Positions 1-64,000 of a stretch of DNA of 64,000 nucleotides are shown here, piece after piece (the first letter of the stretch is position 1; each line of letters begins with the position of its first letter). Under the pieces are notes generated by a model. The model did no database searches. It was not told the origin of the DNA and worked only from the letters and a program-made list of their open reading frames with translations. A program made the position numbers and the translations under genes. The stretch spans positions 1 through 64,000 of the forward strand of contig CANMKX010000002.1 of the NCBI GenBank assembly GCA_947498595.1, written 5' to 3'. This DNA is from an uncultured Aquimarina sp. GTDB taxonomy: Bacteria; Bacteroidota; Bacteroidia; Flavobacteriales; Flavobacteriaceae.

Positions 1-212
1 ACCTGCTATCAAATTTGAAACTACCAAATCAGACCAATTAACACTATTCTTATAAACCCTTAGATCGAATTCAGGTTAATAAATATTATTACCGTAAAAA
101 AGATGTATACTAATCGATTCATGTCTTTATTTAATAATCTTTTTGGCTTTAGAATTGTTAAACATTTCTTTTAATAATGATAATAGGTCTATCTAGTATT
201 TTTCTAACTACT

Positions 213-887
213 TTATTTTTTCAATTCCTTTATACTTTTTGCATCTAATTTTTGAAAAACTCCTTTTTTATCTAATTCATAATAATTTTCCAAATCTATA
301 ATTTCAGTAATTTTATCTTCTTCAATATCATATTCTTCAATATGCTTTTTTATTCCTATTATTTCATTTTTTATAGAAAAATCATATTGATATGAAATCT
401 CAAAAGCAAAACGACTGTATACTATTAAATAATCTATTTGTTCTCCTTTCTTATCTAATACATTTAATTGAAAGAATACTCCCGGAATATCATTTTCTCC
501 ATAAAACTGTACAAAACTCCCTATTACAATGAAGTTCTCTTTATAATTTTTCTTAAAAAACGGATAATATATTTTATGATTAATATCATAGAAAAAATCA
601 TCTCCTGTTTGAGCTTTCGTTTCTTTAAAAAAATTACTCAAACATTTTAAAGATTTATCAAGTTTTTTTTCTCTAAGAAAAAAACCTGAATCATTTTCTA
701 TTACATATTCTTTAATTACCCCTATAGTTTCTCCATTATATTCTTCAAGTTTTTCAATACATTTTTTAAAATCATTTTCTTTCTCCAAAGTTTTTATTAC
801 AAATTCTTCTTTTCCTTTTTTATTTTCTGAAGTTTCTTTACAGTTTACAATAGTCAATAAAAAAACTAATAGCATTAATATTCTCAT
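213..887 (-). CDS. Lipoprotein, putative T6SS immunity protein
   Basis: I do not recognise the family. The 224-residue product begins with a short signal peptide ending in a lipobox (LTIVNC, lipidated Cys16), so it should be anchored in a membrane facing the periplasm. The rest is highly charged, with many Lys/Glu and Asp residues and no further membrane segment. Its start overlaps the stop of the upstream putative peptidoglycan-hydrolase effector by 4 bases, implying translational coupling. Known T6SS effector genes are commonly followed by a cognate immunity gene, and cell-wall effectors have periplasmic immunity proteins, often lipoproteins. The immunity role is therefore an inference from position and localisation, not from homology. 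Confidence 0.6.
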   Translation of the reverse strand: MRILMLLVFLLTIVNCKETSENKKGKEEFVIKTLEKENDFKKCIEKLEEYNGETIGVIKEYVIENDSGFFLREKKLDKSLKCLSNFFKETKAQTGDDFFYDINHKIYYPFFKKNYKENFIVIGSFVQFYGENDIPGVFFQLNVLDKKGEQIDYLIVYSRFAFEISYQYDFSIKNEIIGIKKHIEEYDIEEDKITEIIDLENYYELDKKGVFQKLDAKSIKELKK

Positions 888-2416
888 ATTTCTTTTACTT
901 TAGAAAAATCAAATCCCGTTAAATGAAGATGATGATGATGCCTATATTTTACTTTTCCTGTTGTTTTCTTCATATGTTTGGTATGTGGTAATAAGGTACT
1001 GATAGTGACTTTTGTTTTAATTTTTTTATTACTTTTTTCATCAAAAACAAATTGTTCAACTTCTCTATTAAAGTTTTCAGAATACATTTTACCTGTTCTA
1101 CCCCATCCAAATTTATACAAAGCATTGTTGAATTTCACTTGTCTATCATAATCAAAATTTGAATATTGCAAATGAGTAGCATTTCCATCCTTATTTGTAT
1201 TTAAATATCTTAAATCTCCTTTTTCACCATTAATATGTGAAGAACTTCCTCCAGCTGTATTTCCATTCCTTATACTAAACCCATTAAATCCTAGATCCTC
1301 AATACTTTCTTCTATCATAGCACCTAATAAACCTGCTAAACAATCAGGATTGATATACCATCTTTGAGAATCACTATTCCATGTAGCAAAATTAAATTTA
1401 ACATTCCCACTATTATACCCTTTAATATCTTTAACATAAACCAATACCACATATTCTTCTTTTAAAGACAATTTATCTTTTTTTGTATGTCTTTTAGTTT
1501 TATGAGCTTTAAGTTCTCCTAAATTATATTCATTGTTATTTTTGTCAAAATAGTAATATATTACTTTTCGAGGATTCTTTACTTTATTCTTTTTTATCTC
1601 ACCATTAGAATAAATTATATATTCTAAAGTAGAATTATCTCCAATCTCAAGCCAATTTCCTTCTCCATAATACCAAAGGTTTGGTCTATTATCAACAACT
1701 TCTTCATATTTCACTTCGAACCAATTTTGATCTTCTGGTTCTGCATCCATTGCTATATATAAATACGTCTTTTCTCCTTCAACCTTCTTTAAAGCATCTT
1801 TATATTCTTTATTTTTATCTGAATCGGTAGATTCTAGTTTAATTTTAGTAATTGCGTAGTCTTTAAAATCGGCTGCATTAGCTACTATTTTTTGCTTACT
1901 AAATTCACCTACTATCGCTGTAAACTTAAATATTGCTTGTTCATTTTGCGTAACATAAATTGGATCTCCTACATTGGCAAACACTTTTTCTTTGCCTTGT
2001 TTAAGATTCATTTTTATTTCTCTCTCTGGCATATGTTCAGTTTGAATGACTATATATACCTCTTTCCCGAAATTAACTTTAGTTAGCTTATTAAATTTGA
2101 CTACTGGTTTTATCAATGGTATTTCTATACAATCTCCCTTTTTATAGCTATTCTTTTCTAATGCCTTTTTTACTTTTTCTTTTGTTGTAGTTTGATTTTG
2201 TTTATCAAGTGTAGGTTTTATATTATCATAAATAATCTTAGCTATTCTTTCTTTTCTAGTACTACCTGTCGTATTATTATTCCCTTTAAATGTGTAAGGG
2301 TAAAATTCTCCTGATTCTTCTGATCCTACAATTTCTTTTTCGGCTAAATATGCTTTCTTTACTTTTTGATATACTATACTTAATGTATTACTCGGTTTTG
2401 TAGTTAATGTTGCCAT
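884..2416 (-). CDS. Putative T6SS cargo effector with LAS-type peptidoglycan metallopeptidase domain
   Basis: The 510-residue product has no signal peptide. Residues about 100-210 form a beta-rich segment carrying GKEVYIVIQTEHMPEREI, which resembles the C-terminal extension of the adjacent TssD protein. The C-terminus (about 365-505) has the metal-ligand pattern of LAS/MepA-type murein endopeptidases: SSSHINGEKGD gives H-x6-D (His394, Asp401), and a four-His run followed by LHL gives an H-x-H near residues 496-498. These enzymes cut peptide cross-links in peptidoglycan. The gene lies 4 bases after tssD and overlaps a lipoprotein gene, an effector-immunity arrangement. The assignment rests on motif spacing and context; the middle of the protein (210-360) is unrecognised. 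Confidence 0.6.
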   Translation of the reverse strand: MATLTTKPSNTLSIVYQKVKKAYLAEKEIVGSEESGEFYPYTFKGNNNTTGSTRKERIAKIIYDNIKPTLDKQNQTTTKEKVKKALEKNSYKKGDCIEIPLIKPVVKFNKLTKVNFGKEVYIVIQTEHMPEREIKMNLKQGKEKVFANVGDPIYVTQNEQAIFKFTAIVGEFSKQKIVANAADFKDYAITKIKLESTDSDKNKEYKDALKKVEGEKTYLYIAMDAEPEDQNWFEVKYEEVVDNRPNLWYYGEGNWLEIGDNSTLEYIIYSNGEIKKNKVKNPRKVIYYYFDKNNNEYNLGELKAHKTKRHTKKDKLSLKEEYVVLVYVKDIKGYNSGNVKFNFATWNSDSQRWYINPDCLAGLLGAMIEESIEDLGFNGFSIRNGNTAGGSSSHINGEKGDLRYLNTNKDGNATHLQYSNFDYDRQVKFNNALYKFGWGRTGKMYSENFNREVEQFVFDEKSNKKIKTKVTISTLLPHTKHMKKTTGKVKYRHHHHLHLTGFDFSKVKEI

Positions 2417-2420
2417 AGTT

Positions 2421-3158
2421 TTAATGTTTTATAGAATCTCTATTTCCCTCTTGTTGAGCAATAACTTTTATTTTTATTTTCTCTACACTACTATTAACTG
2501 TATAATCTTTAAGAACATCGTTTTCAATCACTTCGCCTTTGTAAATAAAATCTTTGGTATGATTACTCAAATCAATATCAATAGTTTCTCCTATGGCATT
2601 TTTCGTTTCGAGTACCACATATATTTCTTCTCCAGTTCTTGGGCTGGCCTTTTTATTTCCCTCTAAATCTGTATAATAACATTTAACAACTTCTGGTTTC
2701 TTTTCTTCTTGTATAGGATAAGATTCACTTTCTGGTGAGATATGGCTTACATTCCATCGTTTTAAAAAATAAATCCCATAGTCTTGAATTCCTGGCGAAA
2801 TCTTAAGTATAGCTTGCATACCACTTAGTGCAGAAAATGTTTCTTCATACGATATTAAAAAAGCATCATTAAATTTATATGTTTTGGTTGCAGGATAATC
2901 AAATCCGTTTTCATAAAAACAGATTTTACCTTCTTCCATTTTATCTTTTTCTTGACCAGTATCATCTATAGAATCTTTTAACATCCAATTCAAAAAAATA
3001 TCATCGCCTCTCTCTGGAACGAAACTACATGTAAGCAATCCTCCTATTACTTCTGATGTTGGTCTTCCATTTTCACGACTAGTTTCTCTGTAATAATCTG
3101 TATCAATCCATAAAAGTTCTCGTTCTTGTTTTAGCACAAACAACTTTGCTGAAACCAT
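2421..3158 (-). CDS. tssD: T6SS tube protein TssD (Hcp-like) with C-terminal extension
   Basis: Residues 1 to about 135 match the Bacteroidota Hcp-like TssD pattern: an N-terminal strand, GRPTSEVIGGLLTCSF, LNWMLKDS, GKICFYENG, and a Y-x-E-T-F segment (YEETFSALSGMQAILKIS). In family members this folds into the hexameric ring of the T6SS inner tube. Usual TssD proteins are about 130 residues; this one has 245. The extra 90 residues (about 155-245) are a separate beta-rich domain containing GEEIYVVLETKNAIGETI, similar to a segment of the next protein. An extended Hcp followed directly by cargo fits an effector-loading adaptor. No other T6SS core genes (TssB, C, F, G, K, ClpV) are in the window, so this is an orphan module. 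Confidence 0.75.
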   Translation of the reverse strand: MVSAKLFVLKQERELLWIDTDYYRETSRENGRPTSEVIGGLLTCSFVPERGDDIFLNWMLKDSIDDTGQEKDKMEEGKICFYENGFDYPATKTYKFNDAFLISYEETFSALSGMQAILKISPGIQDYGIYFLKRWNVSHISPESESYPIQEEKKPEVVKCYYTDLEGNKKASPRTGEEIYVVLETKNAIGETIDIDLSNHTKDFIYKGEVIENDVLKDYTVNSSVEKIKIKVIAQQEGNRDSIKH

Positions 3159-3352
3159 TATAATTTTGATTTAAGTTTTATTTTTTATTTAAGATATATC
3201 ATATCCTTTATTATAATCTCAGGTTATTTGATTGAGAAAGATGTTGATTATCGATATGATTTTATACTTCTATAAATTTATGTTTTTTTTATATCTCATA
3301 AAAACATCTTACAAGTATTATTTATTGTGTAAATCGATGTTTTATATAAAAA

Positions 3353-3384
3353 AAATCACCTCTTCTTAATTGACGAGGTGATTT
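3353..3384 (-). terminator. Rho-independent terminator of lipB
   Basis: A perfect 10-bp stem (3353-3362 with 3375-3384) and 12-nt loop follow the lipB stop on the minus strand, leading into a T-run on that strand. Confidence 0.7.
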
Positions 3385-3405
3385 CATAGTACTATTTTAT
3401 TTATA

Positions 3406-4107
3406 TTATTTTATGAATTCTGCTTCAAATAATGTTTTAAAATGCTTTAATAGTTTTTCTTTTACTTCTGATGCGTTTATCTCTTTTACTCCTAATTCGA
3501 CTTGTAATGAGGTTACCGCCTTTCCTTTTATTCCGCAAGGAATTATATTATCAAAATATCCTAAATCAGCATTCACATTTAATGCAAATCCGTGCATTGT
3601 TACCCACCTACTCGCTCTTACTCCCATTGCACATATTTTTCTTGCAAACGGAGTTCCTACATCCAGCCATACTCCTGTTTCTCCATCGCTACGAGTTGCT
3701 TTTACTCCATATTCTGCTAAAGTAAGAATTACCATTTCTTCTAGAAATCGCAAATATTTATGTATGTCTGTGAAAAAGTTTTCTAAATCTAAAATTGGAT
3801 ATCCAACTATTTGTCCTGGGCCATGATAAGTTATATCGCCTCCTCTATTTATTTTATAAAAAGTCGCCCCTTTCTCTGTCAATTGCTCTTCATTAAGCAA
3901 CAAGTTACTTATATCACCACTCTTACCTAATGTATAAACATGTGGATGCTCTACAAAAAGAAAATGATTTGGAGTTTGCAACCCTGCTTGTTCTCTTCTA
4001 TTTTTAATTTTTATATCTAAAACTTCTTTAAACAAAGTTTCTTGATAATCCCACGTTTCTTTATAGTCTTTTAAACCTAGTTCTTGTAACTGTATCTCTT
4101 TATTCAT
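3406..4107 (-). CDS. lipB: Lipoyl(octanoyl) transferase LipB
   Basis: LipB moves the octanoyl group from octanoyl-ACP to the lipoyl domains of keto-acid dehydrogenases and GcvH, the first step of protein lipoylation in the cytosol. The 233-residue length is normal. Family motifs are plain: GGDITYHGPGQIVGYPILDL in the middle, RKICAMGVRASRWVTMHGFALNVN with the acyl-binding lysine, and IIPCGIKGKAVTSL with the catalytic cysteine. The gene has its own terminator and lies downstream of yqaE on the same strand. A lipoylated E2 subunit is encoded at 51.7-53.0 kb in this window, one likely client. Confidence 0.95.
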   Translation of the reverse strand: MNKEIQLQELGLKDYKETWDYQETLFKEVLDIKIKNRREQAGLQTPNHFLFVEHPHVYTLGKSGDISNLLLNEEQLTEKGATFYKINRGGDITYHGPGQIVGYPILDLENFFTDIHKYLRFLEEMVILTLAEYGVKATRSDGETGVWLDVGTPFARKICAMGVRASRWVTMHGFALNVNADLGYFDNIIPCGIKGKAVTSLQVELGVKEINASEVKEKLLKHFKTLFEAEFIK

Positions 4108-4176
4108 GTTCTAATGCTATTTTGTATTATTAGAGAACTAGGATTATTGCTTATTTTTTACGCTAACAAAGCATTT

Positions 4177-4335
4177 TTATCTATTAGGATTATTTAAAAT
4201 TACCAAAGCCGCAATTACTCCTGGTATCCAACCACATAAAGTTAACAAAAACACAATTACTATAGAACCGCAACCTTTATCTAGAACGGCTAATGGTGGA
4301 AAAAAAATCGACAATAAAACTCTCCAAATACTCAT
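4177..4335 (-). CDS. YqaE/Pmp3 family small membrane protein
   Basis: A 52-codon ORF beginning MSIWRVLLSIFFPPLAVLDK and ending VILNNPNR. It has two hydrophobic segments and the family hallmarks: FFPPLAV in the first segment, GCG, and TLCGWIPGVIAAL in the second. Pmp3/YqaE proteins are about 50-60 residue inner-membrane proteins linked to membrane potential and salt or cold stress in other organisms; the precise role here is unknown. It sits 69 bases upstream of lipB on the same strand and may be cotranscribed with it. Confidence 0.85.
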   Translation of the reverse strand: MSIWRVLLSIFFPPLAVLDKGCGSIVIVFLLTLCGWIPGVIAALVILNNPNR

Positions 4336-4515
4336 ATTATTTTATTACAAAGATATAATTAATCTATCATTTACACGATGTAAAGATATATACTCTATAG
4401 GTCTTAATTAATCTTATTTTGTTACAGTTTTCATTATATTTCATGTTTAGATCTTTTACTTAAAATCACATTTAGTTTTCATCATAAATAAGGTTATGTT
4501 AAGGTTCTTTTCTTC

Positions 4516-4546
4516 TTGAATGATTGCTACATACTTTGTATCTTTG
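4516..4546 (+). promoter_or_regulatory. Bacteroidota-type promoter of lysS
   Basis: A TTG (4516-4518) lies 20 nt before TATCTTTG (4539-4546), matching the TAnnTTTG -7 element with a TTG-type -33 element. Transcription would start a few bases before 4555. That is downstream of the ATG at 4524, which supports translation starting at 4569. Confidence 0.6.
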
Positions 4547-4568
4547 CTCGCTTAAAATTAAAGTAATT

Positions 4569-6257
4569 ATGCAACTATCAGAACAAGAGATTGTACGCAG
4601 AGAAAAACTATCTACCTTAAGAGACCTAGGTATCAACCCTTATCCAGCGGATTTATATCCCGTGAATTCTACTTCTATAAAGATTAAACAGGAGTACAAA
4701 GAGGGGAAACAGGTGATCATAGCAGGTAGATTAATGTCTAGACGTATTCAAGGTTCTGCCTCTTTTGCAGAGTTACAAGATGCTGACGGACGTATTCAAG
4801 TATATTTTAATCGTGATGAAATTTGTACTGGTGACGATACCTCTAAGTATAATAATGTATATAAAAAATTACTTGATATAGGTGATATCATAGGAATAGA
4901 AGGAGAATTATTTACTACCAAAGTAGGTGAGATTACTGTAATGGTAAAAGATTTTACTTTATTAAGTAAATCATTAAAACCGCTTCCTTTACCAAAAGAA
5001 AAAGATGGTGTTATTTTTGATGAATTTAATGATCCAGAGTTACGCTACAGACAACGTTATGCAGATTTAGTAGTAAATCCTCATGTTAAGGATATTTTTG
5101 TAAAGCGTACCAAACTTTTTAATGCTATGCGTCAGTTTTTTAACGAGCGTGAGTATTTTGAAGTTGAGACGCCTATTCTTCAGTCAATTCCTGGTGGAGC
5201 TTCGGCTAAGCCATTTATAACTCATCACAATTCATTAAACATACCTTTATATATGCGTATTGCTAATGAATTATATCTGAAACGTTTAATTGTTGGTGGT
5301 TTTGATGGTGTTTACGAATTTTCTAAAAACTTCCGTAATGAAGGAATGGATCGTACTCATAATCCAGAATTTACTGCTATGGAAATTTATGTAGCATACA
5401 AGGATTATAATTGGATGATGGAGTTTACTGAGCAGCTACTAGAATATTGTGCTATCGCTGTTAATGGTACAACTGAAGCTACTTTTGGTGAGCATCGTAT
5501 TAATTTTAAAGCTCCATATCGTAGGGTTACTATGACCGATGCAATTATAGAATTTACTGGTTTTGATATTACTGGTAAGTCTGAAGATGAACTTCGTGAA
5601 GCTGCAAAAGGTATGGGAATCGAAGTTGACAGTTCTATGGGGAAAGGAAAGCTTATCGATGAGATTTTTGGAGAAAAATGTGAAGGTAATTATATTCAGC
5701 CTACATATATTACTGATTATCCTAAGGAAATGAGTCCTCTTACTAAAGAACACCGTGATCATCCTGAACTTACTGAACGTTTTGAATTAATGGTGTGTGG
5801 TAAAGAAATCGCTAACGCATATTCTGAGCTTAATGATCCTATTGATCAACGAGAACGTTTTGAGTCTCAATTAGCATTAGCAGATCGTGGAGATGATGAG
5901 GCTATGTTTATTGATCATGATTTCTTACGTGCATTAGAGTATGGTATGCCTCCTACTTCTGGTTTAGGTATTGGTATGGATCGCTTGATTATGTTCTTAA
6001 CAAATAATCCTTCTATACAAGAAGTATTATTTTTCCCTCAAATGCGTCCTGAGAAAAAGCAGGTTGCTATGACTGAAGATGAAAAAACTGTTTTTGCTTT
6101 ATTAAAAGATAATTCTCCTATGGATTTAAATACTCTTAAAGCATCATCAGGATTGAGTAATAAAAAATGGGATAAAACTATAAAAGGTTTAACCAAAAAT
6201 AAATTAGCTAAAGTTGAAAAAACTGATAATGGTTTATTTGTTGAAATAATAGGTTAA
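4569..6257 (+). CDS. lysS: Lysine--tRNA ligase (class II)
   Basis: Charges tRNA-Lys with lysine. The N-terminal OB-fold anticodon-binding domain contains AGRLMSRRIQGSASFAELQD. The class II catalytic core shows motif 2 (FRNEGMDRTHNPEFTAMEIY) and motif 3 (GLGIGMDRLIMFLTNNPSIQEVLFFP). I place the start at ATG 4569 (MQLSEQEIVRREK, 562 residues). The in-frame ATG at 4524 adds residues typical of untranslated sequence, and the promoter lies inside that extension. The C-terminus runs about 60 residues past motif 3, a helical tail seen in Bacteroidota LysS. Single-gene unit with its own terminator. Confidence 0.96.
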   Translation: MQLSEQEIVRREKLSTLRDLGINPYPADLYPVNSTSIKIKQEYKEGKQVIIAGRLMSRRIQGSASFAELQDADGRIQVYFNRDEICTGDDTSKYNNVYKKLLDIGDIIGIEGELFTTKVGEITVMVKDFTLLSKSLKPLPLPKEKDGVIFDEFNDPELRYRQRYADLVVNPHVKDIFVKRTKLFNAMRQFFNEREYFEVETPILQSIPGGASAKPFITHHNSLNIPLYMRIANELYLKRLIVGGFDGVYEFSKNFRNEGMDRTHNPEFTAMEIYVAYKDYNWMMEFTEQLLEYCAIAVNGTTEATFGEHRINFKAPYRRVTMTDAIIEFTGFDITGKSEDELREAAKGMGIEVDSSMGKGKLIDEIFGEKCEGNYIQPTYITDYPKEMSPLTKEHRDHPELTERFELMVCGKEIANAYSELNDPIDQRERFESQLALADRGDDEAMFIDHDFLRALEYGMPPTSGLGIGMDRLIMFLTNNPSIQEVLFFPQMRPEKKQVAMTEDEKTVFALLKDNSPMDLNTLKASSGLSNKKWDKTIKGLTKNKLAKVEKTDNGLFVEIIG

Positions 6258-6281
6258 AACTTATTTACAATATTAGAATAA

Positions 6282-6308
6282 AAAGAGAGCTTCGTGCTCT
6301 CTTTTTTT
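6282..6308 (+). terminator. lysS terminator
   Basis: A 9-bp stem (6282-6290 with 6296-6304), loop TTCGT, then a T-run, 24 nt after the lysS stop. Confidence 0.85.
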
Positions 6309-6714
6309 ATTTACAAATCCAAAAAGTTCTTAATAAGTGTTAATTAATTCTTAATTTAAGAAATACCATCAATCATCTACCTCAATAACAAAACATCTAC
6401 AAACATCAATTAAACAAAGACTTACAATACAACAAACTATATTTCAGCTCTCTTTATTTATTCTTTTTCCTCTTAAAAAAAAATGTGATCTAAAACACAC
6501 TGTGATCTCCGTCATCGTTTAATCTATTCTTCTTACGTAAATTTGAGATATAAAATAAATCGAATTATTGAAATATAACTATTTTGAGATACCCCATAAT
6601 ATATTCTCGATTATACTTAGTTTGTAAACACAATCAATAATTGATCTTATAGATTCGCTTTTTTATATTTTTTTCCCCAGAAATATAAATTTTGAGATTA
6701 GATTTTGTTTATTC
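6309..6714. other. Gene-free AT-rich interval with three TTTGAGAT copies
   Basis: No credible ORF on either strand. The octamer TTTGAGAT occurs at 6542-6549, 6583-6590 and 6691-6698, each inside an AT-rich stretch. It lies between two convergent units, so a promoter role is not obvious. I see nothing else in it. Confidence 0.35.
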
Positions 6715-6749
6715 AAAAGCGGCACTTAACCTTACTGAGTGCCGCTTTT
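6715..6749 (-). terminator. Terminator overlapping the end of the GDYXXLXY gene
   Basis: Perfect 12-bp stem 6715-6726 with 6738-6749. The loop (6727-6737) contains the TAA stop codon of the minus-strand gene, so the last codons form one arm. Its A/T-rich flanks may also let it act on plus-strand transcripts. Confidence 0.75.
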
Positions 6750-7301
6750 ATTTTTTTCTGTAAAATCTTGAATTGGCATTTCATTAACCATCACATTATC
6801 TAATACTCCTTTTCCTTTTTTTATGTATATCATTGCATACATATTATTAGAAGTATCACGTATAACTTCATTATAAGCTAACTCAGCATCATAAGCTTTG
6901 CTTTCTTCCATATAAAAACGTTCAAAAGGTAAATCAAAATACACCAATTGAGTTTCTTTATTATAGTGCTTAACTTTTGTTTTTATATACGTTTCATCAT
7001 TAAAGGGAGTGTATTGAACTTGAGTTGCTTTTGCATACCCTTCGTTATCTTTTTCTATTTTCAAATATATATCGTTCCCTCTCACATAATTGGTATCTAG
7101 TGTTTCCACCTTGTTTTCTTCATATTTAAGTATAATGTATTTCCCTCTAAAAGGATCAGACGGATCTATCGGTCTCATTTTAAATTTATGAGCTATACCT
7201 GTTAATAACACACTTTCTTTCTCATAAATAATTTTTACTGGAATACTTAATTGAATCAAAAACACTACAATTGCTATGCATACTTTATATTTAATTTTCA
7301 T
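6732..7301 (-). CDS. GDYXXLXY domain protein
   Basis: 189 residues with an N-terminal hydrophobic segment (about 5-22) that anchors or exports it. The diagnostic region after it reads RPIDPSDPFRGKYIILKYEEN, corresponding to the GDYVxLxY signature (here G-K-Y-I-I-L-K-Y). The rest is predicted beta-rich and extracytoplasmic. This family is normally encoded beside DUF2157/DUF4401 membrane proteins, as here. Its biochemical role is unknown. It is the last gene of a three-gene minus-strand set and its stop lies inside the terminator loop. Confidence 0.75.
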   Translation of the reverse strand: MKIKYKVCIAIVVFLIQLSIPVKIIYEKESVLLTGIAHKFKMRPIDPSDPFRGKYIILKYEENKVETLDTNYVRGNDIYLKIEKDNEGYAKATQVQYTPFNDETYIKTKVKHYNKETQLVYFDLPFERFYMEESKAYDAELAYNEVIRDTSNNMYAMIYIKKGKGVLDNVMVNEMPIQDFTEKNKSGTQ

Positions 7302-7315
7302 GATTATTGATTTTT

Positions 7316-7585
7316 TTAAATTTCACCTCCGTAAAATATTAATAGCAATGTCATTATATTTATTACTACTAATAAGATACTACTAAACTCAACTCCTCTT
7401 GATTTAAGAACTCTAATCAAATTAAGTACTGTTAATACGATTGTCAAGAGTATTACAGGTATTGTTAATAGTTCTCTTAATATTCCTATTAAAATTGTAT
7501 CTATTTTAGTTTTATAAAACAGTAACATTACAACACAGTAACTCGCAACAAATAAACTTCCATATTTCATTAATTTCTCACTCAT
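7316..7585 (-). CDS. Small three-helix membrane protein of the DUF2157 set
   Basis: 89 residues, mostly hydrophobic, with about three membrane segments (8-25, 33-57, 68-85). I do not recognise a named family. It lies 6 bases downstream of the DUF2157 gene and 14 bases upstream of the GDYXXLXY gene, so it is almost certainly cotranscribed and may work with them in one membrane assembly. Confidence 0.6.
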   Translation of the reverse strand: MSEKLMKYGSLFVASYCVVMLLFYKTKIDTILIGILRELLTIPVILLTIVLTVLNLIRVLKSRGVEFSSILLVVINIMTLLLIFYGGEI

Positions 7586-7591
7586 CGTACT

Positions 7592-8884
7592 TTATATAAT
7601 ATGTTTATCTATTTTATTTTTCTTGCGAAGCATTCCATAATTTGTTAAGAAGAAACCGATTCCTGCTATTACGAATACTATTCCTCTCCATACAAAACTC
7701 AAATCCGTATCAAAGAATCTACAGATTAATAATATTGTTATAATGAGTATTCCGTAGTTGAGTTTTCCAAAACTTAATTGATCAGACCCTATTTTAATAA
7801 TTGATACTCCTAGTATAAATACTAGAATATTCGATATTATAACTGGTGCATTTCCTAAACTGTTTTGAAAAAGAATTAATATAACAAATACGATAAATGC
7901 TCCTTGAAAGGCGTTCTGTCTTTTAAGACCAAACTTTATGTAATTATATAGAAACAATCCAATACTAAACATAAATAGTGTTATCGTTAACAATACGTCT
8001 TGTCGATTGTTTATTGTGTTGTATAACATGTCATCCCAACTCCAATTAAAAGTTAACAATACCCCCATTATTATTGTTCCTAAAGATCCTAATATTAGAT
8101 ATCCATTTCTAAGAGTTCTTTGTTTTCCATAAAAAGACCACCATTTCCCTATGTTATATAATAATCCAAATACTATTATATAGATCAATATTCCTGCTAT
8201 TTTATCCTCTTTTATAAAATTACCTAATGCTACTAAAATACTTATAGGCAAAATCCAATTGTAAACTGTAACAATATTTTGAGAAGTTTCTTTTTTAATT
8301 GTCCTAACAATATGTGGTATTAATAATAATAAAACAAAAACATACATCCATGGTGTATCATTATTTTTATAAGTAAACAATCCTACTTCTAAAGCATAAT
8401 AACTATTTATTAATATTATAATTATTGTTACCGCATGTGATTTTAACAGGTATATCAAAGGAATTGCCAAAATGATCCATGTAATAAGATATGTACTTAA
8501 AGCTCCGTCAATATGATAAATCTGACTAATTAACGAAATAGATGCTCCTATTGCAAACAATAACAGTGTTGCTGAAACTTCTTTCCACGTTATACTTTTT
8601 TGCTTAATTATTGAGATAACTGCTAAGATTTGCGAGACTAATAGTGGTACAAACGCTATTATTGTTTTTAATGTTTTAGAGAGATGATCCCAGTTATGCG
8701 CTAGCATTAAAATAACACCTGCTCCTATTAATACTGCTCCAAATACACCAAATACCGTAAATAATCGAGTAGGGTTTTTAGCATTTTTCGCATCATAATA
8801 ATCCGAAATATTAGCTGCAATAGTATTAGAGATCACTTTATTCTGTACTAAAATTTTCAGTTCTTTTCTAAATTTCGTGCTCAT
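7592..8884 (-). CDS. DUF2157 domain-containing polytopic membrane protein
   Basis: 430 residues. The N-terminal about 40 residues are soluble (MSTKFRKELKILVQNKVISNT, then ISDYYDAK), typical of the DUF2157 N-terminal helical part. They are followed by FGVFGAVLIGAGVILMLAHNWDHLSKTLKT, the conserved first membrane segments, and about ten more hydrophobic segments. It is the first gene of the DUF2157/small membrane protein/GDYXXLXY set. Function is unknown; the pattern suggests an integral membrane complex with a secreted partner. Confidence 0.75.
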   Translation of the reverse strand: MSTKFRKELKILVQNKVISNTIAANISDYYDAKNAKNPTRLFTVFGVFGAVLIGAGVILMLAHNWDHLSKTLKTIIAFVPLLVSQILAVISIIKQKSITWKEVSATLLLFAIGASISLISQIYHIDGALSTYLITWIILAIPLIYLLKSHAVTIIIILINSYYALEVGLFTYKNNDTPWMYVFVLLLLIPHIVRTIKKETSQNIVTVYNWILPISILVALGNFIKEDKIAGILIYIIVFGLLYNIGKWWSFYGKQRTLRNGYLILGSLGTIIMGVLLTFNWSWDDMLYNTINNRQDVLLTITLFMFSIGLFLYNYIKFGLKRQNAFQGAFIVFVILILFQNSLGNAPVIISNILVFILGVSIIKIGSDQLSFGKLNYGILIITILLICRFFDTDLSFVWRGIVFVIAGIGFFLTNYGMLRKKNKIDKHII

Positions 8885-8920
8885 CCTATTATTTTTAGTA
8901 ATTCTTTTCTAAATATTATT

Positions 8921-8952
8921 AAAAGACAGTTACAGCCACGTAACTGTCTTTT
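8921..8952. terminator. Hairpin between yiaA-like and DUF2157 genes
   Basis: Perfect 12-bp stem 8921-8932 with 8941-8952, loop CAGCCACG, A/T-rich on both sides. It follows a second hairpin and probably ends transcripts of the yiaA-like gene. Confidence 0.6.
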
Positions 8953-8958
8953 GTAATC

Positions 8959-8999
8959 ATCAAAACAAGAAACCTATAGACAGGTTTCTTCTTTTGATG
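8959..8999 (-). terminator. Long hairpin directly after the yiaA-like gene
   Basis: A 9-bp stem (8967-8975 with 8982-8990) extends past a single mismatch by eight more pairs (8959-8965 region with 8992-8999). It begins at the stop codon of the upstream minus-strand gene, making a tandem terminator with 8921-8952. Confidence 0.6.
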
Positions 9000-9485
9000 C
9001 TATTTTTGATTTTCTAAATCCTCTAAGTATTTCTTATCTCGTGTATTTTTTTGCACTGCAATTGCTGAGAATAAACTTAAGATAAATGACATTCCATAAA
9101 ATCCTTTTTCACTTAACTCCATTTCTGCATTCCATAGTCCTATTACTAATAATAAAATCGATGCTATAGTAACAAACCAGCTTAATCCATAATAAATATC
9201 TGTTACTGATTGCCCTTCTAATCTATCTCTTACACTTTTTTGTACAGAAATTACCGAAAACAATCCAAAAAGTAAGATGGTAAAATAATATCCTTTTTCA
9301 TTTAACACCATATTTGCATTCCATAAACCAACACAAAAAGAGATCATTCCCACAAAAAGAGCTCCCCAAGAAGCTGCAATAAAAGCTGGTGTAGGTTTTT
9401 GTATTATGGACACTTCTACATTTTGATTTATAACATCTTCATGCTTTTCTTTTTCTATAGTTTCATTACTAAATTTATAATCCAT
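9000..9485 (-). CDS. YiaA/YiaB-family membrane protein
   Basis: 161 residues containing two copies of the YiaAB two-helix unit. The first copy is SFCVGLWNANMVLNEKGYYF then LLFGLFSVISVQKSVRDR; the second is LLLVIGLWNAEMELSEKGFY then FILSLFSAIAVQKNTRDK. Each copy is a pair of membrane helices joined by the GLWNAxMxLxEKG(F/Y)Y loop and closed by VQKxxRD. The N-terminal 35 residues are polar. Family members are inner-membrane proteins of unknown function. Single-gene unit followed by two hairpins. Confidence 0.85.
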   Translation of the reverse strand: MDYKFSNETIEKEKHEDVINQNVEVSIIQKPTPAFIAASWGALFVGMISFCVGLWNANMVLNEKGYYFTILLFGLFSVISVQKSVRDRLEGQSVTDIYYGLSWFVTIASILLLVIGLWNAEMELSEKGFYGMSFILSLFSAIAVQKNTRDKKYLEDLENQK

Positions 9486-9653
9486 GATATTTGTTTTTGA
9501 TGATTAACTTATTTTGATATTACAGAACAAATGTGCGGATTAATGTAGTTGAGTCAAATTCATTTTATTTAAAAAACTTACGATATATTATCATTAAAAA
9601 ATCATAAAAATTCATTTAAAACGTTATTTTTAAGTAACAAAACTTACGTATAA

Positions 9654-11150
9654 ATGAATAGTATTTCTAAAATCATATCAATTCTTTCTTCTGAAGAGAA
9701 ATTAAATTTCGTAAGTCACTTAAAACAAAAAAATAAAAGAGGCGATACAAAAAACATTCAATTATTCAAATTATTAGACACCAATACTCATGTCGATAAC
9801 ATAGATATGGTACTCTATAAAAAACCAGCTAAAGGTGCTTATCATGCTCTTTGTAAACGATTACATGATAGTTTAATTGATTTTATAGCTACAAAAAATT
9901 TAGAAGGAGAGACTTCAGAACATTTAGAGATTTTAAAATTACTTTTGGCTAGTCGTATTTTTTTTGAATACCATCAACCTAAAATTGCATTTAAAACATT
10001 GCGTAAAGCTGAACAAAAAGCAAAATCTCAAGAAATCTATAGCATTCTTAATGAGGTCCATTATACACAAATTCAGCATGCACATTTAGATACTTCACAA
10101 TCATTAGAGGTTTTTATAGAAAAATTCAAATCCAATAAAAAAGCATTACAGCAAGAAGAAAATTTAAATCTTTTTTATGCTACTGTCAAGCAACAACTTA
10201 CTAATTCTTCTTTAAACATCAATCAAATTATTACGACTACTCTTCGTGACTTTAATATTATAATTGACAGTGATTTAACATATAGATCCTTATATAAAAT
10301 TTTAGAAATTACTTCTAGCACAGCACATCTTACTCATAATTATTATGAGGTTTTTCCTTTTGTTATTGCAACATATACTCAGCTTTCATTAAAAAATGAC
10401 TTAAAAGAGCATCAGTTGTTTTATTACATTCATATTCTATATTATGTTGCAAATGCATATTTTAGAAATAAAAATTTTGAAGCATCTCTTCAATATTTAA
10501 AAGAAATAGAAGATCATATGCACTCTCAGCGTAAAAAATATTATAACCATTTCTATCCTCAGTTTATATTATTAAAAACATTAAATTATAATTATACTCA
10601 TCGATTTACAGATGCAATTGAATTATTATCAATATTTCCTCATAAAAAATACAAAAATCAAGTTGCTTATTCTTTAGATATAAAATTATGTTTAATTGTT
10701 TTCTATTTTCAGCAAAATGAAATCGCTAAAGCCTATCAACTTTTTAAAGAATTACATCATAGTGATACCTGGTATTCAAAAAAAACAGATATTTCATGGA
10801 TTCTTAAGAAAAATATTATCGAAATTCTTTTGCATATCGAACTAGAACATCTTGATTTAGTTGATTCGCGATTAAAAAGTTTTAAACGACGTTATTTTCA
10901 TTCGCTCAAAAAAAATGAAGAACATCAATTAATAACGTTTTTACAAATGATTTCAATATATCATCAATATCCTGAGCAAATACATCATAAAAATTTTACA
11001 TCAACATTAAACCAAACCATTGCTAGTCATCAAATTGCAAAAGAGGATATCTTTATTATTAGTTTATTTGCATGGTTAAAAGCTAAAGTTGAATCTAAAA
11101 ACTTATACCAAACAACACTAGTCTTAACAGCTTTTAACAAAGATATTTAA
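9654..11150 (+). CDS. Unrecognised TPR-like helical repeat protein
   Basis: 498 residues, no signal peptide and no membrane segment. I do not recognise the family. The sequence is helical throughout, with TPR-like elements such as FEYHQPKIAFKTLRKAEQKAK (about 104-124) and YFRNKNFEASLQYLKEIEDH in the middle. It is rich in Lys, His and Tyr. It is unlikely to be an enzyme; a scaffold role is possible. It stands alone between convergent and downstream genes and has its own about 170-bp upstream region. Confidence 0.55.
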   Translation: MNSISKIISILSSEEKLNFVSHLKQKNKRGDTKNIQLFKLLDTNTHVDNIDMVLYKKPAKGAYHALCKRLHDSLIDFIATKNLEGETSEHLEILKLLLASRIFFEYHQPKIAFKTLRKAEQKAKSQEIYSILNEVHYTQIQHAHLDTSQSLEVFIEKFKSNKKALQQEENLNLFYATVKQQLTNSSLNINQIITTTLRDFNIIIDSDLTYRSLYKILEITSSTAHLTHNYYEVFPFVIATYTQLSLKNDLKEHQLFYYIHILYYVANAYFRNKNFEASLQYLKEIEDHMHSQRKKYYNHFYPQFILLKTLNYNYTHRFTDAIELLSIFPHKKYKNQVAYSLDIKLCLIVFYFQQNEIAKAYQLFKELHHSDTWYSKKTDISWILKKNIIEILLHIELEHLDLVDSRLKSFKRRYFHSLKKNEEHQLITFLQMISIYHQYPEQIHHKNFTSTLNQTIASHQIAKEDIFIISLFAWLKAKVESKNLYQTTLVLTAFNKDI

Positions 11151-11250
11151 GCTTTTTAATTCAATATAAGTCTCTTCTTAAATCTTTAACGATACTTTCA
11201 CAGCTTCTGCATTTTGATTTGTTTAAATTCGGCCGATTAAATTTTTTTCT

Positions 11251-13746
11251 ATGCGTAAATTAATATCATATTCATTATTGTTGTTTGCTTTAACAACATT
11301 GTCTGGTTGTTCTATTTTGCAACCTCGAAAAGCAAAAGCAGCGACGGCAGCTGCTTCAAAAAAAAGGCCTTCAAAGGATAAGAATGCTATAAAACCTTAC
11401 AATAAAGTCATCACTAAAAAGGCTAAAAGTGATAAAGGGTTATTTACAGTTCATAATCTTAATGACAAATATTTCTACGAAATACCAGATTCTTTATTTA
11501 ATAGAGAAATGTTAATGGTTACTCGGATTGCTAAAACAGCTTCTGGTATTGGTTTTGGTGGAGGAAAGCAAAACACACAAGTACTTCGTTGGGAAAAAAA
11601 GAATAAAAAAGTATTATTAAGAGTTGTTTCATATCAAACTTATGCAGCAGATTCTTTACCTATACATGAGGCAGTAGTGAATTCTAATTTTGAGCCTATT
11701 CTATATTCTTTTCCTATAAAAGCCTTTCATAAAGATTCTATCAATAATGCAACTGTCATTGATGCAACTGAATTATTTACTAAAGATGTAAAAGCATTAG
11801 GATTTCCAAATCGTAGTCGTAGACAATACAAAGTTTCAAGATTAGATGCCAATCGTTCTTATATTGATACAATTCGTAGTTATCCATTAAATATCGAAAC
11901 TCGACATGTAAAAACATACAATGCAGCCGCTCCCCCTTCTAATGCTAGCACAGGTTCTATATCACTAGAAATGAGCAACTCTATGATATTACTACCTAAA
12001 GAACCAATGAAACGTCGCTACTTTGATCAACGAGTTGGTTGGTTTTCTAGAGGTCAAACAGATTATGGATTAGATGCTCAGGAGAGTAAAACGGTTACAT
12101 ATCTAGATAGATGGCGTCTTGAAGTACGTGATGAAGATCTTGAAAAATTTAAAAGAGGAGAGCTTGTTGTTCCTAAAAAACAGATTGTATACTATATAGA
12201 TAGAGCTACTCCTAAACAATGGCGTAAGTATATTAAACAAGGAATCGAAGATTGGCAAGTTGCTTTTGAAGCTGCTGGTTTTAAGGATGCTATTATAGCA
12301 AAAGACCCTCCAACTAAAGAAGAAGATCCAGATTGGAGTCCTGAAGATGTACGTTATTCTGTAGTGCGTTATTTAGCATCTCCAATTCCTAATGCTAATG
12401 GGCCTCATGTAAGTGATCCTCGTTCTGGTGAAATTTTAGAAAGTGACATCAATTGGTATCATAATGTTATGACACTATTACGTAATTGGTTTTTTGTACA
12501 AACTGCTGCGATCAATCCAGATGCGCAAAGTGTTGCTTTTAAAGATGAAATTATGGGACGTTTAATTCGTTTCGTTTCTTCTCATGAAGTAGGTCATACT
12601 TTAGGTTTACCTCATAATATGGGAAGTAGTGTTGCCTATTCTGTAGAATCATTACGTTCTCCTGAATTCACTAAAAAATATGGTACTGCTCCATCAATAA
12701 TGGATTACGCTCGTTTCAATTATGTTGCACAACCAGGTGATGGTGATGTAGCATTAATGCCTAATATTGGTGTTTATGATAAATATGCTATTAAATGGGG
12801 ATATCGCCCTATTATAAATACATCTGCAAAAGATGAGAAAAAGACATTAGATAATTGGATTCTTGAACATGCTGGTGACCCTATGTATCGATTTGGAAGA
12901 CAACAATTTGGTGTTATTGATCCTAGTTCTCAAACTGAAGATTTAGGAGCTGATGCTATGTTAGCTAGTGGATATGGTATCGCAAACTTGAAGCGAATTG
13001 TTCCTAATTTAATAAAATGGACTGCTGAAGATGGTAAAAATTATGATGATTTAGAAACTATGTACAATCAAGTTGTAGGTCAATACAATCGTTATATGGG
13101 ACATGTAGCAGCTAATGTTGGTGGTGTTTATGAGTACTATAAAACTTATGATCAAGAAGGTGCAGTTTATACACATGTTGCTAAAGAGAAGCAACAAAGA
13201 GCTATGGATTTTCTGCGAAAACAATTATTTACAACTCCTCAGTGGTTATTAGATGAAAATATTTTTAACAAAATTGAAGCTGCTGGTCATATAGAACGTA
13301 TCCGTAGTTTTCAAGTTAGAAGTTTAAATAACTTACTTGATTTTGGAAGAATGGCTCGTTTAATCGAAAATGAAGCTATTAACAAAGGAGAAGCTTATTC
13401 TTTACTCGACATGATGACAGAGTTACGCAAAAGTATTTGGAGTGAGTTAAGTCGTGGTGTTACTACCGATGTATATAGACGTAACTTACAACGTGCATAT
13501 GTAGATCGTCTAGCTTATTTGATGAATGACAAGCAAGTTCCACTTACTGGTTTTGCTAGATTCTTTGCTAGTAGAACTGATGTTAATGTTTCTCAAAGTG
13601 ATATTCGTTCTATAGCTAGAGCAGAATTAAATAATTTAAGAAGAGATGTTAGAAATGCAATTGGAAGAACTGGTGATCGTATGACTCGCTATCACTTACA
13701 AGATATTGCTGAACGTATCTCATTAATTTTAGATCCTAAAAAATAG
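11251..13746 (+). CDS. Secreted zinc-dependent metalloprotease (metzincin, DUF5117/DUF4953 type), lipoprotein
   Basis: 831 residues with a lipoprotein signal (LTTLSGC, Cys20). An N-terminal DUF5118/5117-like domain (about 45-400) includes YFDQRVGWFSRGQTDYG and VVYYIDRATPKQWR-type segments. The metzincin active site is HEVGHTLGLPHNMG near residue 445: three zinc-binding histidines, the catalytic Glu and the downstream Gly. It is followed by PSIMDYARFNYVAQPGD, the Met-turn region. Length and order fit flavobacterial zinc-dependent metalloproteases of about 800-850 residues. It is probably anchored on the outer membrane and digests proteins outside the cell. Single gene with terminator. Confidence 0.9.
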   Translation: MRKLISYSLLLFALTTLSGCSILQPRKAKAATAAASKKRPSKDKNAIKPYNKVITKKAKSDKGLFTVHNLNDKYFYEIPDSLFNREMLMVTRIAKTASGIGFGGGKQNTQVLRWEKKNKKVLLRVVSYQTYAADSLPIHEAVVNSNFEPILYSFPIKAFHKDSINNATVIDATELFTKDVKALGFPNRSRRQYKVSRLDANRSYIDTIRSYPLNIETRHVKTYNAAAPPSNASTGSISLEMSNSMILLPKEPMKRRYFDQRVGWFSRGQTDYGLDAQESKTVTYLDRWRLEVRDEDLEKFKRGELVVPKKQIVYYIDRATPKQWRKYIKQGIEDWQVAFEAAGFKDAIIAKDPPTKEEDPDWSPEDVRYSVVRYLASPIPNANGPHVSDPRSGEILESDINWYHNVMTLLRNWFFVQTAAINPDAQSVAFKDEIMGRLIRFVSSHEVGHTLGLPHNMGSSVAYSVESLRSPEFTKKYGTAPSIMDYARFNYVAQPGDGDVALMPNIGVYDKYAIKWGYRPIINTSAKDEKKTLDNWILEHAGDPMYRFGRQQFGVIDPSSQTEDLGADAMLASGYGIANLKRIVPNLIKWTAEDGKNYDDLETMYNQVVGQYNRYMGHVAANVGGVYEYYKTYDQEGAVYTHVAKEKQQRAMDFLRKQLFTTPQWLLDENIFNKIEAAGHIERIRSFQVRSLNNLLDFGRMARLIENEAINKGEAYSLLDMMTELRKSIWSELSRGVTTDVYRRNLQRAYVDRLAYLMNDKQVPLTGFARFFASRTDVNVSQSDIRSIARAELNNLRRDVRNAIGRTGDRMTRYHLQDIAERISLILDPKK

Positions 13747-13777
13747 TTTTCCTATATATACTATATATAATATTATT

Positions 13778-13810
13778 AAGGGTTTCATAGAAGTATGAGA
13801 CCCTTTTTTT
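13778..13810 (+). terminator. Terminator of the metalloprotease gene
   Basis: About 12-bp stem with one G-U pair flanking GAAG, followed by a run of T residues, 32 nt after the stop codon. Confidence 0.8.
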
Positions 13811-13885
13811 ATGAATACTCAAAAAATAGTATCTTTATCTTTTATTAAGAAATCATTTCTTAAAATATTTTAATTGCTCCAAACT

Positions 13886-14194
13886 ATGAAAAAAAACATT
13901 TTTATGATATTCTTAGGGCTATTCCTAATTGTATCGACACAAGCTATAGCGCAAGAATCTCAAGACCAATCTATTTCTAAAAAAGAACAAATTGACGGTT
14001 TTGTAAGGAAAATGGATGATGATTTAAAACTGTCAGCTACTCAAAAAGAAAAGATTACTGATCTTTTGTTAAATCGTAAACCTTCAGAAGAAAAAATTAG
14101 TTTAAGAAATACATTTGATGATAAGTTAAAAAAAATTCTTACGACAAGACAGTATGGCTTATATATCAATAAAATGAATGAAGGTCAGCAATAG
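13886..14194 (+). CDS. Small secreted helical protein (Spy/CpxP-like size and pattern)
   Basis: With the start at ATG 13886 (MKKNIFMIFLGLFLIVSTQAIAQ) it is 102 residues with a Sec signal cleaved after about AIAQ. The ATG 12 bases earlier only adds a non-signal prefix. The mature part is charged and helical, with a KLSATQKEKITDLLL segment resembling the helix repeats of small periplasmic proteins that limit growth factor- or zinc-type stress (Spy/CpxP-like). The similarity is weak and I make no functional claim. Its terminator also serves the convergent hemL gene. Confidence 0.6.
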   Translation: MKKNIFMIFLGLFLIVSTQAIAQESQDQSISKKEQIDGFVRKMDDDLKLSATQKEKITDLLLNRKPSEEKISLRNTFDDKLKKILTTRQYGLYINKMNEGQQ

Positions 14195-14225
14195 TAAATA
14201 ACGCTATTATAAAATACAACATACA

Positions 14226-14261
14226 AAAAGAGGGCTTGATCAAATAATCAAGCCCTCTTTT
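14226..14261. terminator. Bidirectional terminator between the small secreted protein and hemL
   Basis: Perfect 15-bp stem 14226-14240 with 14247-14261 and a 6-nt loop. It has A residues on one side and T residues on the other, between convergent genes. Confidence 0.85.
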
Positions 14262-14277
14262 GTTTATTGAAATCTAT

Positions 14278-15567
14278 CTATTTTAATGTTACTGCTACTT
14301 TTTTCACAGCTTCGATAGTTTTATCTAAATCTTCATATGATAATGCTTCTGTAATAAACCATGTTTCAAAAGCACTAGGAGCTATATATACTCCATTCTC
14401 TAGCATTCCATGAAAAAACTTTTTAAAAGTTTCGTTATTTCCTTTAGCTGCACTTTCAAAATCTACAACATTATCCTCTGCAAAATGAACAGAAATCATA
14501 GATCCTAATCTATTGATTGTATGCGTTATATTTTCTGCTTCCAAGGCTTTCGCTATTCCTTTATGTAAATATGCTGTTTTATCGTTTATACTCTTAAAAA
14601 TATCAGCTTTTGTATTTAACTCTGTAAGCATTGCTAGTCCAGCTGCCATCGCTAAAGGATTACCGCTCAAAGTTCCTGCTTGATATACAGGTCCTACTGG
14701 AGCCAGATAATTCATAATTTCTTCTCTAGCAGCAAAGGCTCCAACTGGCAACCCACCTCCTATTACTTTTCCAAAAGTTACAATATCTGCATTAACTCCT
14801 GTTATTTCTTGAGCACCACCTTGCGCCAATCTAAAGCCAGTCATAACCTCATCAAAAATTAATAAGATTTTATTTGCATCACACAAAGCTCTTAACCCTT
14901 CTAAAAACCCTTCAACAGGAGGAATACATCCCATATTTCCTGCCACAGGTTCTATAATAATACAAGCGATTTCATCCGGATTAGATGCTATAATCTCTTG
15001 TACATTCTTAAGGTTATTATATTGAGCTAATAAAGTGTCTTTTGCTGTTCCTTCTGTTACTCCTGGGCTATTAGGTGTTCCAAAAGTTACTGCTCCACTT
15101 CCTGCTTGGATCAAAAACGAATCACTATGTCCATGATAACACCCTGCAAATTTGATGATTTTATCTCTTTTTGTAAACCCTCTTGCCAGACGTACTGCAC
15201 TCATACAAGCTTCGGTTCCTGAATTTACAAATCGAATTTTATCGATATTTGGCACCATTTTTATCGCCAATTCAGCAATCTCAGTTTCGATTTCTGTTGG
15301 CATTCCAAAACTAGTCCCTTTTTTAGCTTTTTCAATTACAGCATTAACTACCGGTGGATGTGCATGCCCCAAAATCATAGGTCCCCAAGAATTGATATAA
15401 TCAATTAATTGATTTCCATCTTCGTCATATAAATATGCACCTTTAGCTTCTTTCACAAAAATAGGATCTCCTCCTACTGCTTTAAATGCTCTTACTGGAG
15501 AGTTCACCCCTCCTGGAATTACTTTTTGAGCGGCTGCAAAAAGAGCGCTACTTCTTTTGTAAATCAT
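14278..15567 (-). CDS. hemL: Glutamate-1-semialdehyde 2,1-aminomutase
   Basis: PLP enzyme that converts glutamate-1-semialdehyde to 5-aminolevulinate in the C5 pathway of tetrapyrrole synthesis. Length 429 is standard. The N-terminus has the usual [19 protein letters not shown]. The PLP lysine is Lys267 in [16 protein letters not shown], and DEVMTGFR precedes it. The gatekeeping loop [19 protein letters not shown] is present. It is followed 2 bases upstream by the LysM glucosaminidase gene, suggesting one transcript reading from the 16.4 kb side. Confidence 0.95.
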
Positions 15568-15569
15568 AT

Positions 15570-16445
15570 TTAAAATTCGTTTGTACTGTCGTCTTTACTA
15601 GTTGGTTTTGTTTTAAGGACTTGTCCTAATTGTATCCCATTATCTTTAAGTCCGTTGTATGCTTTAAGATCGGCTACTTTTATTTTATATTTTCTAGAAA
15701 TAGAATATAGTGTGTCCCCCTTTTCAACGACATGTACTCCTTCTACTTGCTTTATAGGCGTTGGATTTGTTTCTTTTATAACTTCCTTATCTTTTCTAGG
15801 CTTTGTTGTTTTTCCTAAAACTTCGTTATCGTATTTGTATAACTGATATCGCTCTATGATACTAATAAGCTTCGCTGGATACTTTACATCTGTAGCGTAT
15901 CCTGCTTTTCTTAATCCTTTTGCCCAAGATTTGTAATCGTCCTTTCTTAATTTAAAAAGACTTGCATAACGCTTACGTCCAGATAGAAAAAGTGAATGGT
16001 CTCTAAAAGAAGTTTCTGCATGATCATATTTACGAAAACATTCCTGTCTTCTATCATCATCATGAAATACTCGCTCACCAGTCCAATCGTGACATTTTAT
16101 TCCAAAATGATTATTTGCTCGTTGCGATAAATCTCCTGCACCTGCACCAGATTCCAAAATCCCTTGAGCCAAAGTGATACTTGCCGGAATTCCAAATTCT
16201 TTCATTTCTGCTTTAGCTATACCAGCATATTCATAAACATAATATGGGACTCTTTCTTTATAAGATAAATTTGCAAAAACACTCCTTTTATCTTCTTTAA
16301 CAGCTGGTTTTACTTCTTCTGTCGTACGTGTTATAACACGTTTAGGAATTGGTTTTTTACTTCTACTAACTACTTTTTTACTTCCTCCACAAGAAAATAA
16401 TAGTGCGGAAACACCTACTATAAATAATACTTTATGCAATCTCAT
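15570..16445 (-). CDS. Glucosaminidase-LysM lipoprotein (peptidoglycan hydrolase)
   Basis: 291 residues. Lipobox ALLFSC with lipidated Cys19 is followed by a basic linker. The glucosaminidase (FlgJ/Acm-like) domain runs about 75-215: [30 protein letters not shown] has the catalytic Glu, and later [16 protein letters not shown] is typical. A single LysM domain lies near 235-283 ([20 protein letters not shown]). It cuts between N-acetylglucosamine and N-acetylmuramic acid during wall turnover, in the periplasm. It lies between hemL and the ACC deaminase-like gene with 2-3 base gaps, a tight three-gene unit. Confidence 0.88.
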
Positions 16446-16448
16446 ATC

Positions 16449-17408
16449 TTAAACTTCGATAAGGGGAAAATTCTTTTTACTTAGTTTATTATTCATTCCA
16501 GCAATACCTTGTATACCACCTGTATGAATCGCTAAAATACGAGTATTTTTTCTAAAACTCCCATTCTTAATCATCTCAAAAAGGCCGTACATCATTTTAC
16601 CTGTATAGACTGGGTCTAACTGTATCCCTTGTAATCTTTTAAATGTATTTATAAATTCTATTAGTTCTTTATTTATTTTACTATATCCACCAAAATGATA
16701 TTCTGTTATTAACTTCCAATTATTCTGATTTGTATAATTTTTTATTTCATCTATTAAAAAATCTCCTTTTAAAGCAGGAAATCCTAAAATAGTTTGTTCT
16801 TTTTTATCACTACTATTAATAATTCCTGAAATTGTTCCTCCAGTTCCTACAGCACTTGTTATTATATCAAATTTATGATCGTTAGAATCTAAAATTTCTT
16901 CGCAACCTTTAATTGCTAAAGAATTGGTACCTCCTTCTGGAACTAAATAAAAATCTCCGTATTTCTGTTTTAATTCTTCTAAAAATAATGGGTTTTCTTT
17001 TTCTCGATATGCCAACCTTGTAATAAAATGAAATCTCATTCCGCAAGATTTTGCAAATCTTAATGTAGCATTTCCTTTTAATGTTTTTTCTAAATCTCTT
17101 CCTAATTCATCTCCTCTAATAACACCAATAGTAGCAATATTTAATAATTTTCCTGCTGCTGCTGTCGCGGCAATATGATTACTATATGCTCCTCCAAACG
17201 TAAGCACACTACTTTTTTTTTGCAGTTTAGCAACTTCTAAATTATATTTTAGTTTTCTGAATTTATTCCCTGAAACTTCTGTATGTAACAAGTCTTCACG
17301 TTTCATATATAACGTGATCTCTTTTTCTTTTAAAATAGCATGTTTTATTTCTTGATTGTAAACAGAAGCTATTTCTGTTGCGATAAACGACATAATATTA
17401 GGATTCAA
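16449..17408 (-). CDS. PLP-dependent ACC deaminase/D-cysteine desulfhydrase family protein
   Basis: 319 residues of the tryptophan-synthase-beta fold. YMKREDLLHTEVSGNKFRKLKYNL contains the PLP lysine (GNKFRK), GGAYSNHIAATAAAGK the substrate loop, and SAVGTGGTISGII the phosphate-binding glycine loop. Family members remove sulfide from D-cysteine or deaminate 1-aminocyclopropane-1-carboxylate; the substrate cannot be chosen here. The start could also be the Met 15 bases downstream (MSFIATEIAS). First gene of the tight unit with the glucosaminidase and hemL. Confidence 0.85.
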   Translation of the reverse strand: MNPNIMSFIATEIASVYNQEIKHAILKEKEITLYMKREDLLHTEVSGNKFRKLKYNLEVAKLQKKSSVLTFGGAYSNHIAATAAAGKLLNIATIGVIRGDELGRDLEKTLKGNATLRFAKSCGMRFHFITRLAYREKENPLFLEELKQKYGDFYLVPEGGTNSLAIKGCEEILDSNDHKFDIITSAVGTGGTISGIINSSDKKEQTILGFPALKGDFLIDEIKNYTNQNNWKLITEYHFGGYSKINKELIEFINTFKRLQGIQLDPVYTGKMMYGLFEMIKNGSFRKNTRILAIHTGGIQGIAGMNNKLSKKNFPLIEV

Positions 17409-17447
17409 AAACTATACATTAATATACCATGGAAATTGGAGTCTTTC

Positions 17448-17786
17448 TTAAAGGTATTTAATAAAACTCCAAGCTTTTCTATATTTTAAATAAAAAAGGT
17501 CGTCCTCATTATAATATGCTTCTCGTTCAAATGAAATATTTCGATACGCTTCATTTGCATTTTTATACTGAATTAGTCGTACAATATATTCCAGAGTATA
17601 CCATATATAAAAAGGAATCACCAGCAGTTCACGCTGTTGTACTAAATGGATCTCTTCGTGATTTACAAAAGATGTATCTTCTTTCAATCGAGAGTCCTTT
17701 ATGATTATAAAAGGCCATAGGGTAATCCCTACAAACTTTCTTCCTATTATATATTTATTTACGAGTATTGGCATATATGAATGCAA
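17448..17786 (-). CDS. Small protein with HExxH motif, putative membrane-associated metallopeptidase
   Basis: 112 residues. FVNHEEIHLVQQRELLVIPFYIWYTLEYIVRL contains an HEEIH zinc-site motif directly followed by a hydrophobic helix, like the core of small M56/SprT-type predicted metallopeptidases. FEREAYYNEDD later could supply a third ligand. The exact family is not recognised. It is divergent from the DUF5522 gene, and the two 5' ends nearly touch. Confidence 0.55.
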   Translation of the reverse strand: MHSYMPILVNKYIIGRKFVGITLWPFIIIKDSRLKEDTSFVNHEEIHLVQQRELLVIPFYIWYTLEYIVRLIQYKNANEAYRNISFEREAYYNEDDLFYLKYRKAWSFIKYL

Positions 17787-17804
17787 GATACTATTTTTGT
17801 TGTT

Positions 17805-17981
17805 ATGAATACTTCAAAACGTATACTTAAACCTGAAGAAGGTGATTATTATTTAACTCCTGAAGGGTATCGATGCTTTACAGAACAATACCATCTAAAA
17901 AGAGGGTACTGTTGCGAAAGTGGTTGTAGGCACTGTCCCTACGGTTATAATAAGGACACGAATCAATATCATAAAAAATAA
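17805..17981 (+). CDS. DUF5522 small cysteine-rich protein
   Basis: 58 residues from ATG 17805 (MNTSKRILKPEEGDYYLTPEGYRCF). An upstream ATG at 17781 would add eight residues and overlap the divergent gene, so I prefer the shorter form. The signature GYCCESGCRHCPYGY holds four cysteines and a histidine that could bind metal. The family occurs widely as short proteins without known function. Confidence 0.8.
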   Translation: MNTSKRILKPEEGDYYLTPEGYRCFTEQYHLKRGYCCESGCRHCPYGYNKDTNQYHKK

Positions 17982-18056
17982 CCTAACTCTTTGATTATGT
18001 GGTATGATTATTGTTGTTATTCATAATAGTATTAAACTAATTAAATTGCTCTGGTT

Positions 18057-18593
18057 ATGAAGATTTTTTCTCTTTTTGCATTAATTTCTGTCATGTTTTT
18101 AAGTTCTTGTTCAACGGTTCGCGTTGCTGCAGATTATGATGAACAAGCTAATTTTTCTACTTATAAAAGTTTTGCTTTTTATAAACCAGGTATTGATAAA
18201 GCCGACATCAGTGATTTAGATAAAAAACGTATCCTTCGAGCTATCGAAGCTGATATGATTGCTAAAGGATTTACAAAATCGCAAAATCCTGATATTCTTG
18301 TTAGTATTTTCACTAAAACAAAAGAAAATGTAAACATTTACCAATCAAATATTGGTTATGGATATGGTTGGGGTTGGAACCCTTGGTTTTGGAATGCTGG
18401 CTATAATACAGTTTCTCGTACTACCGAAGGTACTTTATATATAGATTTAATCGATGCTTCTAAAAAGGAGTTAGTTTGGCAAGGTATGGGAACTGCTGCC
18501 TTAACTGAAAATGTAAATCGCAAGCAAGAACGTATGAATGAAATAGTTGCTGCTATTTTAGAAAAATACCCTCCAGGAGTTTCTACTAAGTAA
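18057..18593 (+). CDS. DUF4136 lipoprotein
   Basis: 178 residues with lipobox MFLSSC (Cys18). The mature protein begins VRVAADYDEQANFSTYKSFAF, the hallmark of DUF4136. The middle has a Gly/Trp-rich stretch (GYGYGWGWNPWFWN), also usual in the family. The end reads GTLYIDLIDASKKELVWQGMG. Envelope-located, function unknown. Monocistronic with a very stable terminator. Confidence 0.88.
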   Translation: MKIFSLFALISVMFLSSCSTVRVAADYDEQANFSTYKSFAFYKPGIDKADISDLDKKRILRAIEADMIAKGFTKSQNPDILVSIFTKTKENVNIYQSNIGYGYGWGWNPWFWNAGYNTVSRTTEGTLYIDLIDASKKELVWQGMGTAALTENVNRKQERMNEIVAAILEKYPPGVSTK

Positions 18594-18619
18594 CACCATA
18601 CACCTGTTTTAAAAAATTT

Positions 18620-18658
18620 AATACGAGCATTCATAAATAATTTATGAATGCTCGTATT
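18620..18658 (+). terminator. Terminator of the DUF4136 gene
   Basis: Perfect 18-bp stem 18620-18637 with 18641-18658 and a 3-nt loop, followed by T-rich sequence. Confidence 0.85.
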
Positions 18659-18698
18659 ATTTTTATGTATTTTTATAAAAACGTTTTAGCTCCTTTAT

Positions 18699-19319
18699 AT
18701 GCGTAATTTTCTTTTAGGAATTCTAATAGCTGCTGTTGCTATTTTAGGATATCTATATATTAAAAATAGTTTTTACTCTCATCAAAGCGAGATAAAAGTA
18801 TCTGAAATGATTTCTAATCAAATGCAACAAGTAGGTAAATTAATTGTTACCGAAGGACATTTCTCTGAAGTTATTACTTATAAAGATGCTAAAAAATTCT
18901 ACCTAGATATTCTTACTGCAGAAAAAAAAGTAATTGTAGTTGTCAACGCAAAAGCGACTATTGCTTATGATTTAAGTGATGTTATCTATACGATAGATAC
19001 CGATACCAAAACGATCTTAGTAACGCATATTCCTGCTCCGGAAATTAATATTTATCCAGATATTAAATATCACGACCTTGAACAAAATTATTTTAATGAA
19101 TTTACGACTGAAGATCATAACTTGATTCGCAAAAAAGTACTAACACAATTACATTCCAAAATTCAAGAATCATCTTTATCTACAAATGCCTCTAATCGAT
19201 TGATTAGTGAACTGCATAAGATTTTTATATTAACCAATACTCTAGATTGGAAATTAACCTACAAAGAAACTCCAATCCAATCATTACAAGATATAGAAAC
19301 CATTTTACTACGGAAGTAA
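18699..19319 (+). CDS. DUF4230 membrane-anchored protein
   Basis: 206 residues with an N-terminal membrane anchor (about 4-24). The body shows the DUF4230 pattern: KLIVTEGHFSEVITY, VVVNAKATIAYDLSDVIYTID, TILVTHIPAPEINIYPDIKYHDLEQNYFNEF. Predicted to face the periplasm; function unknown. The 165-bp gap to ssb has short repeats (AACCGA/AATCGA) and an imperfect palindrome at 19352-19367. Confidence 0.8.
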   Translation: MRNFLLGILIAAVAILGYLYIKNSFYSHQSEIKVSEMISNQMQQVGKLIVTEGHFSEVITYKDAKKFYLDILTAEKKVIVVVNAKATIAYDLSDVIYTIDTDTKTILVTHIPAPEINIYPDIKYHDLEQNYFNEFTTEDHNLIRKKVLTQLHSKIQESSLSTNASNRLISELHKIFILTNTLDWKLTYKETPIQSLQDIETILLRK

Positions 19320-19484
19320 AATTAAAACATAACCGACTACAAACACTTACATTCGTTTACAAACGAACACAATCGATTACTAACCGATTAAGTATTTCTT
19401 CTCTTTTTAGGTTTGCCTTGTTGAATCGAGATAACAAACTCATTACCAACAGCAAATAATTATATAACTTTAAAGATTTAAGAT

Positions 19485-19817
19485 ATGAATACACTTAGAA
19501 ACAAAGTACAGTTAATCGGAAACTTAGGAAATCACCCAGAAATTATCACACTAGATTCTGGAAAAAAACTAGCTAGATTATCACTCGCTACGAACGACTC
19601 ATATAAAAATTCTCAAGGAGAAAGAGTCACCGATACACAATGGCACACTGTTGTTGCATGGGGGAATACTGCTGAGATTATAGAAAAATACGTAGTTAAA
19701 GGGCAAGAAATTGCTATCGAAGGAAAATTATCGAATCGTTCTTATGAAACTCCAGAAGGCGAAAAACGATATATTACTGAAGTAATCTGCAATGAATTAT
19801 TAATGCTAGGGAAATAA
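19485..19817 (+). CDS. ssb: Short single-stranded DNA-binding protein
   Basis: 110 residues forming one OB fold: LIGNLGNHPEIITLDSGKKLARLSLATNDSYKNSQG, then TQWHTVVAWGNTAEIIEKYVVKGQEIAIEGKLSNRSYE. It binds single-stranded DNA. It lacks the glutamine-rich linker and acidic C-terminal tip (DDDIPF-type) that recruits partner proteins in full-length SSB, ending at NELLMLGK. It is therefore probably an accessory SSB paralogue, a common flavobacterial form, and the main ssb would lie elsewhere. Confidence 0.88.
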   Translation: MNTLRNKVQLIGNLGNHPEIITLDSGKKLARLSLATNDSYKNSQGERVTDTQWHTVVAWGNTAEIIEKYVVKGQEIAIEGKLSNRSYETPEGEKRYITEVICNELLMLGK

Positions 19818-19826
19818 TTTACGATA

Positions 19827-19863
19827 ATCACAAGCTTCTGTAGATAATATAGAAGCTTGTGAT
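19827..19863. terminator. Bidirectional terminator between ssb and the decarboxylase gene
   Basis: Perfect 13-bp stem 19827-19839 with 19851-19863 between convergent genes. Confidence 0.8.
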
Positions 19864-19870
19864 TTCTCTT

Positions 19871-21112
19871 CTATTTAGGATTGTTAATTGGGTCACTCAT
19901 AGAAGTTCCATAATAACGATATCCCGTAGTTTCATCAATAATCGGTGCTTTTCCTTCTTGAAATAATACAATTATATCAGATCCTCCAAATAAGAAATAC
20001 CCAAATTCATCTCCTTTTTGACATGGTTTATCAGGTGTTGCTATCATATTTACAGAAGACACTTGGCACATTCCTATAGGAATCACTGCAACAATTCCCA
20101 TATCTCCATAAGGCGAACTTGATGTATCAATTGTTAATATTCCTCTTGCTTGGTTAAACTCATATCCTCCTTCAGAATTATCAGGTGCATCAAATTGTGC
20201 TCCTCCTTCTCCATTTTCTAAATTTACTTCTAAGTATACTTTTCCTTGTACTGGATAACTTTCTTTAATAACTCCTGCTACTGGTGTATGAAAACGGTGG
20301 TATGAATATGGTCCTAAAAAATAATGTACAAATGTACCATTCGCAAAAGAATCTGCATACTTACTTCCTTCTAATAAGTCTTTTATATTTGCAAATTGAT
20401 GCGTGTGTTTCACTGTTATTTCAGGAATTGCCGAGTTAGCATCAATATCATATTTTTTTCTAAAAGTACAATCAGCAGGCATTGTAACTGTTGTATTTTC
20501 TGTAGGGTTTGAAATTGGGCGTAATCCTGGGTTAAGTTCTCTTGCAAAAAACTGATTAAATGTCAACCAACCACTTGGATTGTTTGATTTTCCGTCAATC
20601 ATAGAATCTTGAACTCTATACTCTGGTGAATATTTAATAAAAGAATTCAGTGATTCTTCTGTAATAGAATCTGTCGTATTTAAAAAGCTCCCCCATAAGT
20701 TAGCATAACTTACAAGCCATTCACTAAACCACGGAATTTCTTGTACAATAACTTGGCCATTTGCTCCTACTTTTTGATCAATTAAATAATAAAAATGACA
20801 CAACCTATCATATACTTCTTGACTATGTCCCGTTTCTGGATCTTGCCAAGCTACATCTCCACTTTGTCGTGGAATCCACCTTGAAAATTCTTCTAAATAA
20901 ATGATATAACCAACAATATCTGTAGGCCACTCCAATGCTTTAAATAATGCTTCATTTAAATTCTCACTAGCCAATTCTTTCGCTTTTTGAAGTGAGCTTT
21001 CTAATAATGAAATAAATGCGACTGCTTTCTGTTCTTTTTTTTCAGTAATAAATGCGATTGCTTCTTGTGATGTTTTGAAATCTAAGATTTCTTCTTGAAT
21101 AGTAGTTTCCAT
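19871..21112 (-). CDS. Phosphatidylserine decarboxylase-family pyruvoyl enzyme (PsiD-like architecture)
   Basis: 413 residues, clearly longer than classical PSD (about 290). The N-terminal about 170 residues look like the extra domain of the long PSD-related family. The catalytic part has LTFNQFFARELNPGLRPIS, FLGPYSYHRFHTPVAG with the conserved His, and GDEFGYFLFGGSDIIVLF near the end. The GGS (Ser378) would self-cleave to create the pyruvoyl cofactor, in place of the classical LGST. Related long enzymes act on soluble amino acids such as tryptophan rather than on phosphatidylserine. No membrane segment is visible. Its substrate is therefore open. Confidence 0.75.
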   Translation of the reverse strand: METTIQEEILDFKTSQEAIAFITEKKEQKAVAFISLLESSLQKAKELASENLNEALFKALEWPTDIVGYIIYLEEFSRWIPRQSGDVAWQDPETGHSQEVYDRLCHFYYLIDQKVGANGQVIVQEIPWFSEWLVSYANLWGSFLNTTDSITEESLNSFIKYSPEYRVQDSMIDGKSNNPSGWLTFNQFFARELNPGLRPISNPTENTTVTMPADCTFRKKYDIDANSAIPEITVKHTHQFANIKDLLEGSKYADSFANGTFVHYFLGPYSYHRFHTPVAGVIKESYPVQGKVYLEVNLENGEGGAQFDAPDNSEGGYEFNQARGILTIDTSSSPYGDMGIVAVIPIGMCQVSSVNMIATPDKPCQKGDEFGYFLFGGSDIIVLFQEGKAPIIDETTGYRYYGTSMSDPINNPK

Positions 21113-21194
21113 TGTGTTTATAATTTTGATTTTTTCGATATCCTAAAGTTCCGAATTAGTCCTTAATTATAGTAGCGTGAAAACCCCCGTTCTT

Positions 21195-22385
21195 TTATAC
21201 CAAAAGTAGCTTCTTAAAATCCCCTTGAAGAACCGACTGGTCATCTGCTTGTAACCACTGATTTAAAATAGACGCATAAATACTTCTGAAATCTATTTGA
21301 TAACGCATATCTCCACGACTATCCAAATCCTGTAAACTAGGTATTGAATTATACAATCCTTGAGTTTTTAATTTTTCTCCTATCAAGTATACTTGATTTG
21401 CAGTTCCGTGATCGGTTCCATTGGCTGCATTTTGTTGTACTCGTCTTCCAAATTCTGAAAAAACCATGATCAACGTATCTTTAAAAGTTCCTTGCTGTTT
21501 TAAATCTTTTACAAATACATCTATACCATCATCATACACTTGTAATAATCGTTTTTGTTTTGCAGCCTGATTTGCATGCGTATCAAATCCTCCTAAAGAA
21601 GCATAATAAATCTCTGTATCCAATCCCGAATTAATAAATTTTGCAATAGACTTTAATTGCTTTCCAAAAATAGTATTCGGGTATGATGTTGATGAATTAT
21701 ATAATCGTGTTGTTTCATGAATATAATTAGCTGATGACCTTGCTTCTATCATTGTCTTATAAAGGTATCCCAAATTATGTTCGCTAAGGTGTGTATCTGT
21801 ATGATGTTTTAATAATTCTTTAAAATATGGATCATTGGTTGTTCTATACAAAATTTGCTCATTACTCACTGCCAGCCCATCTATTTTTTCTCCTTTCATG
21901 AGCATTGATAAAGAATCATCAATTTCAATTCCTATTGTATTTTTTTTATTGTGAAGATCCATATAACGCCCTACCCAACCAGTTTGCATATACTCTTTTG
22001 CGTCACTAGCTGAATGCCATATATCTGTTGCCCTAAAATGAGAACGATTAGGGTTAGGGTACCCTACTCCATTGAGAATTGTTAAATATCCCGAATCGAA
22101 TAAATCTTTATGACTCTTCAGAGATGTATGAAAACCTAATTCATCATTCAGAGGAAGTACCTCTTTTGAACTTATAGCTAAGCCACTACGTTCTCTATAA
22201 TAAATATCATTACGAAAAGGTACAACAGTATTCAATCCATCATTTCCTCCTGAAAGTTGAATTATAACCAACCTTTTGTGCGTCGCTATACTTGTTTTTA
22301 AAGTATTATATGCACTTAAAAATTGAGGAACTAATAATGCTCCACTTACTAAAGAAGTTCTTTTTAAAAAATCTCTACGTTTCAT
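21195..22385 (-). CDS. DUF1501 family protein with Tat signal
   Basis: 396 residues. The N-terminus MKRRDFLKRTSLVSGALLVP is a twin-arginine signal. RLVIIQLSGGNDGLNTVVPF and later VFSEFGRRVQQNAANGTDHGTA are the conserved DUF1501 motifs, distantly alkaline-phosphatase-like. The protein is exported folded. DUF1501 genes are almost always paired with DUF1800, which is directly upstream here with a 21-base gap. The pair's biochemical function is unknown. Confidence 0.9.
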   Translation of the reverse strand: MKRRDFLKRTSLVSGALLVPQFLSAYNTLKTSIATHKRLVIIQLSGGNDGLNTVVPFRNDIYYRERSGLAISSKEVLPLNDELGFHTSLKSHKDLFDSGYLTILNGVGYPNPNRSHFRATDIWHSASDAKEYMQTGWVGRYMDLHNKKNTIGIEIDDSLSMLMKGEKIDGLAVSNEQILYRTTNDPYFKELLKHHTDTHLSEHNLGYLYKTMIEARSSANYIHETTRLYNSSTSYPNTIFGKQLKSIAKFINSGLDTEIYYASLGGFDTHANQAAKQKRLLQVYDDGIDVFVKDLKQQGTFKDTLIMVFSEFGRRVQQNAANGTDHGTANQVYLIGEKLKTQGLYNSIPSLQDLDSRGDMRYQIDFRSIYASILNQWLQADDQSVLQGDFKKLLLV

Positions 22386-22406
22386 TTTCTTCTTCTTTTT
22401 AACGAT

Positions 22407-23801
22407 TTAACATAATTGATACTCTGGTAATGACATTAACTGAATGCAATAATTTTTTAAATCTTGCGGAGGTAATTTCGCTACATATTCTTTCGTTTTT
22501 TCACTTAGCTTTAAAGGAAGTAATAATTCTTGAATCTCTTTTCTTGTCAGATTTTTATGTTCCTCTAAAAAAGTATCCCAATCTACCGTTAGGTGCAATT
22601 TTCGTTTATAATTCTTTTGTTTATTAAATTGCTCAAAGCTTTCTTCAAATTCTTTTTTTTCTTCTAACGCAATCACTCCTTTGTTTAACAGTAATGACGG
22701 CAATTTCATTCGTAACATTAATGTATTTACATTGATCCAATGTTTTCCTCCTTTCCATCCAGCTACATTGGGAGGATATAACAATACTTGCCCTAATAAT
22801 TTTTGTAAATACAATACTTCTTTTGGTTTATTGTATACAACTGGCACCGTACGATTAATTCCAATAATAATATCTATAGGGGATTTTATTTTTGTTCCAA
22901 CTACAGTTTTTTCATAAAACCAATTTGACACAAACATATAATGAAGAACAGTACTTATGTTATACGATGGATAAAACACTTTTACCATGTTTGATATATG
23001 CTCATGATTTATAATATCACTCACAAAATATGTATATAGTTTTGTACAAATAAACTGAGCACATTCCTCTTTTTGGGTGATGATTTTGATTATATCATTT
23101 CCATCAAAATTCCCTTGTTCCCCTAAAAATTCTTTCTTTTCATCGTCGTGCTGTTTTTTTTTGATTGTAAAATCTCCCCATATATTATGATTCCATCCCG
23201 TAAATGCTCTAGCTGCTTCTTTAATATCGTTTTCTGTATACAATTGATCTCTTCCTAATGTAAACAACTCCATTAATTCTCTTGCAAAATTCTCATTAGG
23301 TTCTTTTTTCTTGTTTTGCTTTATATTCAAATACTTTTGCATGGATGGTTCCTTCGAAATTTTAAGTATAAAATCTTCAAAATTCCCTAAAGCACACTCT
23401 CTTAATCTATTATGGTATTGTAACGCATACAATATATTTTTATCATGACATACAAAATGATTTGCCCAAAACAATGTCATTCGCTCTCTCAATACTGCTT
23501 TGGTTGTTTGCATTTTATCTATCCAAGCTATATTTAATTTCTTTAACGATTTTCGTTCTTTTTTTAATACCGTTGCGATTTGTTTTCTCTTTTCTTTACG
23601 CTCTATATCTCGATCTAATATTCCTTTTATTTCATTTTTAAATTCTTCCAAATCAAAATCTAAAAAATCCACTTCTTCTGAAGATTCAAACAATTCATTC
23701 ACCACTTCATCTCTTGATAATTTTTCAAGTGACTTTGCTTTTTCATACGAAATACCAAAACCTGCTCTTTGATATAAATGATATATATGTGATAACTTCA
23801 T
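22407..23801 (-). CDS. DUF1800 family protein
   Basis: 464 residues from ATG 23801 (MKLSHIYHLYQRAGFGISYEKA). An in-frame ATG 57 bases upstream adds a Lys/Leu-rich prefix unlike the family, so I prefer the internal start. Diagnostic motifs: LYQRAGFG at the N-terminus, MTLFWANHFVCHDKN, NENFARELMELFTLG, AARAFTGWNHN, and LLYPPNVAGWKGGKHWIN. Partner of the DUF1501 gene; function unknown. Confidence 0.88.
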   Translation of the reverse strand: MKLSHIYHLYQRAGFGISYEKAKSLEKLSRDEVVNELFESSEEVDFLDFDLEEFKNEIKGILDRDIERKEKRKQIATVLKKERKSLKKLNIAWIDKMQTTKAVLRERMTLFWANHFVCHDKNILYALQYHNRLRECALGNFEDFILKISKEPSMQKYLNIKQNKKKEPNENFARELMELFTLGRDQLYTENDIKEAARAFTGWNHNIWGDFTIKKKQHDDEKKEFLGEQGNFDGNDIIKIITQKEECAQFICTKLYTYFVSDIINHEHISNMVKVFYPSYNISTVLHYMFVSNWFYEKTVVGTKIKSPIDIIIGINRTVPVVYNKPKEVLYLQKLLGQVLLYPPNVAGWKGGKHWINVNTLMLRMKLPSLLLNKGVIALEEKKEFEESFEQFNKQKNYKRKLHLTVDWDTFLEEHKNLTRKEIQELLLPLKLSEKTKEYVAKLPPQDLKNYCIQLMSLPEYQLC

Positions 23802-24132
23802 CTTATAGCTTTTTAATAATATTTTGACTTTTTTTAAGTTAAAAAGTTTAATTTGCATTAAAATATAATCAATTATATAGCTATTTATAGCTTTAAATTA
23901 TTTTAATTCTGAAGATGTTTAAAGAGCACCAAATAGCAGGCTAAAAAGACTTCATGATAGGATATCTTACGATATTCGCTAACATTATAAAAATCAAAAT
24001 ATTAATATCAAGCTCAAATAGTGTCTCATTATCAAACATTACAACGCTTCAGCCATTTAGATAAGTTTGAAATATCATCTTTCAAAAAATCGCTTCCCAT
24101 TAAAGTCCTTAAAACATTATAAATTCAATTTC

Positions 24133-24897
24133 ATGAAAAAATTCATTTTATTTTTATTTTTAGCATCTATAATAAATACAATATCGGCTACTGATACCAA
24201 AATTATTGTTAGAGCCAAAGCTAAAGATGCTAAATTTATAGGGAGTTCTATTGGTGGTGCCCATATTATTATTCGCAATCAAATGACTCGAGAAATACTA
24301 GCTCAAGGTAAAACTGTTGGAAGTACAGGAAATACAACTTTGATCATGAAAACTCCAAAAGATCGTTATACGAATATCACTGACGATCAAACAGCAAAAT
24401 TTGAAACTTCGATCGATATTAGTGATCCAACTTTTATTACTATAGAAGTTGTTTCCCCTATTAATAATAAACAAGCTAGTATTTCGGCGAGTACTTCTTT
24501 ATGGTTAATCCCAGGCAAGCATATACTCAACGATGGTGTTATTATTGAAATCCCTGGTTTTATTATTGATATTCTTACTCCGCGAACACATCATTATATG
24601 GCACTTTCTACTATTAAAGATAAGCCTTTTAAAATTCAAGCCAACATGGTAATGATGTGTGGTTGTACTATTAAAAATGATGGTTTATGGAATGCTAAAA
24701 ACATCGAAGTCAAAGGTATTCTTAAAAAAGATGATCTTTTTTTAAAAGAAGTTTTATTAACCTCTACCGCTTCTAATTTATTTGAAGGAGAAACTGCTAT
24801 AGAACAGGCTGGCAATTACGAATTAACTGTGTATGCCTATGACTCCAAAACAGGTAATACAGGAGTAGACAAAGTCAATTATATCATTTATAATTAA
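24133..24897 (+). CDS. Unrecognised secreted protein with C-terminal Ig-like region
   Basis: 254 residues from ATG 24133 (MKKFILFLFLASIINTISA), a clear Sec signal. The ATG 66 bases upstream would precede a normal signal peptide with a charged stretch and is less likely. The mature protein has a beta-rich N-terminal part and a C-terminal segment (NYELTVYAYDSKTGNTGVDKVNYIIYN) like an extracellular Ig or macroglobulin-type domain. MVMMCGCTIKNDG contains a Cys-x-Cys pair. Family unknown; probably periplasmic or on the surface. Confidence 0.55.
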   Translation: MKKFILFLFLASIINTISATDTKIIVRAKAKDAKFIGSSIGGAHIIIRNQMTREILAQGKTVGSTGNTTLIMKTPKDRYTNITDDQTAKFETSIDISDPTFITIEVVSPINNKQASISASTSLWLIPGKHILNDGVIIEIPGFIIDILTPRTHHYMALSTIKDKPFKIQANMVMMCGCTIKNDGLWNAKNIEVKGILKKDDLFLKEVLLTSTASNLFEGETAIEQAGNYELTVYAYDSKTGNTGVDKVNYIIYN

Positions 24898-24906
24898 AAA
24901 ATAAAT

Positions 24907-24930
24907 CCTCCCGTTTTGCAAAACGGGAGG
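24907..24930. terminator. Hairpin between the secreted protein gene and argH
   Basis: Near-perfect palindrome with 11-bp arms around GC, sited between convergent genes; a bidirectional terminator closing the arginine operon. Confidence 0.75.
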
Positions 24931-24935
24931 TCCTA

Positions 24936-26222
24936 CTATCTTTTCATACATTTTTCAAATTTCTCTTCTATTTCATCCAAACATAAATTCCCTAAACTTC
25001 CTTTATGTGAATGTTGCACTACTCTTGAAGGTGTAAAGTTTTTTTCAGCTATCAATTTTGCAATTTGTTGATAAGCTTCTCTAAACGGAATACCTTTTTG
25101 TACCAAATCATTCAATGCATCAACACTAAACATATCTTTATATTTAATATCAGCTACAATCGTTGGATTTACTTTTATTTTTTCAATACTAAATATCATC
25201 ATCTCCAAGCATGATTTTAATGATTCAACAGCTGGAATAATAATCTCTTTTGTCAATTGTAAATCCCTATGATATCCACTTGGTAAATTGTTTGTTATTG
25301 CTCCCAATTGTCCTGGAATTGTTTGTAAAACATTACACTTTCCTCTAATCAGTTCAAAAACATCTGGATTTTTTTTATGCGGCATGATACTACTCCCTGT
25401 TGTAAGTGTATCTGGGAAACTGATAAAATCAAAGTTTTGACTCATATACAGACAAATATCCATTGCTAATTTTGATATTGTTGCCGCAATATTACTCATC
25501 CCATAAGCCAAATTCTTTTCTGCTTTCCCTCTACTCATTTGCGCAGCAATCACATTATACTTCAATGTTTCAAAACCTAATAATTCTGTTGTTAAATCTC
25601 GATCAATCGGAAATGAGCTACCATAACCTGCCGCACTACCTAACGGGTTTTGATCTACTATTTTTTGAGCTGCTAATAGCATATAAAGATCATCTATCAA
25701 ACTTTCTGCATAACTAGAAAACCATAATCCAAAAGAAGAAGGCATTGCTACTTGCAAATGTGTATAGCCAGGCATTAATACTTTTTGATGTTTTTTTGCC
25801 AATCGCATCAATACATCAAATAACGCTGTCGACAAATCTATAAGCTCATGAATTTCATCTTTAAAGTATAAATGTAATGCAACTAATACTTGATCATTTC
25901 GAGAACGTGCAGTATGTATTTTTTTCCCTGTAGCGCCTAATTTTTTAATCAAAAGATATTCTATCTTAGAATGCATATCTTCAAATTCGTCTTCTATAGC
26001 AAACTGATCATTGTGAATTGCTTCTCCAATTTCTTCTAATACTTGGACCATTTTTAAACCTTCTTCCCCTGTCAACACTCCAATTTCTAACAACATTTTT
26101 GCATGTGCTATGGATCCTTTTATGTCGTATTTAGCTAATACTAAATCCAATGTTCTATCATTACCAACAGTAAATAGGTCTATTTTTTTATCTGTTATAT
26201 ATCCTTTATCCCAAAGTTTCAT
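24936..26222 (-). CDS. argH: Argininosuccinate lyase
   Basis: Last step of arginine synthesis: argininosuccinate to arginine and fumarate. 428 residues of the fumarase/aspartase superfamily. Evidence: KIHTARSRNDQV in the N-terminal third and the superfamily signature TGSSIMPHKKNPDVFELIRGK with the catalytic serine loop. Slightly shorter than the usual 455-470, mainly at the C-terminus. It is the last gene of the arginine operon, separated from argE by 97 bases. Confidence 0.95.
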   Translation of the reverse strand: MKLWDKGYITDKKIDLFTVGNDRTLDLVLAKYDIKGSIAHAKMLLEIGVLTGEEGLKMVQVLEEIGEAIHNDQFAIEDEFEDMHSKIEYLLIKKLGATGKKIHTARSRNDQVLVALHLYFKDEIHELIDLSTALFDVLMRLAKKHQKVLMPGYTHLQVAMPSSFGLWFSSYAESLIDDLYMLLAAQKIVDQNPLGSAAGYGSSFPIDRDLTTELLGFETLKYNVIAAQMSRGKAEKNLAYGMSNIAATISKLAMDICLYMSQNFDFISFPDTLTTGSSIMPHKKNPDVFELIRGKCNVLQTIPGQLGAITNNLPSGYHRDLQLTKEIIIPAVESLKSCLEMMIFSIEKIKVNPTIVADIKYKDMFSVDALNDLVQKGIPFREAYQQIAKLIAEKNFTPSRVVQHSHKGSLGNLCLDEIEEKFEKCMKR

Positions 26223-26319
26223 TTCTTCTATTTTTTATTAAAAAGGGCATTTCCCTTCGTACCTCAGCGTCAGGCTTTCGATTTGTATCTTTTTACCAAA
26301 AAGGATAACATCTCTATCC

Positions 26320-27390
26320 TTAATGCAAAAATTTTGTTATCATTTTTATATACAATTCAATTCCTTCTTCAATTTCTTTCACATAAATAAATTCATCCGC
26401 ACTATGAGATCGTTTAGAATTACCTGGTCCCATTTTTAATGAAGGGCATGATAAAACTGCTTGATCTGATAAGGTAGGAGATCCATACACTTTTCTTCCT
26501 AATCCAATTCCTGCTTGTACCAATGGATGTTCTTTAGAAATACTTGAAGAGTTAAGTCGTAACGATCGTGGTTTTATAGAATCACACGGAATTTCATTTT
26601 CTATAATCATTGCGATTTCTTGATTTGTATAACAATCATTTACTCGCACATCAATCACCATTTTAACTTCTGCAGGAACGACATTGTGCTGTTTCCCTGC
26701 ATTTATTTGTGTTAATGTTAGTTTTGTTTCTCCTAATGTTCTTGAAATTTTATCAAATTGATATTCGTGACACCATTGTATTGTTTCGATACTTTTATAA
26801 ATCGAGTTATTAGTATTTGGATGCGCCGCATGACTTGGAGTTCCTTTTACTATTGCATCAAACACTACCAATCCTTTTTCTGCTATTGCTAATTGCATTA
26901 ATGTAGGTTCTCCTACAATCGCAACTGCTATTGTTGGTAAAAGAGGTAATACACTATTCAATCCATTATTCCCAGAGCTTTCTTCTTCTGCTGAAGCTAC
27001 TAAAACAATGTTGTGAGATAAGTTTTCTTCTTTATAAAAATGAATAAATGTAGCAATCAATGCAACCAAACATCCTCCTGCATCATTACTTCCTAAGCCA
27101 TATAATTTCCCTTCTAATTCTACAGGTATAAAAGGATCTTTTGTATATCCTTTATTCGGTTTTACTGTATCATGATGCGAGTTTAATAACAATGTAGGTT
27201 TTTCTGGATCATAATTTTCATTAAAGGCATATATATTATGTTGACTCTGTTTTGTGGCAATTCCGTGCCTTTCTAGCCATAGCTTAAGTATTAATGCCGT
27301 TTGCTCTTCCTCAGATGAAAACGAAGGAATTGCTATCAATTGTTTCAAAATCGTAATGGCTTCAAACTGTAATTCTTTTATATTTTTCAT
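26320..27390 (-). CDS. argE: Acetylornithine deacetylase-like M20 peptidase
   Basis: 356 residues. Metal site residues are visible in NSHHDTVKPNKGYTKDPF, GSNDAGGCLVALIA and SAEEESSGNNGL, and SDQAVLSCPSLKMGPGNSKRSHSADEFI supplies the last His ligand. In this operon type it removes the acyl group from N-acylcitrulline rather than N-acetylornithine, because the carbamoyltransferase acts on the acylated substrate. It is one base from argB, clearly cotranslated. Confidence 0.9.
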   Translation of the reverse strand: MKNIKELQFEAITILKQLIAIPSFSSEEEQTALILKLWLERHGIATKQSQHNIYAFNENYDPEKPTLLLNSHHDTVKPNKGYTKDPFIPVELEGKLYGLGSNDAGGCLVALIATFIHFYKEENLSHNIVLVASAEEESSGNNGLNSVLPLLPTIAVAIVGEPTLMQLAIAEKGLVVFDAIVKGTPSHAAHPNTNNSIYKSIETIQWCHEYQFDKISRTLGETKLTLTQINAGKQHNVVPAEVKMVIDVRVNDCYTNQEIAMIIENEIPCDSIKPRSLRLNSSSISKEHPLVQAGIGLGRKVYGSPTLSDQAVLSCPSLKMGPGNSKRSHSADEFIYVKEIEEGIELYIKMITKFLH

Positions 27391-27391
27391 T

Positions 27392-28174
27392 TTACAATTC
27401 TATTTGAGTTCCCGATTCTTTTTTATTTAACATTGATATATTTCCTATATATACTTTATGAACTGCTCTTCTTAATGCGTGAAAACAATTCTCTAGTTTA
27501 GGTAACATTCCTGCTGTAATTACACCTGAATCGCATAGCATTTTATAACTTTCGGTATCAATATATGGGATTATAGAATCTGGATTATCAACTTCTCTTA
27601 ATACTCCTTTTTTATCAAAACAGTAAAATAACTCTACTTCATATAATGCTTTCATTGCTATGGCTATTTCTGATGCCATTGTATCGGCATTCGTATTTAA
27701 TAATTGCCCTTGACTGTCATGGGTAATTGCACAAATCACAGGAATCATATTTTCATCTATCAGTGTTTTTATCCATTTAACATTTACTGTTTCTATATCA
27801 CCAACATATCCATAATCAGTAGTATTTACGATTCTTCGTTGTGCAGTTATTAAATTGCCATCTACTCCAGAAAGTCCTATCGCATTTTCTCCTTTACCTT
27901 GTAATTTTGCAACTAAATCTTTGTTTAATAAACCTCCATAAACCATTGTTATTACTTGCAAGGTTTCTGCGTTTGTAACTCTTCTTCCGTCAATCATTTT
28001 TGCAGGGATATTCAGCTTTTTTCCTATACTGGTTGCAGTTTTCCCTCCGCCATGAATAATTAGTTTAGGTCCTTCTATTTTTACGAATTCAGTAATAAAC
28101 GATGCTAACATTTCATGGTTAGCTATAATATTTCCTCCTATTTTGAAAATCTTAATTTTTGATTCATTTTTCAT
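27392..28174 (-). CDS. argB: Acetylglutamate kinase
   Basis: 260 residues of the amino-acid kinase family: IFKIGGNIIANHEML at the start, GPKLIIHGGGKTATSIGKKLN for the substrate loop, and NTNADTMASEIAIAMKA near the end. It phosphorylates N-acylglutamate, the second step of arginine synthesis. The N-terminal extension found in arginine-feedback-inhibited hexameric kinases is absent, so strong feedback inhibition is less likely. Overlaps argF' by 11 bases. Confidence 0.93.
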   Translation of the reverse strand: MKNESKIKIFKIGGNIIANHEMLASFITEFVKIEGPKLIIHGGGKTATSIGKKLNIPAKMIDGRRVTNAETLQVITMVYGGLLNKDLVAKLQGKGENAIGLSGVDGNLITAQRRIVNTTDYGYVGDIETVNVKWIKTLIDENMIPVICAITHDSQGQLLNTNADTMASEIAIAMKALYEVELFYCFDKKGVLREVDNPDSIIPYIDTESYKMLCDSGVITAGMLPKLENCFHALRRAVHKVYIGNISMLNKKESGTQIEL

Positions 28175-29114
28175 AGTCCAACAGTTTTTTGATAATCATT
28201 TGTGCTGCATATGTTCTATTATAAGCTTGTTTCTCTACTACAGAATGAGGGCTATCCAAGACTTCATCCGCTATGACTACATTTCTACGTACAGGCAAAC
28301 AATGCATTACTTTTGCTTGGCTTGTTATTTTTAAATCTTCTTGGGTTAACATCCAAGAACTATCTTGTGTTAAGACTTGCCCATATTCTTGATAACTACT
28401 CCAATTTTTTACATATACAAAATCTGCGCCTTTCAATGCTTCTGACTTATCGTGCATAATGGTAACCCCGTTTGTAACATTTGTATTTAATGCATACCCT
28501 TGAGGGTGTGTTATAACAAATTCTACATTCATTTGCTTCATGATTTTCACAAACGAATTAGGAACAGCTTGCGGTAATGCTTTAGGATGTGGTGCCCATT
28601 GTAATACTACTTTAGGTTTATTCTTGATTTTTAATTCGGTTATTGTCATAGCATCTGTTATTGCTTGTAATGGGTGTGCTGTGGCGCTTTCCATATTTAA
28701 AACAGGGACTGTTGCGTATTTTGCAAAGCTTCGTATAATTATTTCTGACTCATCTTCTTGTTTATCAATCAATTTTGGAAAAGCTCTTATTCCTATAATA
28801 TCACAATATTGAGAGATTACTTTTGCTGCTTCTTTAACATGTTCTACAGTATCCACATTCATTATTGAACCATCTTCATACTCTAGTTTCCAGCTTTCTT
28901 TTGTTACATTCATTATCATTACTTCCATCCCTAATTGTTGAGCTGCTTTTTGAGTACTTAATCTTGTTCTCAAACTCGCATTAAAAAACAGTAATCCTAT
29001 TGTTTTAAACTTCCCGACATTACTATTTTCATGCTGTTGTTTTTTCATTTCAATTGCTTCTCCAATCCAACTATCTATTGCGGGGATATCATCTATATCT
29101 AAAAAATTCTTCAT
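28164..29114 (-). CDS. argF': N-acyl-L-ornithine carbamoyltransferase (acetyl or succinyl type)
   Basis: 316 residues. The start FLDIDDIPAIDSWIGEAIEMKK and FFNASLRTRLSTQKAAQQLG place it in the Bacteroidota/Xanthomonas acylornithine carbamoyltransferase branch. The carbamoyl-phosphate loop is R-T-R-L-S-T rather than the S-T-R-T-R of ordinary OTCase. VMHCLPVRRNVVIADEVLDSP is the C-terminal catalytic segment. It uses N-acetyl- or N-succinylornithine and carbamoyl phosphate to make acylcitrulline. The two substrates cannot be told apart by eye. Overlaps argD by 4 bases. Confidence 0.88.
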   Translation of the reverse strand: MKNFLDIDDIPAIDSWIGEAIEMKKQQHENSNVGKFKTIGLLFFNASLRTRLSTQKAAQQLGMEVMIMNVTKESWKLEYEDGSIMNVDTVEHVKEAAKVISQYCDIIGIRAFPKLIDKQEDESEIIIRSFAKYATVPVLNMESATAHPLQAITDAMTITELKIKNKPKVVLQWAPHPKALPQAVPNSFVKIMKQMNVEFVITHPQGYALNTNVTNGVTIMHDKSEALKGADFVYVKNWSSYQEYGQVLTQDSSWMLTQEDLKITSQAKVMHCLPVRRNVVIADEVLDSPHSVVEKQAYNRTYAAQMIIKKLLDYEK

Positions 29115-30259
29115 AATTCTCTCTGTTTTACGTATGCTACTTCTAGTTTCTTGAAAAAATAATCTACTTGCTTTTTGGTTATTGTTAATGGTGGTAAAAT
29201 CCTAAGTATAGAAGGATTTTTAGCATTTCCTGTACAAATTTTATGTTCATATAACAATTCAGCTCTTAGACTACTTACCTTTATTTCTTTACCAAAAACT
29301 AATCCTATCATTAACCCTTTTCCTTTTACTTCTTTGATAAAAGAAATTTCGTTTGCTACAGTTTTAATATATGCTCCTATCTCATTTGCATTTAAAAGTA
29401 ATTTCTCTTTTTTCATCACTTCTAATACAGCTATTCCTGCTGCACATGCTAAATGATTTCCTCCAAAAGTTGTTCCTAGCATCCCTTTAAATGCTTTTAT
29501 ATCTGGATGTATTAAAACACCTCCAATAGGAAAACCATTCCCCATACCTTTGGCTATTGTTATGATATCTGGAATTATTCCATAATACTGAAATGCAAAA
29601 AATTCCCCTGTTCTTCCATATCCTGATTGTACTTCATCTGCAATCAATAATGTATTGTATTGTTTACATAAAATGGCAAGCGCTTTATAAAACTCTAAAG
29701 TACTTTCATCAAGTCCTCCTACTCCCTGAATGAACTCTATAATAACGGCACTCGTAATTCCTTTTTGTAATTCTTTTTCTACTTCATCTATGGCTCCTAA
29801 TGCTATTATTGTACATTGATGTTGCTGGTTAATGGGAGCTTGTATTTCCAAATTATCGGTCACAGCTACTGCTGCCGAGGTTCTACCATGAAAACCATTT
29901 TCAAAAGCTATTACATGAGATTTTTGAGTATGAAAGGATGCTAATTTCAGAGCATTTTCATTTGCTTCTGCTCCAGAATTACATAAAAACAATTGATAAT
30001 CTTCGCAACTAGACAATGTTCCTAATGCATTGGCTAATTCTTGTTGTATCGGTTTTTGTACTGCATTTGAATAAAACCCTAGTTGTTGTACTTGAGATTG
30101 TATGCGATTTATATAATGAGGATGCGAATGTCCAATTGAAATCACGGCATGTCCTCCATATAAATCTAAATATTCAATTCCATCAGCATCATACACATAC
30201 ATATCTTTCCCTCTTATTGGAGTAAAATCATAAATTGAGTATACATCAAATAATTTCAT
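29111..30259 (-). CDS. argD: Acetylornithine aminotransferase
   Basis: Class III PLP aminotransferase: QLFLCNSGAEANENALKLA, ENGFHGRTSAAVAV, IADEVQSGYGRTGEFFAFQYYGI and TIAKGMGNGFPIGGVL with the PLP lysine. I choose ATG 30259 (MKLFDVYSIYDFTPIRGK, 382 residues). The upstream in-frame ATG at 30292 would overlap proC by 23 bases and adds no family sequence. It makes N-acylornithine from the semialdehyde made by ArgC. Confidence 0.92.
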   Translation of the reverse strand: MKLFDVYSIYDFTPIRGKDMYVYDADGIEYLDLYGGHAVISIGHSHPHYINRIQSQVQQLGFYSNAVQKPIQQELANALGTLSSCEDYQLFLCNSGAEANENALKLASFHTQKSHVIAFENGFHGRTSAAVAVTDNLEIQAPINQQHQCTIIALGAIDEVEKELQKGITSAVIIEFIQGVGGLDESTLEFYKALAILCKQYNTLLIADEVQSGYGRTGEFFAFQYYGIIPDIITIAKGMGNGFPIGGVLIHPDIKAFKGMLGTTFGGNHLACAAGIAVLEVMKKEKLLLNANEIGAYIKTVANEISFIKEVKGKGLMIGLVFGKEIKVSSLRAELLYEHKICTGNAKNPSILRILPPLTITKKQVDYFFKKLEVAYVKQREL

Positions 30260-30269
30260 ATCGATTCTT

Positions 30270-31055
30270 TTATAACTGGTTAATTTTTTCAAACGAAGCG
30301 AGCATTCCCTTAATCAATGCGGCACTCATTCCATTACTTTCCATCTCATTCAATCCTTCTATCGTACATCCTTTAGGAGTCGTTACTTTATCTATTTCAT
30401 GTTCTGGATGATTCTTCGTTTCTTTTAATAAACTGGCAGCTCCTAAACATGTTTGTATAGCCATAGGCAATGCCTTGTTTGATTCAAATCCTAATTGTAT
30501 CGCACCTTGCATTGTTGCTCGGATCAAACGCATCCAAAAAGCCACTCCGCTAGCACATAAAACCGTAGCTGCTTGCATATCGTGTTCTTCTATTTCTATT
30601 GTAGTTCCTAGTGCGTTAAATATTGTTTCAACTTTTACTTTATTGATTTTTGCAACTGCGTTATAACTAATACATGTCATTGATTTTTCTACTGCAATAG
30701 CTGTATTAGGCATTACTCTCGCTATTGAAGTAGTTGCTCCTATTATTTTTTCTATCTCATCTATTGTTACACCTGTTACTGTTGATATTATTTGATGTTT
30801 TTGGGTTATTTTATCTTTTATTTCATTCAACACACCTCTTAATTGTTTAGGTTGAACAGCTAGAATGATTTCATTACATTTTTCTAGTGCTATCATGTTA
30901 TCTTTTGTTAAGAATACTATAGCTTCCTCTTTAAATTCGCCTAAGCTTGTTAGGTTTCTTTTTGTGAGATACAATTCTTCACAAAAACCTGTTTTCAACA
31001 ATCCTTTTGCGATCGATATCCCTAAGTTTCCAGTTCCTATAATTGCTATTTTCAT
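30270..31055 (-). CDS. proC: Pyrroline-5-carboxylate reductase
   Basis: 261 residues. The N-terminal Rossmann motif is IAIIGTGNLGISIAKGLLKTG. The C-terminal signature spans the VTTPKGCTIEGLNEMESNGM region. Reduces pyrroline-5-carboxylate to proline. Its place inside the arginine operon, between argC and argD, links proline formation to ornithine/glutamate-semialdehyde metabolism. Nine bases separate it from argC. Confidence 0.92.
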   Translation of the reverse strand: MKIAIIGTGNLGISIAKGLLKTGFCEELYLTKRNLTSLGEFKEEAIVFLTKDNMIALEKCNEIILAVQPKQLRGVLNEIKDKITQKHQIISTVTGVTIDEIEKIIGATTSIARVMPNTAIAVEKSMTCISYNAVAKINKVKVETIFNALGTTIEIEEHDMQAATVLCASGVAFWMRLIRATMQGAIQLGFESNKALPMAIQTCLGAASLLKETKNHPEHEIDKVTTPKGCTIEGLNEMESNGMSAALIKGMLASFEKINQL

Positions 31056-31064
31056 ATCTCACTC

Positions 31065-32042
31065 TTAAAAATAAATTCCTTTTATCTGTAGTCCAGTTGT
31101 AACTGGTAAGTCATACATCAAGTTCATATTCTGTACAGCTTGACCTGATGCTCCTTTTAATAAATTATCAAGACAACTTGTTATCAATAGAGTATCTTGA
31201 TGTTTATGTAATTGCAATACACACTTATTTGTATTTACAACTTGTTTTAAATGGACAGCATCTTTTGAAATTATTACAAAAGGCGCATCTTTATAATATT
31301 CTTGATAGGATGTTATAGCTGTTTCTAATGTTTCGGTATACTGAGTATAAAGTGTAGCATAAATCCCTCTAGTAAAACTTCCTCTGTAAGGCATAAAATG
31401 AAAATCTAATTTGCTAGATTCCATCTTTTCACTCAACGTTTGTTTTATTTCATCTAGATGTTGATGTACAAAAGGTTTGTAATATGAAAAATTATGATCT
31501 CTCCAACTAAAATGGCTTGTATCGCTTAACGAAACTCCTGCTCCAGTACTTCCTGTTACCGCTTGAATATGTACTGGTGCTTCTATTTTTTTTGCTTCGG
31601 CTAATGGTAATAATGCCAATTGAATTGCTGTAGCAAAACAACCTGGGTTTGCTATATACTTAGCTTCTTTAATTTTTGAAGTATTAAGTTCTGTCAATCC
31701 GTATACAAACTTTTTCTCTTCATAAAAAGCATTGGCACTCAATCTAAAATCCGAACTTAAATCTATAATTTTTGTCCTTTCTGAAAATGCATTTTCTTTT
31801 AAAAAGGCTTGCGATTTACCATGTCCTATACATAAAAAAACTACATCCACTTCTTTCTGAATTTGATCAGAAAAAGTCATATTAGTTTCTCCTATCAAAT
31901 CTTGATGTATGGTTGCTATTGGTTTTCCTGCATTGGATGTACTGTATGCAAATTTGATTGCAACATTTGGATGATGGATCAATATTCTAATCAATTCGCC
32001 TCCCGTATATCCAGAACTTCCGATTATTCCTACCTGTATCAT
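31065..32042 (-). CDS. argC: N-acetyl-gamma-glutamyl-phosphate reductase
   Basis: 325 residues. GIIGSSGYTGGELIRILIHHPN is the NADP-binding start; YIANPGCFATAIQLALLPL contains the catalytic cysteine; HFMPYRGSFTRGIYATLY lies in the dimer/catalytic domain. Converts acylglutamyl phosphate to the semialdehyde. Overlaps argG by 4 bases. Confidence 0.94.
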   Translation of the reverse strand: MIQVGIIGSSGYTGGELIRILIHHPNVAIKFAYSTSNAGKPIATIHQDLIGETNMTFSDQIQKEVDVVFLCIGHGKSQAFLKENAFSERTKIIDLSSDFRLSANAFYEEKKFVYGLTELNTSKIKEAKYIANPGCFATAIQLALLPLAEAKKIEAPVHIQAVTGSTGAGVSLSDTSHFSWRDHNFSYYKPFVHQHLDEIKQTLSEKMESSKLDFHFMPYRGSFTRGIYATLYTQYTETLETAITSYQEYYKDAPFVIISKDAVHLKQVVNTNKCVLQLHKHQDTLLITSCLDNLLKGASGQAVQNMNLMYDLPVTTGLQIKGIYF

Positions 32043-33232
32043 ATTGCTTTATTTATGTGTTGATGAATTTTGGTTGTATTAGCATTGATTTTGATAAATC
32101 CTTTTGCATCTGCTGTAGTCCATTCTGTATTCATTTCTCCATAACTTCCAAAATCTGGATGCATCAGATCATATGGAGATTGAATGCCATTAACTTCAAA
32201 TCTATATGGGTGCAGTGTAATTGAAACTTCTCCTGTTACATTTTGCTGACTATCAATTAAAAAAGCTTCTATATTTCGCATAACAGGATCTAAGTACTGT
32301 CCTTCGTGTAACAACATCCCATACCATTTTGCTAAATATTCTTTGTGATGTATTTGCCATTTGGTCAACACATGTTTTTCTAAAACCTCATGTGCTTTTA
32401 GAATAAGCATAGGTGCTGCTGCTTCAAAACCTACTCTTCCTTTTATTCCCATGATAGTATCTCCTACATGTATATCTCTTCCTATAGCATAAGTAGCTGA
32501 AAGTGCTTGCAAATATGCAATGTTACTCACAGTTGTTTGCTTTGTATTATCAACTGCAATGAGTTCTCCTTTTTCAAAAGTCAATAGAATTTTTCTTGGT
32601 TCCTCCTGTTCTAGTTTAGATGGGTAAGCATTCTTTGGTAAAGGTTCATTAGATGTTAATGTTTCTTTTCCACCAATACTTGTTCCCCATAGTCCTTTAT
32701 TAATCGAATATTGTGCTTTTTCCCAAGAACTCGATATCCCATTTTTTTTCAAATATTCAATTTCTGCTTGTCTACTCAGTTGTTGATCTCTGATCGGTGT
32801 TATAATTTCTATCTCTGGAGCTAGTGTTTGAAAAATACCATCAAATCTTACTTGATCATTACCTGCTCCTGTACTTCCATGCGCTATATATGTTGCTTTA
32901 CTCTTTTTTGCATATTCGATTAACGCAATAGCTTGTGTAATTCTTTCTGCACTTACAGATAATGGGTAAGTATTATTTTTGAGTACATTTCCATAAATCA
33001 GATATTTAATTATTTGATCATAAAACCTTTTTTTTGCATCAATGTTCACATACGTTTTCACTCCTAATTCGTATGCTTTTTTCTCTATTTCTTTTTTTTC
33101 TTCTTTACTAAACCCTCCTGTATCGATACTTACTGCATGCACTTCGTAACCAAGTTCTTTAGATAGATATTTTGCGCAATATGAGGTATCTAATCCTCCG
33201 CTATATGCTAATATTATTTTTTTATTTTTCAT
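32039..33232 (-). CDS. argG: Argininosuccinate synthase
   Basis: 397 residues. The N-terminal ATP pyrophosphatase loop is ILAYSGGLDTSYCAKYL. STGAGNDQVRFDGIFQTLAPEIEIITPIRD and GRVGFEAAAPMLILKAHEVLEK are family segments. Ligates citrulline and aspartate to form argininosuccinate. Overlaps the upstream GNAT gene by 11 bases. Confidence 0.94.
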   Translation of the reverse strand: MKNKKIILAYSGGLDTSYCAKYLSKELGYEVHAVSIDTGGFSKEEKKEIEKKAYELGVKTYVNIDAKKRFYDQIIKYLIYGNVLKNNTYPLSVSAERITQAIALIEYAKKSKATYIAHGSTGAGNDQVRFDGIFQTLAPEIEIITPIRDQQLSRQAEIEYLKKNGISSSWEKAQYSINKGLWGTSIGGKETLTSNEPLPKNAYPSKLEQEEPRKILLTFEKGELIAVDNTKQTTVSNIAYLQALSATYAIGRDIHVGDTIMGIKGRVGFEAAAPMLILKAHEVLEKHVLTKWQIHHKEYLAKWYGMLLHEGQYLDPVMRNIEAFLIDSQQNVTGEVSITLHPYRFEVNGIQSPYDLMHPDFGSYGEMNTEWTTADAKGFIKINANTTKIHQHINKAI

Positions 33233-33785
33233 TTTTATTTTCTTTTTCTGTAATTAATTTCGAGGTTTCTTGATCGTATAACATTCCTGTACATAAGCAC
33301 ATTTCTTGATTAGTACGTTGAAGAATATCATAATTTTTACATGTTTTACAGCCTTTCCAAAAAACAGGGTCTTGCGTTAATTCTGAAAAAGGGACTGGTT
33401 TATACCCTAATTCGTAATTAATTTTCATTACTGCATGTCCTGTTGTGATTCCGAATATTTTTGCATTGGGGAATTTTTTTTTCGATAATTCAAAAGCAGC
33501 TTTTTTAATGCATTTAGCTAATCCTTGATTTCTAAATGCTGGATGAACGATCAACCCTGAGTTAGCTACATATTGCTGATGACTCCACGTTTCGATATAA
33601 CAAAAACCAGCAAATTGATTTTTATCCAAAGCAATTACAGCATTTCCTTTTTTTATTTTTTCGTTTATATATGCTACACTTCGTTTTGCAATACCAGTTC
33701 CTCTAATTTTTGCTGATACTGCTATTGTTTCACAAATTATAGTAGCATAATGTATATGTGATACATTGGTTACATCTATTTTCAT
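33222..33785 (-). CDS. GNAT N-acetyltransferase, candidate N-acylglutamate synthase
   Basis: 187 residues with a GNAT core: NSGLIVHPAFRNQGLAKCIKKAAFELSKKKFP covers strand beta4 and the acyl-CoA pyrophosphate loop (R-x-x-G-x-A-like). Its unusual C-terminus has cysteines (FWKGCKTCKNYDILQRTNQEMCLCTG), a possible metal site. It is the first gene of the arginine operon, where a glutamate N-acyltransferase is needed; no classical argA or argJ is seen in the window. I therefore infer it makes N-acetyl- or N-succinylglutamate. That is from context and not from homology to ArgA. Confidence 0.75.
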   Translation of the reverse strand: MKIDVTNVSHIHYATIICETIAVSAKIRGTGIAKRSVAYINEKIKKGNAVIALDKNQFAGFCYIETWSHQQYVANSGLIVHPAFRNQGLAKCIKKAAFELSKKKFPNAKIFGITTGHAVMKINYELGYKPVPFSELTQDPVFWKGCKTCKNYDILQRTNQEMCLCTGMLYDQETSKLITEKENKNEK

Positions 33786-33870
33786 GATTGAACACTTAAA
33801 TATGTATTGATTTCAAAAACAATAGGACTTAGAATAGTTTCTTGTTTTTTAGCTTTATGTTTATTTGGTA

Positions 33871-33900
33871 TAAGAAAAGAACCGGACTCACCTAAGTTCC
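33871..33900 (-). terminator. Attenuator-type terminator hairpin before the arginine operon
   Basis: On the minus strand, arms 33899-33891 and 33885-33879 pair over about 7 bp with a 2-nt bulge and a 5-nt loop. This is followed by TTTTCTTAT. It sits 19 nt after the leader-peptide stop and about 90 nt before the first operon gene. Confidence 0.5.
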
Positions 33901-33918
33901 ATAAATAGAAAAGCACCC

Positions 33919-34029
33919 TTACGGGCGACGTGGAGTGCGTGGGCGACGAATTATTATTATAGCAGCATCTAACCTTACTAATAAAAGGCTTGATAAAATT
34001 GCTATTATGTTATAATTGGTAGTTTGCAC
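33919..34029 (-). CDS. Arg-rich leader peptide of the arginine operon (argL-like)
   Basis: 36 codons, GTG start, product beginning MQTTNYNIIAILSSLLLVRL and ending DAAIIIIRRPRTPRRP. The last nine residues hold five arginines (CGT/CGC codons), which are rare codon choices in this AT-rich genome. The ORF lies 133 nt upstream of the first gene of the arginine operon on the same strand, and a terminator-like hairpin lies between. This is the layout of classical amino-acid attenuation, where stalling at codons of the end-product amino acid controls read-through. Direct repeats CGTCGCCC (twice) encode the Arg-Arg-Pro blocks. The non-ATG start is the weakest point. Confidence 0.7.
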   Translation of the reverse strand: MQTTNYNIIAILSSLLLVRLDAAIIIIRRPRTPRRP

Positions 34030-34087
34030 TAAAAAAGAAATAAAAAATATAGAATACTAAATCGTGGACGAAAATATTTTGAGTATT

Positions 34088-34109
34088 AGCGTCGTCGCTC
34101 GGGAAAGCG
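34088..34109. other. GC-rich inverted-repeat island upstream of the arginine leader
   Basis: A GC-rich 22-mer in AT-rich surroundings holds two small overlapping inverted repeats (34088-34099 and 34096-34109). On the minus strand its GCGACG can pair with the CGTCGC of the leader's Arg codons. No ORF of note. Confidence 0.4.
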
Positions 34110-34261
34110 TAATGTATTATTAGATATAGTATGTGCTTTTATATTTTTCACACTACAATAATACAAACTTTATTTTAAACAGAAAAATGCCGTTAACTTT
34201 TTGTTTTTCAGCACTTATAGTACCACTAATTTTAAAACCCGTTATTTAACCCTATAACTTT

Positions 34262-34276
34262 TGAGGTTTTTCCTCA
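34262..34276. repeat. TGAGG-N5-CCTCA inverted repeat, copy 1
   Basis: TGAGGTTTTTCCTCA preceded by TTT. An almost identical copy is at 34713-34727. No gene nearby explains it; the interval 34110-34440 holds no credible ORF. Confidence 0.45.
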
Positions 34277-34439
34277 TACGACTTTGTCATTCAATGGCAT
34301 ACATTTGTCAGAGATTTATAAAATACAAAATTTAAAGTTAATTCTTTAGCATATTTGGATAAATCTACTGAACTATTTTAAACGCATAGTTCTCATTGCG
34401 CCTATTTTTACCCCAATCTAAACTTAGCCTAAAAAAAGA

Positions 34440-34472
34440 ATCGCTTCTAATTAATTAGAAGCGATCTTTTTT
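34440..34472. terminator. Orphan bidirectional terminator hairpin
   Basis: Perfect 11-bp stem 34440-34450 with 34455-34465, loop TTAA, T-run on both strands. No recognisable gene ends here on the plus strand, so it may end a small RNA or terminate transcription entering from either side. Confidence 0.6.
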
Positions 34473-34712
34473 TGTAGTCATTTCTAAGAAGAATTCTTTT
34501 TATTAAAATATTTTTTTTTATAAAAAACCACTAACAGTCAATGGTTTACAAAATTCAGCTTCTATAAATTTTATTGATAAAAAGATATGTTTTTTCTATA
34601 CCTGAAATTTCAAAAAACCACATAAAGCATTAGTAATCAAAAACCTAAAAATCACAAACACATTCAAACTGTTTTTGACTAGTCAAAAAAACAATATTTC
34701 CAATAATCATTT

Positions 34713-34727
34713 TGAGGTTTCTCCTCA
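34713..34727. promoter_or_regulatory. TGAGG-N5-CCTCA inverted repeat, copy 2, at a promoter
   Basis: TGAGGTTTCTCCTCA, differing from copy 1 by one loop base. It lies 12 nt upstream of the TAATTTTG -7 element at 34740 and would overlap or abut the -33 region, so it could be an operator. Confidence 0.4.
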
Positions 34728-34739
34728 GCACATTAACCT

Positions 34740-34747
34740 TAATTTTG
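34740..34747 (+). promoter_or_regulatory. -7 promoter element TAATTTTG
   Basis: Exact match to the Bacteroidota TAnnTTTG consensus, 23 nt before the ATG of the 15-codon ORF. The -33 TTTG at 34711-34714 has a slightly long 25-nt spacing. Confidence 0.45.
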
Positions 34748-34770
34748 TATTAATTTTAACATAACGAATA

Positions 34771-34818
34771 ATGATTCAATTAAATGTAATGAGATTAAAT
34801 CGACGATCATGTTGTTAA
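34771..34818 (+). CDS. 15-codon leader ORF ending Arg-Arg-Ser-Cys-Cys
   Basis: ATG 34771, product MIQLNVMRLNRRSCC, with a second in-frame ATG at 34789 (MRLNRRSCC). It is placed right after a promoter-like element and followed 78 nt later by a strong terminator, with no other ORF between. Short leader peptides ending in consecutive cysteines act as cysteine-responsive attenuators in some bacteria (known in mycobacteria). Here the controlled gene is not obvious, since the next gene is a small lipoprotein 280 bases away. The coding call rests on layout only. Confidence 0.45.
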   Translation: MIQLNVMRLNRRSCC

Positions 34819-34896
34819 AGAATTTATGTGTTTTTCTTTTATCATGGTTACTGATTCATTCATAATTTTTTCTTTTTTTAATTATAATTAGTATTC

Positions 34897-34937
34897 AAAA
34901 ACCTTTCTCGTGTGGGGTCGAGAAAGGTTTTTCTATA
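34897..34937 (+). terminator. Strong intrinsic terminator after the 15-codon ORF
   Basis: Perfect 14-bp stem 34897-34910 with 34919-34932, loop TGTGGGGT, T-run after it. Confidence 0.8.
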
Positions 34938-35101
34938 TCTATTAATTTTAATTATAAAAAAGGAAAAACCTTATTTATAGTAAAGTTTTTTCTTCTATCA
35001 TTTTACTCTCTATCACATATTTTAGCAATATAAATTATCGTCATAAATCACTCCTATGCATCATTAACACTCAAAAGGTATCAATTCTTAAAATTATTAT
35101 T

Positions 35102-35275
35102 ATGAAAACAACTTTAAATACTATTTTTTACTTTCTTCTTATTCTTTTGACTTTCTCTTGTTCTCCAGATGAAATTAATACTAACGAATACCCTTCAACA
35201 TCTCAAGATATAATAGGCACTGGAGGAGATGATCAATCAGATCCTGATAATGATAAAGATGATGATAATGAATAA
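35102..35275 (+). CDS. Small acidic lipoprotein
   Basis: 57 codons. MKTTLNTIFYFLLILLTFSC is a lipoprotein signal with lipidated Cys20. The 37-residue mature part has IIGTGGDDQSDPDNDKDDDNE, an acidic Asp-rich tail that could bind calcium or other cations. No family recognised. Too short for most gene finders. It is the gene nearest to the sensor-kinase system and on the same strand, but about 430 bases separate them. Confidence 0.6.
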   Translation: MKTTLNTIFYFLLILLTFSCSPDEINTNEYPSTSQDIIGTGGDDQSDPDNDKDDDNE

Positions 35276-35702
35276 TTTATTTGATACATTCATTATTATA
35301 AATAACCTATTATTTATTTGAAAAATAGGGGGTTTCACACACAGGAGGACTATATCTAGAATGTATCAATCGTTGTTACTGACATAAAAAAATCATTCAA
35401 TTTGATTTTTTTATGTTCTACTCATTAGAAATAGAACTCGAAATTTATTAATTATGAATAATAGTATTGTTCATTATTCTTATATAAAAATTACAGTCTA
35501 AAACGAGAAATATTTGTTTAGCTTCATCGGTTAAAGTAATGTTTTTATTAATGAAAGACTCAAAACTAGTAATCGCTCATATTTCAATTTATTGTATAAC
35601 AAAAACCTACTAATACAAAAGAAATCTTAAATAAATTATTTTTTGACATTTTTTTAATATTTTTACTTAAACAACATCAATCAATAATATTATTTTTTCA
35701 AT
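35276..35702. other. Gene-free AT-rich interval before the sensor kinase
   Basis: Contains an AT-rich hairpin (35383-35395 with 35403-35415) that may end the lipoprotein transcript. A TTTTTTGAC...TATTTTTA promoter-like pair lies around 35641-35668. No other ORF is credible. Confidence 0.35.
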
Positions 35703-35858
35703 ATCAAACATTTAATTTTCATTTTTTTTGCATTTCTTATAAGTTCTTGTAATCATAAGAATACTTCTTTTCAAAAGAATAACCGAATAAATAATGATAG
35801 TATTCCTTTTTGGATTTCGCTTGCAAAAAAGAATCAAGAGTCTTTCCACAAAAGAAAA

Positions 35859-37742
35859 ATGTTCTTAAATAAAGCTTATGATTCAAGCATTCTTATATCT
35901 AATAATTCGGTAAAAAATAAAAACTTATTAGACATTGCGTATCAAGCGTATAAATTAGATGATACTATATTATTTAAAAAGGCAAATACTAAAGCCTATT
36001 TACTTTCTTTAAAATTAAAAGATTCTTTTGGAGTAGCTGATACTTATTGGAATTACGGAGCATTTTATTTAAAAAAGGAAAAACTTGATAGTTCTTATTA
36101 CCATTACAATAAAGCCCATGAATTATATAGTAAAATTAATCATTCATATTATGATGCTAAAATGCTATATAATATGGCTTTTATTCAATCTCACCTAAAA
36201 GATTATACAGGAAGTGAGATCTTATTATTTGAAGCTATTTCAAAGTTTAAATTATTAGAAAAAAAAATAAATCTATATAAATGTTACAATCAATTAGGGA
36301 TTAATTATAAAGATTTAAAGGAATATAAAAAAGCTATATTTTATCATAATAAAGCATTATCATTTCTTAATAAAAAAGAAAGTCATTCTTTTTACAAAGC
36401 TGGTAGTCTAAATAATATCGGTTTAATTCACCAAAAACTAGGTGATCATACTATTGCTATACAATATTTTGAGAGAGCGTTAGAGAAAAGGAACTTAGAA
36501 TTAAAAAATCCTAAATTCTACGCTCGGCTAATTGATAATATCGCTTATAATAATTTTTTAAACAATCAAACATCTAAGCTTCCTGATGCTTTTTATTCTG
36601 CATTAAAAATACGGAATAATCTTTCTGATAATCCAGGGATTGTGATGAGCAAACTACATTTAGCAGAGTATTTTGCGACTATTAAAGATACTTTATCTGC
36701 TATTAAATATGCTAAACAAGCTCATTCTTTAGCCACAGAAATTAATCATAATAGAGATAAATTAGCTTCATTATTATTATTATCTGATATAGATACTAAA
36801 AATATTGCTACTCACCTAAAAGGCTACATAACTCTAAAAGACAGTCTTCAAGATTTAGAACGAGCTACTAGAAATAAATTTACTCGTATTCGTTTTGAAA
36901 CTGATGAGTATATTCTAGAAACCAAGCGGCTTTCATTGCAAAAAATTTGGATTTCTGTTATTAGTTCTATTTTTCTAATCATTTTTATACTGGCCTATTT
37001 AATAAAAAGACAGCATTCTAGAAATAAAGAGCTTATGTTGGAAAAAAAACAACAAAAAGCAAATGAAGAAATATACGAGCTTATGTTAAAACAACATACT
37101 CAATTAGAAGAAGGGAGAATTCAAGAACGTAATAGAATTTCTGAAGAGCTTCACGATGGAGCGTTAGGTAAATTATTTGGTACTAGGTTAGGTTTAAGTT
37201 TTTTAAACGTTGATAATTCTAAAGACTTTTTTATTAAATACAATTCTTATATAGATGAATTACAGCAGGTAGAAAAAGAAATTCGTACTATTTCTCATGA
37301 ACTAAAAAATGAGGTCTTATTTTCTAGAGATGATTTTATAATCATCATTGAAAATTTATTAAAGAAGCAAAGTAAAATAGGTATGTTTCAATATAATATA
37401 ACCTATGATGAAAAAATATTTTGGGATGAAATAGACGAAAAAATAAAAATCAATCTCTATAGAATCACTCAAGAAGCACTGCAAAATATAATTAAATATG
37501 CAAATGCAGAAACTGTAGAACTTCGCTTATTTCTAATTCAAAAAAACCTTAACCTATCAATTAAGGATAATGGAATCGGTTTCAATCTCAAAAAGAAAAA
37601 AAAAGGAATCGGTTTAAATAATATGATATCGAGAGCCAAAAAATTCGACGGAAATGTTTCTTTTAATTCAACACCTAATATAGGTACAACTATTACTATA
37701 TCTATACCTATCAAAAACATTCATTATGACACAAAAATATAA
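35859..37742 (+). CDS. TPR-containing sensor histidine kinase (HisKA_3/NarL type)
   Basis: 627 residues from the first ATG. Several TPR units fill about residues 20-330 (for example YKKAIFYHNKALSFL and HTIAIQYFERALEKR). One membrane helix lies near 360-385 (WISVISSIFLIIFILAYLI), then a coiled coil. The HisKA_3 dimerisation box is RIQERNRISEELHDGALG with the phospho-acceptor His near residue 432, and an HATPase_c domain follows (QEALQNIIKYANAE, DNGIGFNLK, GIGLNNMISRA). The reading frame stays open upstream to 35703 and there encodes a lipoprotein-like signal without an ATG, so the true start may be upstream. Overlaps the regulator gene by 17 bases. Confidence 0.88.
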   Translation: MFLNKAYDSSILISNNSVKNKNLLDIAYQAYKLDDTILFKKANTKAYLLSLKLKDSFGVADTYWNYGAFYLKKEKLDSSYYHYNKAHELYSKINHSYYDAKMLYNMAFIQSHLKDYTGSEILLFEAISKFKLLEKKINLYKCYNQLGINYKDLKEYKKAIFYHNKALSFLNKKESHSFYKAGSLNNIGLIHQKLGDHTIAIQYFERALEKRNLELKNPKFYARLIDNIAYNNFLNNQTSKLPDAFYSALKIRNNLSDNPGIVMSKLHLAEYFATIKDTLSAIKYAKQAHSLATEINHNRDKLASLLLLSDIDTKNIATHLKGYITLKDSLQDLERATRNKFTRIRFETDEYILETKRLSLQKIWISVISSIFLIIFILAYLIKRQHSRNKELMLEKKQQKANEEIYELMLKQHTQLEEGRIQERNRISEELHDGALGKLFGTRLGLSFLNVDNSKDFFIKYNSYIDELQQVEKEIRTISHELKNEVLFSRDDFIIIIENLLKKQSKIGMFQYNITYDEKIFWDEIDEKIKINLYRITQEALQNIIKYANAETVELRLFLIQKNLNLSIKDNGIGFNLKKKKKGIGLNNMISRAKKFDGNVSFNSTPNIGTTITISIPIKNIHYDTKI

Positions 37743-38406
37743 CGTACTTATAGTAGATGATCATCCATTAATTATAGAAGCTTATAAAAACGCTTTGCTA
37801 TTAATCAGTGCTAATTATTCTCCCGCAATTACTTTCAAAATAGATACTGCTAATAATTGTGATACTGCTTTCGATAAAATAAAGGAAGCTAAAAAAGATC
37901 AATTAATCGACCTCATTTTTCTAGATATTAAATTACCTCCATCAAAAAACAAGAAAATCCTTTCTGGAGAAGATTTAGGTATTAAGGTTCGTGATTTAAT
38001 CCCTAAAACTAAAATCATTATTTCTACTACTTTTAACGACAATTATAGAATCCACAGTATCATTAAAAGCATAAATCCTGATGGTTTCTTAATTAAAAAC
38101 GACATTACAAAAGAAACGCTTATAGAAGGAATCTCTACCATTATTAAAGATCCTCCATATTATAGTCAAACCGTTATAAAACTAATGCGTAAAGAAATGT
38201 CTAATAATTTCACATTAGATAATATAGATAGGCAGCTTCTTTATGAATTATCTATAGGTACAAAAATGAAAGATCTACCTAACATACTCCCTCTATCGAT
38301 TGCAGGTATAGAAAAAAGAAAACGTCATATCAAAGAAGCTTTTGATCTCGACGAACAAAATGACAAAACATTAATACAAATAGCTAAAGAAAAAGGGTTT
38401 ATATAA
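37726..38406 (+). CDS. NarL-type response regulator
   Basis: 226 residues. Receiver domain with acidic pocket Asp11/Asp12 and phospho-acceptor Asp67 (DLIFLDIKLPP); switch residues in IISTTFND and a conserved Lys (FLIKNDITKETL). The C-terminal part (about 155-226) is a LuxR-like helix-turn-helix: YELSIGTKMKDLPNILPLSIAGIEKRKRHIKEAFD. Partner of the overlapping sensor kinase. It is the obvious candidate to control the oxygenase-peptide genes that start 133 bases downstream after its terminator. Confidence 0.88.
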   Translation: MTQKYNVLIVDDHPLIIEAYKNALLLISANYSPAITFKIDTANNCDTAFDKIKEAKKDQLIDLIFLDIKLPPSKNKKILSGEDLGIKVRDLIPKTKIIISTTFNDNYRIHSIIKSINPDGFLIKNDITKETLIEGISTIIKDPPYYSQTVIKLMRKEMSNNFTLDNIDRQLLYELSIGTKMKDLPNILPLSIAGIEKRKRHIKEAFDLDEQNDKTLIQIAKEKGFI

Positions 38407-38442
38407 TTTTTATCACAAAAAACATATCATTTAAAACAAAAG

Positions 38443-38468
38443 AGTAAGGATCATCCTTACTTTTTTTA
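38443..38468 (+). terminator. Terminator of the two-component pair
   Basis: 9-bp stem 38443-38451 with 38453-38461 followed by T-run, 36 nt after the regulator stop. Confidence 0.7.
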
Positions 38469-38502
38469 TGTCTTCTAATTACACTCTAAGACTCCTTTAA
38501 TG

Positions 38503-38510
38503 TTCCTTTG
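38503..38510 (+). promoter_or_regulatory. TTCCTTTG promoter-like element of the oxygenase operon
   Basis: TTCCTTTG ends 28 nt before the first oxygenase ATG. The same octamer occurs at 41404-41411, 32 nt before the exporter ATG. Resembles the TTTG part of the -7 element. Confidence 0.35.
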
Positions 38511-38538
38511 TAATGTATAATTAAAACACCTATTAACT

Positions 38539-39804
38539 ATGCTTTCCGACGTTTCTCAGCAGATAATTCCATTTTCAGACGAATGGTGGAGTCAGTTTAA
38601 AAAAGATTCAAGTAATATGACTATCCCTATAACCGTAAAAGATGCTTTTACAGATCATGTAGATGAATTAAAAGGTTGTATTTATGAAATGTTGCAAAAT
38701 TTAAAATCTGATGAAGAAGGTTTAGCTTGGAGAGTATGGAAAGATGGAAAATTAGATTCTACTTTAAAAGATCAAATAATTAACGACCCTATACAATCTG
38801 AGAATGATTTATTAGCTTGGCAAGAACGTCACTTTAAAAACAACAAATTTGGGATCATACTCAACAATGGACAACGTTATAGTGATAATGCCAAAAGAAT
38901 AATTTCTAATTTTTTTGATCCTTTCTTAAAGAATAACGCACCATTGGGTGGTATTAATTTTTCAATTTTTATCGGTAATTATGGATGGACTCCAATAGGT
39001 ATACACGAAGATCATACAGGTTCTTTTGTAATGCATTTTCATTTAGGTCCTAACGATAAGACTATGCATATGTGGGAGCGTTCAAATTATAAAGAAATTT
39101 TAGAAGGAAAAGATAATGACATAAATCCTGAAAAATATATACCTTTTGCTGACTACACTTGTAATTTCAATCAAGGTGACATTTTCTTTATGCCATGGAA
39201 TTATTATCATATAGGAGAATCTCATGACCTTTCTTTAGGTATTACTGTTTGGTTTAACTATACAACATCTGATGGTCTTTTAAATGGTATATGGGAAAGT
39301 GGTTTAAATGAATTAACCGATTCTGATATTAGTGATAATTCTGAAGCTCTTTATATTAAAGATATTAATGATGAAAATCCTATCAATAATTTATTAAATC
39401 AACTTAACGATGATATTTTAGAAACATCGCTTGAAGAGTTCATTATTAATGAGTTAAATGATTATATCTCCGCTATAAAAAGTAATGACTGGTATGATAA
39501 CGGCGCTATTAAACATAAAAAAGATAATGTTAATCTACAAAACGATACTTTATTAATCATTAATAAATCAAAAATTCATCTCAAACAACTCGACGGAACT
39601 GTAAAGTTTTTTCATAGAGGAGATAAAGTTTCTTTTCACCATCATAATGATATGAAAGAACTTATAAACAGGATTAATGAGGGTACTGCTAAAAGTATAC
39701 ATCAACTAATTTCCGGATTATTTAATGACTGGCCTGAAGGGATAGGAATTAGAATTCTAGAAATTTTATGCGAAAATGATATTCTAAAAATCTATAAAAG
39801 CTAA
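38539..39804 (+). CDS. JmjC/ROX-like Fe(II)- and 2-oxoglutarate-dependent oxygenase, putative peptide hydroxylase A
   Basis: 421 residues, cytosolic. The double-stranded beta-helix core has NYGWTPIGIHEDHTGSFVMHFHLGP, giving H156-x-D158, and GDIFFMPWNYYHIGESHDLS with His224: the facial Fe(II) triad is complete. This resembles the cupin_4/JmjC ribosomal oxygenases (YcfD/MINA53 type), which hydroxylate Arg or His in proteins. The last about 85 residues (KIHLKQLDGTVKFFHRGDKVSFHHH and on) look like a winged-helix or wHTH domain, also present in that group. It sits in an operon with a paralogue and a repeat-containing small peptide, its probable substrate. Confidence 0.75.
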   Translation: MLSDVSQQIIPFSDEWWSQFKKDSSNMTIPITVKDAFTDHVDELKGCIYEMLQNLKSDEEGLAWRVWKDGKLDSTLKDQIINDPIQSENDLLAWQERHFKNNKFGIILNNGQRYSDNAKRIISNFFDPFLKNNAPLGGINFSIFIGNYGWTPIGIHEDHTGSFVMHFHLGPNDKTMHMWERSNYKEILEGKDNDINPEKYIPFADYTCNFNQGDIFFMPWNYYHIGESHDLSLGITVWFNYTTSDGLLNGIWESGLNELTDSDISDNSEALYIKDINDENPINNLLNQLNDDILETSLEEFIINELNDYISAIKSNDWYDNGAIKHKKDNVNLQNDTLLIINKSKIHLKQLDGTVKFFHRGDKVSFHHHNDMKELINRINEGTAKSIHQLISGLFNDWPEGIGIRILEILCENDILKIYKS

Positions 39805-39809
39805 ACATT

Positions 39810-41114
39810 ATGGAAGTACAACCTGTAAAAGAAAAAGAATTAAAATTCACTAATTCTTGGTGGAATAATTTTAATGTTAATACGAATAATTTCACTTCTC
39901 ATCATGTTAACTCAAAAGCTTTTTCTTCTTCTCAAGTAGATTATATAAGAACTCTTGTAGAAAATATTATAAAAAAAGTTACTAAAAATAAAGATCGTCA
40001 AAATTTCTTACGCATATGGAGTGATGGAAAATATGAAAAAAATCCTAGCTCTTTTTTTGCTAAACATTCAATACAAATTGACGAAACTATCCATGATTGG
40101 AAAATTCGATCCTTTCAAAATAAAGAGTTTGGATTATTCTTAAATTATGCAGAAACTCATTGCGAAGAACTTTCTTCTTTTTTAAGTCAATGCATTCAAC
40201 CATACTCAGAGCAATACGGAATACCTACTAATGGTATTAGTTCCACTATCATACTTGGAGATTACGGTTGGACTCCTTTAGGCGTTCATCGAGATCGTTT
40301 GGCAGAATATATCGTTCATTTTCATTTAGGCCCTGGAGATAAAGATATTTATGTTTGGAATCAGGAACAGGCAAAAAAATTAGGTTTTAAACATGGAGAA
40401 AAAGTAAATGACTTCGATCAATATCTAAAAAATTATTCTAAAAAATATTCTTTTAGTACTGGAGATATTTTCTCTATGCCTGGCAAATGTGTACATATTG
40501 GTAATACAAATTCTTTTTCTATAGGACTTGTATTAGAATTTAACGGGTTAACTGAAAAAGAATTACTCGACAATATGTGGTATCGAATAGGTAAAGAACT
40601 ATTTAGCTCTAATTATATTGGTCAAAAGGCAAAAATATTATCTCCTTATAGAGAAGACAACCATGAAGAGCAAATCACCGAAATTCAAAAAGGTATTAAA
40701 TATCATAATATTGATACAAAAAACACTTTAGACAAAGCTTTTAAGAACAAATTCAAAGACCACACCTATAAACTACTAAGTAATAATGGTTTTACAATGC
40801 CTCCGCATATAAATAAAAAACAATCATTATCAAAATTCAAAAAGCTATCAAGCAATAGTAATATCAAGATTACAAGTAATAGAAAAATCCTTTTCTATAC
40901 AGATAACAAGCATATAATCACATACATTAGAGGAGAAAAAATTTCTTTAAAACAACATAAAGGCATTATTCCTTTTTTTAATTCACTCAACAAAGAAAAA
41001 GAAATTTGTATTGCAAATCTTAAAACTCATTTTTTCAATGACTGGTCAGATGATGCTATAAACAAATTAATCTACCTCCTCTATAAATATAAAGGAATTC
41101 AATTTCAACTTTAG
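39810..41114 (+). CDS. JmjC/ROX-like Fe(II)- and 2-oxoglutarate-dependent oxygenase, putative peptide hydroxylase B
   Basis: 434 residues, paralogous to the preceding protein (shared W-W-N/S-x-F N-terminus, RIWSDGK/RVWKDGK, same C-terminal domain with HFFNDW/LFNDWPEG). The core has DYGWTPLGVHRDRLAEYIVHFHLGPGDKD with H160-x-D162 and DIFSMPGKCVHIGNTNSFS with His229, so it should be active. The two copies are clearly diverged, suggesting different target residues or order of action. Five bases after the first oxygenase gene; the small peptide gene follows 50 bases downstream. Confidence 0.75.
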   Translation: MEVQPVKEKELKFTNSWWNNFNVNTNNFTSHHVNSKAFSSSQVDYIRTLVENIIKKVTKNKDRQNFLRIWSDGKYEKNPSSFFAKHSIQIDETIHDWKIRSFQNKEFGLFLNYAETHCEELSSFLSQCIQPYSEQYGIPTNGISSTIILGDYGWTPLGVHRDRLAEYIVHFHLGPGDKDIYVWNQEQAKKLGFKHGEKVNDFDQYLKNYSKKYSFSTGDIFSMPGKCVHIGNTNSFSIGLVLEFNGLTEKELLDNMWYRIGKELFSSNYIGQKAKILSPYREDNHEEQITEIQKGIKYHNIDTKNTLDKAFKNKFKDHTYKLLSNNGFTMPPHINKKQSLSKFKKLSSNSNIKITSNRKILFYTDNKHIITYIRGEKISLKQHKGIIPFFNSLNKEKEICIANLKTHFFNDWSDDAINKLIYLLYKYKGIQFQL

Positions 41115-41164
41115 AAAATAGCTATTTTATATATAAATCAAATTAATTATTAAAAATCAAAATT

Positions 41165-41323
41165 ATGAGTAAAAAAGATTTAGATCAATTTTTAGGTAAA
41201 AAAACAAAGTCTCCATTAAACACTGATAAAATTTATGGAGGAACTGCCTCAAAATTAGACACTGTTCGCGTTACTGAAAGAGTAAAAGTAACTGAAAGAG
41301 TTAGAGTAACTGTAAGGAAATAA
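41165..41323 (+). CDS. Putative RiPP precursor with Gly-Gly leader and VxVTxR repeat core
   Basis: 52 codons, too short for routine gene calling. Leader MSKKDLDQFLGKKTKSPLNT continues to DKIYGG, a Gly25-Gly26 cleavage site of the kind cut by C39 peptidases. The 26-residue core begins TASKLDT and then has three hexads, VRVTER, VKVTER, VRVTVR, plus a final Lys. The core is strongly cationic with alternating hydrophobic and polar residues. It lies between two oxygenase genes and a C39-peptidase exporter on the same strand and is followed by a terminator. I infer a ribosomally made, hydroxylated and exported peptide. No known precursor family recognised. Confidence 0.72.
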   Translation: MSKKDLDQFLGKKTKSPLNTDKIYGGTASKLDTVRVTERVKVTERVRVTVRK

Positions 41324-41342
41324 TATTTCTTTATTATATGAT

Positions 41343-41380
41343 AACACTCTCTTACAGTCATGTAAGAGAGTTGTTTTTTT
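41343..41380 (+). terminator. Terminator between precursor and exporter genes
   Basis: 13-14 bp stem with one bulged base (41343-41356 with 41361-41375), loop GTCA, then T-run. Partial read-through would favour high precursor and lower exporter levels. Confidence 0.8.
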
Positions 41381-41403
41381 AACTTAAAAGAAATTTCTTT
41401 TTA

Positions 41404-41411
41404 TTCCTTTG
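41404..41411 (+). promoter_or_regulatory. TTCCTTTG promoter-like element of the exporter gene
   Basis: Same octamer as at 38503-38510, 32 nt before the exporter ATG and after the terminator. It suggests the exporter has its own coordinated promoter. Confidence 0.35.
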
Positions 41412-41443
41412 CTTTATTTATTAGATCACATACATGAAACCTT

Positions 41444-43627
41444 ATGCTACATAAATTCCCTTCATATATACAATCCGAGGCTAAAGATTGCGGACCATCT
41501 TGTTTAAAGATGATTGCTCAATATTATGGTAAAAAAATAGATATAGAGCATCTTCGTGTTGTAAGTGAAACAACTAGAGAAGGAACTTCACTTACAGGTT
41601 TAATAAATGCCTCTGATTCAATAGGAATTAAAGCTGTAGCTATAAAAGAAAATTTTAAAACACTTAAAAACGATATACTCTTACCAGTTATCGCTCATTG
41701 GAATCAAGAGCATTTTGTAGTTATTTATAAAATCAGTTCCAAATACGTCTATATTTCTGATCCTGAACTCGGTAAAGTGAAGTATAAAACCTCCTTTTTC
41801 TTAAATAATTGGCTCAATACAAGCAATGATGAAAAACAAGAAGGCATTTTACTTTTATTAAAACCTAAAAAGGATTTTTTTTCAAAAAACATCAACTCTA
41901 TAAAAAAGAATTCTTCTAAGAATTTTCTTATTAAATACTTAAAACAACATAGAAAAACTTTTATCAATATTAGTTTATTAGTATTATTAACGAGTATCTT
42001 AGAGTTAGCATTTCCCTTTATAACACAAAAAATTATAGATTCTGGAGTTTCAACAAAAGACATTCCTTTTATATACTTGGCTGCTGTAGCATATATTACA
42101 GTTTTTATAGGTTATAAAATTGCTCATATCATTAGAAATTGGATAGTTATTAAGCTTAGCATGAAATTTAATATTCAATTAATTTCCGATTTTATTGTGA
42201 AACTTACTTTACTCCCAATTTCGTATTATGACTCAAAAATAACTGGAGATATTTTTCAACGTATTGGAGATCATGATAATCTTGAAAAATTCTTTACTTC
42301 TAATTCAATAACCGCTTTATTCTCTATACTTAGCATAATAATATTCAGCGGGTTATTCCTATGGTATGATATTTCTATTTTTATCATTTTTCTTTTAGGT
42401 ACAAGTATCCATATCACATGGGTTTCGTTGTTTTTCAATAAAAGAAAAGTCTTAGATTTTAAATATTTCTCTATAAAAAGTAAAGAGAGTAATAAAATCA
42501 TAGAACTAATACATGGAATGCAAGATATCAAGCTTAACGGTTATGAGAATCAAAAAAAAGAAGAATGGGAAAAAATCAGAACAGAGCTATATAAAAGAGA
42601 TATGGAGAGTATGAAAATTGAGCAATATCAATTAGATGGTGCTTCATTTATCAACGAAATGAAAAATATTGGTATTATCATTTTAGCTGCTATATTAGTT
42701 GTTAATCAACAAATGTCATTTGGTACCTTATTAGCTATTTCATATGTTATTGGTCATCTTAGTTCTCCTGTCGAAAAATTAGTTGTCTTTCTTAATAATA
42801 TTCAAGACGTACGATTAAGTTTCAGGCGAATCATGGAAATTCACAATAAAAACAATGAAGGAAATAATAATAAACTCTCAAAAAACTTTGCTATTGATAA
42901 CATTATTTTTAACAATGTTAGTTTTAGATATTCTGGAAGTTCAAAAAATACTTTAAATAATTTATCCTTTACAATTCCTCATAAAAAAGTCACTGCAATA
43001 GTTGGCCCTAGCGGTAGTGGAAAAACAACTTTATTAAAATTATTATTAAAATTTTACGAAACTAACACTGGTACTATTTCTCTAGGAGAAACACCTATTA
43101 ATCATCTAGATTTTGATACCTGGAGAGATAAGTTTGGAGTAGTAATGCAAGAAGGTTATATCTTTAATGACACCATAGCTAATAACATTATTATTGCAAA
43201 CAAAAAAAATGATTCGCTATTACAAAAATCATGCGAAACTGCTAATATACATAACTTTATAAACGATCTCCCTCTTAAATATGATACAAAAATTGGTAAT
43301 GAAGGTTTAGATATCAGTACTGGTCAAAAACAACGTATTCTTATGGCGAGAGCTATTTATAAAAACCCTGACTTTTTATTATTCGATGAAGCAACTTCTG
43401 CTCTTGATACCAAAAATGAAAGTGAAATAACAAAAAATCTAGAGCAATTGTTTAAAAATAAAACAGTGATTTTAATCGCCCACAGATTAAGTACTGTTAA
43501 AAACGCTGATCAAATAATTGTACTATCTAAAAATGGTGAAATTGTTGAAACTGGTACACATGATGAACTTATATACCTCAATGGTTATTATCATGGTTTA
43601 GTAAAAAATCAACTTGAATTAGCATAA
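41444..43627 (+). CDS. Peptidase-containing ABC transporter (PCAT) with C39 domain
   Basis: 727 residues. The N-terminal C39 peptidase has Cys16 in QSEAKDCGPSCLKMIA, His90 in HWNQEHFVVIY and Asp106 in ISDPELGK, so it should cleave after Gly-Gly leaders. Six membrane helices span about 165-450. The nucleotide-binding domain has Walker A (GPSGSGKTTLLKLLLKF), signature DISTGQKQRILMARAIY (ISTGQ instead of LSGGQ), Walker B FLLFDEATSALD and the H-loop AHRLSTV. It trims and exports double-glycine peptides across the inner membrane. The precursor at 41165 and the two Cys-rich peptides downstream are likely cargo. No accessory HlyD-type protein is in the window. Confidence 0.92.
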   Translation: MLHKFPSYIQSEAKDCGPSCLKMIAQYYGKKIDIEHLRVVSETTREGTSLTGLINASDSIGIKAVAIKENFKTLKNDILLPVIAHWNQEHFVVIYKISSKYVYISDPELGKVKYKTSFFLNNWLNTSNDEKQEGILLLLKPKKDFFSKNINSIKKNSSKNFLIKYLKQHRKTFINISLLVLLTSILELAFPFITQKIIDSGVSTKDIPFIYLAAVAYITVFIGYKIAHIIRNWIVIKLSMKFNIQLISDFIVKLTLLPISYYDSKITGDIFQRIGDHDNLEKFFTSNSITALFSILSIIIFSGLFLWYDISIFIIFLLGTSIHITWVSLFFNKRKVLDFKYFSIKSKESNKIIELIHGMQDIKLNGYENQKKEEWEKIRTELYKRDMESMKIEQYQLDGASFINEMKNIGIIILAAILVVNQQMSFGTLLAISYVIGHLSSPVEKLVVFLNNIQDVRLSFRRIMEIHNKNNEGNNNKLSKNFAIDNIIFNNVSFRYSGSSKNTLNNLSFTIPHKKVTAIVGPSGSGKTTLLKLLLKFYETNTGTISLGETPINHLDFDTWRDKFGVVMQEGYIFNDTIANNIIIANKKNDSLLQKSCETANIHNFINDLPLKYDTKIGNEGLDISTGQKQRILMARAIYKNPDFLLFDEATSALDTKNESEITKNLEQLFKNKTVILIAHRLSTVKNADQIIVLSKNGEIVETGTHDELIYLNGYYHGLVKNQLELA

Positions 43628-43628
43628 A

Positions 43629-43653
43629 AAAACAAGGTAATATACCTTGTTTT
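43629..43653 (+). terminator. Terminator of the exporter gene
   Basis: Perfect 11-bp stem 43629-43639 with 43643-43653 and 3-nt loop, directly after the stop codon, in a bidirectional A/T context. Confidence 0.75.
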
Positions 43654-43668
43654 CATCAAGGTATATTT

Positions 43669-43965
43669 TTAAATACGATTTATTATCACATTAAGTTCCT
43701 CTATAGCTTCTTGTATGACATTGTCACAATGTGTTTTAAATTTAACCTTTATTCTATCTTCATTCAATTTTATTTCAAAAGTACCATTCTCTTCATTTTC
43801 AAAAATCCATCTTTTCAATTCCTTTTTATTAACATAAGGGGTACCAAATCGTTCTGTTACATACCTCAATACTTCTCTATACTGCTTTATATCTAGGCTA
43901 CTTACAAATGATGTTTTTGTATTAGATGAAGTAATTTCTTCTGTTATCGTTCTTTTATTCTTCAT
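43669..43965 (-). CDS. Unrecognised 98-residue protein beside the exporter
   Basis: 98 residues, no signal or membrane segment. It starts MKNKRTITEEITSSNTKTSF. The middle (YREVLRYVTERFGTPYVNKKELKRWIF) is helical and the C-terminus is beta then helix (GTFEIKLNEDRIKVKFKTHCDNVIQEAIEELNVIINRI). No family recognised. It is convergent with the exporter gene and shares its terminator. It could be an immunity or regulatory protein of the locus, but nothing in the sequence proves this. Confidence 0.5.
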   Translation of the reverse strand: MKNKRTITEEITSSNTKTSFVSSLDIKQYREVLRYVTERFGTPYVNKKELKRWIFENEENGTFEIKLNEDRIKVKFKTHCDNVIQEAIEELNVIINRI

Positions 43966-44254
43966 AAAAATTTTATTAGTTATACATCTTAATTATAAAG
44001 AAACAAACAAACTTTAAGTATCACTATTTTAATCCCCTCCTAAAAGTAATGACAATACTAACACCGGCTTTTTACAAACTGTATTTCTTAAAAAAAAACC
44101 ATATAAACCATATTATTATTACGGTTTTAACACAACTCAAATAGACTAAGATTCTCTAATTTAGCTTATATATAATTTGACAAAAAAAACCTTACACACA
44201 AAATACAATCACATAACAATCAGTATATTAAGAGGAGGCTAATTCTTAAGATGT

Positions 44255-44287
44255 TCCCGTTATATTTTATTTTAAAATATAGCGGGA
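44255..44287. other. Long hairpin in a 730-bp gene-free interval (43966-44694)
   Basis: 15-bp stem (44255-44269 with 44273-44287) with one G-U pair and a 3-nt loop. It is enclosed by a second complementary pair, AGGAGG near 44233 and CCTCCT near 44296. No ORF of note lies around it. It could be a terminator, a structured RNA or an sRNA 3' end. The rest of the interval is AT-rich without features I can name. Confidence 0.5.
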
Positions 44288-44694
44288 TTTGATTTCCTCC
44301 TACTTCTCAATCTAATCATTTTTACTACACATTACACTTCCCTCCCCTATAATACTTGTCTTTTAAAAGTATTACAAATCAATTTTACTTACGATTTCAT
44401 ATAAAATAGTGTGAGTATTTATCGTTAGTTTTGATAAAATAGTGAATACTACATTAAGCATATTACCCAAAAAAAAGATCATTCTTCTCTATATTTCAAG
44501 ACAGAAAACACTGGCTATTTTCTATCTAAAAAAAACTTTATTAATCACTAAAGATCTTAAAATACTTGCTTCTCAATATTTTCACTCTGCACAGGTTTTC
44601 ATGCTTCTTTTAATGTAATTGTTTTATGGTTCCACCACCACTATAACTTTCTGTTTTACACTAAATTAGTTTGATCATAAAAATTAATCATCTC

Positions 44695-44889
44695 ATGAAA
44701 AATCTAACAAAGATTACTGGAGTAAAAATTCTTTCTAAAAAAGATCAAAACAAAATCCATGGTAATGGTTGGCCATTAAGTTGTATGATGCGTGGCAACA
44801 AATGCTGCGAACGTTGGGGAGGGTCTATGACTTGCGAAGAAGGAGAATGTATTTTGAATTCGTTTTGCCATTGGTACAATTTACCTTAA
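44695..44889 (+). CDS. Six-cysteine peptide with bacteriocin-like leader, copy 1
   Basis: 64 residues from ATG 44695 (MKNLTKITGVKILSKKDQNK, then IHGNG). The ATG at 44671 adds eight residues that its homologue at 44963 lacks. The leader matches the Bacteroidota pattern MKN-x-(K/T)-x(3)-G-(V/I)-x-ILSK-x-DQ-x(4)-G, related to double-glycine leaders. Cysteines are at 30, 37, 38, 47, 52 and 58: C-x6-CC-x8-C-x4-C-x5-C, followed by HWY. It is likely a secreted disulfide-rich peptide, processed near residue 23-24. The nearby C39 exporter is a candidate. Confidence 0.7.
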   Translation: MKNLTKITGVKILSKKDQNKIHGNGWPLSCMMRGNKCCERWGGSMTCEEGECILNSFCHWYNLP

Positions 44890-44962
44890 AATTAAACTCA
44901 TTTTACAGAAATTATTAAATCAGAATAATTTCTTTCATTAATAAATATTTAAAATTCTAGTC

Positions 44963-45145
44963 ATGAAAAACATCAAATCATTAAAAGGAATTCAAATCTT
45001 ATCAAAAAACGATCAAAAAACTCTTAATGGAGCTGCAATAGGTCGTGAAGGTTGCATTCAACGCGGACCTAAATGTTGCACTTCTCAAAACCCTAGAGAT
45101 TGTGATTACGGAAGATGTAACGGAAGATTTTGTTTATGGTACTAA
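44963..45145 (+). CDS. Six-cysteine peptide with bacteriocin-like leader, copy 2
   Basis: 60 residues. Leader MKNIKSLKGIQILSKNDQKT then LNGAA, with a Gly-Ala type processing site. The mature part REGCIQRGPKCC and on has cysteines 31, 38, 39, 47, 52, 57: C-x6-CC-x7-C-x4-C-x4-C, ending LWY. It shares the exact Cys framework and the C-terminal (H/L)WY with the upstream copy while other residues differ, the sign of a fast-evolving paired toxin or bacteriocin. Downstream on the same strand is the P-loop NTPase gene. Confidence 0.7.
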   Translation: MKNIKSLKGIQILSKNDQKTLNGAAIGREGCIQRGPKCCTSQNPRDCDYGRCNGRFCLWY

Positions 45146-45294
45146 TTAAATCAAGGGTACCTATATTCCTTATTAACTTATAAAAAACTACAATGCCTTT
45201 TTCATTTAGATAAAAAAGGTATTGTTTTTACGGTTATCCATAAAATACTTTTAATGTTTACAGCTATTTTTAGCAAAACTTTGAACATTATAAA

Positions 45295-46746
45295 ATGCAA
45301 TTAGACATTTCTATTGAAGCAAAACGCTTTAACGAACATCTCAATATCGAGAATAACGATCGTATTATTTTTTCTGGAATTTTTGGCATTGGTAAAACTT
45401 ATTTTCTTAAAGAATTTTTTAAAGCTCGAGATGAGTATGAAGTCTTTAACATTTCTCCCGTAAATTACTCTATATCGTCTAACGATGATGTTATTAATTA
45501 TATCAAATATGACCTTGCGTTTCAACTCTTAGGAAAAAATGTCGTCTTTGAAAAATTAGATATATCTAAAATTGTCGCTACAGAATACTATATAAAAAAC
45601 AATGCTCTTGAAACTATTTCGACCCTAGCTAAAGGTTTAGGTAAAATAGGTAAATCAATCATTGAGGTAGTAGAACCTGTCAAAACATTTAAAGATAAAG
45701 TCGAAGCATATCAAGAAGAACATTCAACAAATGAAAAAAAAGATATTGTAACATTTCTTGAACAAATTAGAGATCAAAATGGTTCTATCTATGAAGAAGA
45801 TATGATAACACAACTAGTTGGTCAATTAATAAATTCATCAAAAAAATTTGATGATAGTGGTAAAATAACTAAACAAACCATATTAGTAATTGATGATTTA
45901 GATCGTTTGGATCCGGATCATATTTTTAGGATACTAAATATTTTTGCTTGCCATTTCGATTTAGATACTAGCGATGAGAATAAATTTAATCTAGACAAAA
46001 TTATTTTGGTTTGTGATATGGATAATATCCGTAAAATATTTCATCATCGTTATGGAGTTGGTGTAGATTTTAATGGATACCTTGATAAGTTTTATAGCCA
46101 TGAAATCTTTTATTATGACAATAAAGTTATCATTAAAAAGAATATTGAAAATATATTGGCTTCTATCACTCTTATGAAAAATATGGATCGTTATTTAAAT
46201 TTTAAAAATCCAGGATTAGTTTCCGTTCGTTTGTTAACTGGTATTATTGAAGGTATGATTCATTTAAATCTATTAAATCTAAGGTCTTTTATTAAATTTA
46301 ATAATAAAGAATTATCTATAACTCCTTATTCATTCATTAAAAACGAATATAATGCTCAAGATTCTAATTTTAATTACAATTTAATTCTCATCTTCGATTT
46401 ATTATGTAAAATCTTAGGTTCTCCTGAAAATCTAAAAATTATTCTCGATAAATTATTATCTCATCCTTCTTTAAAAATTCCTGTAGAATTATCTGGTGAT
46501 TTATTAACTTTAATTAATCTCAGAAAACATAATAATATTTCTTCTACTTACGAATATATTAATAAAGATGAAGATATTATTATTAATTACACAATTCAAA
46601 ATTATGGTCATACAAGAAGTCAAGAAACTGCTCGTATAGATAAAATATTTTATTATACATCAAAAAAACCTAGAGTTGGTTTTCCTTTCAACAAACTTTT
46701 AAAAGAAGCTTTCGACGAATACTTAAACTTAGAAATAGTTAGTTGA
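45295..46746 (+). CDS. KAP-like P-loop NTPase
   Basis: 483 residues. Walker A is GIFGIGKTYFL (Lys34), Walker B is ILVIDDLDRLDPDHIFRIL (Asp200-Asp203), the DD-x-D-R-L pattern typical of KAP-family P-loop NTPases. A long insertion sits between them (about 45-190). The C-terminal part is helical and unrecognised. No membrane helices are visible, unlike many KAP proteins. KAP NTPases occur in mobile islands and defence loci. Position after the Cys-rich peptides is suggestive but the 150-base gap leaves a functional link open. Confidence 0.65.
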   Translation: MQLDISIEAKRFNEHLNIENNDRIIFSGIFGIGKTYFLKEFFKARDEYEVFNISPVNYSISSNDDVINYIKYDLAFQLLGKNVVFEKLDISKIVATEYYIKNNALETISTLAKGLGKIGKSIIEVVEPVKTFKDKVEAYQEEHSTNEKKDIVTFLEQIRDQNGSIYEEDMITQLVGQLINSSKKFDDSGKITKQTILVIDDLDRLDPDHIFRILNIFACHFDLDTSDENKFNLDKIILVCDMDNIRKIFHHRYGVGVDFNGYLDKFYSHEIFYYDNKVIIKKNIENILASITLMKNMDRYLNFKNPGLVSVRLLTGIIEGMIHLNLLNLRSFIKFNNKELSITPYSFIKNEYNAQDSNFNYNLILIFDLLCKILGSPENLKIILDKLLSHPSLKIPVELSGDLLTLINLRKHNNISSTYEYINKDEDIIINYTIQNYGHTRSQETARIDKIFYYTSKKPRVGFPFNKLLKEAFDEYLNLEIVS

Positions 46747-46755
46747 TAAATAAAA

Positions 46756-46787
46756 AATCCCTCAATAAAATCAATTATTGAGGGATT
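46756..46787. terminator. Bidirectional terminator between the NTPase and serine hydrolase genes
   Basis: 12-bp perfect stem 46756-46767 with 46776-46787, A- and T-rich flanks, convergent genes. Confidence 0.85.
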
Positions 46788-46793
46788 CATCTT

Positions 46794-48146
46794 TTACTGT
46801 TTTATATGTTTAAAAATCTCTGTATATAATTTATCAAAGTCAAAATTATCAGCTTTCCCACTCATTACGGTAATTACCAAATCTTTGGATGGAATAATCA
46901 AGATACGTTGTCCTCCAAATCCATTTTCAAAAAAAGCATCTTTAGGTGCAGATGGAATTCTTTTTTGAGTAGCGTTTAACCAAATTTGAGCGCCGTACAC
47001 TCCATCTGAATCTGCTACAGGTGTGGTACTATAATCTACCCAATCTTTGGTGAAAATTTGATTCCCAAACCAATTCCCCTTATACAGATATAACAACCCA
47101 AAACGTGTCCAATCTCTTGCGGTTGCCCAACAATAAGATGATAATACATAATTAGAATTATTATCTGTTTCGATCACAGCACTTTTCATCCCTATTGGAT
47201 CAAATAATCTCTGTTTCGGAAAAGCATTATAATTTGTAAAACCTGTAACATTATCTCTCATTACTCGGGATAACAAATTTGAAGTACCTGAAGAATATAG
47301 CCATTTAGTAGCTGGAGCTTCGGCTAGAGAGGATTCTGTCGCGAAGGCAGGGAAATCTTTTTCGAGATACAACATACGTGTTACATCTGATAAACTACCG
47401 TAGTTTTCACTCCATTTTAATCCACTATTCATTTGTAATAGATTATTAACTGTAATTGTTTTTCGATCATCATTTGCCCATTCAGGGAAATCTGTTACAT
47501 CTTTTACAGCTACTTTTTTATCTTGTTCCATGATTCCAAAAAATGCATTTCCAACACTTTTTGTCATTGACCATCCTAAGATTCTGGAATCTTGTTGTAC
47601 TCCTTCTTGATATTCTTCTGCTACTAACCAATCTTTATAAGCTACTACGATGGCATAAGCTCCTTTATTTGCTTCGAGTGTTGTTTTTAATATTCCATCA
47701 ATTGCTTTGGTATCTATAAACTCTGGTATAGAATCTCGTAAAAGATCTCCTTGTGGCCATTCTGTTATTGTATTAGTTACAGGAATTTTCTTAAAAGTTC
47801 TGCTTTGGTCAATCTTGTCTCCGTTATATGTTCCTAAAACACAACCACAAGAATCTCCATTTCGATAAAAATTAGCTGTTTGCTTTGCTATAAATCCAAA
47901 GAAAGAAACTTCAACTTTTTTATTTGTTTCATCTATTTTTCTAGTTGCCAAATTGGTAGGAAAAAAATCCAAAGAAGCATCTACATTTGCTTTGGATATG
48001 TTACTTAAAAATTGATGTGAACATGCATATTTTGCAGCATAGCCTGTAGCCACTTTAAGTGTAGGTAATAGATACGTTTGCCATGCAATAATAACTACTA
48101 AAAGTATCAATAGTGTTATTATTCGTTTACGGGTTAAGATTTTCAT
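46794..48146 (-). CDS. Serine hydrolase, class C beta-lactamase-like
   Basis: 450 residues with an N-terminal membrane anchor (about 9-30). The SxxK motif is in GWSMTKSVGNAFFG; the second motif region is YSSGTSNLLSRVM. An N-terminal extension of about 150 residues precedes it, including the CGCVLGTYNGDK cysteines. The catalytic core (about 160-430) ends GGQRILIIPSKDLVITVMSG. PF00144 proteins include peptidases and esterases, so a beta-lactamase role is unlikely to be its native one. Monocistronic, facing the NTPase. Confidence 0.85.
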   Translation of the reverse strand: MKILTRKRIITLLILLVVIIAWQTYLLPTLKVATGYAAKYACSHQFLSNISKANVDASLDFFPTNLATRKIDETNKKVEVSFFGFIAKQTANFYRNGDSCGCVLGTYNGDKIDQSRTFKKIPVTNTITEWPQGDLLRDSIPEFIDTKAIDGILKTTLEANKGAYAIVVAYKDWLVAEEYQEGVQQDSRILGWSMTKSVGNAFFGIMEQDKKVAVKDVTDFPEWANDDRKTITVNNLLQMNSGLKWSENYGSLSDVTRMLYLEKDFPAFATESSLAEAPATKWLYSSGTSNLLSRVMRDNVTGFTNYNAFPKQRLFDPIGMKSAVIETDNNSNYVLSSYCWATARDWTRFGLLYLYKGNWFGNQIFTKDWVDYSTTPVADSDGVYGAQIWLNATQKRIPSAPKDAFFENGFGGQRILIIPSKDLVITVMSGKADNFDFDKLYTEIFKHIKQ

Positions 48147-48280
48147 GTGTACTGTTTTGATTTTAATTTTCTACTAAATTAGAAATACTCCAATAGTTTT
48201 ACTATACGTACAATCCCTTATTTGTTTCCTATAAAAAGGTACGGAAATATTTGAATTTACTTCGTTTAATCATATACAGA

Positions 48281-48311
48281 AATTGCGAGATTATCGAATA
48301 ATCTCGCAATT
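48281..48311. terminator. Terminator of the E1 gene
   Basis: Perfect 14-bp stem 48281-48294 with 48298-48311, loop CGA, T-rich on both ends. Confidence 0.8.
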
Positions 48312-48370
48312 TCTTTACATTTATGTAATTAATTTAGTTTCCTCCCTTTTTTACATTTAATGCTTGTATT

Positions 48371-50452
48371 TTAATATGCTAATAACTCTTCTATCTTAGC
48401 TTTTACTTTTTCTGAAGAAGGAATCATTGTTTGCTCTAACGTACTGTTTAAAGGAATTGCCGGCATATTTTCTGACCCAATAGTCATTACAGGTGCATCC
48501 AAATACTTGAAACATTCTTCTTGAATACGTCCGCTTAAACTTCTTGCAAAAGAATTATTTGTTGGTTCTTCTGTTACTATTAAACATTTTTTATGTTGTT
48601 TTACTGATTCCATAATTGTTGCTTCATCTAATGGATACAACGTTCGTAAATCAATAATCTCTACTGTTTCTTTCATATCCTTGGTAGCATTCAATGCCCA
48701 GTGTACTCCCATTCCATAAGTAACAATTGTCAATGTTTCTTTTTGATCTTGTTGCCATATCTTTTGTACAATATTCGCTTTTCCAAAAGGTAATTGATAA
48801 GTTTCTGATGGTTCTATTGTACGTGCGGCATCTGTTCCTTTTACTTTAGACCAATACAATCCTTTATGTTCTAAAATTACTACTGGATTTGGATCGTGAT
48901 ATGCTGCTTTCATCAATCCTTTAAGATCAGCTCCGTTACTTGGATATGCAATTTTAATTCCTCTTATATTAGTCAACACAGACTCTACAGAAGATGAATG
49001 GTATGGTCCTCCACTTCCATACGCTCCTATAGGCACTCTTAAAATCATAGAAACTGGCCATTTACCGTTAGATAAATAACAAGATCTACTTACCTCTGTA
49101 AATAGTTGATTTAAGCCTGGCCAAATATAATCTGCAAACTGTACTTCTACAATAGGTTTTAATCCTACAGCAGACATCCCAACTGTTGATCCTATAATAA
49201 ATGCTTCTTGTATAGGAGTGTTAAATACACGTTCGTCTCCAAATTTTTGAGCAAGTGTTGCTGCTTCTCTAAATACTCCTCCTAAACGCCCTCCAACATC
49301 TTGACCATATAATAAACACTCTTTGTGCTCTTTCATTAATTCTTCTACAGCAAACAACGCACAATCTACCATAACAACTTCTTCTTTATCAGTAGGAGCT
49401 CTTTCTCCAACTTCAGTAGTTACTGGTGTAGGTGCAAAATCATTTGTAAATAAATCTTCTGGCGTAGGGTCTTCTTGTTGTAATGCTTTTTCTAAATCGG
49501 CTGCTACTTCTTTCTTAACTGTAGCTTCTATCTTTTCTAATTCTTCAGCAGTAAAATCATGTGCTAACAATTGTTTACACAATACAGGATATGGATCTCT
49601 AGAACGTGCTTCTTCTAAATCATCACGATACCATTCCATACGTACTCCAGAAGTATGGTGATTTAATAATGGAACACGTGCGTGCACTAATATAGGACGT
49701 CGTTCTTCTCTAATTGTTGTAATTACTTTTTGTATTGCGATGTAACTTTCTATAAAGTTAGCTCCATCAATAGTAATTGCCTCTAATCCATTAAACCCTT
49801 GTGCATATTCATACGCATTTTGCGCGCGTGTTTCGGCTGCATTTGCCGAAATATCCCATCCATTATCTTGTACTAAATATAGAATTGGTAATTGTTTTAA
49901 CGCTGCCATCTGAAAAGCTTCTGCTATTTCTCCCTCTGTAACAGATGCATCTCCTAGAGAACAAACTACTAAAGGTTTTTCTGCAATCTCTTTATCATCT
50001 AACCCTACTAATTCTTTATACTGAATTCCCATTGCTACTCCAGTAGATGGGATCGCTTGCATTCCTGTTGCTGATGATTGATGCGGAATTTTAGGCTTAT
50101 CATCATCTCGTAAACTTGGATGCGAGTAATAGGTACGTCCTCCTGAAAATGGATCTTCTTTTTTTGCTAATAATTGTAGCATTAGATCATACGGTCGCAT
50201 CCCAATTTCTAATAACATTGCATCATCTCGGTAATATGGAAATGCAAAATCTTGTGGTAACAATTGCATCGCTGTCGCAATCTGAATCGCCTCGTGTCCA
50301 CGCGATGTAGCGTGTACATATTTAGATACTACTTTAAAATTCTCCTCATACAGTTCTGCCATAGATTTTGCTGTACAAAGTGTTTTAAATGCTTTTTCTA
50401 GTAGTTCTTTTGTTATTATTTTTTCTTCAACCATCACCTTATTATTTATCAC
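48371..50452 (-). CDS. Branched-chain alpha-keto acid dehydrogenase E1, fused alpha-beta subunits
   Basis: 693 residues. Residues about 1-340 are the alpha part with the thiamine diphosphate motif CSLGDASVTEGEIAEAFQMAALKQLPILYLVQDNGWDIS and PHQSSATGMQAIPSTGVAMG. Residues about 360-693 are the beta part: LLYGQDVGGRLGGVFREA, TPIQEAFIIGSTVGMSAVG, LRVPIGAYGSGGPYHSSSVE. The fusion is a standard Bacteroidota form. It decarboxylates branched-chain 2-keto acids to start acyl-CoA formation. Its neighbours are ilvE and the E2 gene; E3 must be elsewhere. Confidence 0.92.
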   Translation of the reverse strand: MINNKVMVEEKIITKELLEKAFKTLCTAKSMAELYEENFKVVSKYVHATSRGHEAIQIATAMQLLPQDFAFPYYRDDAMLLEIGMRPYDLMLQLLAKKEDPFSGGRTYYSHPSLRDDDKPKIPHQSSATGMQAIPSTGVAMGIQYKELVGLDDKEIAEKPLVVCSLGDASVTEGEIAEAFQMAALKQLPILYLVQDNGWDISANAAETRAQNAYEYAQGFNGLEAITIDGANFIESYIAIQKVITTIREERRPILVHARVPLLNHHTSGVRMEWYRDDLEEARSRDPYPVLCKQLLAHDFTAEELEKIEATVKKEVAADLEKALQQEDPTPEDLFTNDFAPTPVTTEVGERAPTDKEEVVMVDCALFAVEELMKEHKECLLYGQDVGGRLGGVFREAATLAQKFGDERVFNTPIQEAFIIGSTVGMSAVGLKPIVEVQFADYIWPGLNQLFTEVSRSCYLSNGKWPVSMILRVPIGAYGSGGPYHSSSVESVLTNIRGIKIAYPSNGADLKGLMKAAYHDPNPVVILEHKGLYWSKVKGTDAARTIEPSETYQLPFGKANIVQKIWQQDQKETLTIVTYGMGVHWALNATKDMKETVEIIDLRTLYPLDEATIMESVKQHKKCLIVTEEPTNNSFARSLSGRIQEECFKYLDAPVMTIGSENMPAIPLNSTLEQTMIPSSEKVKAKIEELLAY

Positions 50453-50489
50453 CTTCTGCTTTTATCTTTAGAATATTTATCGCTAGAAT

Positions 50490-51548
50490 TTATCCTTTTA
50501 CAGGAACCATCCATCCATAAGTATCCTCTTGTTCTTGGGTTTTAATTTCGTTGATTGTATTCATCACATCTTGACTTACAGGGTTTTCTTTTGGTAATGT
50601 AAGTGTTGTATCTTTATATCCTATTGCCTCGATCATTGCTATAGCAACTGCTGTTCCTGTTCCAAAAGCTTCTTCTAATTTTCCTGCTTCGGCAAAAGCA
50701 ATTACCTCATCAATTGTAATAGGTCTTTCTTCTACATCAAAACCTTTTCCTTTTAAAAGCGTTATAACACTGTCTCTTGTTATTCCTTTTAAAATAGAAC
50801 CATCTGTACTTGGTGTTATAAATTTTCCTTCTACCTTAAAGAAAATATTCATTGTCCCAACTTCTTGAATGTATTTGAATTCATTAGCATCTAACCATAA
50901 TACTTGATCAAATCCTTTGGCTTTCGCTTTTTCTGTTGGTAAAATTGCTGCTGCATAATTTCCTGCTGCTTTTGCCTCTCCTGTTCCACCATTAGCTGCT
51001 CGGATATATTCTGTTTCTGCATACAAACGGATTTTTTTTGTAAAGAATGGTCCTGCTGGAGAACAAATCACAATAAATTTATAGTGTGTTGCTGCTCGCA
51101 TTCCGATAAAAGGTTCATCTGCATACATAAAAGGGCGTAAGTATAAGGCACTTCCTTCTTGAGGTGGTATCCATCCTTTTTCGATTCCAACTATTTTATC
51201 CAATGCTTCTAAGAATAAATCTTCTGGCACTGCTGGCATTCCCATACGAGCAGCGCTTTCATTCAATCTTCTCGCATTTTGCTCTGGTCTAAATAATAAT
51301 GGGGTTCCATCTTTCCCTACAGTAGCTTTCATTCCTTCAAAAATAGCTTGTCCATAATGCAATGCCATTGCTGCTGGATGCGTAGGAATTAATGCTAAAG
51401 GTTCTATTCTTGGATTTGTCCATTCTCCATTTTCATAATCACAAATAAACATGTGATCTGTAAAAGTTTTTCCTAATGGTATATTATCAAAATCTAAAGC
51501 TGTTACTTTAGATGTCTCTGTTTTTGTTATATCAATTGTGTATCCCAT
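50490..51548 (-). CDS. ilvE: Branched-chain amino acid aminotransferase
   Basis: 352 residues of fold type IV PLP enzymes. ALHYGQAIFEGMKATVGKDG, LYLRPFMYADEPFIGMRAA, GTGEAKAAGNYAAAILPTEKAKAKGFDQVLWLDA with the PLP Lys nearby, and EEAFGTGTAVAIAMIEAIGY are all type II BCAT motifs. Interconverts Leu, Ile, Val and their keto acids, supplying the adjacent E1/E2 complex. 37 bases upstream of the E1 gene on the same strand. Confidence 0.93.
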   Translation of the reverse strand: MGYTIDITKTETSKVTALDFDNIPLGKTFTDHMFICDYENGEWTNPRIEPLALIPTHPAAMALHYGQAIFEGMKATVGKDGTPLLFRPEQNARRLNESAARMGMPAVPEDLFLEALDKIVGIEKGWIPPQEGSALYLRPFMYADEPFIGMRAATHYKFIVICSPAGPFFTKKIRLYAETEYIRAANGGTGEAKAAGNYAAAILPTEKAKAKGFDQVLWLDANEFKYIQEVGTMNIFFKVEGKFITPSTDGSILKGITRDSVITLLKGKGFDVEERPITIDEVIAFAEAGKLEEAFGTGTAVAIAMIEAIGYKDTTLTLPKENPVSQDVMNTINEIKTQEQEDTYGWMVPVKG

Positions 51549-51728
51549 GTTGTTTAGTGTTTTATAATTTCTTCACTCTTCTAGCTTGTTCATCATTCTC
51601 ATAATGTAGTTTCAACTAATTTTTTAATTAAAAAACTACTTCAAAACTATTCTTCATTTCTTATCGTCATTCCTGAATCTCTATGCTTTTATTTGCATAT
51701 TCTATGAAAAAAGGTTCTAGTTTATTAT

Positions 51729-53027
51729 TTATATTTTTCTATTAGGGTCAAAAGCTTCTAGTTCATCTCCTATTTTTCGTAAAAACGATCCACCTAAAAA
51801 TCCATCTACAACTCGATGATCAAAGGATAATGATAAATACATCATACTACGTATTGCTATTTCATCTCCTTTTTCTGTTGTGATCACCTCTGCTCTTTTC
51901 TTTATAATTCCTAATGCTAGAATTGCTACTTCTGGCTGATTGATTATTGGTGTTCCCATTAAGCTTCCAAAAGTTCCTACATTAGAAATAGTAAATGTGC
52001 TTCCTTGAATTTCTTCTGGTTTCAATTTATTTTCTCTAGCACTATTCGCTAAATGATTTACATTTTTAGCTAGTCCTAATAGATTTTTTTCATCTGCATT
52101 TTTTACAACAGGTACGATCAAATTTCCACTTGGCAAAGCGGTTGCCATTCCTATATTAACATCTTTATGTACTACTATTTTCTTTCCATCAACAGATACA
52201 TTAATCATAGGATATGCTTGAACGGCTTTGGCTACAGCTTCAACGAATATGGGTGTAAATGTTAATTTCTCGCCATATTTCTCGAAAAAATCAACTTTAA
52301 TGTTATTTCTCCAATTAACCATTGTTGTTACATCGGCTTCGATATAACTAGTTACATGTGGTGACGTATGTTTTGAATACACCATATGATCTGCTATCAT
52401 CGTTCGCATGCGATCCATTTCTACAATACGATCTTTGCCTTCTACAAAAGAAATAGGAGGCGCTTTATATGTCGGTTTTTGTACTACAGTTTGTTCTTGT
52501 TGCCTGCTTTGCAAAGGATATTGACGATGTTTTATATAATTTATTACATCACTTTTACGAATTCTCCCGTCGGTTCCTGTTCCTGGAATACTTTGTACTT
52601 CTTCTATCGAAAGATTTTCTTTTTTTGCAATACTAATCACTAATGGAGAAAGGAAGGCATCTGGATTAGGCGAATTATGTAATTTAAAGGTTGTATCTGC
52701 AACAGTTGATTTCTTCTCTTCTATTGGAGCTGTTATTTTTACATCTTCTTTAATAATATTATCTTTCTTAATATCATTTCCTTTTCCTGAAGTTTCAATC
52801 AATGCCATTACATTTCCTACATTCACAACTTCATTAGGCTGACAAAAAATCTTAGTAATGACTCCATTACAAGGTGCTGGCACTTCACTATCTACTTTAT
52901 CAGTAGCTATTTCTAAAATACTCTCGTCCTGTTCTACAGTATCTCCTACTTGCTTCAACCAATTAATAATGGTCGCTTCGGATATACTTTCTCCCATTTT
53001 GGGCATTTTCAATTCTATTACTGACAT
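51729..53027 (-). CDS. Dihydrolipoamide acyltransferase E2 of a 2-keto acid dehydrogenase
   Basis: 432 residues. An N-terminal lipoyl domain carries Lys44 in EIATDKVDSEVPAP. A peripheral-subunit binding domain lies near 130-170 (FLSPLVISIAKKENLSIEEVQSIPGTGTDGRIRKSDVINYI). The catalytic domain ends with SFDHRVVDGFLGGSFL holding the active-site His and Asp. Linkers are Lys/Glu/Ile-rich. Genetic context favours the branched-chain keto-acid complex over pyruvate dehydrogenase. Lys44 would be octanoylated via LipB (3.4 kb). Confidence 0.9.
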   Translation of the reverse strand: MSVIELKMPKMGESISEATIINWLKQVGDTVEQDESILEIATDKVDSEVPAPCNGVITKIFCQPNEVVNVGNVMALIETSGKGNDIKKDNIIKEDVKITAPIEEKKSTVADTTFKLHNSPNPDAFLSPLVISIAKKENLSIEEVQSIPGTGTDGRIRKSDVINYIKHRQYPLQSRQQEQTVVQKPTYKAPPISFVEGKDRIVEMDRMRTMIADHMVYSKHTSPHVTSYIEADVTTMVNWRNNIKVDFFEKYGEKLTFTPIFVEAVAKAVQAYPMINVSVDGKKIVVHKDVNIGMATALPSGNLIVPVVKNADEKNLLGLAKNVNHLANSARENKLKPEEIQGSTFTISNVGTFGSLMGTPIINQPEVAILALGIIKKRAEVITTEKGDEIAIRSMMYLSLSFDHRVVDGFLGGSFLRKIGDELEAFDPNRKI

Positions 53028-53071
53028 CTTTCTTTTTCTATTCTATTCTTTTTCAAAAACTTACCCTAAGT

Positions 53072-53087
53072 TAACAAATGTTTGTTA
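53072..53087. promoter_or_regulatory. Inverted repeat TAACAAA-TG-TTTGTTA upstream of the E2 gene
   Basis: 7-bp arms around two bases, 45 bp upstream of the E2 start, extended by flanking TTA/TAA. Resembles operators of TetR-type regulators of acyl-CoA catabolism; the regulator is not in the window. Confidence 0.4.
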
Positions 53088-53170
53088 GTTAAAAAACCAA
53101 CATTTATTATTTTCTTAGTTTCAATTAAATAAGTATTAAAACAGTTGTTTCAATTCGTTTTATTATAGCA

Positions 53171-53767
53171 TCACTTTTTCTTAAACTCTTCTAATGTTTT
53201 ATAAAACATTTCTTGTGTCGGTCTATCCTTTGGGATTTCTCTTAAGGGTTCAACTTCCTTCATTGTTTGATGGCAATCTGTAGGCAGTTGTTGGTATAAT
53301 TGTGTGCCTTTGGTTTTCCATGCTATCATTTCGTCTGTAACTTGCTTGATTATTTTTGCTGGATTCCCTACGACTAGACTTCTATTAGGTATACTCGTAT
53401 TTGCTTTTATAAATGACATGGCTCCTACAATGCTTTCTGCTCCAATATCTGCATCATCCATAATTACTGCATTCATACCTATTAAACAGTTCTTACCTAA
53501 ATTGGCTCCATGAATCACTGCTCCATGTCCTACATGTGCACTTTCTTTAAGTACAATGGACTTACCTGGAAACATATGTACAGTACAATTTTCCTGCACG
53601 TTGACTCCATCTTCCAGAATAATCTCTCCCCAGTCACCACGTATTGCTGCTCCTGGTCCTATATAGCAATTTTTACCTATTATTACATTTCCTGTTACAG
53701 CTGCCAAAGGATGTACAAAGCTACTTTCATGTACTACGGGTATAAATCCTTTAAAACTGTATATCAT
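53171..53767 (-). CDS. paaY: PaaY-like hexapeptide-repeat thioesterase
   Basis: 198 residues of left-handed beta-helix hexapeptide repeats (AAVTGNVIIGKNCYIGPGAAIRGDWGEI, then GHGAVIHGANLGKNCLIGMNAVIMDDADIG), gamma-carbonic-anhydrase-like. At the C-terminus, GNPAKIIKQVTDEMIAWKTKGTQLYQQLPTDC resembles PaaY. PaaY hydrolyses dead-end ring-hydroxylated CoA thioesters of the phenylacetate pathway. The location at the end of the paa gene set supports this reading. Confidence 0.85.
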   Translation of the reverse strand: MIYSFKGFIPVVHESSFVHPLAAVTGNVIIGKNCYIGPGAAIRGDWGEIILEDGVNVQENCTVHMFPGKSIVLKESAHVGHGAVIHGANLGKNCLIGMNAVIMDDADIGAESIVGAMSFIKANTSIPNRSLVVGNPAKIIKQVTDEMIAWKTKGTQLYQQLPTDCHQTMKEVEPLREIPKDRPTQEMFYKTLEEFKKK

Positions 53768-53827
53768 ATCCTATATTTACTATTGTAAATGTAGCCTTCG
53801 ATTTACTTAGGCTACATTTATGTTTTG

Positions 53828-54580
53828 CTATTTAAATCGTTTAAGAGTTTCTTTTGTAAATTCTGATAATACCAATCGTCCACTAATTTCTGCTCTTTCG
53901 GTTAATAAGGTATCCCAGTGATCTGTTCCTTCCCAGAATATTTTTTTCATTTCTGCCATAGCTTCTGGATTGTACGTGCATAAATTTTCAGCAAAAGCTT
54001 GTACTGCTTCATCTAAGGCTTCGGTACTTTCATAAACTTGGGTATACAATCCTTTTTCTTTTGCCCATTCTGCTGAGTAAAATGTATTAGCATCGATTGC
54101 TATTTGTGACATTCCTGTAACTCCTAATTTACGTTGCACTGCTGGACCAACTACAAAAGGTCCTATCCCAACATTTAACTCACTCAATTTAATCGACGCA
54201 AATTTAGATGCCATACAATAATCTGTTGCTGAGGCTACTCCTACTCCTCCTCCAACAGTTTTACCTTGTACTCTCCCTATAATAAATTTAGGACATTTAC
54301 GCATTGCATTGATTACATTAGCAAATCCTGAGAAAAAAACTTTTCCTGTTGCTGCATCATCAATATTAATTAATTCCTTAAAACTTGCTCCCGCACAAAA
54401 TGTTCGATCTCCTCCACTTTTTAATACAATTACTTTAATTTCGTCATTTACTCCTGCAGCTGTAATTGTATCGGCTAGTTGTGCTAAGATATCTCCTGGC
54501 AATGAGTTATGTGCTGGATGAAAAAACTCTATGGTTCCAATTCCGTTTTCTATATGTTGTTTTACGTAAGGTGCTGTCAT
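53828..54580 (-). CDS. Enoyl-CoA hydratase/isomerase of the phenylacetate cluster
   Basis: 250 residues of the crotonase fold. The oxyanion-hole segment is FCAGASFKELINI, and GRVQGKTVGGGVGVASATDYCMA the second. The canonical catalytic Glu pair is not obvious (ELNVGIGPFVVGPAVQRKLG). It is more distant from paaG (61.2 kb) and may be the 2,3-dehydroadipyl-CoA hydratase (PaaF-like) or an isomerase; I cannot decide. About 300 bases and two hairpins separate it from paaZ. Confidence 0.8.
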   Translation of the reverse strand: MTAPYVKQHIENGIGTIEFFHPAHNSLPGDILAQLADTITAAGVNDEIKVIVLKSGGDRTFCAGASFKELINIDDAATGKVFFSGFANVINAMRKCPKFIIGRVQGKTVGGGVGVASATDYCMASKFASIKLSELNVGIGPFVVGPAVQRKLGVTGMSQIAIDANTFYSAEWAKEKGLYTQVYESTEALDEAVQAFAENLCTYNPEAMAEMKKIFWEGTDHWDTLLTERAEISGRLVLSEFTKETLKRFK

Positions 54581-54864
54581 TTTCTCTTGTTGATTTAATA
54601 ATCTCTATCTAAATTAATCTCTTGTCTAGACGGATTATCTTTTTTTATTACTTCTATTTTCCAACTTCTCTTTCATTTTTTCATTTGCTCTTCTCTCAAA
54701 TAGGCTTTCTCTTTTGCTGTATAACTTTCAAAATATATTTACTTGTTCAAGTTATATTTCACTGAAAAAGTCATTGGATACACTTTTCTTTTATGCTGTT
54801 TTGTTCTTCTCTTTCAATCTTTTGATACACCTATATACAGAATTCCTGTTTTCTAGGAATTTCA

Positions 54865-54900
54865 AAACAATTTAATCTATTACAATAGATTAAATTGTTT
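54865..54900 (-). terminator. Terminator overlapping the end of paaZ
   Basis: 17-bp near-perfect stem 54865-54881 with 54884-54900, formed partly by the last paaZ codons. A second hairpin (54841-54847 with 54855-54861) follows downstream. Confidence 0.65.
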
Positions 54901-57372
54901 GAAATGATGGTTTAAATGTTTTACACTTAATAGATCCCATTCAAATTTACTCAACATTCCAAATACTGTATTTTTAGTTGTAACTTCTGGATTTTCTTTA
55001 AAATACGCTTCATATTGGTCATAAGCTTCCAACATTTTTTCTTTTGCCTCAACTAAATTTCCATATTGTAGTTCTTCTACAGTATCTTCTTTTAATAATG
55101 GATGTTTGTGTTCTCTTGGCATTGGTTTGTGATTGTACAACATTTCAATCACTTTTTCTATATACTCTTCTGGAGTTGTAATTTCAAAATCATTAATTTC
55201 TCCTGTTGCCATTCTAAACTGCATCTCAATATGCTCTACCATATGTTGAGCTGTCATAATTCCCCAACTAGGTTTACTTTCTTCTGTTAACTTATATAAG
55301 TAGTTTTCGATATTAGCTCGATTAATTTGAGCAAAAGGGTTCTTTTTTTGAACCATTGTTAAAATAGTTGCTACAGCTACTAGTTCATCTTCTTGATCAA
55401 AAACCTCTACAAACCATTTTACTATTCCGCTAGGTAATTCTCTTCCTCTTGAATCTCGTTCTACTTTTTCTTTACATGTCAATCTAACGTATACGGTATC
55501 ATTATGGTAGATAGGTCTCAAGAATCGACATTCTTCTAATCCATAATTAGCCGCAACTGGACCTTTATTAGGATATACAAATAATCCTGCTGCAGCTGCA
55601 ATAATAAAATACCCGTGAGCCGTACGCTTTTCAAAAATACTTCCGTCTAGTGACGTAATATCTGTATGCGCATAAAAATGATCCCAAGTAAGGTTTCCAA
55701 AATTAATAATATCGGTATCTGTAATGGTTCTTTTGTGGGTTTTTAGCGACATTCCTGCCTCTATATCTTCCCAATGATATGCAAATGGGTGTTTTTCTGT
55801 TTCTTTATACTTAGCATTTGGTTGATAAACACCTGTTACTTCTGTTATTGTTGTAGGAGTTCCTTGTATAGCACATCGTTGCATGTAATGCTTAATACCT
55901 CTCATTCCTCCCATTTCTTCTCCACCACCAGCTCTTCCTGGCCCTCCATGGACTAATTGCGGTAATGGAGATCCATGTCCTGTACTTTGTTTAGCATTTT
56001 CTCTATTTCCTACCAAAATACGTCCATGATGCGAAGCTGCTCCTATCACATAATCACGTGCTTCATTATCATTATATGTAAATATTGAAGAAACCAAAGA
56101 TCCTTTACCCATTTGAGATAATTTGATTGCTTCATCCATATCTTTATATGGCATAATCGTACTCACAGGTCCAAAAGCTTCTATTTCATGTACTGCTGTG
56201 TTAACAAAGGGTTGATCTTCTCGCATTAGGATAGGGCTCATGAAAGCTCCTTTTTCTCCATCTGCTCCTATGGCATCAATTGTTTCTAGTTTTCCGTAAA
56301 CGATTTTTGCTGTTTGGGTTAGTTTTGCTACTTGATTCTTCACACTTTCAACTTGTGCTTTATTAATCAAGGCTCCCATACGCACTTCTTTTAATCGAGG
56401 GTCTCCTATAGTTACTTTGTCTAATTGTTTTCCTAAAGCTATTTGAACATCTTCTACTAAGTTTTCTGGAACTATGACTCTACGAATTGCTGTACATTTC
56501 TGTCCAGTTTTGACGGTCATTTCCTTACGAACTTCTTTGATAAACAAATTAAATTCTGGTGTTCCTGGAACTGCTTCTTTTCCTAAAATCGAACAGTTAA
56601 GCGAATCTGCTTCCATTGTAAATGGGACTGCTTCTTCTGTTAATCGTGGATGTGCTTTTAATATTCTTCCTGTATGCGCTGATCCTGTAAACGTTACTAC
56701 ATCTTGAGATGTTACTCTATCCAGAATTGTTTTTGTCATTCCACTTAACAATTGCAATGCTCCTTCTGGTAAAATTCCAGCGTTTACAATTTCGCGAACT
56801 ACAGCTTCTGTTAAGTATGCTGTTTGTGGTGCTGGAAGAACTATTGCTGGCATTCCAGCCATCCAATTAACTGCGCATTTTTCTAACATTCCCCATATCG
56901 GGAAATTAAATGCATTGATATGTATTGCTACTCCTTGCTTAGGCACTAAAATATGATGTGCCATAAACCTTCCTCCTCTTGATAAATCTATTGGATCTCC
57001 TTCTACATGATAAGGTTGATTAGGGAATAGTTTACGTAATGATGCATTTGCAAATAAGTTTCCGAAGCCTCCTTCTATATCAATCCAACTATCAACACGT
57101 GTTGCCCCTGTTCGGTAACTAATTTCATAAAACTGCTCTTTCCTTTTGGTTAAATACAAGGCTAACTTTTTTATCATGCTACCTCGTTCTTGGAAAGTCA
57201 TTTTACGCAATTTTTCTCCTCCTTTAGTTCTTCCATAAGCTAATGCTCCTGGAATATCTAATCCTTGAGTTGTTGCATATCCGATAGTTTCTCCTGTTAC
57301 AGCATCAAACATTGGAGTACCATCTCCAGATCCAGCAACCCATGTACCATTGATATAGCTTTCTAATTTCAT
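54880..57372 (-). CDS. paaZ: Bifunctional PaaZ with extra C-terminal DUF1569/DinB-like domain
   Basis: 830 residues; ordinary PaaZ has about 680. The aldehyde dehydrogenase part (about 1-520) shows [42 protein letters not shown] and [11 protein letters not shown] with the catalytic Cys. The MaoC-like oxepin-CoA hydrolase (about 530-680) has [14 protein letters not shown]. The tail (about 690-830) reads [17 protein letters not shown] and ends [25 protein letters not shown], matching the His pattern of the DinB-like DUF1569 fold. The enzyme opens the oxepin ring and oxidises the semialdehyde; the tail's role is unknown. Confidence 0.92.
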
Positions 57373-57449
57373 CTTAATTTCTTATTTTTCTATTGTATGT
57401 TGATGCCTCTATCTTGAGTTTTTTGTAAAAAGTGATAGATTCTTTTTTA

Positions 57450-58655
57450 TTATACACGTTCTATTATAGCTGCGTATCCTTGCCCTACTCCTATACACAT
57501 TGTAATTAATGCATATTTTTTTCCTGTTTCTTGCAACTCTAATGCCGCTGAGTATGCTATCCTAGCACCTGTAACTCCTAATGGGTGTCCTATTGCAATA
57601 GCTCCTCCATTAGGATTGATTCGTGGATCATTATCTGCTAATCCCCATTCGCGAATGCACGCTAAACTTTGTGCTGCAAAAGCTTCATTTAATTCTATTA
57701 TATCGATATCGTCCATCGTTAAACCTGCTTTTTCTAAAGCTTTATTAGATGCTTTAACTGGTCCGATCCCCATAATTCTAGGTTCTACTCCTACTACCGC
57801 CGAGCTTACAATTCTAGCCATTGGTTTTAGGTTGTATTTTTTAACGGCATCTTCAGATGCTATAATCGTTGCTGCTGCTCCATCATTTAAACCTGATGCG
57901 TTTCCTGCTGTTACACTTCCATCTCCTTTAAAAGCTGCTCTTAATTTCCCTAAAATTTCTGGACTTGTTGTTGGTTTGATAAACTCATCGTGATCAAAAA
58001 TTATTGGGTCTTTTTTTCTTTGTGGAATTTCTACTGCAACTATTTCTTTAGCTAATCTTCCAGATTTTTGTGCTTTTGTTGCTTTCATTTGACTATGGTA
58101 TGCAAATGCATCTTGATCTTCTCTAGAGATATTATATTTCTCTACTAAGTTTTCTGCAGTCATTCCCATTCCATCTGTACCATACATCTCGTGCATCTTA
58201 GGATTTACAAATCTCCACCCGAAACTAGTATCATACATTTTTGCATCTGTACCAAAGGCACTTGATGGTTTTGCTATTGCATAAGGTCCTCTTGTCATAT
58301 TCTCTACTCCTCCAGCTATAAATAGATCTCCGTCTCCTGCTTTTATCGCTCTATTGGCATGAATAATAGCTGATAATCCTGAACTACATAGTCTGTTTAC
58401 AGTTTCTCCTGGTACGCTATATGGTAACCCTGCTAATAATGATGACATACGTGCAACATTACGATTATCTTCTCCTGCTTGATTTGCACATCCCATTATT
58501 ACATCATCATAAGCCTCTTTAGGTATATTAGCGTTACGTTCTGCAACTTCTTTGATTACTAGCGCTCCTAAATCATCTGTACGAACTACTGATAAGGTTC
58601 CTTTATATTTTCCTATTGGGGTTCTTACACCGTCTATTATATATGTTTCTTTCAC
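57450..58655 (-). CDS. paaJ: 3-oxoadipyl-CoA/3-oxo-5,6-dehydrosuberyl-CoA thiolase
   Basis: 401 residues of thiolase fold. VNRLCSSGLSAIIHANRAI has the acyl-accepting Cys, GAIAIGHPLGVTGARIAYSA the catalytic His, and ITMCIGVGQGYAAII the second Cys. The N-terminus YIIDGVRTPIGKYKGTLS is typical of the PaaJ/PcaF group. Performs the thiolytic steps that release acetyl-CoA and succinyl-CoA in phenylacetate breakdown. Lies 77 bases upstream of paaZ on the same strand. Confidence 0.92.
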   Translation of the reverse strand: MKETYIIDGVRTPIGKYKGTLSVVRTDDLGALVIKEVAERNANIPKEAYDDVIMGCANQAGEDNRNVARMSSLLAGLPYSVPGETVNRLCSSGLSAIIHANRAIKAGDGDLFIAGGVENMTRGPYAIAKPSSAFGTDAKMYDTSFGWRFVNPKMHEMYGTDGMGMTAENLVEKYNISREDQDAFAYHSQMKATKAQKSGRLAKEIVAVEIPQRKKDPIIFDHDEFIKPTTSPEILGKLRAAFKGDGSVTAGNASGLNDGAAATIIASEDAVKKYNLKPMARIVSSAVVGVEPRIMGIGPVKASNKALEKAGLTMDDIDIIELNEAFAAQSLACIREWGLADNDPRINPNGGAIAIGHPLGVTGARIAYSAALELQETGKKYALITMCIGVGQGYAAIIERV

Positions 58656-58691
58656 AATCTAAATTTTAAAATGTAAAATGTAAAAGTATAA

Positions 58692-59046
58692 TTAGCTCAT
58701 TTTTTTAATATTTGACGTAAAAATCGCAATCAACTCCTTACATTTTCTCTTTATTTCTTCAAATATTCTATATCTTTTTTCAACTCTGCTTCTTAAAGAA
58801 TACTTAGATTCACTTCCGTTTCTATTAATTCTTTTAAACAAGGTTTCATTTTATGTATAAAGTTCTTTTTGATTCTGCACTTTATACTTCTCCATAATTT
58901 AATGCTACTGATGTTGATGATCTAATGATCTGTTTTGACAAATGTTCACTAAAAAACTCTTTCTTTAATCTAGAAGACATCTTAATGACTTTAATAGTAA
59001 ATCCTATTAATTTATCTTCTAAATCATATTTAGTTTTCTCATTCAT
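58692..59046 (-). pseudogene. Broken four-helix bundle (23S rRNA IVS-type) gene, copy 1
   Basis: The intact start (MNEKTKYDLEDKLIGFTIKV, then SSRLKKEFFSEHLSKQIIRSS) is the four-helix-bundle family N-terminus. A TAA at 58882-58884 stops it after NYGEV. The following sequence still encodes family residues: SAESKR in frame 0, then after about a 1-base loss FIHKMK, CLKELIETEVNLSIL, and near the end KCKELIAIF, in shifting frames with several stops. This is a decayed gene. It sits inside the paa operon between paaJ and paaI, whose stop lies just upstream. Confidence 0.8.
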
Positions 59047-59059
59047 CATTCTATATTTT

Positions 59060-59467
59060 TTACTCTTCCCAATCTTTCTTGGTTCTGTATACAACTCCTT
59101 TAAAAAGAGCTACCAATTCATCTCCTCTTTTTACTTCGATCACATTGAAGCCTACTTTTGTTTTCACTTTCTCTATCACAGATTCTGCCGTGATATAATC
59201 TCCTTCTTCAAGTGCCTCTATATGATTTATAGATGTCTCTATAGATACGGCATACTTACCATGTGTATTTGCTGCAAATCCAAACGCTGTATCTGCTAAC
59301 GAATAACTTATTCCTCCATGTGCTTTCCCCATACTATTAAGCATTTCTTTACGTATGGTCATGCCTACTTTACACCTTCCTAACTCACATTCTAAAATTT
59401 TTATTCCCAACCATGTACTATATGGATCAAGTTCTAGCATTTTATTTGGAATTTGTTCTGGGGTCAT
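59060..59467 (-). CDS. paaI: PaaI acyl-CoA thioesterase
   Basis: 135 residues of hot-dog fold: MLNSMGKAHGGISYSLADTAFGFAANTHGKYAVSIETSINHIE is the PaaI signature with the HGG and the following Asp in the catalytic helix. Length is typical. It removes CoA from hydroxyphenylacetyl-type intermediates to recycle CoA. Between two broken four-helix-bundle genes in the paa operon. Confidence 0.92.
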   Translation of the reverse strand: MTPEQIPNKMLELDPYSTWLGIKILECELGRCKVGMTIRKEMLNSMGKAHGGISYSLADTAFGFAANTHGKYAVSIETSINHIEALEEGDYITAESVIEKVKTKVGFNVIEVKRGDELVALFKGVVYRTKKDWEE

Positions 59468-59509
59468 ATATAGTTTATTAGTATTGTAGTTAATTAGTTT
59501 TGTGGTCTT

Positions 59510-59890
59510 TTAGACTTTGTTATTCTTTTGCTTTAAATATTTTTTATAGCTAGATATCATTTTGGAAAATTCGGTTATAGCTTTTCGGTTTGCTTCATCT
59601 TATTCTATAGAAATAAAGCCTCTCAACCTTATTTTAGGACTACAAACCACACATTCATATACTCTATCCCATGCTATTTGTAAATATCTATTAAACTGAG
59701 CATTTGTACTTGCTGATCCTTCTGCTATATTGTTCGCAATTGAATCTGCCGCTCTTATAAATTGCGAGGATAATCTATAAGTTTCTTCTTTAGAAAAAGT
59801 TTTTATTTGAGCATTTACCGTTTCTCCAAATACTATGGATTTTTGATATCTCTGCAATTCCTCAAATTTAAATCCAAACTCATTCTTCAT
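59510..59890 (-). pseudogene. Broken four-helix bundle (23S rRNA IVS-type) gene, copy 2
   Basis: The first 96 codons encode a normal family N-terminus and core (MKNEFGFKFEELQRYQKSIVF, then IAEGSASTNAQFNRYLQIAWDRVYECVVC). They end at a single TAA at 59600-59602. The same frame then continues without a break for 29 codons (DEANRKAITEFSKMISSYKK, then YLKQK) to TAA at 59510-59512. One nonsense change thus separates the last helix. Read-through, a sequencing error or recent inactivation are all possible. Located between paaI and paaH. Confidence 0.75.
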
Positions 59891-59930
59891 ACTTATAACT
59901 CATTAACTATCTAACTACAAAACTATTTCA

Positions 59931-61097
59931 TTAAAAAAAACTTTTATTTTCTTTATTCATTTTACGTAGTAATGGACTGCATCGATACCTATCTTCGTGA
60001 TATTCATCATACAACGCATCTAACTTTTCTACGCACCATGAAATTCCTTTTTCATCTGCCCAACTTAACAATCCTTTAGGGTAGTTTACTCCTTTAGTCA
60101 TTGCATTATCAATATCTGCCGCAGAGGCTATGTTTAAAAATAAGGCATCTGCTGCCTCATTAATTAACATCACTAATACTCGATCAAATATTTGTTGTGC
60201 TAAAATTGTATCTTCTATAGGTTTAGGTTTTACTGCCCCCTCAGTATAATCATAATATCCTTTTCCTGTTTTTCTTCCTAAATAACCAGCTTCAGATAAT
60301 CTTTTTTGTGTAAATGCTGGTCTATATCTCGGATCGTAATAAAATGCTGTAAACACAGTTTCTGTCACCGTATAATTGACATCATTTCCTATAAAATCCA
60401 TTAACTCGAATGGTCCCATACGGAAACCTCCTATTGTTTTTAAACTCCAATCTATGGTTGCAAAATCAGCTAGTCCTTCTTCATAAATTCGCAACGACTC
60501 TCCATAAAACGGTCTTGCTACTCTATTTACAATAAAACCAGGAGTATCTTTGGCTACTGCTACTACTTTTTTCCAATCCGAAATAGTTTGTACTGCAATA
60601 TCTAATACAGTTTTTGATGTTTGAATTGCAGGAACTACTTCTACCAATTTCATCAATGGTGCTGGATTAAAAAAGTGAATCCCAACACATCTTTCAGGTT
60701 TTTTTAATGATGATGCTATGGAAGCTATTGATAATGATGAGGTGTTTGATGCTATAATTGCAGTATCTGAAACGTAGGTTTCTAGTGTTGCAAATACTTT
60801 TTGTTTTATTTCTAAATTCTCTACTATAGCTTCTATTGTTAGTTCTGAATCTCTAAGATCTGCTAGATCATTTACATATGTTATATTAGTTTGTATTCTC
60901 GATTTTTCTACTTCGTCTATTCTTCCTTTTTCTATTAATCGAGTTAATATTTTTTCTAAACTTGCTTTACTTTTATCTAAAGCAGTTTGATTGGTGTCAT
61001 ATATTTTTACAGTACACCCTGAAGTAGCTGCTACTTGCGCTATTCCACTTCCCATTGTACCTGATCCTATGATGCCTACAGTTTTTATCATAATCAA
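59931..61097 (-). CDS. paaH: 3-hydroxyacyl-CoA dehydrogenase PaaH
   Basis: 388 residues. [21 protein letters not shown] is the NAD-binding motif, [20 protein letters not shown] the active-site His region, and [18 protein letters not shown] and [17 protein letters not shown] belong to the C-terminal domain. Longer than the usual 285 residues by a second C-terminal helical domain (about 290-388), as in other PaaH proteins. Oxidises 3-hydroxyadipyl-CoA to 3-oxoadipyl-CoA. The start may be the second Met (MIMIKTV). Confidence 0.92.
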
Positions 61098-61161
61098 TCT
61101 TAATCGTAAAACTCCAAAGGAAAATCTTTAAATTTTTACCGTTATATTTTCAATTTTACTT

Positions 61162-61941
61162 TTATTTTCCTTTAAACGTTGGTCTACGTTTCTCTATAAA
61201 TGCATTTACTCCTTCTTCATAATCTTCACTAGCTGCTGAGACAATTTGCAATTCGGATTCTAATGCTAATTGCTCCTCCAAATCATTAGTCATTGCTTTA
61301 TTCAACAAACGTTTTGTGTACCCCAATGCTTGTGTTGGCATTGCTGCCATCTTTGTTGCTAACTTTGTTACTTCAGCTTCAAAGTTTTCTAACGGAATTA
61401 CTTTATAAATCATTCCCAATCGTTCAGCTTCAATAGCTTCTACTTTATCTCCTAACATCATTAAGGCTGAAGCTTTTTGAAAGCCTATTAATCTTGGTAA
61501 GAAAAATGTTCCTGCACTATCTGGTATTAATCCTATTTTACTAAACGCTTGTATAAAACTCACTTTTTCGTGTGCTACAGTAACATCACATGCTAAAGCT
61601 ATATTAGCTCCAGCTCCTGCTGCTACTCCATTTACTGCTGCTATGATTGGTTTTTCAATAGCTCGAATGCGTCGAATTATTGGGTTGTAGTGTTCTTCTA
61701 ATATTTTTTTGAATCCAGGATTGTGTTCTGGAGATGTAACTTCTTTAAGATCTTGCCCTGCACAAAATGCTTTTCCTGCTCCAGAAAGCACTATTGCTCG
61801 TACATTTTCATTTGCTTCGCAAGCATCTAGTCGATCTTGTAAGCTCAAGGCCATTTCTCTTGTAAAACTATTGAATGCTTCGGGCCTGTTTAAAGTAATA
61901 TATGCTATATTTCCTTCTATTCTTTCTAGTATTACACTCAT
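61162..61941 (-). CDS. paaG: Enoyl-CoA hydratase/isomerase PaaG
   Basis: 259 residues of crotonase fold: FCAGQDLKEVTSPEHNPGF and AAVNGVAAGAGANIALACDVTVA form the oxyanion hole, FIQAFSKIGLIPDSAGTFFLPRLIG is the PaaG-type catalytic loop with Asp instead of the second Glu. Isomerises ring-1,2-epoxyphenylacetyl-CoA to oxepin-CoA. Between paaH and paaD in the operon. Confidence 0.9.
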   Translation of the reverse strand: MSVILERIEGNIAYITLNRPEAFNSFTREMALSLQDRLDACEANENVRAIVLSGAGKAFCAGQDLKEVTSPEHNPGFKKILEEHYNPIIRRIRAIEKPIIAAVNGVAAGAGANIALACDVTVAHEKVSFIQAFSKIGLIPDSAGTFFLPRLIGFQKASALMMLGDKVEAIEAERLGMIYKVIPLENFEAEVTKLATKMAAMPTQALGYTKRLLNKAMTNDLEEQLALESELQIVSAASEDYEEGVNAFIEKRRPTFKGK

Positions 61942-61974
61942 TTTTATACGTGATTAGGAATATTCTTTTAACAG

Positions 61975-62000
61975 TCAACACTTCGACAAGCTTAGTGTAC
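61975..62000. repeat. Degenerate copy of a flavobacterial intergenic repeat
   Basis: The segment around CACTTCGACAAGCTTAGTGTA resembles the dispersed ACTTCGACAAGCTCAGTGTGAC-type palindrome I know from flavobacterial intergenic regions. It lies in the 105-base gap between paaD and paaG. Only one copy is seen in this window. Confidence 0.4.
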
Positions 62001-62046
62001 CTTATTAAAGGACTTTGTATTCCTTATTATTTTCTTTATTTCGATT

Positions 62047-62529
62047 CTATTTTAAACATTTGAAATAATCAAATGGTTCTAAACATTCTTCGCATTGAAA
62101 TAATGCTTTACATGCAGTGGAACCAAATTGACTGATCATTTTTGTTTGGGTAGCTCCACATTGTGGGCATTTTACTATTTTTTTATCTCCTAGTAATGCT
62201 TCTTTATCTGCTTCTGGATCTAGGGGAGCTGCTATTCCATATTCTTCTAATGACTTTCTTCCTCTTTCTGTGATCCAATCTGTTGTCCAAGCAGGTGACA
62301 ATACTAAAGATACGTTTGCCTCTATATTTTCTTTTTGAAATGCTGCTTTGATATCATCTCCCATTACATCCATTGCTGGACATCCACTATAAGTTGGAGT
62401 AATTGTTACTACAACTTTTCCTTCTTTCCACTTTGCACTTCGCACTACTCCCATATCCATAATAGATAATACAGGGATCTCTGGATCTGAGACTGCTTCT
62501 AATATGGATATAAGGGTTTTATCTATCAT
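62047..62529 (-). CDS. paaD: Phenylacetyl-CoA epoxidase assembly subunit PaaD
   Basis: 160 residues: an N-terminal DUF59/MIP18-like domain (SDPEIPVLSIMDMGVVRSAKW, then TPTYSGCPAMDVMGDDI) and a C-terminal zinc/Fe-S motif with cysteines in VKCPQCGATQTKMISQFGSTACKALFQCEECLEPF. PaaD is thought to help mature the Fe-S or di-iron parts of the PaaABCE complex. 22 bases after paaC. Confidence 0.92.
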   Translation of the reverse strand: MIDKTLISILEAVSDPEIPVLSIMDMGVVRSAKWKEGKVVVTITPTYSGCPAMDVMGDDIKAAFQKENIEANVSLVLSPAWTTDWITERGRKSLEEYGIAAPLDPEADKEALLGDKKIVKCPQCGATQTKMISQFGSTACKALFQCEECLEPFDYFKCLK

Positions 62530-62550
62530 TTTTCCTGAATTAGAATTCGT

Positions 62551-63315
62551 TTACCATTTCATATTAGGATAGGTTCTTTGCATGTATTGCAAATCTGATA
62601 ATAGGTATCCCATATGTTCTGTATGAATTCCTTTTTTACCTCCTCTTTGATACCATTTGGTTTCTGGTAGTGTTAATGTTGCTTCAGTTATTATTTCAGA
62701 TACAGCAGCTACATAGCTTTCTTTTAATGTTGCTGCATCTACTCCTATTTGGCATTCAATTGCTTCTTTGTCTGCTGGCATAACATCAAATAACTCTTCT
62801 GTATATGGCCATAAATGATTTATTGCTTCCTGAATTTTATCATGACTTACTTTGGTTCCATCTCCTAATCTTTTTATCCAGTCTGATGAAAACCTTTTAT
62901 GATAGCTTACTTCTTTGATTCCTTTTTTAGCTATAGCTGCCAATGTTTCATCTTTACTGAATTGCAGTTTCTCTAGGAGTAATAAATGAAATACATCGAA
63001 TAAAAATTGTCTTCCTATTACGTATCCAAAGTGTGTACTAGGTTGTTCTACTAATAGTACATTTTTATATTGACGTTCTGTGCGTAAATATGCTATATCA
63101 TCTTCTGTTTTATTAGCGCCTACTAACTGTGCTACATATTGATAATAGCTACGTGTTTGCCCTAGTAAATCCAATGCCATATTAGTACATGCGATATCTG
63201 TTTCTAGGTTAGGTCCATGACCACACAACTCTGACAGTTGTTGTCCTAAAATCAAACTATTATCTGCAATACTGTATATATATTCTATTAAGTTTTCTTT
63301 ATTCATCATCTTCAT
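62551..63315 (-). CDS. paaC: Phenylacetyl-CoA epoxidase structural subunit PaaC
   Basis: 254 residues, ferritin-like four-helix fold. Motifs: DNSLILGQQLSELCGHGPNLETDIACTNMALDLLGQTRSYYQY, PSTHFGYVIGRQFLFDVFHLLLLEKL, and KEVSYHKRFSSDWIKRLGDGT. PaaC is the non-catalytic partner of PaaA in the di-iron oxygenase. 5 bases after paaB; the paaA-paaB-paaC-paaD order is conserved in the pathway. Confidence 0.95.
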   Translation of the reverse strand: MKMMNKENLIEYIYSIADNSLILGQQLSELCGHGPNLETDIACTNMALDLLGQTRSYYQYVAQLVGANKTEDDIAYLRTERQYKNVLLVEQPSTHFGYVIGRQFLFDVFHLLLLEKLQFSKDETLAAIAKKGIKEVSYHKRFSSDWIKRLGDGTKVSHDKIQEAINHLWPYTEELFDVMPADKEAIECQIGVDAATLKESYVAAVSEIITEATLTLPETKWYQRGGKKGIHTEHMGYLLSDLQYMQRTYPNMKW

Positions 63316-63319
63316 TTTT

Positions 63320-63604
63320 CTACATGTGTTTTACCTCATCTGGTAAATCATAAAACGTTGGGTGACGGTATATTTTATCTTGAGCTGGTTCAAATAGCTC
63401 TCCATTATCTTTTGGATTGGATGCAGTTATATGTTTAGATTCTACTACCCATATACTCACTCCTTCGCTTCTTCTGGTATAAACGTCTCTTGCATTTTCT
63501 AGTGCCATTGCTTCATCTGCTGCATGTAAGCTCCCGAAGTGACGATGTTCTAGTCCATTTTTGCTTCTTACAAATACTTCCCATAGTGGCCAATTTTTCT
63601 CCAT
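63320..63604 (-). CDS. paaB: Phenylacetyl-CoA epoxidase subunit PaaB
   Basis: 94 residues: WPLWEVFVRSKNGLEHRHFGSLHAADEAMALENARDVYTRR and EGVSIWVVESKHITAS are the PaaB signature. Small bridging subunit of the PaaABCE epoxidase. About 100 bases separate it from paaA. Confidence 0.95.
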   Translation of the reverse strand: MEKNWPLWEVFVRSKNGLEHRHFGSLHAADEAMALENARDVYTRRSEGVSIWVVESKHITASNPKDNGELFEPAQDKIYRHPTFYDLPDEVKHM

Positions 63605-63627
63605 AATTGTATGTATTATTTACAGAA

Positions 63628-63698
63628 TGAACAGTTTGTCAATATGCTATCAGCTTGTATCTTAATGACTGTTCAATATGACTTTAGTATATACTAAA
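63628..63698. other. Inverted repeats in the paaA-paaB gap
   Basis: TGAACAGT (63628-63635) pairs with ACTGTTCA (63668-63675), and a separate 16-base palindrome at 63683-63698 (TTTAGTAT/ATACTAAA) lies next to the paaA stop. Likely RNA structure inside the operon transcript, perhaps adjusting subunit ratios. Confidence 0.45.
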
Positions 63699-63703
63699 AG
63701 TGA

Positions 63704-64000
63704 TTATACTGCTTGTTTTGTTTTTTTATTTTGTTGTTTTTCTGCGTAAGACATTGCTGCATCTCTCACCCATTCTCCTTCTTCCCAAGCTCCTACTCTT
63801 GCTTCCATTCTGATCTTATTACAAGGTCCATGTCCTTTGACTACTTGCCAAAACTCGTCCCAATCTATAGGTCCGAAGTCGTATGATTTTCGTTCTTCGT
63901 TCCATTTTAATTCTGGATCTGGAATTGTTAATCCTATCAGTTCTGCTTGAGGAACAGTTTGATCTATAAACTGCTGTCTTAATTCGTCGTTTGTTTTACG
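63704..64000 (-). CDS. paaA: Phenylacetyl-CoA epoxidase catalytic subunit PaaA, C-terminal part
   Basis: The last 98 codons are visible; the 5' part lies beyond the window edge. Recognisable segments: DELRQQFIDQTVPQAELIGL, TIPDPELKWNEERKSYDFGP and IDWDEFWQVVKGHGPCNKIR, ending with a Lys/Gln-rich tail. PaaA carries the di-iron centre that epoxidises the ring of phenylacetyl-CoA. Confidence 0.93.
   Translation of the reverse strand, partial: RKTNDELRQQFIDQTVPQAELIGLTIPDPELKWNEERKSYDFGPIDWDEFWQVVKGHGPCNKIRMEARVGAWEEGEWVRDAAMSYAEKQQNKKTKQAV

Follow-up and report, generated by a model that had tools for sequence, protein, structure and literature searches.

A candidate biosynthetic gene set for a RiPP-like peptide occupies positions 38539-43627 of the 64,000-nucleotide stretch of DNA analyzed here (the window). 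It probably represents a family whose peptide precursors, after leader-guided hydroxylation of repeated polar side chains by ROX-like enzymes, are cut by C39 and exported. An earlier note on this DNA had described two tandem oxygenases, a 52-aa Gly-Gly (GG) peptide, and a C39 transporter, and all four genes are indeed found, on the plus strand, together with the neighboring features given below.

35859..37742, plus strand: TPR sensor histidine kinase, a probable regulator outside the coordinates of the finding (Pfam TPR_12, HisKA_3, HATPase_c)
37726..38406, plus strand: response regulator, a probable regulator (Pfam Response_reg)
38438..38466, plus strand: terminator-like hairpin between response regulator and OXA (pattern scan only)
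38539-39804, plus strand: OXA, ROX-like JmjC (cupin) Fe(II)/2OG oxygenase with a C-terminal winged-helix domain (421 aa)
39810-41114, plus strand: OXB, putative second ROX-like oxygenase, divergent, iron triad kept in alignments (434 aa)
41165-41323, plus strand: precursor peptide (52 aa), with a leader ending in GG (41165-41242) and a core (41243-41320), TASKLDTVRVTERVKVTERVRVTVRK
41346..41371, plus strand: terminator-like hairpin between precursor and transporter (11 bp stem and T tract, pattern scan only)
41444-43627, plus strand: C39-peptidase ABC exporter (727 aa; Pfam Peptidase_C39 8.7e-35, ABC_membrane, ABC_tran)

The precursor with its predicted GG site, the modifying enzymes, the protease, and the exporter lie side by side, as had been claimed, and the set is more than a chance arrangement, because it recurs across genera. 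The pattern scan returned five terminator-like hairpins, against 2.2 ± 1.7 in shuffles, and the one at 41346..41371 is a possible attenuator, while a sigma-70 scan stayed at chance (75 sites vs 68.6 ± 9.0). Two further small Cys-rich peptides with bacteriocin-like leaders are encoded directly downstream (44695-44889 and 44963-45145).

OXA and OXB are 25-26% identical, and each of these paralogues carries the complete H-x-D...H iron triad that the earlier note ascribed to both. In OXA, the triad consists of H156, D158, and H224, conserved in 40/41, 41/41, and 40/41 aligned rows of the window-like clade (clade I), respectively. The AlphaFold model of OXA (pLDDT 88.7) matches the ROX-type JmjC hydroxylases YcfD, NO66, and MINA53 along its length, at about 10-14% identity to the solved ROX structures, and this match backs the description of the oxygenases as ROX-like. 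The model is predicted to combine a JmjC (cupin) fold with a C-terminal winged helix, in the order E347-351, E354-359, E362-367, H370-380, H387-391, and H402-412, where the ROX winged helix aligns too. OXA does not reach the Pfam JmjC cut-off (13.3 bits vs 22 for PF08007, JmjC_2) and OXB has no JmjC match in the Pfam scan; the JmjC assignment, therefore, leans on the fold and on intermediate relatives, PF08007 matching 16 of 55 oxygenase family rows at E<=0.01 (best 2.1e-23). A sequence profile search of the PDB turned up nothing beyond weak JmjC hits (E 0.43 to 2) and chance matches to ribosome-recycling factor, and the PqqD family (PF05402) had zero matches in Pfam scans of the window proteins and the oxygenase family. 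The oxygenase ORF listing took lengths of 380-470 aa only, and 55 of its 72 rows entered the alignment, the second model, and the tree, the 17 others (mostly near-duplicates, plus the edge-cut L052) being dropped. As this is a quick tree with long branches (L054, L055, L056, and OXB), the position of OXB in it is unsure.

The neighborhood search that the earlier note called for was run on 65 homologous oxygenase loci, assigned by best BLAST hit to clade I (39 loci) or to a sister clade, clade II (26 loci). A C39 transporter is present in 31/39 clade I vs 0/26 clade II loci (Fisher 2e-11), and a GG peptide sharing one type of leader in 32/39 vs 0/26 (Fisher 5e-12), the loci being related rather than independent in both comparisons. 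The elements expected of a RiPP, namely a gene-encoded precursor with leader and core, and a dedicated modifying enzyme co-encoded with it, are thus found in these same 32 clade I loci, where the peptide stands beside the oxygenase, and the linkage spans Bacteroidota and Proteobacteria. For the transporter count, BLAST to the window transporter (ORF >400 aa) gave 33 loci, reduced to 31 since L054 and L055 lack the C39 cysteine motif, and a 252-aa transporter fragment at a contig end (L031) was scored as missing. The peptide is absent in seven clade I loci, three of which (L054, L055, and L084) are not accounted for by contig ends. As to its conservation, which had also been questioned, leader and position are conserved; the cores diverge, although many are still repetitive. 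In clade II, an ABC transporter >400 aa like that of the window was found in none of the 26 loci, and the leader profile had zero matches at E<=1 in 418 kb of sequence. The earlier note would have abandoned its reading if the homologues consistently had unrelated neighbors and no small GG peptide; this is true of clade II, but not of most clade I loci, so not every family member is a RiPP enzyme, and the reading of all homologues as such was rejected. From the exporter side, 25 transporter loci besides that of the window were considered, and a family oxygenase was found in only two, both of clade I (L100 and L108). The GG-leader peptides at such related C39 transporters (35-49% identical) share the kind of exporter, but have Cys-rich cores and a leader different from the window family.

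The window peptide joins its GG leader to a low-complexity core, with a composition entropy under that of random same-length windows of neighboring proteins (p = 0.009). This core has no Cys, which rules out a Cys-rich class II bacteriocin. By sequence comparison, the leader is a divergent member of the common family: left out of the profile, it is recovered at E = 0.084 only, and once two Aquimarina leaders are also left out, it is not found at E<=1, while it aligns directly to these two at E = 9e-8 and 2e-6 (single-pair values), and both also adjoin an oxygenase gene. The nearest leader relatives, L049 and L051, have cores that are not low-complexity (p 0.23 and 0.46). Weak ATP-grasp and SPASM matches occur in L049; no ATP-grasp ligase, by which a graspetide would be recognized, was found among the 10 window proteins scanned by Pfam. 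The profile was curated by removing two false seed peptides by eye and adding four precursors and the window peptide by hand. The NCBIfam leader model NF047798 had zero matches anywhere, controls included, so that this search was uninformative, and NCBIfam held no family for the three precursors, sm124, sm167, and Streptomyces/Nostoc peptides tried.

Many clade I cores are low-complexity and repetitive, with polyglutamine, KE, HD, VQR, KETV, or KVKV tracts. Low entropy at p<0.05 was obtained for 29/46 unique cores (missed by the 17 others) vs 0/8 control cores, which were hand-picked as Cys-rich, leaving other small ORFs of the same listing unused; L020 was left out of the core statistics for its masked bases. 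The cores show excess self-match at lags 1-4, and their class largely tracks the enzyme tree (14 label changes vs 36.7 shuffled, a count including clade II and no-peptide labels). H/D cores, found in Chitinophaga, Chromobacterium, and Paucibacter, are accompanied by at least two oxygenase genes in 7/7 loci. In Kordia and Altibacter, a polyglutamine precursor goes with a single oxygenase. Simple codon slippage as the origin of polyglutamine is less likely, because the tracts mix CAA and CAG, although mixed codons are compatible with expansion. A small protein family, sm124, occurs in 7/8 loci with a Q run of at least six vs 1/31 others; it was rejected as a general partner, being near-absent without a long Q run and missing from the polyglutamine locus L031, and the loci in question are not independent, since most belong to one enzyme clade.

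ROX enzymes act on ribosomal proteins, and the window oxygenases resemble them (YcfD/RoxA, NO66, and MINA53) over the full length of the JmjC fold and C-terminal winged helix, H-x-D...H triad included. Their target could, thus, be some protein of the cell, such as a ribosomal one, the GG peptide being an unmodified bacteriocin-like neighbor that shares the exporter locus. The nearest folds being ribosomal oxygenases, the existence of a sister clade without such a peptide, and the two Cys-rich peptides downstream would all fit. This explanation is nonetheless unlikely given the clade I linkage across two phyla, the tracking of oxygenase phylogeny by core type, and the multiple oxygenase genes at every H/D locus; unlike ROX enzymes, the window oxygenases adjoin a GG peptide and a C39 exporter, and they probably act on a secreted peptide dedicated to them.

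The partner genes bear on two functional proposals. An OMP_b-brl_3 cluster gene occurs in 18/39 clade I vs 0/26 clade II loci (three members Pfam-checked), a proportion too low for an obligatory partner. Together with the H/D cores, it would fit metal chelators, in which hydroxylated His/Asp-rich cores would act as metallophores and be re-imported through the barrel. The barrel is, however, absent among the 10 window proteins scanned and in the H/D Proteobacteria loci, and this proposal is very unlikely: polyglutamine, KE, and VQR cores offer poor ligands for metal, as does the RVTE core of the window, and because of the first three it was rejected as a general function. Equally improbable is a signaling role, in which the two-component system directly upstream would sense the peptide as a message between cells. 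Homologues of the histidine kinase occur in L020 and L021 (49% identity) and in pieces in L036 (34-41%), as do those of the response regulator (64-65% and 42%, respectively); LuxR-PAS genes are found in eight other loci, ThiF-like genes in six, and one neighbor gene has a weak FeeM/autoinducer-synthase match. Such regulators are, however, not conserved across the clade, and cores made of repeats that differ in type do not resemble specific signals.

Other chemistries can be considered for the repeats, since RiPP macrocyclization by a 2OG enzyme has reportedly been published, to judge by a title. Oxidative cross-linking or desaturation, instead of plain hydroxylation, would also be in line with the polycyclopropylglycine RiPP of the Tvg cluster (PMC11002830), which has Thr-Val-Gly-Gly repeats and an iron/2OG enzyme; in the passage available, the chemistry described is that of a radical SAM enzyme, and a C39/GG leader is unmentioned. 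Against this, which makes it distinctly unlikely, no obvious cross-link acceptor exists in polyglutamine and KE cores, and the JmjC/cupin RiPP enzymes BipG and PbsQ hydroxylate their precursors by assay, as is predicted for BpmG (PMC12707348, PMC12257519, in the parts available). These three resemble the window enzymes as JmjC or cupin-type enzymes for a ribosomal precursor, but, in the same parts, their target is a single Orn, derived from Arg, and their partners are MNIO, radical SAM, and arginase enzymes, whereas the window system combines repetitive cores with the GG/C39 route. A 2025 paper on JmjC proteins with fused RRE-like domains (mSystems, PMC12710340) places the nearest JmjC homologues in bacteria (~30% identity) in RiPP-like contexts; its available text names no family, leader, or core, and contains no mention of C39, cupin, or ROX.

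The earlier note knew of no named RiPP class of such composition. This stands in part: the class of peptide and the set of genes are apparently new, but a RiPP enzyme of this type is not, because BipG and PbsQ are known and RiPP-context JmjC homologues have been stated. Searches of open PMC papers gave no description of this combination of leader, low-complexity core, and C39, and oxygenase terms have zero matches in the available text of PMC8939145 and PMC10352776. As for its rarity, including the window's own genome each time, matches were found in 8/52 genomes at genus level (E<=1e-10; two of the eight in clade II, one undecided), 7/299 at family level (E<=1e-5), and 2/395 at phylum level (E<=1e-40). 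A far ROX-like branch adjoins (LKxGxRPD/G)n repeat peptides in both Nostoc loci (2/2) and in 11 of the 12 from Streptomyces; the relatives without this repeat peptide are two from Pantoea and one from Streptomyces.

In the pathway favored here, the C-terminal winged-helix domain of the oxygenase would hold the FLG-x-LSPLE-GG type leader, and polar side chains that recur in the low-complexity core would be hydroxylated at the JmjC active site. The probable targets are Arg/Lys in the window peptide, and His/Asp, Lys, or Gln in relatives. The other oxygenase may supply another residue specificity or heterodimerize, C39 would cut after GG and the peptide be exported, and the two-component system may control expression. 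The RiPP interpretation of the earlier note gains support from clade I gene linkage, the conserved leader, and the ROX fold, with hydroxylation as the predicted step; low-entropy cores, their excess self-match, their match to the tree, the multiple oxygenase genes at H/D loci, the BipG/PbsQ precedent, and the far repeat peptides also count for it. Counted against it are the weak leave-one-out window leader, the L049/L051 cores, the 17/46 cores of ordinary entropy, clade II, the peptide-less clade I loci, and the Pantoea and Streptomyces relatives without the repeat, as well as Gln hydroxylation by a JmjC enzyme, which has no known precedent.

As for function, a number of cores resemble sequences that form beta-strands or self-assemble. 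When the longest run of hydrophobic/polar alternation is summed over the cores, it exceeds shuffles (222 vs 193.9, p 0.002), but total switches do not (380 vs 388.8, p 0.78); with only 6/47 cores at p<0.05 singly and the window core at p 0.11, beta-alternation was rejected as a general rule. A speculative and rather unlikely proposal is that the exported, hydroxylated low-complexity peptides (polyglutamine, KE, (KV)n, VT, and HD repeats) assemble outside the cell into a material of beta-sheet or amyloid-like nature, and that the hydroxyls added by the oxygenases adjust their solubility up to the point of cleavage and export. If true, bacteria would purposely make and tame polyglutamine with a dedicated JmjC family, to which the polyglutamine loci add a small partner protein.

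If the pathway is correct, RiPPs would gain a family whose hallmark is the leader-guided hydroxylation of simple repeats, polyglutamine included, by ROX-like JmjC enzymes, and ribosomal oxygenases would be tied to the biosynthesis of secreted peptides. With core residue type matched to enzyme clade, the family offers a natural collection from which the residue specificity of JmjC enzymes (R/K, H, D, Q) could be read, and if Gln or repeated Lys/Arg is hydroxylated, these enzymes would be tools for decorating repeat peptides and materials.

The four genes that the earlier note had named, namely the two ROX-like JmjC oxygenases with an H-x-D...H iron triad (OXA and OXB), a peptide gene and a C39 ABC transporter, were all recovered where it had placed them, and OXA is immediately preceded by genes encoding a response regulator and a TPR histidine kinase.

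Features of the gene set in the window
38438-38466, terminator-like hairpin between the response regulator gene and OXA (pattern scan only)
38539-39804, + strand, OXA, ROX-like oxygenase
39810-41114, + strand, OXB, second oxygenase, 5-base gap to OXA
41165-41323, + strand, peptide gene of 52 codons, 50 bases after OXB
41346-41371, terminator-like hairpin between the peptide and transporter genes (pattern scan only)
41444-43627, + strand, C39 ABC transporter, 120 bases after the peptide gene

Over 10.4 kb, the pattern scan returned five terminator-like sites, where shuffled sequence gives 2.2. Two small Cys-rich peptides are encoded 1.1-1.3 kb downstream of the transporter (44695-44889 and 44963-45145, both + strand), with bacteriocin-like leaders ending in GN and GA, respectively, not GG; the NCBIfam leader match of the second is below the cut-off. 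Perhaps the C39 transporter also exports these two peptides. A KAP-family P-loop NTPase gene (45295-46746, + strand) directly follows them, and the same genome encodes a second C39-type ABC transporter (G000:C1:51581-53776), 47% identical to that of the window.

A single pattern-based scan, run over one collection with 84,980 species genomes, yielded 65 oxygenase loci, assigned by best BLAST hit to clade I (window-like, 39 loci) or its sister clade II (26 loci); in a quick tree, a branch with an SH-aLRT of 100 has all clade II rows used (n=14) on the same side. A window-like ABC transporter (>400 aa) occurs in 33/39 clade I loci and in none of the 26 clade II loci, and 31 of the 33 carry the N-terminal C39 cysteine motif (D/E-C-G), which is absent in L054 and L055. 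The association with a GG-leader peptide supposed in the earlier note held, by leader profile, for clade I (32/39 loci) and not for clade II (0/26), where the homologues stand with neither a C39 gene nor a GG peptide of the clade I type. Transporter and peptide are found together at 29 clade I loci. Clade I as a whole is spread over several Bacteroidota genera and Proteobacteria (e.g., Chromobacterium, Paucibacter, and Massilia). Among clade I loci devoid of the peptide, the match is at a contig end in L028 and L052, the contig is short in L056 (Kordia), and the genome is frameshifted in L044; L054, L055, and L084 have none either, which contig ends do not account for. Clade II (L057-L083 minus L070) belongs to Bacteroidota, with H-x-E...H in 11 of 14 rows, and its commonest other neighbour family counted reaches 5/26 loci.

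The leaders share a consensus close to P-x-x-FLG-x-K-x-LSPLEQ-x-KLxGG, and the cores that follow are diverse. Gln runs of 6-17, encoded by mixed CAA and CAG codons, occur in Altibacter, Kordia algicida, Aquimarina aggregata, Chryseobacterium, Riemerella, and one Chromobacterium; KKKEKKK-type cores in Zobellia, Tenacibaculum, Aquimarina, and Cruoricaptor; HHHDHD and HVHVH types in Chitinophaga and Chromobacterium; and KETVKETVTET and similar cores in Chryseobacterium and Pedobacter. One Chryseobacterium core reads VRQQVVQQVQRV, another genome of the window's genus has KVKVKVKVKIK, and the window core is RVTERVKVTERVRVTVRK. Relative to windows of equal length taken from proteins encoded at these loci, 29 of 46 unique cores have low composition entropy (p<0.05; window core, p=0.009) and 17 lie above this threshold, as do all eight Cys-rich control cores (0/8 with p<0.05). 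In addition to this compositional bias, self-identity within 47 cores is in excess at lags 1-4 (p at the floor of 0.0005), weak or missing at lags 5 and 6 (p 0.12 and 0.057), and missing at lags 7 and 8; the 40 non-Q cores also show the excess at lags 1-4 and not at 5-8. Gln is enriched 3.3-fold and Val 2.8-fold, Trp is absent, and strict hydrophobic/polar alternation is restricted to a few cores. The window leader is a weak match in a leave-one-out profile, and its putative membership rests on gene position and on the leaders of two Aquimarina relatives (A. agarilytica, L049, and A. spongiae, L051), whose own cores are not of low complexity.

Judged from the sequences, core type and oxygenase phylogeny go together. 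All core labels require 14 changes on the tree versus 36.7 when shuffled, a count that takes in clade II and no-peptide labels and is inflated by near-copies. Taken singly, H requires 2 versus 10.2, Q 2 versus 6.7, and KE 2 versus 3.9, while KETV clusters less (3 versus 3.9). Each of the seven loci with H/D cores encodes two or more oxygenases, and the four with two tree rows each (L025, L026, L029, and L031) place one row in each of two subclades. In Chromobacterium vaccinii (L031), a polyQ peptide adjoins its own single oxygenase, which comes from one of these subclades. Outside the H/D loci, only the window and L043 (Pedobacter) have two oxygenases among peptide-bearing loci. Kordia L056 keeps OXA and OXB homologues in the window's order on a contig that stops before the peptide position; its OXB-position homologue (2720-4033) has lost both iron histidines and is likely a pseudo-enzyme partner, apparently inactive.

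Further partner genes accompany parts of clade I. An OMP_b-brl_3 cluster gene (three members checked against Pfam) is present in 18/39 clade I and 0/26 clade II loci. The small-protein family sm124 (116-133 aa) occurs in eight loci (L020-L024, L027, L037, and L053), namely in seven of the eight that have a Q run of at least 6, plus L053, which has a Q-rich core and an oxygenase placed elsewhere on the tree; the one member scanned has no Pfam match, and three members have, by eye, a signal-peptide-like start. Five Proteobacteria loci, together with L049, encode HlyD-like partners. At eight loci (L038-L042, L045, L046, and L050) there are LuxR-PAS type regulators close to the cluster; in six of these, a ThiF-like gene is present as well, along with a ~227-aa gene, the L050 member of the latter weakly matching FeeM/autoinducer synthase. 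Mixed clusters were also seen beside oxygenases of this family: L049 (9384-15150) has weak ATP-grasp and SPASM matches, L055 (9177-11017) ATP-grasp-like N-termini, by eye only, and L053 (6870-7484) an Asp/Arg beta-hydroxylase gene (2.6e-17).

A plasmid search yielded 20 records, with H8, H9, and H13 left out of the locus comparison. Bergeyella porcorum plasmid pQD2021 (L120, 5074-9600) carries a decayed polyQ cluster with broken oxygenase and C39 genes; its precursor, which contains 18 Gln, is intact, and a small protein encoded there is weakly similar to sm124 (single-pair E 0.003). Sixteen other loci were compared (2 Nostoc, 12 Streptomyces, and 2 Pantoea), the distant ROX-like oxygenases of Nostoc and Streptomyces matching at 21-27% identity. 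Upstream of the oxygenase gene, 2/2 Nostoc and 11/12 Streptomyces loci (13/14: L121, L122, L125-L127, L129, and L131-L137, the repeat frame being split in L137) encode a short peptide that contains 4-10 (LKxGxRPD/G) repeats; it is absent from one Streptomyces and both Pantoea loci. Most Streptomyces loci carry other partner genes (desaturase, amidinotransferase, DUF3865, arginine deiminase); no C39 gene is named among the genes tabulated for these far-branch loci.

Because the genes form a linked set with a shared leader, a matched core type and repeat cores, they most likely constitute a RiPP-like route in which a repeat peptide is hydroxylated and then exported. The leader would be recognized first, as the wing domain of OXA suggests; repeated polar side chains would then be hydroxylated, in keeping with the fold as modelled for OXA, the triad and precedent; and the C39 domain would finally cleave at GG and export the product. 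Passages of the respective articles document hydroxylation of a RiPP precursor by a JmjC/cupin enzyme for BipG (PMC12707348) and PbsQ (PMC12257519), and part of an mSystems 2025 article places JmjC homologues in RiPP-like contexts (PMC12710340). Going by pattern only, some of the cores may be similar to beta-strand or self-assembling peptides.
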